In this document: positions 1 to 25,241 of the stretch, one piece after another | How the letters are laid out: each line of letters opens with the position of its first letter | Position numbering within the stretch: position 1 is the first letter of the stretch | IMG/VR virus record: IMGVR_UViG_3300029952_000118 | Location: 1-25,241 of that record | Strand: one strand, 5' to 3' | DNA from: a virus | Length of the DNA: 25,241 nt | Made by a program: the position numbers and the translations under genes | The notes under the pieces: generated by a model | Databases searched by the model: none | What the model was told of the DNA's origin: nothing | Seen by the model: only the letters and a program-made list of their open reading frames with translations

Positions 1-58
1 AGACCTGGTAGATCAGGAGTAACAATATTTTTTAATCCAAAACTAAAACGTAACCAAA

Positions 59-466
59 ATGAAACAATTTTTAACAAGCTATGTAGCGGCCTGCGAGTAC
101 CTGAAGCGTGACACAAAATACCCTGATGTACCGCAGTACTCCGCGAAAAAACAACAGCGCCTGAATGCTGATCATGAGCTTGAGACCTTACTTGAAGCAA
201 ATAACATGATCGCAAACGATGGGAAATTGTGGGAAGCTGATCTGGCAGATACTACTCAGGAAAAATGGTATCCGTGGTTTGATATAGAACCCGTTACCGA
301 CCAAGCTCCTGAAGAAGGTCCTGCGGGTTTCCGCCTGTCGTTCTTCGGCTGCATCTGCGACGACTCGGCTGCGATTGTCGGTGCCCGCCACGCGTGCAAA
401 AACAGGGAGGTAGCAACGTTTATGGGTAAGAGTTGCCCAACGCTATATAAGCTGACGCTGGGTTAA
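59..466 (+). CDS. DGR target (variable) protein, small, no export signal
   Basis: A 135-aa protein whose C-terminal part is diversified by the retroelement next to it. The VR covers about residues 87-110, and the adenine-mutated codons fall at residues 96-110 (FFGCICDDSAAIVGAR). Before the VR is an aromatic patch (EKWYPWFDIEP, residues 68-78). After it comes a tail of about 25 residues (NREVATFMGK..LYKLTLG). From memory, this resembles small Bacteroidota phage/ICE proteins with a YYPWF patch, a hypervariable stretch, then VGSRLCFK-type and YAGKQF..LYK motifs. The aromatic patch plus FRLS next to the VR is compatible with a C-type-lectin-like DGR fold, which is inference. There is no signal peptide or membrane helix. 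The ATG is preceded by an AT-rich leader with no Shine-Dalgarno site. The gene ends 30 bp before the TR. Its biological ligand is unknown. Confidence 0.85.
   Translation: MKQFLTSYVAACEYLKRDTKYPDVPQYSAKKQQRLNADHELETLLEANNMIANDGKLWEADLADTTQEKWYPWFDIEPVTDQAPEEGPAGFRLSFFGCICDDSAAIVGARHACKNREVATFMGKSCPTLYKLTLG
318..388 (+). repeat. DGR variable repeat (VR)
   Basis: This 71-bp segment of the target gene aligns without gaps to the TR at 496-566 (offset 178). The first 26 bases are identical. From 344 on there are 12 substitutions, at 344, 345, 348, 354, 357, 362, 368, 369, 375, 377, 380 and 387. Every one lies opposite an adenine in the TR: seven A to G, four A to T and one A to C. No T, G or C of the TR has changed. 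Identity ends just after GCCC(A/G)C. Further 3' only a degenerate coding resemblance remains (VR RHAC against TR HIC). Confidence 0.95.
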
Positions 467-495
467 AATAATGGGTTGTGCGCCACTATAGCTGA

Positions 496-566
496 GTCCT
501 GCGGGTTTCCGCCTGTCGTTCAACGACTGCAACTACGACAACTCGAATGCGAATATCAGTGCCCAC
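496..566 (+). repeat. DGR template repeat (TR), probable template RNA region
   Basis: This is the invariant donor copy for the VR. Read in VR frame it encodes AGFRLSFNDCNYDNSNANIS then AHIC and a TAA at 573-575. It is preceded by an in-frame TAG at 489-491, so it is not translated as a protein. The first 25 bases after the leading G (497-521) contain no adenine. The next 45 (522-566) contain 16 adenines in 11 codons, concentrated in AAC/AAT codons, which is the usual TR design for maximal amino-acid diversity. Twelve of the 16 adenines differ in the VR; those at 531, 538, 541 and 552 are unchanged. The template RNA presumably continues into the spacer before the RT gene. Confidence 0.95.
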
Positions 567-596
567 ATTTGTTAACGAAATAAAGTGGCGCAGACC

Positions 597-611
597 TTGC
601 CAACATGGCAA
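597..611 (+). other. Small hairpin in the TR-RT spacer
   Basis: TTGCCA and TGGCAA form a perfect 6-bp stem with a 3-nt loop. It lies 30 nt after the TR and 65 nt before the RT start codon. In studied DGRs the RNA 3' of the TR is structured and needed for cDNA priming. This stem could be part of such a structure, but it is short and could occur by chance. Confidence 0.3.
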
Positions 612-675
612 AAAATAACAAGTGAAAACGGGGCTTTGGTAGCGAAAGCGAAGAAGACCTGAAGCACAAAGGCTC

Positions 676-1692
676 ATGAAAAGAATAGCGAATATATATC
701 AGAACATATGCAGTATTGCAAACCTGGAACTGGCAGACGATAAAGCCAGGAAGGGAAAGGAGCAATGTGGCATACGTAAACATGACCAGAAACGCGATGC
801 GAACCTTGCAGCGCTCCGGGCGATGTTGCTGAATAAAACCTATAAGGCAGGCGGTTATGATGTGTTTAAAATACATGAGCCAAAGGAGCGCGAGGTATAC
901 AGATCGGATTATTATCCACACAGGATATTGCACCATGCGATATTGAATTACCTGGAGCCGGTGTTTACATCCGTTTTTACAGCTGATACTTATAGCTGCA
1001 TAAAGGGAAAAGGCATACACGGGGCTTTCTATGCGGTAAAACGGGCATTTAAGGACGTGCCAGGCACAACGTATTGCCTGAAGATGGATGTGCGGAAATT
1101 CTACCCTAATGTAGACCATGATATACTTATGGAGCTGCTGCGAAGGAAGTTTAAGGATAATGATCTTTTGTGGCTGCTGGAGGAGATCATACGGAGCGCA
1201 CCGGGCTTGCCCATCGGCAACTATCTGAGCCAGGGACTGGCTAATTATTACCTGGCAGGGTTTGATCACTGGATCAAAGAGGTGAAGGGCGTAAAATACT
1301 ACTTCAGGTATGCGGATGACCTTGTGATCCTGGCACCGGATAAACCTACGCTGCACCAACTACTGGCAGATATAAGAGAGTATTTGGCTAGGAAGCTGAA
1401 GCTGGAGGTAAAGGGTAACTACCAGGTATTCCCGGTAGATAAGCGTGGAGTGGACTTTGTGGGGTATGTGTTTTATCATACGCACATTCTGGTGCGTAAG
1501 CGGATCAAGAAAAACTTTGCCAGGAAACTGAAGAAAAGTAAAGACCCGGCAATGATCGCCTCTTATAACGGCTTTTTGAAGCATGGGAATTGCAGACACC
1601 TAAAAAAGAAACTATTACATGAAGCGATTCAGCGACCTGAACATAACGATAGCAGACGGGCCATTCACGGGGAAGAAAAAGGAAATGGATGA
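676..1692 (+). CDS. DGR-type reverse transcriptase
   Basis: A 338-aa RNA-directed DNA polymerase, the error-prone enzyme that copies the TR into mutated cDNA for VR replacement. Visible RT blocks, in order: VYRSDYYPHRILHHAI (about 75-90); motif A DVRKFYPNVDH with the first catalytic Asp at 138; the B-region GLPIGNYLSQ at 177-186, where the xIGxxxSQ form is typical of DGR RTs rather than the QGxxxSP of group II introns; motif C RYADD at 211-215 with the catalytic Asp pair; and the D/E region to about 280 (DFVGYVF, then RKRIKK). No maturase, endonuclease or Avd domain is fused. The ATG is 110 bp after the TR. The last 24 codons (from 1619) are shared out of frame with the next gene, and residues after about 312 look non-conserved. 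Normal length for a stand-alone DGR RT. Confidence 0.95.
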   Translation: MKRIANIYQNICSIANLELADDKARKGKEQCGIRKHDQKRDANLAALRAMLLNKTYKAGGYDVFKIHEPKEREVYRSDYYPHRILHHAILNYLEPVFTSVFTADTYSCIKGKGIHGAFYAVKRAFKDVPGTTYCLKMDVRKFYPNVDHDILMELLRRKFKDNDLLWLLEEIIRSAPGLPIGNYLSQGLANYYLAGFDHWIKEVKGVKYYFRYADDLVILAPDKPTLHQLLADIREYLARKLKLEVKGNYQVFPVDKRGVDFVGYVFYHTHILVRKRIKKNFARKLKKSKDPAMIASYNGFLKHGNCRHLKKKLLHEAIQRPEHNDSRRAIHGEEKGNG

Positions 1693-1921
1693 GTTATTTG
1701 ACGAGGAGATCGAAATACATGATTACAGGGTGGTTGATTCCAAGTTCCCGAAGCCAGGATGCGAAAAGTGCCTGCATATGCAGATAGCTATTGACGGCAA
1801 AAAATATGTTGCTTTCTGCTCATCGAAAAACCTGATCAGAAACCTAGATCAGATAGTAAAAGAGGACTTCCCGATAGTAACGACAATTAGAAAAGACGGT
1901 AAAAAATTCATATTTACATAA
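1619..1921 (+). CDS. Small conserved phage protein, possibly nucleic-acid related
   Basis: A 100-aa protein with the pattern LDGxFTGKKxxMDELFDEEIxIHDY, then CLHMQIAIDGKKYVAFCSS, and an ending FPIVTTIRKDGKKFIFT. It resembles a small, probably all-beta family often found in early regions of Bacteroidota phages near recombination or single-strand-binding genes; its function is not known to me. The start at 1619 overlaps the RT gene by 74 nt. A shorter start at 1685 (MDELF) would nearly remove the overlap and has a purine-rich upstream stretch. I prefer 1619 because the residues before MDEL look like the family N-terminus. The stop codon overlaps the ATG of the next gene by one base, so translational coupling is likely. 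Confidence 0.7.
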   Translation: MKRFSDLNITIADGPFTGKKKEMDELFDEEIEIHDYRVVDSKFPKPGCEKCLHMQIAIDGKKYVAFCSSKNLIRNLDQIVKEDFPIVTTIRKDGKKFIFT

Positions 1922-2586
1922 TGAAGACACTAGGTGTACATCAGCTGCAGAAGAAGAAGTTTAAGGTGAATGAAACAGACGGGGAATGGAAGGAGCACCT
2001 GGGAGATATACCGAATGGGTTTGTTGGGATCATATACGGGGACCCCGGGAATGGGAAAACAGAATATAGTATCAGGCTAGCCAAATATGTGACGAGGTTT
2101 GACAAGGTGGGCTGGCTGAGTTATGAGCAGGGACATGGAGCTGATCTGCAAATGGCGCTTAAACGTAATAACATGAGTGAGGTAAATGGTAAGTTTTTTA
2201 TCGTTGACCCACTTGAAAAGCGTAAACGGTCAATGTCGCTAGTGGAGGAGCTTGATGAATACCTGAGCAGGAGGAGTTGCCCACCATTTGTGTTTGTTGA
2301 CAGCCTGGACTACTTGCGCATGACCACGGAAGAATATTTTGACCTGAAGGAGAAACATGGCAAACGCAGACGAATATTTTTTCTAAGTCATGCGAATGGT
2401 AATGAACCTAAGAGCCGAACCGGTAAGGATATTATGTATGATGGGATGGTGGGGATTTTTGTGAAGCGGTTTATAGCCTACCCGAAAAAGAACCGACTGG
2501 GCGGCATTGAGGACTATATAATATGGGAAGAGGAGGCGAGGAAACGGAATGCACTTTACTTTAAGAAAAAAGAAAACGCTGAATAA
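1921..2586 (+). CDS. RadA/RecA-like P-loop ATPase
   Basis: A 221-aa ATPase. The Walker A motif GDPGNGKT is at residues 40-47. It is followed by a RecA/RadA/KaiC-type strand with acidic residue (VGWLSYEQG, 63-71), where the Glu is expected to activate water. Walker B FVFVDS is near 123-128. A late FFLSHANG strand is followed by a segment like the RadA region around its conserved H-x-x-K-x-G element. There is no separate helicase or protease domain. It probably acts in phage DNA replication, recombination or target handling. It fills a position where Mu-like phages carry the MuB ATPase, but it lacks AAA+ features visible by eye, so I do not call it MuB. It overlaps both neighbours by one base and is part of one operon with the DGR RT. 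Confidence 0.7.
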   Translation: MKTLGVHQLQKKKFKVNETDGEWKEHLGDIPNGFVGIIYGDPGNGKTEYSIRLAKYVTRFDKVGWLSYEQGHGADLQMALKRNNMSEVNGKFFIVDPLEKRKRSMSLVEELDEYLSRRSCPPFVFVDSLDYLRMTTEEYFDLKEKHGKRRRIFFLSHANGNEPKSRTGKDIMYDGMVGIFVKRFIAYPKKNRLGGIEDYIIWEEEARKRNALYFKKKENAE

Positions 2587-3038
2587 TGGTTAAATATATA
2601 CTCGTATCCACAAAGTTTGAGGGCTACCTGGTTTATGGGTTCAATAAGAGGGGCTACCTAGTGCTGTTTGAGAACTGTGGCTGGGCGATGACTGATGAGC
2701 AACAGGCGGCAGTATTGCAAAACCTGCGGTATGGGTTGAGCCTGGATAACTTTAAGGGATGGGTGAATAGTTGTGGCCATAAGGTGGTGAAGGTGGATGT
2801 GGACCTGAGCTTTGAGCGGTTCTGGATGGTGTATGATAATGCCAGGAACCGGATACCTGCGGAAAAGCTGTGGAAAGGGCTGAGTGATGATCAACGGCAG
2901 TATGCCTTTTATGTGCATGAGGCTTATATGCAATACCTGAAGCAGAATGGCTGGCTGACTAAGATGTACCCGGATACGTTTTTAAGAATGCATCTGCGGG
3001 ATGAGTTTTATAAAATGAAAGCACCAGAAAAAAAATAG
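2586..3038 (+). CDS. Phage protein of unknown function
   Basis: A 150-aa soluble protein. The C-terminal half contains FERFWMVYDNARNRIPAEKL, W-x-x-L-S-x-x-x-x-x-YAF and LKQNGWLTKMYPDTFL. This resembles the small helical module at the C-terminus of some phage replication-organiser proteins (FWxxYxKKxxxxxAxKxW...). The N-terminal half is beta-rich and unrecognised. The gene overlaps the upstream ATPase by one base and is separated from the next gene by only 4 nt. A replication-associated role is only an inference from context. Confidence 0.55.
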   Translation: MVKYILVSTKFEGYLVYGFNKRGYLVLFENCGWAMTDEQQAAVLQNLRYGLSLDNFKGWVNSCGHKVVKVDVDLSFERFWMVYDNARNRIPAEKLWKGLSDDQRQYAFYVHEAYMQYLKQNGWLTKMYPDTFLRMHLRDEFYKMKAPEKK

Positions 3039-3042
3039 TACT

Positions 3043-3393
3043 ATGAGGCAAATACCTGGGAGAAAGGTTCATAATACCTTGTTCGGACTGGAGGAAGAGC
3101 CGGTGAATGAGGATCAGCAGGATACCAGGGGACGGGACCCCGAACTGATCAGGCAGCGTGATGAGCATTTGCTGTACCGGTATAATTACTACCGGAGCAA
3201 ATATTACAAGAGCAAGAATGATCCGAGGCTAGACTATGACTGGATAATGGAGCAGCTTGGGCGGGAATTTTACCTGACGCCATATACGGTAGGTAAGAAG
3301 ATCGCTGATAACATTGGGCTATCAGTGCGCATACACAGGGAAAAAATTAGTATTGCTAAACTGCAGGAAAAATATCCTTTTTTTAAATGGTAG
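3043..3393 (+). CDS. Conserved helical phage protein, possible HTH
   Basis: A 116-aa protein. The central part, RDEHLLYRYNYYRSKYYKSK then LDYDWIMEQLGREFYLTPYTVGKKI, is a helical segment followed by what looks like a helix-turn-helix (EFYLTPYTVGKKI, about residues 76-90). A similar short family (RDELLLxRYYYY...YDxxLxxLExEFFIxxRxI) is common in mobile elements of Bacteroidota. It is likely to bind DNA or a partner replication protein, with no firm function. Its 3' end overlaps the GemA-like gene by 7 nt. Confidence 0.55.
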   Translation: MRQIPGRKVHNTLFGLEEEPVNEDQQDTRGRDPELIRQRDEHLLYRYNYYRSKYYKSKNDPRLDYDWIMEQLGREFYLTPYTVGKKIADNIGLSVRIHREKISIAKLQEKYPFFKW

Positions 3394-3836
3394 ATACTGA
3401 ATATAAGGTGAACAATGGCCAGATAGCGAAAATACACGTTTTGCTGGCTAAACTAGGGCTTGGAAAGGAAGTGAAGGCACAGATGGTGCAGCAGTATACT
3501 GATGGCCGTGAAACGAGCACAACGAAGCTGAGCTGGAAGGAAGCGGCAGATTTGATAAAGGACCTGGAGGGACAGCTGGCCGGTGCAGATAAGCAGGTAT
3601 TAAATGACGGCAAAGCAGACAGGAAAAAGAAGCTGATACTGCATTATGCCCACCAAATGAAGTGGCAGATAACGGAAGAGGGCAAAAAGCCAAAAATAGA
3701 TATGGCCCGGGTAAATGATTGGTGTGTGAAGTACGGGATGTATCATAAGGCGCTTAATGACCATAGTGTGGGGGAACTGAGCAAATTGGTGGCGCAATTT
3801 GAAAAAGTGTATAAGAGCTATTTAAATGCGATTTAA
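3387..3836 (+). CDS. GemA/gp16-like phage regulatory protein
   Basis: A 149-aa protein. It starts with GQIAKIHVLLAKLGL and has TDGRETSTTKLSWKEAADLIKDLE at about 37-62, then a basic helix and a C-terminal half (WCVKYGMYHKALNDHSVGELSKLVAQFEKV). The order IAKIH...LG...TSxxxLxxxEAxxLIxxL fits the Mu gp16/GemA family, and the C-terminal part is the version seen in Bacteroidota prophages. In Mu, GemA affects host gene expression and DNA supercoiling. The role here is assumed similar only by family. It is the last gene of the tightly coupled early/middle operon. Confidence 0.7.
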   Translation: MVDTEYKVNNGQIAKIHVLLAKLGLGKEVKAQMVQQYTDGRETSTTKLSWKEAADLIKDLEGQLAGADKQVLNDGKADRKKKLILHYAHQMKWQITEEGKKPKIDMARVNDWCVKYGMYHKALNDHSVGELSKLVAQFEKVYKSYLNAI

Positions 3837-3862
3837 TTGGTAATTTTATAAAAAAATAGATC

Positions 3863-4366
3863 ATGAAACAGCTAATACTTTTTATTGCCTGCCTGATATC
3901 GCTGAATGCAAATGGGCAAGCGTATGTTAACGGGATTGAATACAAGCAGGGAGAATCAAAGGAATCTTTTCAGAAAAGAAAGCATGCTGCTGATAGCGCG
4001 ATATATGAAGAAGCAAGGCAGGCATATTGGAAAACACACACCAATACTACCGGAGAAGATGAGTGGATAAAAAGGTACACTGATCAAAAGGAAAGTGAAA
4101 ATGCCGAAAAGGCGTCCTATGCGCAAACAGTAAAGGAATTGACTCCTAAATATGGAGCGTCAGTTGCCAAGCGAATTGCTAAGGGGCAGGTATGGATCGG
4201 GATGACAGACCAAATGTGTGAGCTTTCATTGGGCAGAGCCGATGATGTAAAAAACACTTATACTGATAAAGGCAAGATAGAACGCTGGTATTACAGTAAT
4301 GCCATTAGTAGCATTAGCGGAAGTCTTGCGTTTAAGAACCATAAATTAATCGCAATAAGCGAATAG
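3863..4366 (+). CDS. Exported SmpA/OmlA-like small protein
   Basis: A 167-aa protein with an N-terminal signal peptide (MKQLILFIACLISLNANGQA, probable cleavage after NG or GQA). A charged middle part, residues 40-90, is followed by a domain with KGQVWIGMTDQMCELSLGRADDV and later KIERWYYSN. The GMT...LG.P/A pattern is that of the SmpA/OmlA (BamE-like) fold, common in small Bacteroidota lipo- and periplasmic proteins. There is no lipobox Cys at the cleavage site. It may be a prophage cargo (lysogenic conversion) gene rather than part of virion production. The AT-rich leader has no Shine-Dalgarno site. A strong terminator follows 25 nt after the stop. Confidence 0.65.
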   Translation: MKQLILFIACLISLNANGQAYVNGIEYKQGESKESFQKRKHAADSAIYEEARQAYWKTHTNTTGEDEWIKRYTDQKESENAEKASYAQTVKELTPKYGASVAKRIAKGQVWIGMTDQMCELSLGRADDVKNTYTDKGKIERWYYSNAISSISGSLAFKNHKLIAISE

Positions 4367-4390
4367 CAATATGATAAGCCGAAAATGAGT

Positions 4391-4415
4391 AGCCCCCAAA
4401 TTGGGGGCTTTTTTT
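4391..4415 (+). terminator. Rho-independent terminator
   Basis: AGCCCCC (4391-4397) pairs with GGGGGCT (4403-4409) around a 5-nt AAATT loop, and seven T follow immediately (4409-4415). It ends the rightward early operon. The leftward head operon stops at 4414-4416, so the two convergent operons meet exactly here. On the - strand the stem is not followed by a T tract. Confidence 0.9.
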
Positions 4416-4992
4416 ATGTTGGTGTATTAAGGGTGCCTGTGATGATGGGAGTGGCCGGAGCATATAATACGGGGATATTTGCGGAGAAATCAGTGAAGGA
4501 GTGTGAGAACATGAGCTCACGGGTTTTGAGGCCCGGGCGGCGGTTGTCTGTGGCGTAGTTGATGCGGTGCATGGGCTGAGCCAATTGCTTTACGCTGTTG
4601 TCTTCATTAAATGCGACCGGAGGTACCCATCCTTCCAGGAGCTGGTATATCTGGTATTCCAATTCCAATATTTTAAGGGCTGCCTGCGAGTAGGTGCCAG
4701 GCGTAAGGTTGCTTGTTTCTTCGTAGGGATCGGTGGCGAGCTTGAGGAGTATATTGCCGGTGGCCCGTTGGTTACCCTGTGTGAGCTGCTCGAACTTCCA
4801 GTTTGGAAAATCTATGAATACGCAGGGAAATATAACCCAGGGACGTTCCGGCTGATCAAGCTGGCCGTAATCCATGTCGATAAACTTAATGACGTTGTAG
4901 ACAGTTTCATCTGGAGCGGTAGCAGTGATGGTTAGCAGCTTTTGCATTATCTGGAAATAGATGTTTCCGAATGGGGAGTTCATTATGTTCAT
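4414..4992 (-). CDS. Probable tail-completion/terminator-like phage protein
   Basis: A 192-aa protein, last gene of the leftward packaging/head operon. It begins with a helical stretch (IYFQIMQKLL), then VIKFIDMDYGQLDQ. A beta-rich body follows (PWVIFPCVFIDFPNWKFEQL, then NILLKLATDPYEE), and the end is an apparently flexible APATPIITGTLNTPT. Size, position beside the gpG-like gene and the IxLxL strand pattern fit the small tail-terminator/joining proteins encoded there in Mu-like phages. I do not recognise a named family with certainty. It overlaps the gpG-like gene by 4 nt (ATGA type). Confidence 0.55.
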   Translation of the reverse strand: MNIMNSPFGNIYFQIMQKLLTITATAPDETVYNVIKFIDMDYGQLDQPERPWVIFPCVFIDFPNWKFEQLTQGNQRATGNILLKLATDPYEETSNLTPGTYSQAALKILELEYQIYQLLEGWVPPVAFNEDNSVKQLAQPMHRINYATDNRRPGLKTRELMFSHSFTDFSANIPVLYAPATPIITGTLNTPT

Positions 4993-5546
4993 GATACAAT
5001 GATTTTAAATAAGAGTGGCACTTCTTTTTTGAACATGGCTTTGATCTGCTGATCCAGTACCGGTGACCGCCCCATAAACTGGCGCTTTGGCATTTGTGTG
5101 CTGTGAGCACCGATGGTGGCGCGGCGAATGGTGCTAATACCCCGCTGCTGATTAATGGTACGGACTTTTCCGAGGTGTAATTTTCCTGCCCTGTCTTTTG
5201 CGAAATTCAATATTGTATCGCGCATGGGGTGCGGGATCATGCCGCCTTCGTTGTGAATTTTGGAATAAGGCAGGCTGGAGGTTATGATGGCTTTCTCAGC
5301 ATCTGAATAGGATTTGAAAGGTGACCGGCGCAGGGCGGTGCTTTTCATGAGTATGGGCCGCGATTGATCTTTTTTGTCTGCTCTTTTTTGCCAGGGTTCG
5401 AAGGTTGCGCCCTGGAAGCCGCCTTTCTGGAAGTTCTGGTCTATAAATACCAATGCGGTGGCCGCCATCTTGTTTACCAGGACAGGACGTTGCGCCTTGA
5501 TGCGATCAAGGATGTTTTTTAGTGGTATTTGTAGCGGGTCCTGCAT
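4989..5546 (-). CDS. Virion morphogenesis protein (Mu gpG / P2 gpS-like)
   Basis: A 185-aa protein with the classical order of this head-tail completion family: FxxGGFxGxxFEPWQKR (about 38-52), ILMKSTALRRS, AIITSSLPYSKIHNEGG (about 85-101), and near the end MPKRQFMGRSPVLDQQI. The IHNEGG and P-x-R-x-FMG elements are the most diagnostic. In Mu and P2 such proteins help close or join the head and tail. The start codon follows the stop of the gpF-like gene with no gap, and the 3' end overlaps the next gene by 4 nt. Confidence 0.8.
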   Translation of the reverse strand: MQDPLQIPLKNILDRIKAQRPVLVNKMAATALVFIDQNFQKGGFQGATFEPWQKRADKKDQSRPILMKSTALRRSPFKSYSDAEKAIITSSLPYSKIHNEGGMIPHPMRDTILNFAKDRAGKLHLGKVRTINQQRGISTIRRATIGAHSTQMPKRQFMGRSPVLDQQIKAMFKKEVPLLFKIIVS

Positions 5547-6335
5547 TTATGATCTTTTGGGCAGGTTTTCTTTTGCCCAGGTGTTAAGAGATTTCTTTGG
5601 TACTCCGGTATAGTAGGGGTGATCGGGAGGCAATGCCTGAGATTTGCGGGCATAGTTGGTGCGGAACATGGCAGGGATGAGTTCGGGATCAGGAAGGGTT
5701 TCATCAGGGGTTTGGATATAGGTGCTGTTGGGTAGCTGCAGTATAGTGCAGTAGCAATTAAAATGCAGTAACGGACTGGCGTATTCCCACACCGGATCAT
5801 TGATGGGCCTGATCATATCATCATAAGGGGCGCATATAGGACAAACGTGCTCCCCTTTTGAGGTTTTAAACTGCAGGTAAGGCATTGTATCTGCACTCTC
5901 CTGGAAGCGGCCCCATTTGGCAGACATTTGCGAAGCTGCTACAGCTGCATTATATTCTACTTTGCCATAGGTATCTACATACACTCCGAGCTTCTGCCTG
6001 GCTGCAGTCTCAAATTGGGAAAAGGACGGGGAGGATTCGACTCCGCTCACCATGACAGGCTTAAGCAGCTCAGAGAGCGCCTGGTTGATCTGGTAGCTTT
6101 TTGCGGCGCTGAACTGGTATACTGATTTCTCCAGGGCTTCAAACATTTTGGCATCCGGAGTTGTATAATCGTAACCCTCCGTGCCGGGAAGCGTGACTTC
6201 TTCTGTGGTAAGCCCTTCTTTTATGGCTTTGGTGAAGTTCTCTGCCATGTGAAGCGCTGTGGGATCATCTATGTCGCCTGGCTTTATATCACCTTCAAAT
6301 ACCTTTTGAATGAGGTTTAAAAACGGCTCCGGCAA
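5547..6335 (-). CDS. Phage head morphogenesis protein, Mu gpF-like (start uncertain)
   Basis: A minor head protein of the gpF/SPP1 gp7 superfamily. The C-terminal half shows EYNAAVAASQMSAKW, YLQFKTSKGEHVCPICAPYDD and LLHFNCYCTILQL. Together these give the CxxC...HxxCxC metal-binding-like signature of the family. A helical N-terminal half precedes it. The drawn start at 6335 is a TTG. The same frame stays open to 6458 (stop at 6459-6461) and encodes a plausible family N-terminus (HLRAKIKILYGHVHQLEDD) without any ATG, GTG or TTG. The real start is therefore unresolved and may be a rare codon (ATT at 6405-6407 or ATA at 6399-6401), or a mutation has removed it. It lies between the portal and gpG-like genes, as in Mu. 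Confidence 0.8.
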   Translation of the reverse strand: MPEPFLNLIQKVFEGDIKPGDIDDPTALHMAENFTKAIKEGLTTEEVTLPGTEGYDYTTPDAKMFEALEKSVYQFSAAKSYQINQALSELLKPVMVSGVESSPSFSQFETAARQKLGVYVDTYGKVEYNAAVAASQMSAKWGRFQESADTMPYLQFKTSKGEHVCPICAPYDDMIRPINDPVWEYASPLLHFNCYCTILQLPNSTYIQTPDETLPDPELIPAMFRTNYARKSQALPPDHPYYTGVPKKSLNTWAKENLPKRS

Positions 6336-6433
6336 TTCTGCAGGTGCATCATTATCCTGGTCATGATCATCTTCGAGCTGATGAACATGGCCGTAGAGTA
6401 TTTTAATTTTTGCCCGGAGGTGTGCAGCCGGGC

Positions 6434-7891
6434 TTAGGCGAAAAAATCTTTTAACTTTTTATCGAGTATGGCAGATATGGCTTCCCCAAAATCATTATAA
6501 TTTGGTCTGCGCATTCTTTGCTCTCCAATAGATTTCAGTAAAGCAACTTCATCATCCGATAAATTAATTCCGTCCTGACCTTTGGGGTTTGCCGGAGCCG
6601 GTGCTTTAAGGACTTCATCTGTCGGGGATGGTTCAGGGATATTATATGTGTCATAAAAATAGTCCGTAGATATACGTAAACCAGCGGCGGATAGGGCGGT
6701 GTCGATTTCTATTTTAGCAATCGCATAATCAATATCAATTTCCGATTTGATATTAAATCGGCCACCTTCCACAACTGGCAGGCCATATGAGGCTAATATT
6801 TTTATAAAGTGTGGGTCGTTGAGATGCGCCTCAAGATAACGGAGATCGGCTTTAAGGAGTTCTTTTTGTTGAGCAGAATGTGTTTTGCTTTTTGAGCCGG
6901 TGCCTGTGGATGAATTGGTGGTAGTTTCGGTATTTCCCAATATGATAATGGATAAGTTCTGATCCATTGCCTTTACAAAAGTATCCTGGAGGCCCCCGGT
7001 GGCGTTGGCCGTCTTGCCATCAATGATTTCTACCTCCGCTGTGTTGGGTATCAATATAGCAGTGACATTGCCATCCTGATCAACCATTTTAGTGAGCCTT
7101 GCTTCCGAGTCTGGGTCGTTTGGGTCGTATTTAATGACGCGGATAGGCATGCCGAATATCTCAATGAAGTTTGCCCAGTCGGCGATGGCTTCACGTTTAT
7201 ATATAAGGTACTGGCAGCACTGGTTCAGGTAGCCAAGGTCTTCCGGCTCTCCGACAATCCACACATTGTCGAGCTTAGTATAGTCAAAACCTTCGGACTG
7301 ATCATTTTGCTCTATGCTGATGATTTGCGTTTTAGGCTTAATGTGTTTTCGGGGTATCACGCGAAAGTTTACTTTAAGCCCAGGAAGAAATTCAAAACCG
7401 GATATACCCCATTCCTGGGCTTCCATTATGGTGCGCTTAAGTATGTTACACTCATTACTACCAAGGAATTCCTGCATATCTTCTACTTCCTGTCCGTCTG
7501 GTCCCAAGTAATCAATCATCTGGTTTATTACAGATAATATGCGTTTGTTTTTAACGCCGGTGTAATGGCCATCGAGTGAGAGATGGGTGTATATGTCATA
7601 TAGGCGTGTACGGTTAGGCCAAGGGCGCATTTCTGCCGCCCTGAGGGCTTCGAGGTAGTTGTTGATACCTATTTGTGTGCGTATAGGGCTACGGACATAG
7701 ATATCATTCAGGATGACTTCTACGTTGCCGCCAACTATAGGCTCATTTTTATAGACAGTAGAGTTGTTATGACCGAAGGGCTGATTAACGAGAACGTCTT
7801 TAGACTCGGTAATGGCAAGGCCGGCAGGTTTTGCTGCTGCATTTTTTTTATAGGTCTTTTTCGTTTCTGGTTTTTTCTTTGCTGTAGCCAT
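6434..7891 (-). CDS. Portal protein, Mu gp29-like (DUF935)
   Basis: A 485-aa protein that forms the dodecameric DNA-entry portal at one head vertex. Diagnostic DUF935 features: a central WANFIEIFGMPIRVIKYDPND (about 238-258); then GNTETTTNSSTGTGSKSKTH, in the position of the family's low-complexity loop; KADLRYLEAHLNDPHF; and the late SYGLPVVEGGRFNIKSEID. The N-terminal 25 residues are Lys/Ala-rich and probably disordered. The length is in the usual 450-550 range. It is flanked by the DUF1320 protein (2-nt gap) and the gpF-like gene, the canonical Mu order gp36-gp29-gpF being locally rearranged. Confidence 0.9.
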   Translation of the reverse strand: MATAKKKPETKKTYKKNAAAKPAGLAITESKDVLVNQPFGHNNSTVYKNEPIVGGNVEVILNDIYVRSPIRTQIGINNYLEALRAAEMRPWPNRTRLYDIYTHLSLDGHYTGVKNKRILSVINQMIDYLGPDGQEVEDMQEFLGSNECNILKRTIMEAQEWGISGFEFLPGLKVNFRVIPRKHIKPKTQIISIEQNDQSEGFDYTKLDNVWIVGEPEDLGYLNQCCQYLIYKREAIADWANFIEIFGMPIRVIKYDPNDPDSEARLTKMVDQDGNVTAILIPNTAEVEIIDGKTANATGGLQDTFVKAMDQNLSIIILGNTETTTNSSTGTGSKSKTHSAQQKELLKADLRYLEAHLNDPHFIKILASYGLPVVEGGRFNIKSEIDIDYAIAKIEIDTALSAAGLRISTDYFYDTYNIPEPSPTDEVLKAPAPANPKGQDGINLSDDEVALLKSIGEQRMRRPNYNDFGEAISAILDKKLKDFFA

Positions 7892-7893
7892 GA

Positions 7894-8349
7894 CTAAAAA
7901 TTGTTTGAACGTTTAGGACGTGCTTTTATTTGAACCGGGTTTCCTTTGGTAGCATTCGTATTTATGGTATTCAGGTCAAGAAGTGGCCAGTTTTGGGGCA
8001 CTTGTTTGAGCTGCTGTATGCGAGTGAGGGTGTGTATAGCATCTTCCTGATTTGTGCGGATAAGAGACAGGTCAATGCCTACGTTTGCGAGTTGCACAAT
8101 ATTCCAGCAGGCAATGTGTGCACAGAGTTTATTTAAAAACTGATCTGCGGGCATTGTGGCGGCTGTATCAGCTACGGGATCACCGAACATGGCCACTATA
8201 TCAAAGCGCCCTAAGAATGTCTTTACTTCGCTTATCGCGGACGCAATTGCATCGTTGACAATGGTAGCATTACTGCGGGTTATCGCAGTGATTTTTTCAG
8301 GGTATATATAGTTTTCAAGGTCTGCGAGTGCAATTATTGGCGTGTACAT
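7894..8349 (-). CDS. DUF1320 family protein (Mu gp36-like)
   Basis: A 151-aa protein. The N-terminal YIYPEKITAITRSNATIVNDAIASAISEVKTFLGRFDIVAMFGD follows the DUF1320 pattern of a leading helix, an AIxxAxxEVxxxLxxRYD-like helix, then a mid-protein helix of the form LCAHIACWNIVQLANVGID, and later DAIHTLTRIQQ. Such proteins are predicted head-tail connector subunits in Mu-like phages. The C-terminal 35 residues (NTNATKGNPVQIKARPKRSNNF) look flexible. It is placed directly upstream of the portal in the same operon. Confidence 0.8.
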   Translation of the reverse strand: MYTPIIALADLENYIYPEKITAITRSNATIVNDAIASAISEVKTFLGRFDIVAMFGDPVADTAATMPADQFLNKLCAHIACWNIVQLANVGIDLSLIRTNQEDAIHTLTRIQQLKQVPQNWPLLDLNTINTNATKGNPVQIKARPKRSNNF

Positions 8350-8352
8350 ATT

Positions 8353-8553
8353 TTATGCGTTTGGCGTTATTGTATACACTCCTGATACATATGTCAGGGT
8401 GAGATTATTGGTGGTGCACCAGGACTGGAGGTCGGCGGCGCAGCAGAGGGGGGGCTGATTGTCGAAATCATCAACGAAGAGATCGCAGAGCTGCTGGTCT
8501 GTTACGGTTACTGTTTGCCCTTCCAGGGCTTTCCTGATATCAGCGTAGTGCAT
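8353..8553 (-). CDS. Small protein of unknown function between TerL and the gp36-like gene
   Basis: A 66-aa protein with a helical N-terminus (YADIRKALEGQTV), an acidic middle, a Cys-containing segment (PPLCCAADLQSWC, residues 34-46) and a beta-like end (LTLTYVSGVYTI). It lies 2-3 nt from both neighbours, so it is cotranslated with the packaging genes. I do not recognise a family. The position suggests a small head or connector accessory protein. Confidence 0.6.
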   Translation of the reverse strand: MHYADIRKALEGQTVTVTDQQLCDLFVDDFDNQPPLCCAADLQSWCTTNNLTLTYVSGVYTITPNA

Positions 8554-8555
8554 TA

Positions 8556-10154
8556 TTAGAATGTTTTGTTGGGGTTACGTCTATGTTTAACCATTTTGAC
8601 CATAGCAGTGGCTTTAATGGCTTCTTTGTTGTTGATCATCCATATAGCACCTTCTACCGCATCAGGACCGTCATCATGCGCACGGCCACCGGGACCGAAG
8701 GCAATAAACTGATCGTACAGGTTTTTCATGCTGATATTGGAGCGCTCATCTTCATTGAGGTATAGTTTGCCGTTCCGGTTGAGGGGTTCAAGCAGGGATT
8801 CTATACGGACGAACTTATCGGGCTTGCTACGCTGATCACCGGTGATGGGGACTGCTTTGCCCCGTTTGCGCGACTCCTTGTTAAATTCGGCATAGAAGAT
8901 ATCCTGCATAAAGACAAGCTCCATGAAGTAATAACATGCATGCTGGCCAACGAAGTCCATGATCTGATAATGCCAATCGACCATAGTAGCTGTGCCTGTC
9001 TGCTCTACAAATGCCTTGATCACATGAAATTCATCTTTCCACTTGCCGACCAGTACTGTGGCCTTAAAGTCGTTTTTCTTAGACTCCTTATACGACGGGT
9101 CCGTGTAGCATACCAATAAGGAATACTCCTTGAGTTGCCTGGCGGGCTTGTATGCCATTTCTTTAAACACGGACCCTTCGTATATTGGATTATTGTAGTA
9201 TTCTTTCTGCACTGCGAAGTAGCTCTTCTGGCTGAGCACACGGTCAATGCGCTCTTCGGAGTTCTTTTGCGGCCATGTTGATTTACCATCTTTATCACGG
9301 ATGTTTACAACATCCACATGATCAGCGAAACCGCAGGCGCGAACTACGCAGCAATCAAGAGCGATCTTGTTACCGCAAAAAATAATGGTTGTATCCTGGG
9401 ATATGGAACGGGTTGAGATCAGGGCTTCATCTAGCCATGCCCAGCGCGCTTTTATGATCTCCTGATTGCGGCAGTCCTCATCCGTATCGATATCATCTAC
9501 GAGCAGCACATCAGGTCGTATCTCTTCATTACGGGAACCGCGTGGGGATTGCCCAGCGCCGAGGGCGCGAAATGCTATGCCGCTGCGTGTGATAAATTCT
9601 TTGTCGGTCCAGTCTCCGGAGTTTTCCTGTATGCCGTAATCGTTCTTAATGCGCTCATTGGACTCCATATTTGCTTTGTATGGGAGCAAGAGGCGCTGTG
9701 CATTTTCAGAGGAGTTACTTACTAGAAGGACGTTACGTTTGCGCTGACGGACAAACGGCGGTAATTTTTGTTTTGCATCTTTAGGTATTGCTTCGTTGTG
9801 GACAAGATGGCCTACCAGTGTGATATAGAATGTGGTCATCATTGTGCGCGTGGACTTCGCAAGCTCACGGCTCCACATGATCACTTCGTACCATTCGGGG
9901 TTGTCTATTATCCGCTTTGAAGCTGCAATATGGAATGGTGCCGGTGGTATCGGTTGGCCATTGGGTTTGGATGTGTATTTCGGAAAGTAGTATTTATACC
10001 ATTCCTCCGGGTCGGCTTCGAGCCGAGATATGCGGGCACGCTTATCCTTTGAGGTCTCAGATAAATCGACGGGAGTACTGGCAGCAATATTTTTGGTATA
10101 CTGTTCCCAGGTTTCAACCTTGCGCTTATCTATGGAGGATAATGTGGTATTCAT
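8556..10154 (-). CDS. terL: Terminase large subunit (Mu gp28-like)
   Basis: A 532-aa packaging motor and nuclease. In order: a YYFPKYTS...PAPFH adenine/Q-motif-like region (56-75); a degenerate Walker A (WSRELAKSTRT, 94-104), the usual R-x-x-x-K-S/T form of TerL; Walker B VLLVDDIDTDED at 216-227; a coupling-motif-like TTIIFCGN (255-262); a C-terminal RNase H-type nuclease beginning CYTDPSYKES with Asp352, then Asp362; and a late HDDGPDAVEGA (493-503) supplying the last acidic ligand. Length and motifs are complete. It follows the small-terminase gene by one base and drives the leftward operon. Confidence 0.9.
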   Translation of the reverse strand: MNTTLSSIDKRKVETWEQYTKNIAASTPVDLSETSKDKRARISRLEADPEEWYKYYFPKYTSKPNGQPIPPAPFHIAASKRIIDNPEWYEVIMWSRELAKSTRTMMTTFYITLVGHLVHNEAIPKDAKQKLPPFVRQRKRNVLLVSNSSENAQRLLLPYKANMESNERIKNDYGIQENSGDWTDKEFITRSGIAFRALGAGQSPRGSRNEEIRPDVLLVDDIDTDEDCRNQEIIKARWAWLDEALISTRSISQDTTIIFCGNKIALDCCVVRACGFADHVDVVNIRDKDGKSTWPQKNSEERIDRVLSQKSYFAVQKEYYNNPIYEGSVFKEMAYKPARQLKEYSLLVCYTDPSYKESKKNDFKATVLVGKWKDEFHVIKAFVEQTGTATMVDWHYQIMDFVGQHACYYFMELVFMQDIFYAEFNKESRKRGKAVPITGDQRSKPDKFVRIESLLEPLNRNGKLYLNEDERSNISMKNLYDQFIAFGPGGRAHDDGPDAVEGAIWMINNKEAIKATAMVKMVKHRRNPNKTF

Positions 10155-10155
10155 A

Positions 10156-10620
10156 CTAATTTTTAATGGTGCTTAAACGGTCTTTAATAAAGCGATCGGA
10201 CCAAATGTTGATGAGCTTGGATGCTTCGAAATCTTCTTTTTGCACGAATGATATAAGAGCAGTGAGGGCGTCAATCATTTCACCTATGCCTGTACTATTC
10301 TCCAGTTTCTTAATGGAGTTGGTAAGTTTGATAATGCGGTCTGCATCCGGCATTGTATTGGGGTCATTGTCCTGCAGGGATTTAACGCCCTCCTTATTGA
10401 GGAGGTCAAGCATTTCATATAGCATGTTAAGCTGCTCCTGCTTTGTTGATAGAAGGGTTTTGCGCATGCCGTCCCATTTGCCATCATTTACCCAGTTGGA
10501 CATGGTTTTTTCCGTGACACCGACTTTCAGGGCAATGTCCTTTTGAGTGTTATTGCCGCGTATGTAGAGTTCTTTGGCCCATTCCTTTTTCTGGTGCGTG
10601 AGCAGGTCTTGTTTCGCCAT
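10156..10620 (-). CDS. Probable terminase small subunit (HTH protein)
   Basis: A 154-aa protein with an N-terminal helix-turn-helix (KEWAKELYIRGNNTQKDIAL then KVGVTEKTMSNWVNDGKWDGM, residues 11-52). A long helical, coiled-coil-prone region follows (LLSTKQEQLNMLYEMLDLLN, about 56-115) and then a short C-terminal tail. This order, with HTH then oligomerisation helices, and the position directly before terL, are those of TerS proteins. It is the first gene of the leftward operon. The leader contains a GC-rich hairpin. Confidence 0.8.
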   Translation of the reverse strand: MAKQDLLTHQKKEWAKELYIRGNNTQKDIALKVGVTEKTMSNWVNDGKWDGMRKTLLSTKQEQLNMLYEMLDLLNKEGVKSLQDNDPNTMPDADRIIKLTNSIKKLENSTGIGEMIDALTALISFVQKEDFEASKLINIWSDRFIKDRLSTIKN

Positions 10621-10640
10621 AAAAAATGTTTTCCGCTTTG

Positions 10641-10659
10641 CCCCCGACGTTGTCGGGGG
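10641..10659 (-). other. GC-rich hairpin in the terS leader
   Basis: CCCCCGAC (10641-10648) and GTCGGGGG (10652-10659) form a perfect 8-bp stem with a 3-nt loop. It lies about 20 nt before the terS start codon on the - strand. It is not followed by a T tract in either direction within 10 nt, so it is more likely a leader structure than a terminator. Confidence 0.5.
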
Positions 10660-10711
10660 GCGCGTGTGGAAACAAAGTTCATTTTTCAGTGGCTTTTAAA
10701 TTGGGATAATA

Positions 10712-10744
10712 ACAATGACGGTGCGAATAATGCACCGTCATTGT
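10712..10744. promoter_or_regulatory. Perfect 13-bp inverted repeat, possible operator
   Basis: ACAATGACGGTGC (10712-10724) is repeated inverted as GCACCGTCATTGT (10732-10744) around a 7-nt GAATAAT spacer. It sits between divergent operons. With a centre near 10728 and a perfect dyad it could be an operator for a late regulator. As RNA it would be a strong hairpin, but no T tract follows on either strand. Confidence 0.5.
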
Positions 10745-10823
10745 GTTTGTGTCATGAACGGCTATAATGCTGTTTGGTAGCGTGTTTCAGGAGTTGCAAT
10801 TTTACGCTCATACCACAGGGAAT

Positions 10824-11822
10824 ATGGCATTAAAAGCGACAGGCAAAAAGTTTGTGATCAGCGACAGCAGCGTGAATGTGTATAACATGCGCATGATGAC
10901 GAGCGGTTATGATATGGCCGAGTATGCTAAAAACCCAATAGGTTATTACGGCCATAAACCTGATGATGGTGTGCTGCTGAGGTGGGAAGATATACACCTT
11001 GATGGTGACCAGGTGATTGCTTATCCGAGTGTGAACATGGACCATCCCCGGGGAGAGCGTACTTATAATGAGATCATTGATGGCCTACTGAACAGCGCGA
11101 GTGTAGGTAAGTTGTGTATCAAGGAATATCACCTGGAGGATAACGCTGCTGATCCTGAGAATCCGATCATCGTTGTTACTAACTGGTATAACAAGGAAAC
11201 CAGTGTTGTGGACAATCCTGCTAACCGCAATGCTATGAAGGCTGAGCTGTATGATGGGGAAGGCAATGAGATCAACCTAGACGAGCTTACTATTGATTTA
11301 AAAAATAAACTGAAGGATATGGCCAAAATAACGATTCCGGTAACGCCGGAACTTTTGTCATTGCTGAACCTTGGCGATGATGCGACTGCTGATGCAGTGA
11401 TAAAAGGCATACAAGGTTTGTCTGATGAAAACAAGACACTGACAACTAACCTGGAGAAGGCTAATACTGATATTGCTACTGAGCGTAAAAACACAGCAGC
11501 TGCACGTATAAAGACCATCCTGGATAAAGGTCTTGAGGACAAGAAGTTTAATGTAGCTACCCGTAACAAACTTGAAAAACAGTTTGCCGAGTTGCCTGAT
11601 CAACTTGAAGACCTGGTAAAGGACATGACGCCGATGCCTAGCGTAGTGGATGCGCTACAGCAGAATACTGACGGCCTGCCAAAGGAACTTGCCGATAAGA
11701 GCTATGACGATCTGCACCGGATGGGCAGACTGGCAGAAGTGCGTGACGGCTATCCCGAAGAGTATAAGAAGCTGTATAAGGCGAAACATGGCCGTGAACC
11801 AAAGGTGGAAAAAGCAAAGTAG
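10824..11822 (+). CDS. Prohead protease with C-terminal scaffold region
   Basis: A 332-aa protein from this start. The N-terminal protease part contains KFVISDSSVNVYNMRMMTSG, NPIGYYGHKP with a His at the usual catalytic position, DGLLNSASVGKL with the candidate nucleophilic Ser, and ETSVVDNPANRNA, the diagnostic E-x-S-x-V-D-x-P-A-N signature of phage capsid proteases. The C-terminal part from about residue 150 is charged and helical (KTLTTNLEKANTDIATERKN) and looks like a fused scaffold, as with Mu gpI/Z. The frame is open to an earlier ATG at 10767. I choose 10824 (MALKATGKKF) because the family starts just before this strand and because the TATAAT at 10763 would overlap the upstream start. 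Confidence 0.85.
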   Translation: MALKATGKKFVISDSSVNVYNMRMMTSGYDMAEYAKNPIGYYGHKPDDGVLLRWEDIHLDGDQVIAYPSVNMDHPRGERTYNEIIDGLLNSASVGKLCIKEYHLEDNAADPENPIIVVTNWYNKETSVVDNPANRNAMKAELYDGEGNEINLDELTIDLKNKLKDMAKITIPVTPELLSLLNLGDDATADAVIKGIQGLSDENKTLTTNLEKANTDIATERKNTAAARIKTILDKGLEDKKFNVATRNKLEKQFAELPDQLEDLVKDMTPMPSVVDALQQNTDGLPKELADKSYDDLHRMGRLAEVRDGYPEEYKKLYKAKHGREPKVEKAK

Positions 11823-11902
11823 GTGAAGGGTGCCAACGCCACCGGGGCTAAAGGGGAGCACAAAGCCAGGACAAAAAGTTTTAAAATCTAATAATTATAA
11901 CA

Positions 11903-13045
11903 ATGAAGAAAAATATCAGCGGAGTACAAGCACTCCTTTCGTTAGTGGCCTTTATGGTTCTTATGGGAACAGGGGCGCCGGTATTGCAGCACCAGTTCGG
12001 CGTACCGCCGTTGGTGACGTTTGCAGTGGCCATTTTAATAGTTGCGATCAGTGCGCTGAGCCGTGCGGTTCATGGCGGCGATACAAAAGGCACGCCGGTG
12101 ATGAATGCTGTGCAGGTAGAAAAATGGGTGGACTACATCATTGAGCGCCTGTGGAAAGATAATATGTTTCTTCAGAAAGCATGGAGCGATGATGATTTTG
12201 TGGTGAACAATAGCCTGGTGCATATACCACAGCCCGGTGCAGCACCAACGGTGATGAAAAATAATGCGACATATCCGCAGGTAGCTGTGCAAAGGACTGA
12301 TAGCGATATTACTTATTCGCTGGATGCCTACAGCACTGTGCCTACGCATGTGCCTGATATAGACCTGGAAACCATCAGCTATGATAAGGTAGCCAGCCTT
12401 ATCAATGACCACTTCGGATACCTAATAGAGGGTATGGCCGATGATATGATCCATAAATGGAGCAATGGCCTGAACGGCTCACTGGCCAGTGCCGGTGGCA
12501 GCGTGATCAATACGATAGGCGGCGCAACTACATCTACAGTAACCGGACAGACGGGTAACCGCCTGGCGCTGACATACCGCGAGCTGCAGCTGGCTCAAAA
12601 GGCACTGAATAAACAAAAGGTGCTGAAGACAGGCCGTTACTGCCTGCTGAGCAGCGAAATGCTGGACCAGTTCATCAACAGCCTTAATGGTACGCAGTAT
12701 AAAGACTTCTCCAGGACATATGATCCTATCACCGGTACGGTGGGTGAGTTTGCCGGATTTGGTATCATAGAGCGTGCAACAGTGGGTACTGTGCAGGCAG
12801 CGCTGAGCGCCGGTAACCTGGTAAGTAATGACTTCCTGACTGCAGCCGGAACAACCGATAATGAGTTTGCGCTTTGCTACCAGGAGAATACGGTGAGCCG
12901 TGCGATAGGTGAGCGGAAATTGTTCCAGCGCTTACAGGACCCATTGTATTATGGCGATATCTACAGTGCGCTGATCCGTATGGGTGGTGTGCGTAGAAGG
13001 GCTGATAATGCTGGTGTGATAGCGATAGTGCAGGCAGCTGCTTAA
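11903..13045 (+). CDS. Major capsid protein with hydrophobic N-terminal extension
   Basis: A 380-aa HK97-fold-type capsid protein. From about residue 68 it follows the pattern of Bacteroidota phage capsid proteins: VEKWVDYIIERLWKDNMFLQ, VHIPQPGAAP, NNATYPQVAVQRTDSD, YSTVPTHV, ISYDKVASLINDHF. The later core has LALTYRELQLAQKALNKQ, RYCLLSSEMLDQF and GEFAGFGIIERA. The first 60 residues are unusual: two hydrophobic segments (about 8-24 and 36-53) separated by APVLQHQFGVPP, looking like paired membrane helices. They may be a cleaved delta-domain-like leader, since the protease gene is directly upstream. The ATG has no Shine-Dalgarno site. A strong hairpin follows the gene. Confidence 0.85.
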   Translation: MKKNISGVQALLSLVAFMVLMGTGAPVLQHQFGVPPLVTFAVAILIVAISALSRAVHGGDTKGTPVMNAVQVEKWVDYIIERLWKDNMFLQKAWSDDDFVVNNSLVHIPQPGAAPTVMKNNATYPQVAVQRTDSDITYSLDAYSTVPTHVPDIDLETISYDKVASLINDHFGYLIEGMADDMIHKWSNGLNGSLASAGGSVINTIGGATTSTVTGQTGNRLALTYRELQLAQKALNKQKVLKTGRYCLLSSEMLDQFINSLNGTQYKDFSRTYDPITGTVGEFAGFGIIERATVGTVQAALSAGNLVSNDFLTAAGTTDNEFALCYQENTVSRAIGERKLFQRLQDPLYYGDIYSALIRMGGVRRRADNAGVIAIVQAAA

Positions 13046-13081
13046 TAGTTTAAACCGAGATAAAAGGATTTTTCATACGAT

Positions 13082-13118
13082 CCTATAGCCCGTAGCCTAA
13101 CCAGGCACGGGCTATAGG
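13082..13118 (+). other. Strong hairpin after the capsid gene
   Basis: CCTATAGCCCGT (13082-13093) pairs perfectly with ACGGGCTATAGG (13107-13118). An inner GCCT/AGGC stem closes an AACC loop. It lies 36 nt after the capsid stop. What follows is CGGCAAAAGAC, with no T tract, so this is an mRNA-stabilising or RNA-processing hairpin, or a weak terminator, between the capsid gene and the rest of the late operon. Confidence 0.65.
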
Positions 13119-13126
13119 CGGCAAAA

Positions 13127-13152
13127 GACAATAATATTTAAACGATCGTTTT
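13127..13152 (+). promoter_or_regulatory. SD-less AT-rich leader motif (copy 1)
   Basis: GACAATAATATTTAAACGATCGTTTT directly before the ATG at 13153. It shares the AACAAT/ATTTAAAC/TTTTATG layout with the leaders of 16924, 17429 and 20055. It includes the palindrome AACGATCGTT (13141-13150). Confidence 0.45.
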
Positions 13153-13677
13153 ATGAAGAAGATTATTTTGTTCGTTGCAATGGCTGCCTGTTTACTCACG
13201 GCTGGAACTAACGCCCAGGCGCAATATACCCCGAGCTGGGGCACGAATGGCCTACCGGGGTCTTATACAAAAGGTAGTTTTCCGGCCTTCTACACTCCGG
13301 TGGATACTTTCCCGAGCGGAAATGTGGCGTATAATGACAGCGTGTGGCTGTACCTGGGCAAGGGGTATACTACAGCTCCGGGTTTAAGTAACCTAAACAG
13401 TATCACCTTCCAAGCGGATATCCTGAAGGTAGCGGGAACGCCCACTGTGGTAGCTACGCTGTACGAAGCGGCTGACCTAAATGGTACTTACGGGCCTTTT
13501 TCGGGGCCGTCATATGGGAGTGCGGTGGTAGCTTATACGGTAGTGCCTACGAGCCTCACCGTGCCAAGTGTAATACAATATACGGTACAGGGTAACCCGG
13601 CAGTGAAATATTTATGGACGATCGTGCCGAGTGCATCGAGTAGCGTGGGTTGTGTGACCTCTGCGCTGATACGATAA
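13153..13677 (+). CDS. Exported beta-rich phage protein, candidate capsid decoration
   Basis: A 174-aa protein with a clear signal peptide (KKIILFVAMAACLLTAGTNA, then QAQ). The mature part is Gly/Ser/Thr-rich with alternating strands. It contains SVWLYLGKGY, TPTVVATLYEAADLNGTYGPF and a closing NPAVKYLWTIVPSAS.  The pattern VATLYxxxDxxG ... NPxxKYxW is seen in small beta-sandwich proteins encoded near Bacteroidota phage capsid genes. Its position directly after the major capsid gene suggests a head-decoration protein, but a signal peptide on such a protein is odd. No enzymatic motif is visible. It could alternatively be an envelope-exposed prophage product. Confidence 0.55.
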   Translation: MKKIILFVAMAACLLTAGTNAQAQYTPSWGTNGLPGSYTKGSFPAFYTPVDTFPSGNVAYNDSVWLYLGKGYTTAPGLSNLNSITFQADILKVAGTPTVVATLYEAADLNGTYGPFSGPSYGSAVVAYTVVPTSLTVPSVIQYTVQGNPAVKYLWTIVPSASSSVGCVTSALIR

Positions 13678-13725
13678 CACCTGGTAAGGATCGAGTAAGT
13701 ATTTATAACCTGTAAAATAGTAGCA

Positions 13726-14040
13726 GTGCATCATCAAATAGACCTGGGAAGCCAACATCATAAGAGTATACATGGGGCATTTTTGTTTATGGTATGCGTG
13801 GTATTGCATATCACTTGTGTGAAGTTTTCGGGGTTTCATTATGATCTGAGCGCTTTTACAAATCATTTTTCACTGGGAGACACGGTGAGTGTGCTGAGCG
13901 GTGTGGGAAGTATAGCAACGGCGGTGGTACTTGTAAACCACTATATACTGCGTAACAGGCTGCTGCGTAAGGAGATCAAGGATGGTAAGGGAAGTGATAC
14001 GGATAAGGAAAAAGACCAGGAAAAGGAGGACGGCAAATGA
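13726..14040 (+). CDS. Small membrane protein, holin candidate
   Basis: A 104-aa protein with two hydrophobic segments (about residues 17-33, GAFLFMVCVVLHITCV, and about 52-72, TVSVLSGVGSIATAVVLVNHY). The C-terminus is very charged (KEIKDGKGSDTDKEKDQEKE). Two helices and a charged cytoplasmic tail are typical of class II holins. The gene opens a run of small membrane proteins leading to the endolysin and overlaps the next gene by 4 nt (ATGA). Function is inferred from topology and position only. Confidence 0.55.
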   Translation: MHHQIDLGSQHHKSIHGAFLFMVCVVLHITCVKFSGFHYDLSAFTNHFSLGDTVSVLSGVGSIATAVVLVNHYILRNRLLRKEIKDGKGSDTDKEKDQEKEDGK

Positions 14041-14273
14041 ACCAGAACAAGGATTATTTATTCGGTGTGTTGATCATAGCGATACTGTTTTCGCTGATCG
14101 GCTTTGGATTGCTGGCACTCCTTAAGAACGTGGACCTAAATAAGGCTACAATAGTGATATCGTTCCTGACAACAAACGGGGCGTTCCTGATAGGTTATAG
14201 ATGGGGGAGTAGCAAGGGGAGCAAGGACAAAACGGACTTACTGGCTAAAGAGCAGGAAGACAAAAAACCATGA
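14037..14273 (+). CDS. Small two-helix membrane protein, holin-like
   Basis: A 78-aa protein with two membrane helices (FGVLIIAILFSLIGFGLLAL at about 9-28 and ATIVISFLTTNGAFLIGYRW at about 37-56) and a Lys-rich tail. This is the size and topology of a holin or antiholin. It overlaps both neighbours by 4 nt. With the gene before it, it may form a holin/antiholin pair; sequence alone does not say which is which. Confidence 0.55.
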   Translation: MNQNKDYLFGVLIIAILFSLIGFGLLALLKNVDLNKATIVISFLTTNGAFLIGYRWGSSKGSKDKTDLLAKEQEDKKP

Positions 14274-14899
14274 AGAATTTAGGTAAAATATTCTTTGGCA
14301 TATTACTTGGCATAGCAGCTACGCTTCTTATGGGGCGTGGGTGTAAGCATAAGGATGCGGACCGTGCGGCTAAAGAGGCGGCTAAGAAGGAGACTTCTGT
14401 GATCGCTGATATTAATAAGCACCGGTTTGATAGTGTGCAGTACTACCGGGACCAGTTTGACCAGGAGCACGCACAAAAGGCTCTGATATTGGGAGACGAA
14501 GCAGCTATCAAGATATTTTACAAAAAGAAGGAAGATAGCCTGTGCACGGTGCTTCACCTGAGAAATGCCCAGCTAAAAGATATGACCGATGTGGTAAGCC
14601 AGGTTAACGGCTCGTTTACTACGGGAACCCAAACGGTGGGTGAGCAGGATATAATATCGGGTAAACCCGCTGGCTGGAAGGGCTATATGTTTCAGTACAA
14701 GGATGATTATATGCAAGAGACGGGGTTTGTGGATAGCGTGACCACTGAGGTACACTACCAACTGACCATACCGGTGAGCATTACGACTTTCTGGAAGCGT
14801 AAGTGGTTCCTGGGGAAGAAGCATTATTTCATTGACGGGTTCAGTACGAATAAAAATGTTCATATCACCGGTTTAAGCGGTGTATCTATAAACAGGTAA
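14270..14899 (+). CDS. Membrane-anchored coiled-coil protein, spanin-like
   Basis: A 209-aa protein with one N-terminal membrane helix (IFFGILLGIAATLLMGRGC, about 6-24). It is followed by a charged helical stretch (residues 25-105, ending in the KKKEDSLCTVLHLRNAQL region) and a beta-like C-terminal domain (WKGYMFQYKDDYMQ, then LTIPVSITTFWKRKWFLGKK). An N-terminal anchor plus periplasmic coil in a lysis cassette resembles an inner-membrane spanin subunit. The C-terminal domain is larger than in classical Rz proteins. No outer-membrane lipoprotein partner was found nested or adjacent. Confidence 0.5.
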   Translation: MKNLGKIFFGILLGIAATLLMGRGCKHKDADRAAKEAAKKETSVIADINKHRFDSVQYYRDQFDQEHAQKALILGDEAAIKIFYKKKEDSLCTVLHLRNAQLKDMTDVVSQVNGSFTTGTQTVGEQDIISGKPAGWKGYMFQYKDDYMQETGFVDSVTTEVHYQLTIPVSITTFWKRKWFLGKKHYFIDGFSTNKNVHITGLSGVSINR

Positions 14900-14910
14900 T
14901 TTTTTTAGTT

Positions 14911-15384
14911 ATGACTGAGGCTACAAAGATCATTGACTGGAGTAAGGTGGAGCTGGAGAAACTTTTTAAAGTGGTGCCTGTTGTTGTGAAGACTTACGGG
15001 CCACAAGCTCTGGAAGTGTGTAATACCATTAAAGCGGCTTTGCAAACACCAGAGGCTGCCTTGATAGAGGATGCAATAGAACATATGATACCGGGAGCCG
15101 GTGTTTGGGAGGCGGCGATTGTGACAGCTATCAGCAAGGCGCTGGGTGTAGCTATACCGATGATCACCAAGATAGATGCTAATGCGGCTACAGGTGAGAG
15201 CCTGAATGCGCAGGCGCTGCAACTGGTGCAGTACTTGCAGACGCTGAGTCCGTTTATGCAGCATGCGGGATTGCTGAAGCTGCTGAGCGGGTTGTTCCTG
15301 GCACTGGACTCTAAGTTGACAGAATTGGAAACTGACAGCGCTGCACAGACTTTATATGCAGTGAGTAAAAGCCAAGCTGCATAA
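14911..15384 (+). CDS. Phage protein of unknown function in the lysis cassette
   Basis: A 157-aa, mostly helical, Ala/Leu-rich protein. It has a moderately hydrophobic middle (IPGAGVWEAAIVTAISKALGV, about 61-81) and repeated amphipathic helices (LNAQALQLVQYLQTLS). No signal peptide is seen. It is followed by a one-base overlap (TAATG) with the next small membrane protein. No family is recognised; a role in lysis or lysis control is a guess from position. Confidence 0.5.
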   Translation: MTEATKIIDWSKVELEKLFKVVPVVVKTYGPQALEVCNTIKAALQTPEAALIEDAIEHMIPGAGVWEAAIVTAISKALGVAIPMITKIDANAATGESLNAQALQLVQYLQTLSPFMQHAGLLKLLSGLFLALDSKLTELETDSAAQTLYAVSKSQAA

Positions 15385-15671
15385 TGCCAGATGTGAGCTG
15401 TGAGTGGTACTGGGCTGTAGCAGCCTTCCTATTTGGCGGTTTTATTGTGTGGTGCGGGATGACAGCAGCAAGCAGTGTAGAGAGCCTTACCAGGGAAGAG
15501 GAACAAAAGTGCACGCAGCATATACTGAAGGATAGCAATATAGGGGTCGAGGAACGGCAGGAGCTTTTGGATGCGCTACAGGAATACGCGGTGGATATAA
15601 ATTACGAGTTGACACATTTACCTCCGAAACTGGAGGCGATAATAAGGACGGTAACTGACAAATGGATATGA
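15384..15671 (+). CDS. Small single-helix membrane protein in the lysis cassette
   Basis: A 95-aa protein. One hydrophobic segment near the N-terminus (YWAVAAFLFGGFIVWCGMTA, about 9-28) is followed by a charged helical tail (LTREEEQKCTQHIL, then VEERQELLDALQEY). The topology fits a membrane-anchored lysis accessory protein. Its 3' end overlaps the endolysin gene by 10 nt, so translation is probably coupled. Confidence 0.5.
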   Translation: MPDVSCEWYWAVAAFLFGGFIVWCGMTAASSVESLTREEEQKCTQHILKDSNIGVEERQELLDALQEYAVDINYELTHLPPKLEAIIRTVTDKWI

Positions 15672-16153
15672 ATAAGACTGATCAACTAAAAGAGGCATTA
15701 AGCAACAAGAACGTTAAGGCGTTCCTGGAAATGATCCGCCACAGTGAAGGCACTGTAGGTAAGGATGGTTTTCGTATGATGTTTGGTGGCAAATTGTTTG
15801 ATTCAATGGCTGATCATCCGCATATCTTTTTCAATTACAAGAATAAGGAGGGCAAGGTGATCAAGACGAGTGCGGCGGGAGCCTATCAAATTACCTGGAC
15901 TACATGGGTGGCTCTGAAGCAGATGCTGGAGCTTACTGATTTCAGCGAGGAGAGCCAGAACCTGGCGGCGCTGGAGCTGATCCGGGAGAAGGGAGCGCTG
16001 CTCCAAGTGCAGGGAGGATATTTTGTAGATGCAATAAACAAGGTGCGGGAGATATGGGCATCGCTGCCGGGAAGTGGATGCCATCAGCCGGAGCATAGCC
16101 TGGCAGAAGTGGAAAAGTGGTATGATGATGCGGGAGGAGAATTAATTAGCTGA
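15662..16153 (+). CDS. Endolysin, lambda R-type lytic transglycosylase
   Basis: A 163-aa murein hydrolase that cleaves the glycan strand to release phage. Signature blocks match lambda R: FLEMIRHSEGT with the catalytic Glu at residue 29, FRMMFGG, DHPH, SAAGAYQITWTTW (70-82), DFSEESQNLAALELIREKGAL, and IWASLPGSGCHQPEHSL near the end. It has no signal peptide, so export would depend on the holin candidates upstream. The length is close to lambda R (158 aa). A second in-frame ATG two codons downstream is an alternative start. Confidence 0.9.
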   Translation: MDMNKTDQLKEALSNKNVKAFLEMIRHSEGTVGKDGFRMMFGGKLFDSMADHPHIFFNYKNKEGKVIKTSAAGAYQITWTTWVALKQMLELTDFSEESQNLAALELIREKGALLQVQGGYFVDAINKVREIWASLPGSGCHQPEHSLAEVEKWYDDAGGELIS

Positions 16154-16190
16154 TTAGCTGATGTGATTATTAGCTTATAAAAAAAGTATT

Positions 16191-16889
16191 ATGAGGGCGT
16201 ATTTGAGCATGTTATTGTTGTGTGGTACTGCGGTGATCTCCGGATCGGCTTATGCACAGGACACGGTAAAGGTGGAGCATGATGCTTATACTACGGTATT
16301 TGTAAAGAGTAGCCATGTACCAATATTGGTGACTTATACGCTTTATAGCTACTCATTTGATTGTGATCAAACACAGCGGCTGGCCAGGACAAACAATTTT
16401 AAGGCTGATCCGGAGGTGAATGGTACGGCGCTGGGGAAAGATTATGACCACAGCGGGTATGACCAGGGGCATTGCATGAGCGCGCAGGATAACATTTGCG
16501 ATTCGATAGCAATGGCTGAGTGCTTTTACTATACAAATATGATACCGCAGGCTCCGGGACTAAACAGAGGCATCTGGAAGGCACTAGAGGGCAATGAGCG
16601 GGATCTCGCTACCAAGTATGACAGCATCAAGGTTTATATAGGCTGGTATGGGACCGATAAGACGATAGGGCCGGATAAAGTAGTGGTGCCTGAGTACTGC
16701 TGGAAGGTGATCTACATACCAAGTGCGCATGAATGGGATTATTACATTTTCCCGAACAGAGCATGCGATGGTACGCCTGCAAGGTATATGGATACCCTGC
16801 ATGAAAAGCAGTGCAACTGGACAGCCGAGCAGAAGCAATGGATGCTGTATATACTGGCAGAGGGGACACGGAAAAATTCAAGGTTTTAA
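16191..16889 (+). CDS. Secreted DNA/RNA non-specific endonuclease
   Basis: A 232-aa protein with a signal peptide ending SGSAYAQ (about residue 23) and a beta-beta-alpha-metal nuclease domain of the NUC1/Serratia type. The catalytic block reads GYDQGHCMSAQDN (89-101), with His94 the general base and Gln replacing the usual Arg of DRGH. The metal/structural block ECFYYTNMIPQAPGLNRGIW KALE (110-133) supplies the Asn and Glu ligands in N-x-x-P-Q...NRGxW..LE. The secreted product should degrade nucleic acid in the periplasm or outside. It lies directly after the endolysin, so it could be released at lysis, or it is a cargo gene. Four cysteines or more in the mature part could form disulfides. Confidence 0.85.
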   Translation: MRAYLSMLLLCGTAVISGSAYAQDTVKVEHDAYTTVFVKSSHVPILVTYTLYSYSFDCDQTQRLARTNNFKADPEVNGTALGKDYDHSGYDQGHCMSAQDNICDSIAMAECFYYTNMIPQAPGLNRGIWKALEGNERDLATKYDSIKVYIGWYGTDKTIGPDKVVVPEYCWKVIYIPSAHEWDYYIFPNRACDGTPARYMDTLHEKQCNWTAEQKQWMLYILAEGTRKNSRF

Positions 16890-16899
16890 ATAGCTTTTA

Positions 16900-16923
16900 A
16901 ACAATAATTAAACACTCTTTTTT
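16900..16923 (+). promoter_or_regulatory. SD-less AT-rich leader motif (copy 2)
   Basis: AACAATAATTAAACACTC followed by TTTTTT lies directly before the ATG at 16924. It has the same AACAATAA / (A/T)TTAAAC / T-run / ATG arrangement as the leaders at 13127, 17403 and 20032. Confidence 0.45.
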
Positions 16924-17364
16924 ATGAAGAAGATCAATAATGCCCGATCGAAATATTTCGAAGGCCATAAGGATGCCAAAGAATTGTGGTTTGTAAAGAT
17001 AGGTGGCGTGGATAAGGGGTACCTGAGCGAATGGGCTGCCAATAACAGCATCGGTAAGGCAAAGGATGCTACAGTGGACCATATCACCCGGGAAGAGGTG
17101 GAAGAGTGGATAGCCAATGGTGGCGAAACGGCACCGGCTACATTTGACCATGAGGTGACAGAACAAGACATGATCGAAAATCCGGAATTTAAGGATCAGG
17201 GTATCAATGTGGGTGACATTATCCAGGTTCCCATTGATGCGGAAGATAAAGAGCCAGAAGTGGTAACACCTGAAGACGAGAAGCGTGATGTAGCTGCTGC
17301 AGCGAAAAAGAAAACTGCTAAGAAGAAGAAACCAGCAGCTAAGAAGAGCGCAAGCAAAAAATAG
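16924..17364 (+). CDS. Unknown phage protein with histone-H1-like basic tail
   Basis: A 146-aa protein. The N-terminal half is a small folded-looking region (KELWFVKIGGVDKGYLSEWA) followed by an acidic linker (ITREEVEEWIANGG, EVTEQDMIENPEF). A hydrophobic strand then leads to an acidic VPIDAEDKEPEVVTPEDE. The last 23 residues are almost only Ala, Lys, Ser, Thr and Pro (AAAAKKKTAKKKKPAAKKSA), like a histone H1 or HU-extension tail. It has no signal peptide. Such a tail could bind DNA or bridge to another virion protein. It sits between the nuclease and a low-complexity protein, upstream of the sheath. Confidence 0.6.
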   Translation: MKKINNARSKYFEGHKDAKELWFVKIGGVDKGYLSEWAANNSIGKAKDATVDHITREEVEEWIANGGETAPATFDHEVTEQDMIENPEFKDQGINVGDIIQVPIDAEDKEPEVVTPEDEKRDVAAAAKKKTAKKKKPAAKKSASKK

Positions 17365-17402
17365 TGATTAACAAACGGTTCACTCCGGGAAAGGGGTAAG
17401 TA

Positions 17403-17428
17403 AACAATAACATTTTTAATACCATTTT
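17403..17428 (+). promoter_or_regulatory. SD-less AT-rich leader motif (copy 3)
   Basis: AACAATAACATTTTTAATACCATTTT lies directly before the ATG at 17429. It keeps the AACAATAA and TTTTATG ends of the other three leaders but has ATTTTTAA in place of ATTTAAAC. Confidence 0.4.
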
Positions 17429-18022
17429 ATGGCAGCTCCAAATAAGAAACTTTATAACATACAGGCAGCGTTCAGGAGTAATCCAACGCTTGACGCCATG
17501 TATGTGACCAGCGATGGCCTTCCATTTAAGGCATCTACTGATGCCAACCGGCATGCGGCAAACCTTATGAAAAAGGCTACTCCTCAAGTGATGCCTCCAG
17601 AGGGCACTCCGGCATATGCGACCACACAAGCGGCAATTACAGCTGCAGGTGTGGTAACCAATATGAGCAGGGCACTTGTGGGTGTGCCTCCGACTGGAGG
17701 TGCTGCCGTTCCGGCTCCTGCTGCTGCCGTTCCGGCTCCTGCTCAATTGACGCTGGCCCAGGCAACCGAGGCAAATGATAAGGCGCAGGCTGCACTTGTG
17801 ACTGCCCAGGAAGCATATAATGTAGCTAATGGCAAACTGACCGATGCACAAGCTGCGCTGGGCGTCCTGCCGTCTACTGCAAATAAGACAGCAAAGGGCA
17901 TTGCTCAGAAGTTGGTAAATACTTGCACAGCTGCTATAGCTGATGCGAAAGCAATTTTGGAGAATGCTGAGTTTGACGCGACAATGGCCGCACAGAATCT
18001 GGCTGCTGTACCTACTGCCTAA
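17429..18022 (+). CDS. Phage protein with TSDG motif and Ala-rich coiled tail
   Basis: A 197-aa protein. Residues 1-50 have the pattern NPTLDAMYVTSDGLPFKASTDANRHAANL, a short motif I recall from small Bacteroidota phage proteins upstream of tail genes. A Pro/Ala hinge follows (AAVPAPAAAVPAPA, about 91-105), coded by a perfect 21-bp tandem duplication. After it comes an Ala-rich helix likely to be a coiled coil (LTLAQATEANDKAQAAL, VTAQEAYNVANGKLTDAQAA). It looks structural rather than enzymatic. The function is unknown. Its stop lies just before the first 41-bp repeat flanking the sheath gene. Confidence 0.55.
   Translation: MAAPNKKLYNIQAAFRSNPTLDAMYVTSDGLPFKASTDANRHAANLMKKATPQVMPPEGTPAYATTQAAITAAGVVTNMSRALVGVPPTGGAAVPAPAAAVPAPAQLTLAQATEANDKAQAALVTAQEAYNVANGKLTDAQAALGVLPSTANKTAKGIAQKLVNTCTAAIADAKAILENAEFDATMAAQNLAAVPTA
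17702..17743 (+). repeat. Perfect 21-bp tandem duplication (Ala/Pro hinge)
   Basis: GCTGCCGTTCCGGCTCCTGC plus a final T at 17702-17722 is repeated exactly at 17723-17743. It encodes AAVPAPA twice, in frame, so copy-number change would lengthen or shorten the hinge without a frameshift. Confidence 0.9.
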
Positions 18023-18025
18023 ATT

Positions 18026-18066
18026 AATTTGAAAATTTGAAAATGTGCAGATTTGAAAATGCACTT
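18026..18066 (+). repeat. 41-bp direct repeat before the sheath gene (copy 1)
   Basis: An AT-rich element starting AATTTGAAAATTTGAAAATG and ending AAAATGCACTT, 15 bp before the sheath ATG. It matches 19454-19494, just after the sheath stop, at 39 of 41 bases. It is built from AATTTGAAAAT-type subunits, a style of intergenic repeat common in Bacteroidota genomes. Confidence 0.9.
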
Positions 18067-18080
18067 TAAATAGAATAGTT

Positions 18081-19451
18081 ATGAAACTGAAAGGGTTTTT
18101 TGAATTTTTGATAGGGGTGGCAATGATGCCTTTGCTGGCGGGGGCTTCTCCATTTATGCATGTTTTGTTTGCGGTGATCCTTGTGCTGGCGATAGTATTG
18201 CCAAAGCCTAAGAATACGTTTTTCCTGAAGTATGGATTGCGGACGACTGCTTGTGGTACAGTTACGATCAATATCGCGCAGGCGTCCATCGGGCAGTCAT
18301 TGCAGACTAATGACGGAATATGCGGAATGGTGCTTACAGGGGTTACTGAAGAAGGTGGGTACACCCTGGGCACGCCTATATATGTGACGAGCCTGGCAAG
18401 CGCATCGAGCGGGGCAAATGCAATTACCCTGGCGAACAATCCTTTTGCTTACCGGCAGATCAGCGATTTTTACAGTGTGCCCGGGACGGTGAATGCGGGT
18501 CTGTATATCATGCTTGTACCCAATACTATGACGGTAGCTGATATGGCCGATAATACGAACAGCGCCAGCGCGAAGGTATTATTGAATTATGCCAAGACGG
18601 CGGGATTGCCTATAAAGAAACTGTATATTATGAGCGATGATACGGTGGTGACTGTGGCTGATATAACTGCAGGCATTAACCCTGCCTGCTATACTGCAGT
18701 TACGAATATGCAGGTGATGGCTACAGCTTTTGCTGCTTTACAGTTGCCATTCAGGTGCATAATAGGCGCTACTTCTTATGACGGAACTGTAGGTAACCTT
18801 ACGAATATGACCAGCGGGACTACCAATAACCGTGTGGAGCTGCTGCTGTGGGACTTACAGCCATCCAGTGGCTATAGTGGTGGCGCGGCATGTGCGCTTG
18901 GCTTTACGGCTGGTTGTGATGCAGTATTGCCGGTGCAAAGGAAGCGCAGCCGTGTAAAGAACGGGCCGCTGCCAGGTATAAGCGAATGCTATGTAGGTAC
19001 TGAGACTGTTGAGGCTGCAGGCGGTGATATAGCTACCATGGTGACTAAGGGATTTGCTACTGTGCAGACTTATCCGCAGGCCAGTGGTTACTTTTTCTCA
19101 GGGGTGCCGATGTGTACGGCCACAAGCGACACTTATAATACCCTAGTGGCAGGATGCGTGATAGATAAGGCGCAGATCATAGCCTACGCAAGGTATTTGC
19201 AGGAGGTAGATGACGAGGTGCCAGTGCAGGCAGACGGGACCATTGATCCGAGCTGGGCGGGAAACCTGCAGCAGGAGACGAATAATGACTTTCAGACTAA
19301 TATGGTGGCGCCGGGTAATTGTACGAGTGCGAGCTGCAGCATAAGCCTGACACAAAATATTGCTGAGAGCGGCCTCCTGGCTATAATGATAGTGGTGAAT
19401 GGTGTGGCGTATGCTGTGAATATCCAGATCACACTGGGGCTGGCGGCGTAG
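18081..19451 (+). CDS. Contractile tail sheath protein with hydrophobic N-terminus
   Basis: A 456-aa protein. The body has the order of phage sheath proteins of the DUF2586-like group in Bacteroidota: GICGMVLTGVTEEGGYTLGT (about 80-100), NPFAYRQISDFY and YIMLVPNTMTV. Then follow a central alpha/beta part (AALQLPFRCIIGATSYDGTV) and a C-terminal domain with FATVQTYPQASGYFFSGVPM, VIDKAQIIAYARYLQEVDDE and a closing strand. It would polymerise around the tail tube and contract on infection. The first 45 residues are unusual: two hydrophobic stretches (FFEFLIGVAMMPLLAGASP and FMHVLFAVILVLAIVLP), followed by PKPKN, like membrane helices. It is flanked on both sides by a 41-bp direct repeat. The tube gene follows, as expected. 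Confidence 0.85.
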   Translation: MKLKGFFEFLIGVAMMPLLAGASPFMHVLFAVILVLAIVLPKPKNTFFLKYGLRTTACGTVTINIAQASIGQSLQTNDGICGMVLTGVTEEGGYTLGTPIYVTSLASASSGANAITLANNPFAYRQISDFYSVPGTVNAGLYIMLVPNTMTVADMADNTNSASAKVLLNYAKTAGLPIKKLYIMSDDTVVTVADITAGINPACYTAVTNMQVMATAFAALQLPFRCIIGATSYDGTVGNLTNMTSGTTNNRVELLLWDLQPSSGYSGGAACALGFTAGCDAVLPVQRKRSRVKNGPLPGISECYVGTETVEAAGGDIATMVTKGFATVQTYPQASGYFFSGVPMCTATSDTYNTLVAGCVIDKAQIIAYARYLQEVDDEVPVQADGTIDPSWAGNLQQETNNDFQTNMVAPGNCTSASCSISLTQNIAESGLLAIMIVVNGVAYAVNIQITLGLAA

Positions 19452-19453
19452 GT

Positions 19454-19494
19454 AATTTGAAAATTTGAATATGTGCAAATTTGAAAATGCACTT
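19454..19494 (+). repeat. 41-bp direct repeat after the sheath gene (copy 2)
   Basis: AATTTGAAAATTTGAATATG through AAAATGCACTT, beginning 2 bp after the sheath stop codon. It differs from 18026-18066 at two positions only (A to T and G to A). The two copies enclose the whole sheath gene. Confidence 0.9.
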
Positions 19495-19520
19495 AAGTTA
19501 AAAAGTAAAAAATCGTTTTT

Positions 19521-19952
19521 ATGAGCCAAATAGGGTTTAATGAGTATGAAGAAGCTACCTGGAGTAATGGTACTTTCTCTGCAGGTGGAAGCGTGAGCGG
19601 AAAATGTACCGGCTATAAGTATAAAGAGAATTGGGCCGATAAGCCTCTGTATGCCGCAGGGAATAAGCCTCGTGCCATACAGCCGGGTAATATTGCTTAT
19701 ACCGGAGGTTTTAAGCTATTGCTGGGAGACTTTACTGCGCTGACCGTGGCAGCTAAAGCTGCAGGCGCAAAGAGCGTGTGCGGCATGGTAATAAGTGTAG
19801 TGATCACTTACCTGCCTCCAGGTGGAACTGTAATGCAGGATACCTGGGTAGGCTTTAAGATCAGCTCATATGAGAAAGGCTGGGACCAAGGGGCTACCGA
19901 AATGGTAATGGACTGCCAGGGGAACTTTACGGACCTGGTGACGGTGCCTTAA
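19521..19952 (+). CDS. Tail tube protein
   Basis: A 143-aa protein, directly after the sheath, in the size range and position of contractile-tail tube subunits. It is beta-rich: GGSVSGKCTGYKYKENW, AYTGGFKLLLGDFTALTVAAKAA, SVCGMVISVVITYLPPGG, and a closing WVGFKISSYEKGWDQGATEM. The last segment resembles the conserved strand pair of Mu/P2-type tube proteins. No signal peptide is seen. The leader is AT-rich (AAAAAATCGTTTTTATG) without a Shine-Dalgarno site. Confidence 0.75.
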   Translation: MSQIGFNEYEEATWSNGTFSAGGSVSGKCTGYKYKENWADKPLYAAGNKPRAIQPGNIAYTGGFKLLLGDFTALTVAAKAAGAKSVCGMVISVVITYLPPGGTVMQDTWVGFKISSYEKGWDQGATEMVMDCQGNFTDLVTVP

Positions 19953-19999
19953 TGCCCATAAGATGAACACTTAAAAACGGAGATAAAGTACCCAAATTG

Positions 20000-20021
20000 C
20001 CCCGCCCTGAAGCGGGGTTTT
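20000..20021 (+). terminator. Weak rho-independent terminator or attenuator after the tube gene
   Basis: CCCCGC (20000-20005) pairs with GCGGGG (20012-20017) around CCTGAA, followed by only four T (20018-20021). It lies between the tube and chaperone genes. It could reduce read-through so that sheath and tube mRNA exceeds that of downstream tail genes. Confidence 0.6.
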
Positions 20022-20031
20022 GGGGTGCAAA

Positions 20032-20054
20032 AACAACATTTAAACAGCATTTTT
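20032..20054 (+). promoter_or_regulatory. SD-less AT-rich leader motif (copy 4)
   Basis: AACAACATTTAAACAGCA followed by TTTTT lies directly before the ATG at 20055. It has the same layout as the leaders at 13127, 16900 and 17403. It supports choosing 20055 over the in-frame GTG at 20025. Confidence 0.45.
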
Positions 20055-20414
20055 ATGACAAAAGACAATACTATAAAATATAAGACCGAGTCGCAAAAAC
20101 CTATGTATATAGGAGAAGTAACACCTGAGCAGATAGAACTGTGGAAGGCGAATCACCTGAGGGGGATATTCCAAGTGATCGATGATAATGAAAAGCATAT
20201 CGGCTATTTCAGAAATCCTTTTCGCGGAGATGTAAACGCTGCACTTGCTAAAGCTGATGCAAAAGAGCCACTGGCCACTGTCAGGGTATTTGCGGAGCTT
20301 CTCTGGCTGGGCGGTAGTGATGTGTTTGTTACTGATACTCCAGAGTGGCTTGGAATGACAAGCGAGATCAGGGCGAAGATGAATGGTGTTAAGGCGCGTC
20401 TGGTAAACTTATAG
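20055..20414 (+). CDS. Tail assembly chaperone, zero-frame product (G-like)
   Basis: A 119-aa protein between tube and tape-measure genes, the position of the tail assembly chaperone. It has YIGEVTPEQIELWKANH (about 16-32), VIDDNEKHIGYFRNPF and ALAKADAKEPLATVRVFAELLW, and ends KARLVNL. No other gene type is expected here. The frame could begin at a GTG (20025), but the ATG at 20055 has the leader motif found before three other late genes. It ends at a TAG (20412-20414) that lies inside a hairpin. A -1 shifted frame beyond it encodes a typical chaperone extension, so a minor longer product is likely. Confidence 0.75.
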   Translation: MTKDNTIKYKTESQKPMYIGEVTPEQIELWKANHLRGIFQVIDDNEKHIGYFRNPFRGDVNAALAKADAKEPLATVRVFAELLWLGGSDVFVTDTPEWLGMTSEIRAKMNGVKARLVNL

Positions 20415-20590
20415 GGGAAGCGGAGGAAAATCTCGATACCGATTCTCCCCTATATATCGAGACTGTAGTAGAGTATTATTTTCCGCGTTTTGATGCTAAG
20501 AACGCTACAGATGAGGAACTGGCAACGAGGGTGGCGATCATGAACCACATCAGGAAGGAAGAAAAGCGACAGAGCCAGGCGAAGGGCTAA
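20393..20590 (+). CDS. Tail assembly chaperone, -1 frameshift extension (T-like)
   Basis: An open frame in the -1 register relative to the chaperone gene, open from 20393 (after a TAA at 20390-20392) to the TAA at 20588-20590. From 20411 it reads IGEAEENLDTDSPLYIET, VVEYYFPRFDAKNATDEEL, ATRVAIMNHIRKEEKRQSQA then KG, 59 residues in all. There is no ATG, GTG or TTG near its beginning. The strong coding pattern (ATDEELATRVAIMNHIR) shows it is a real protein part. It must therefore be made by a ribosome shifting -1 between about 20393 and 20414, giving a product of about 178 aa. Equivalent G/GT pairs occur widely in tailed phages. The slip site itself is not a perfect XXXYYYZ heptamer; GGTAAAC (20402-20408) and AAACTTA (20405-20411) are the candidates. 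Confidence 0.8.
   Translation, partial: GASGKLIGEAEENLDTDSPLYIETVVEYYFPRFDAKNATDEELATRVAIMNHIRKEEKRQSQAKG
20410..20454 (+). promoter_or_regulatory. Hairpin overlapping the frameshift site
   Basis: TATAGGGGA (20410-20418) pairs perfectly with TCCCCTATA (20446-20454). The zero-frame TAG stop is in the 5' arm. The 27-nt loop can form a small inner stem (AATC 20429-20432 with GATT 20441-20444). A stem here would stall the ribosome at the shift window and stimulate -1 frameshifting. Confidence 0.65.
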
Positions 20591-20633
20591 AATTGAAAAA
20601 CGGGGAATTCCATATAAATGACCTAATGTATTT

Positions 20634-22529
20634 ATGGGCGATATAGTAACATTCACGCTCGAACTAAACGAGAAACTGAGTGGTGGCATCCAGAAAGCGG
20701 CTGTTTCCACTCATTCTTCTTTTGGGGGTATCCATGACGATATAAGCAAGGCTGCAAAAGGGCTGGACGACCTGGGTAACGAGCGCAAGATACGTGTGGA
20801 TCATGGAAGCATAGGTGAAGCAACCGGCGCGGTAGAAGGGCTCACCGGCGCAATGGAGCGGCTGAGCGAGGTGCACCTGATAGGCGGCATGGCACTTGGT
20901 GAACTGGTGGCCAGGGGGGTGGAAAAAACAGCAGACTTCGCGAAGGAACAAATAAAAGACGTATTGGGCGGCGGTATGGAGGAAGGCAAGCTGCAGCTAG
21001 AAATGCAAGTGCTGGCCGGTGATGATGCAGGTAAGGACCTTTACGAGCAGATACATAATTACATTCCAAAAAGTTTATTTGGCCCTGAATTGAACCACGA
21101 GGCCGTAGTGCTGCTGGGGATGGGGGAAACCATGAAAAATATATTACCGGACCTGAAGGAGTTCGGAGATATCAGCATGGGTGATGACCAAAAGATGCAG
21201 AGCCTGATACTGGCATTAGGCGAAGCCAAATCGCAGGGTCACCTGAGCGGCATGGAGATGCGCATACTCAGGACTACCGGATTTAACCCACTGGTGGAAA
21301 CTGCAAGGGTTACGGGGGAAAGCATGACAAACCTAACGGCCAGGATGGCTGAAGGGAAGTTTTCATTTAATGACCTGCGTAAAAGCATGGAATATGCTGT
21401 GGCTGAGGGTGGCCGCTTTCATGATATGCAAAACCGGATACTGGAAACGCCAGGTGGCCAGTATAAGGAAATGATCACCAATATAAAACAGGCGAAGACA
21501 GAACTAGGGCTGGCGTTGCTTCCTTCAGAAGCTGAAGTGATGAAAGCGTTTATGCCACTTGTAGAGCGGCTTCCTGAAGACCTGAAAAGAATGCAACCGG
21601 CATTGGAAGCCGTGATACACGACTTTGCCGATATGGTGCATTGGGTGAGCAATAATACTGATACCCTGGGCAAATGGGTGGGCGTAATAAAGGTGGGTGT
21701 GGAGGCGTATGTTGCCTGGAAGGTGGGAACGGTGGCCATGACTGCAGCTAACTGGTTGTGGACAGCAAGTGTGGGAGCAGAGACTGCAGCAACAATAGAG
21801 AATACTACGGCTGTTGAGGCGCAAACCGCAGCACTTGCCGAGCAGGGCGCAGTAGTGGAGGGCCTGGGGTTGAAATGGGCAGGAATGGGCCTTGCTGAGC
21901 GTGAAGCGCTAATTGCAACCTCGCAGGCATCGTTTGCATTGCCGATCAGCACGATGGGTGCAGCTGAAGGAGCCAGTTTGGGCGCTGCCGGTCTTGCCGG
22001 TGGGTTTGCTGCAGGCGTGAGCAGCGCGATAATACCGGTGGCCGTAATGTACTTCGGGGCGCAGGCCGGTGAAGCGATGGGATTGTGGAAGGTTAAATCA
22101 GGGTGGGATCTAGCCGTACCGGATGCCATACTGATAGAGATGGGCACGGATGCTTATTCGCAGGGGTTAAGAGACAAATATGCGGCAGAGGTTAGACGTG
22201 ACAACTTACAGCGTCATCCTGCAGAGTATGCCTTTGGGTGGGACCTAAATAATATGGTTGATCCCGGGAAGGATTTAAATGGCGCTCTCCTGGATAAGTA
22301 CGGAGTCAAGAACCCGAATTACAGTAAGGCAAAAGAACCGGGGGAAGGCGGATTGAGCAGTGCAGCAGATAGCATCATTGGTGGCGGCCCAAAACAAATA
22401 CATATTTCGGCAAAATTCGTTGTGGAAAAAGTGGTTGTAAACAGCGCAACCGAAGGAGCAAAACAAGTGATCGCAGGGTTTAAGGAACAATATTATGAAT
22501 TGCTGAAGGGGATACCCGGATTGCACTAA
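20634..22529 (+). CDS. Tail tape measure protein
   Basis: A 631-aa protein, directly after the chaperone and by far the longest tail gene, as expected for the ruler that sets tail length. The N-terminal half is long, charged and helical (LDDLGNERKIRVDHGSIGEA, GAMERLSEVHLIGGMALGEL), with TTGFNPLVETARVTGESM and a tape-measure-type SFNDLRKSMEYAVAEGG. The middle part has hydrophobic, Ala/Gly-rich segments (about 350-375 and 445-475) of the kind thought to form a channel in the host membrane. The C-terminal tail ends in KQIHISAKFVVEKVVV. It is short for a contractile tail, implying a fairly short tail. The 44-bp gap before it is AT-rich with no Shine-Dalgarno site. Confidence 0.85.
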   Translation: MGDIVTFTLELNEKLSGGIQKAAVSTHSSFGGIHDDISKAAKGLDDLGNERKIRVDHGSIGEATGAVEGLTGAMERLSEVHLIGGMALGELVARGVEKTADFAKEQIKDVLGGGMEEGKLQLEMQVLAGDDAGKDLYEQIHNYIPKSLFGPELNHEAVVLLGMGETMKNILPDLKEFGDISMGDDQKMQSLILALGEAKSQGHLSGMEMRILRTTGFNPLVETARVTGESMTNLTARMAEGKFSFNDLRKSMEYAVAEGGRFHDMQNRILETPGGQYKEMITNIKQAKTELGLALLPSEAEVMKAFMPLVERLPEDLKRMQPALEAVIHDFADMVHWVSNNTDTLGKWVGVIKVGVEAYVAWKVGTVAMTAANWLWTASVGAETAATIENTTAVEAQTAALAEQGAVVEGLGLKWAGMGLAEREALIATSQASFALPISTMGAAEGASLGAAGLAGGFAAGVSSAIIPVAVMYFGAQAGEAMGLWKVKSGWDLAVPDAILIEMGTDAYSQGLRDKYAAEVRRDNLQRHPAEYAFGWDLNNMVDPGKDLNGALLDKYGVKNPNYSKAKEPGEGGLSSAADSIIGGGPKQIHISAKFVVEKVVVNSATEGAKQVIAGFKEQYYELLKGIPGLH

Positions 22530-22538
22530 AATATACAA

Positions 22539-23174
22539 ATGAATAACTATACTTCTCCGGTTGTAAATCTTGATTTCCTTGCACAGTTGTTTGATAAGGT
22601 TTTTTACGTACCTGCGAGTGCATTTGCACCGGCTGTGACTGCTCTCAAGGGTGATGGTGGTATAACAGAGCTTGACCGGACGGAGTTCGGAACCTATGGC
22701 GCTCCCTATTATGATGATGACGCCAGTGGGCGCGAATACTTTATGCCGGTGCAAGTGACCTATACAAATAGCAGTGGCCAACAAGTCGTCTATAACCTTC
22801 CGTTTCCCGTTGTGTCAATAAAGCCAGTAAAGCATGTTGTAGACACGGAAATGACGGAGGTAAACGGGCTTGTAAGCGAATTGATCAGTATTAAGGCATA
22901 TGAGATCAATATAAAGGGTTTTTGTTTGGACCTGGTAGGTGATGAGTATCCGGAGAAGGATATTATCAGCCTGCGGAATTTGTTTGAGTGTAACCAACCA
23001 GTCAGTATCAAGAATGTGCTGACAGATGTATTCTTACTACGCCCTGAGCGCGATGGAAGTGACTGGGTAACAATACGAGAATGTGATTTTCCATTTGAAG
23101 TAGGTACAAAGAGCATTCAAGCCTATACTATTAAAATGCTGAGTGAGACGCCTTTTAGTCTAATTGAAATATAA
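22539..23174 (+). CDS. DUF6046-like baseplate/tail protein
   Basis: A 211-aa protein following the tape measure. It contains a hydrophobic start (VVNLDFLAQLFDKVFYVPAS), YNLPFPVVSIKPVKHVVDTEM, SELISIKAYEINIKGFCLDL and YPEKDIISLRNLFECNQPV. It closes with IRECDFPFEVGTKSIQAYTIKML. This layout is that of proteins labelled DUF6046 after the tape measure in Bacteroidota phages, a position held by baseplate-initiator or DNA-circularisation-like proteins (Mu gp43) elsewhere. The family name is from memory, so the exact call is less sure than the baseplate role. The gap to the next gene is 2 nt. Confidence 0.65.
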   Translation: MNNYTSPVVNLDFLAQLFDKVFYVPASAFAPAVTALKGDGGITELDRTEFGTYGAPYYDDDASGREYFMPVQVTYTNSSGQQVVYNLPFPVVSIKPVKHVVDTEMTEVNGLVSELISIKAYEINIKGFCLDLVGDEYPEKDIISLRNLFECNQPVSIKNVLTDVFLLRPERDGSDWVTIRECDFPFEVGTKSIQAYTIKMLSETPFSLIEI

Positions 23175-23176
23175 AA

Positions 23177-24301
23177 ATGAGCTGGCAGAGAATAAATAGC
23201 AGTGTGACGATCAATAGCAGCCTTGTTCCGGCGTTTACTTTCAGTGGCGTGCATGATATTGTTATTAATAAGAGCCTGCATAGCGTAGTTCAAACTGCAA
23301 AGCTGACACTACCAAGTATAGCCCGATTTGTACCTAAGAACGGAAGTACACCTGTTTGGGTGACCACCGGTACACAGTTTGCTGACGGTGATCCAATCAC
23401 TATTAATTTAGGGTATAACGGGCAGATGAATAACGAGTTTGTGGGGTTTGTAAAGCGCAGGGACCTTGCAATGCCACTGGTGGTGGAATGTGAGGGCTAT
23501 GTAAGGCAATTGCGTCTTAACAATGCTATCAATGCAAATTTTACTAAAGTAAATACCAGCGCAAAGGCATTGCTGGAATTGGCATGCCAAGGAACTGATA
23601 TTACTGTCCAATGTCCGGTAGATTTTCCACTGAGCGGAATCCGTCTTGTAAATGCTGACGGGCTGAGGATATGTGATTATATCAAGGAGGCAAGTGATCA
23701 TACGCTTACTATTTTCTTTATTACCCCAACTACGCTGTGGTGCGGGCTACCCTATACCGGATATGCAGCAGGAGGTGGAAGTACTCCTCTCACCTTGAAT
23801 GGCAGCGTAGGTAGCAGAACCGTCCAAGGCAAGAGCTTTTTCGGAAAGCCGGGCGTAGGATACAGGATAGGATATAATACAGTAAAGGACAATCAGCTAA
23901 AAACCCGAATACCAAGTGAGCCTGTGCAAATCATTATGAATGGCAAGCTGGCATCAGGGACTGTGATCAATACAAAAAGCAAAGCGGCATTTGCAAAAAG
24001 GAAAGTACAAAGCCTTGTGAACCATGTGCCGGACAATGCAACGGTTGAAAAATTTGCCCAAGAAAAAGAGTACTTCATGAACTATATAGGATATGAAGGA
24101 AAACTGACTGCATTCGGTGTGCCATTTGCATTGCCTGGGTTCAATGCCTATATCATAGACAGCAGATACCCTGAACTCGAAGGCACTTATGTAATTGAAA
24201 GTATCCAGGTGAAGTTTGGAATGGGTGGCTATAGGAGGATATCGGAAATAGGGCCAATGGTGAATTTTAAAATGCCTACAACTTATAATTATGGCGGATA
24301 A
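23177..24301 (+). CDS. Baseplate hub protein (Mu gp44 / gpD-like)
   Basis: A 374-aa beta-rich protein. The N-terminus has INKSLHSVVQTAKLTLPS, DGDPITINLGYNGQMNNEFV then GFVKR, the usual first tower domain of gpD/gp27-type hubs (x-x-GDxVxIxLGYxG...xxFxGxV). Next is SAKALLELACQGTDITV, then a central domain and a C-terminal YPELEGTYVIESIQVKFGMG. The trimeric hub joins the tail tube to the spike. The order hub then spike protein (next gene) is canonical. The two genes overlap by 11 nt. Confidence 0.75.
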   Translation: MSWQRINSSVTINSSLVPAFTFSGVHDIVINKSLHSVVQTAKLTLPSIARFVPKNGSTPVWVTTGTQFADGDPITINLGYNGQMNNEFVGFVKRRDLAMPLVVECEGYVRQLRLNNAINANFTKVNTSAKALLELACQGTDITVQCPVDFPLSGIRLVNADGLRICDYIKEASDHTLTIFFITPTTLWCGLPYTGYAAGGGSTPLTLNGSVGSRTVQGKSFFGKPGVGYRIGYNTVKDNQLKTRIPSEPVQIIMNGKLASGTVINTKSKAAFAKRKVQSLVNHVPDNATVEKFAQEKEYFMNYIGYEGKLTAFGVPFALPGFNAYIIDSRYPELEGTYVIESIQVKFGMGGYRRISEIGPMVNFKMPTTYNYGG

Positions 24302-24902
24302 GCTGGATAGGCTAATAGCGGAGCAACACAGGAGAATTGTAGGGATGGAGTCAAAGCGCTTTCCGGTGATGAGCGGCGTGGTAACTGAGGTGGATAGCGA
24401 AGGGATGATGTGTACTGTGCAACTGACGGCAGATTCGGAAGACCAACCAACGGACGGAATACTGCTGAACGTAATACTTAACAATGTGAACGGCATGTAT
24501 ATGCTGCCGGTGGTGAATGCAAACTGTGTGGTAGCGGAAGTAGATGGACCGGGGCAATTGATGCAGCTGCTGTGGGCTGATAGCTATACGAAGGTGAGCG
24601 TGACGGTGAATGAGACGCAGTTTATTGTAACGGATGGGCAAATACAGGCGAAAGATGGCGGCGGTGGAACAATGACAATGACCGAGGGAAAGATGAATTA
24701 TAAAAATACCAACGGAGGTGATCTTTTCAAGATGTGGAAAACACACATACAGAATATGATGCAGCACGTTTTGAATGTAGAAGCGATAACCACTGACACG
24801 CCAACGGGGATGAGCGGAGTGCCTGAGAATGATCCGGCGTTTGCCCAGGACTATTCCAATTTCGGACAGGACTTAAATGCTTTAGGAGAAATTTTATATT
24901 GA
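24291..24902 (+). CDS. Baseplate spike / assembly protein (Mu gp45 / gpV-like)
   Basis: A 203-aa protein. An N-terminal helix (MADKLDRLIAEQHRRIVGME) is followed by an OB-like beta domain (VMSGVVTEVDSEGMMCTVQL, VNGMYMLPVVNANCVVAEVD, QLMQLLWADSYTKVSVTVNE). Then come beta-helix-like repeats (QFIVTDGQIQAKDGGGGTM, MTEGKMNYKN) and a C-terminal helical part. This domain order fits tail spike/baseplate V proteins that pierce the outer membrane. The stop overlaps the next ATG by one base (TGATG). Confidence 0.75.
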   Translation: MADKLDRLIAEQHRRIVGMESKRFPVMSGVVTEVDSEGMMCTVQLTADSEDQPTDGILLNVILNNVNGMYMLPVVNANCVVAEVDGPGQLMQLLWADSYTKVSVTVNETQFIVTDGQIQAKDGGGGTMTMTEGKMNYKNTNGGDLFKMWKTHIQNMMQHVLNVEAITTDTPTGMSGVPENDPAFAQDYSNFGQDLNALGEILY

Positions 24903-25241
24903 TGAGAAAGATTAAAAATATATTACTGGCGGTAGTGCTGATCTGCATGGGTTTTGCAGTGGCGCATAGAATAATTGTACTGAACGGGGTGACTATAGAC
25001 CTGACCACCGATGGCAGCTACACGATACCTGGTGTGGGTGGCACATTTACACTGACGACCACCGGCAGCTCCGGGCCATCTACTTACAGTGGTGGCATCC
25101 TGAATATACCACAGTATGCAGGCGGGATGACAATGTTTGACTCTGCGTGGGTGATATCAAAGTTTGTACCGATAGCTGACAGCGGTACACTATATGTGAC
25201 CCCTTCTGATCTGAGCGTATACGCAACAACTGCAGCGCTTC
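24902..25241 (+). CDS. Truncated exported fibre-like protein (cut by window end)
   Basis: A partial frame of 113 codons, open to the last base. It begins MRKIKNILLAVVLICMGF then AVA, a clear signal peptide or N-terminal membrane helix. After that comes a Gly/Ser/Thr-rich beta region (TIPGVGGTFTLTTTGSSGPS, TYSGGILNIPQYAGGM) and later YVTPSDLSVYATTAAL. The GSSGPSTYSGGxLNIPxYAGG pattern is frequent in tail or collar fibres of Bacteroidota phages. It starts by a one-base overlap with the spike gene, so it is the next tail gene. A signal peptide on a fibre is unusual. If there is a second DGR target, this gene or its neighbours outside the window are the natural place. Confidence 0.65.
   Translation, partial: MRKIKNILLAVVLICMGFAVAHRIIVLNGVTIDLTTDGSYTIPGVGGTFTLTTTGSSGPSTYSGGILNIPQYAGGMTMFDSAWVISKFVPIADSGTLYVTPSDLSVYATTAAL

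Follow-up and report, generated by a model that had tools for sequence, protein, structure and literature searches.

The window analysed here (the whole stretch of viral DNA, 25,241 bp) begins in a plus-strand gene cluster that comprises the end of one and the whole of a second small target gene, a variable repeat (VR) with its template repeat (TR), a spacer with predicted hairpins, a reverse transcriptase (RT) and a small partner gene, p100. Loci with L numbers are relatives of the window gathered by their RT; of 80 RT relatives scanned, 71 yielded TR/VR pairs. The features are the following:

1 to 22, plus strand: 3' end of target gene 1 (last codons ...DLVDQE and stop), cut by the fragment start and identical to L003:7507-7528
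59 to 466, plus strand: target gene 2, 135 aa, an ORF of the small-target family (family alignment, PHROGs) that contains the VR in frame
318 to 388, plus strand: VR, encoding residues ~87-110 of target 2 in frame
379 to 388, plus strand: IMH-like 3' end of the VR, CGGTGCCCGC, with G380 and G387, both opposite A of the TR, nearly invariant among related VRs
474 to 487, plus strand: 5' arm of stem S1, GGTT-G-TGCGCCACT, with bulged G478, complementary to 584-596 (covariation)
496 to 566, plus strand: TR, non-coding, the same in the window, L003, L004 and L005
584 to 596, plus strand: 3' arm of stem S1, AGTGGCGCA-GACC, complementary to 474-487 (covariation)
598 to 610, plus strand: spacer hairpin S2, TGCCAACATGGCA, in the Rfam RT-17/RT-14 region (fold)
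630 to 659, plus strand: spacer hairpin S3, GGGGCTTTGGTAGCGAAAGCGAAGAAGACC, in the Rfam RT-17/RT-14 region (fold)
676 to 1692, plus strand: RT of a diversity-generating retroelement (DGR), 338 aa, with YADD and IGNYLSQ motifs and an intact ORF (Pfam RVT_1, 3.3e-17; phrog_1423, 1e-118)
1619 to 1921, plus strand: p100, a conserved 100-aa partner that overlaps the RT end and directly follows the RT in 37 loci

VR and TR align without gaps over 71 bp, with the similarity dropping sharply to background outside of both repeats, and all 12 mismatches are located opposite TR adenines (7 A to G, 4 A to T and 1 A to C); the re-alignment reproduced the counts of an earlier note on this DNA as well as its adenine-free TR 5' end (the first 26 bases contain no A). 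Given 16 adenines among the 71 TR bases, the chance of all 12 mismatches falling on them is 1.4e-10. Among 70 VR/TR pairs from the window and its relatives, a set that includes near-duplicate contigs, 984 of 1431 TR adenines were changed compared with 10 of 3917 other bases; the comparison of related strains that the earlier note had proposed thus likewise places the differences on adenines. Random drift or simple duplication, already dismissed in that note, is ruled out by the adenine-only mismatches in the window, between L003 and L005 (see below) and in the 70 pairs. The adenines of the TR occur in AAC, AAT, TAC, GAC and ATC codons, in which no change at A can yield a stop, and the theoretical protein repertoire derived from the TR amounts to ~3e9.

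Two of the 12 differences stand apart from the others: in related VRs, the position of VR G380 (TR A558) carries G in 59 of 61 cases and that of VR G387 (TR A565) in 60 of 60, whereas the other TR adenines are still A in 36% of related VR positions. Because of this near-invariance in about 60 VRs, both are not regarded as fresh hypermutation; they look like fixed IMH/IMH*-like differences at the end of the repeat, or like strongly selected positions. In consequence, the 12 hypermutated adenines claimed previously are reduced to ten, although all 12 do face A. The stem-loop directly 3' of the IMH that is present in BPP-1 (a non-universal element) was not seen: there was no 5-bp hairpin in the window and no 6-bp hairpin in four of five relatives. 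A search with the TR across all 25,241 bp matched only 318-386, within the VR, and the TR itself; as the fragment stops before the tail-fibre genes, this phage may have a further VR in its tail region. A second, upstream target is cut off at positions 1-22. The intact DGR of the earlier note is confirmed as regards RT, TR and VR, whereas the window lacks the first of the two targets.

The relatives L003 and L005 (99.6% identity over 5.2 kb) differ only in the VR of the upstream target, by 8 substitutions that all face TR adenines and a 9-bp in-frame deletion, and by 3 mismatches at the L005 contig tip. The VR variation is consistent with mutagenic retrohoming and bears out the earlier view of a recently active element. 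The deletion (L003:7366-7425 versus L005:3469-3538) is placed between CAAC repeats of the TR, as would be expected if the template slipped while cDNA was made, and such slippage is suggested as a further source of VR diversity beside the adenine changes. Between the window and L003, 19 sites differ, all of them in target gene 2: eight are VR positions facing TR adenines, 11 lie elsewhere in the gene, and the 3.8 kb after the gene are identical. The presence of 11 non-VR differences beside 3.8 kb without any points to recombination rather than to the DGR; most likely, the window allele of target 2 arrived by recombination and received DGR changes on top. Positions 1-878 of the window are identical to L004, with 40 mismatches thereafter. 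The recombination signal in target 2 is also what could be put forward for an only apparent hypervariability, caused by an old duplication or by recombination of alleles at a locus with a dead DGR. This explanation is extremely improbable, as all eight in-VR differences between the window and L003 and all eight L003-L005 substitutions face TR adenines, the TR is identical, the RT is intact, and no TR-derived codon can turn into a stop. The comparison of these sequences supports an active or recently active DGR in the window.

The window RT shares 30% identity with the BPP-1 bRT over 317 aa at equal protein length, and its best PDB match is 8ub7, a 328-aa reverse transcriptase (E 7e-36), with group II intron RTs ranking well behind. 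Together with the bRT-like RT, the adenine-only TR/VR pair, the in-frame VR, the non-coding TR near the RT and the IMH-like VR end constitute the hallmarks by which the cassette, judged from its sequence, is a DGR. The accessory protein Avd, which is common but not universal in DGRs, was not recognised, no ORF being present between target 2 and the RT. In the RT tree, the window is placed in a well-supported group of 30 rows with small-target cassettes only, whereas the large-target rows are positioned on other branches.

The TR is bracketed by S1, a 13-bp stem with a bulged G (474-487 with 584-596). In 35 distinct sequences, with arms selected by their pairing around anchors of GG and CC and with a linker in place of the letters between the arms, 95.6% of the cells were paired, whereas shuffles reached 71.7% and slid controls no more than 48.6%; both-sided changes occurred in 10 of the 13 pairs. 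The isolated window RNA folds no better than shuffles overall (z -0.94) and the single-sequence local-complementarity scan for S1 was too noisy to score, so that the RNA case rests on the covariation. S1 was also seen by eye in members with C-lectin targets. Spacer hairpins S2 and S3 between TR and RT are common to the window and the Rfam families RT-17 (RF03020) and RT-14 (RF02921). The RT-17 match of the window at 593-671 remained below the threshold (31.1 versus 40.4 bits, E 0.0011), while L028, L037 and L056 exceeded it; in the RT-17 model, however, the "gaCC" that forms the base of the window S1 is left unpaired, and neither RT-17 nor RT-14 includes a TR-bracketing stem. A PreQ1-III riboswitch at 760-885 was discarded, its match being far under threshold. 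For BPP-1, the spacer has been described as the recruiting site of the RT-Avd complex, and a motif located upstream of the TR as the element that stops reverse transcription (PMC12875486). We infer that S1 sets the template boundaries in the window cassette. The stem would offer a simple structural rule for template start and end, and would aid the detection of such cassettes.

The loci in which p100 follows the RT include C-lectin-target DGRs. The protein gave no Avd match in Pfam, PHROGs and NCBIfam and no PDB sequence match; a small ssDNA-binding or OB-type protein, as its appearance might suggest, was supported by no tool. The nucleotide homology of L004 and L006, otherwise different Mu-like phages, to the window (96-98%) stops exactly at the p100 stop codon (window 1921, L004:1964, L006:1142), and the genes downstream are only about 30-60% identical to those of the window as protein. 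This homology edge suggests that the cassette (at least target 2, TR, RT and p100) travels as one module and, thus, that p100 is probably an accessory protein of the cassette in place of Avd. Together with S1, p100 may show how the RT works without a recognisable Avd.

Target gene 1 is complete in L003 (133 aa, L003:7127-7528, with its own VR) and in L005 (133-136 aa in the two loci), directly upstream of target gene 2. In most of the scanned relatives, a tandem array of two small targets, or of three in some, immediately precedes TR and RT, with one TR for all; about eight relatives have large targets of 410-657 aa (L074 being uncertain). Deviating arrangements are a target and TR downstream of the RT in L059, three tandem targets (L083:7724-9173) beside a cytosine-methylase-like gene (L083:6958-7758), and a 248-aa target with ~90 additional N-terminal residues (L095:8644-9390), a possible fusion that could hint at function. 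The gene order in L003 is repressor, MuA (phrog_310, 1.3e-40), MuB (phrog_296, 1.4e-27), Gam (Pfam, 9.2e-35), target 1, target 2, TR, RT and p100, on to a GemA-like gene; downstream of the cassette, the window encodes a tail sheath as well as a Mu portal and terminase. The block for packaging and head morphogenesis (window 4414-10620: terminase, portal, MuF-like) is encoded by the minus strand, with early genes on one side and capsid/tail genes on the other, both on the plus strand; many relatives have the same arrangement. The early position of the targets is repeated in many divergent Mu-like relatives, and in five non-Mu backbones the cassette neighbours are RecT (L027, L060), primase and DNA methyltransferase (L015), an exonuclease/FtsK-like gene (L012) or an HNH protein (L022). 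An early expression time of the targets is suggested by the gene position, which is no proof of it.

The small targets from ~60 related loci comprise about 115-180 aa. Of 60 aligned members, 57 match phrog_11581, an entry without functional annotation, and 59 match no tail family in PHROGs; searches of Pfam and NCBIfam families, of PDB sequences and of PDB folds gave no match for the target, including no fibre, Ig or tail domain, and neither the window target nor a typical relative matched named phages. Structure matches were restricted to uncharacterised gut-phage proteins. In the AlphaFold (AF2) models (mean pLDDT 84.7 and 85.7), the scaffold of the targets is helical and the VR forms a loop modelled with low confidence; the VR ends at ~83% of the target length and is followed by ~24 residues. 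In an hhalign comparison, the VR segment of the small targets matched the last strand region of C-lectin targets from the same RT clade (probability 84%, E 7e-6), the match covering the VR end only; the target VR may therefore have descended from a lectin VR and be carried on a different scaffold, although the targets could also be mini-lectins. Nearly all targets lacked a clear signal or membrane segment in a hydropathy scan.

The resemblance of the VR segment to the end of C-lectin VRs, and the fact that viral DGR targets in clades 1, 4 and 6 of Roux et al. are mostly tail proteins (PMC8144416), would be in line with the small proteins being host-receptor-binding virion parts, such as a tail tip, an adhesin or a head decoration, that are encoded away from the tail operon. 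We consider such a role quite unlikely: the early-region position is repeated across unrelated backbones, the size of the targets and their missing tail, fibre or Ig domains and PDB fold matches do not agree with it, and two relatives of full-length size (38 kb) contain no VR beyond the tandem pair in the whole record, tail module included (L026 was left out of these whole-record negatives since its known VRs were missed by the search). A tail-fibre target in particular is not supported by the position, as the targets follow Gam and precede the RT within the early block.

Additional small VR-bearing genes that correspond to the same TR are located far from the RT in four relatives (L012:1405-1809, L070:2322-2705, L073:258-967, L075:619-978), those of L070, L073 and L075 just upstream of the transposase. 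The latter position near the immunity region, in combination with a temperate Mu-like backbone with repressor, could indicate that the targets are expressed from the prophage in lysogeny and act in superinfection immunity or regulation, their variability shifting specificity against competing phages. Such a role is unlikely, since most copies are found beside Gam, RecT or RT instead of the repressor and no DNA-binding domain was found in the targets. The early position, the lack of clear export signals and the presence of two paralogous targets per TR rather favor non-virion proteins inside the host cell. The most likely, though still tentative, assignment of the targets is therefore that of intracellular variable binding proteins, probably involved in phage-host or phage-phage conflict, with variable host partners (defence or take-over targets) to which they would bind.

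The following sequence of events is proposed: Transcription would yield a structured RNA that contains the TR as a loop closed by S1 and the S2/S3 hairpins as the spacer bound by the RT. The RT would copy the TR with misincorporation opposite adenines, and the cDNA would take the place of the matching VR in the adjacent target genes, with the IMH-like 3' end as the limit (by analogy with BPP-1); the downstream p100 would probably substitute for Avd as accessory factor. The targets, a tandem pair of small proteins from the early region (transposition/recombination) of a Mu-like phage of Bacteroidota, would each have a mostly helical scaffold on which about ten residues can be randomised. As a whole, this explanation (an active or recent DGR with structured RNA, early small targets acting in the cell and an accessory p100) is considered probable. 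The more general proposal, that a widespread DGR clade of Bacteroidota phages evolves tandem small intracellular early proteins of non-lectin scaffold as counter-defence or host-takeover binders, with a TR-closing stem and p100, is a speculative possibility.

The main explanation given so far for phage DGRs is a switch of tropism through tail fibres. If the proposed function is true, the recurring DGR type on small early proteins would mean that targeted hypermutation is also used by phages inside the cell; since the cassette occurs in genomes of cultivated Flavobacterium and Dysgonomonas, the binding partners of the targets are directly testable.

According to Roux et al. (2021), viral DGR targets are mostly tail proteins with C-terminal C-lectin VRs (PMC8144416), and the one non-structural C-lectin target near defence genes described by Benler et al. 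(2021) was called unprecedented there (PMC8008677). As far as these two papers go, the dedicated, tandem, small and early target class appears to be new, with an earlier cataloguing in the supplementary clusters of Roux et al. being possible. The BPP-1 DGR (mtd/avd/TR/brt) corresponds to the window in its related RT, the TR between target and RT, the A-specific changes and the fixed VR 3' end, but differs in its tail-protein target, the presence of Avd and a TR of 134 bp versus 71 bp; no comparable TR-bracketing stem was recognised in BPP-1 by the (noisy) local-complementarity scan. The Hankyphage DGR (PMC6199706) likewise resides in a Mu-like transposable Bacteroides phage and has an A-only TR/VR pair; its 117-bp repeats, one VR-bearing target (discussed as C-type lectin) and small Avd-like ORF contrast with the 71-bp repeats, two tandem small early targets and p100 without evident Avd of the window. 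The crAss-like/C-lectin-target DGRs (L067, L076-L081, L084) belong to the same RT clade, with S1 recognisable by eye in several and p100 in some, but possess a single large target (354-657 aa) with C-terminal VR. The Quimbyviridae DGR (PMC8008677) is similar in having one non-structural target, located in a defence/counter-defence island; this target, however, has a C-lectin domain, and a second target of that DGR is encoded near the tail, whereas in the window the whole cassette serves small early-region proteins.
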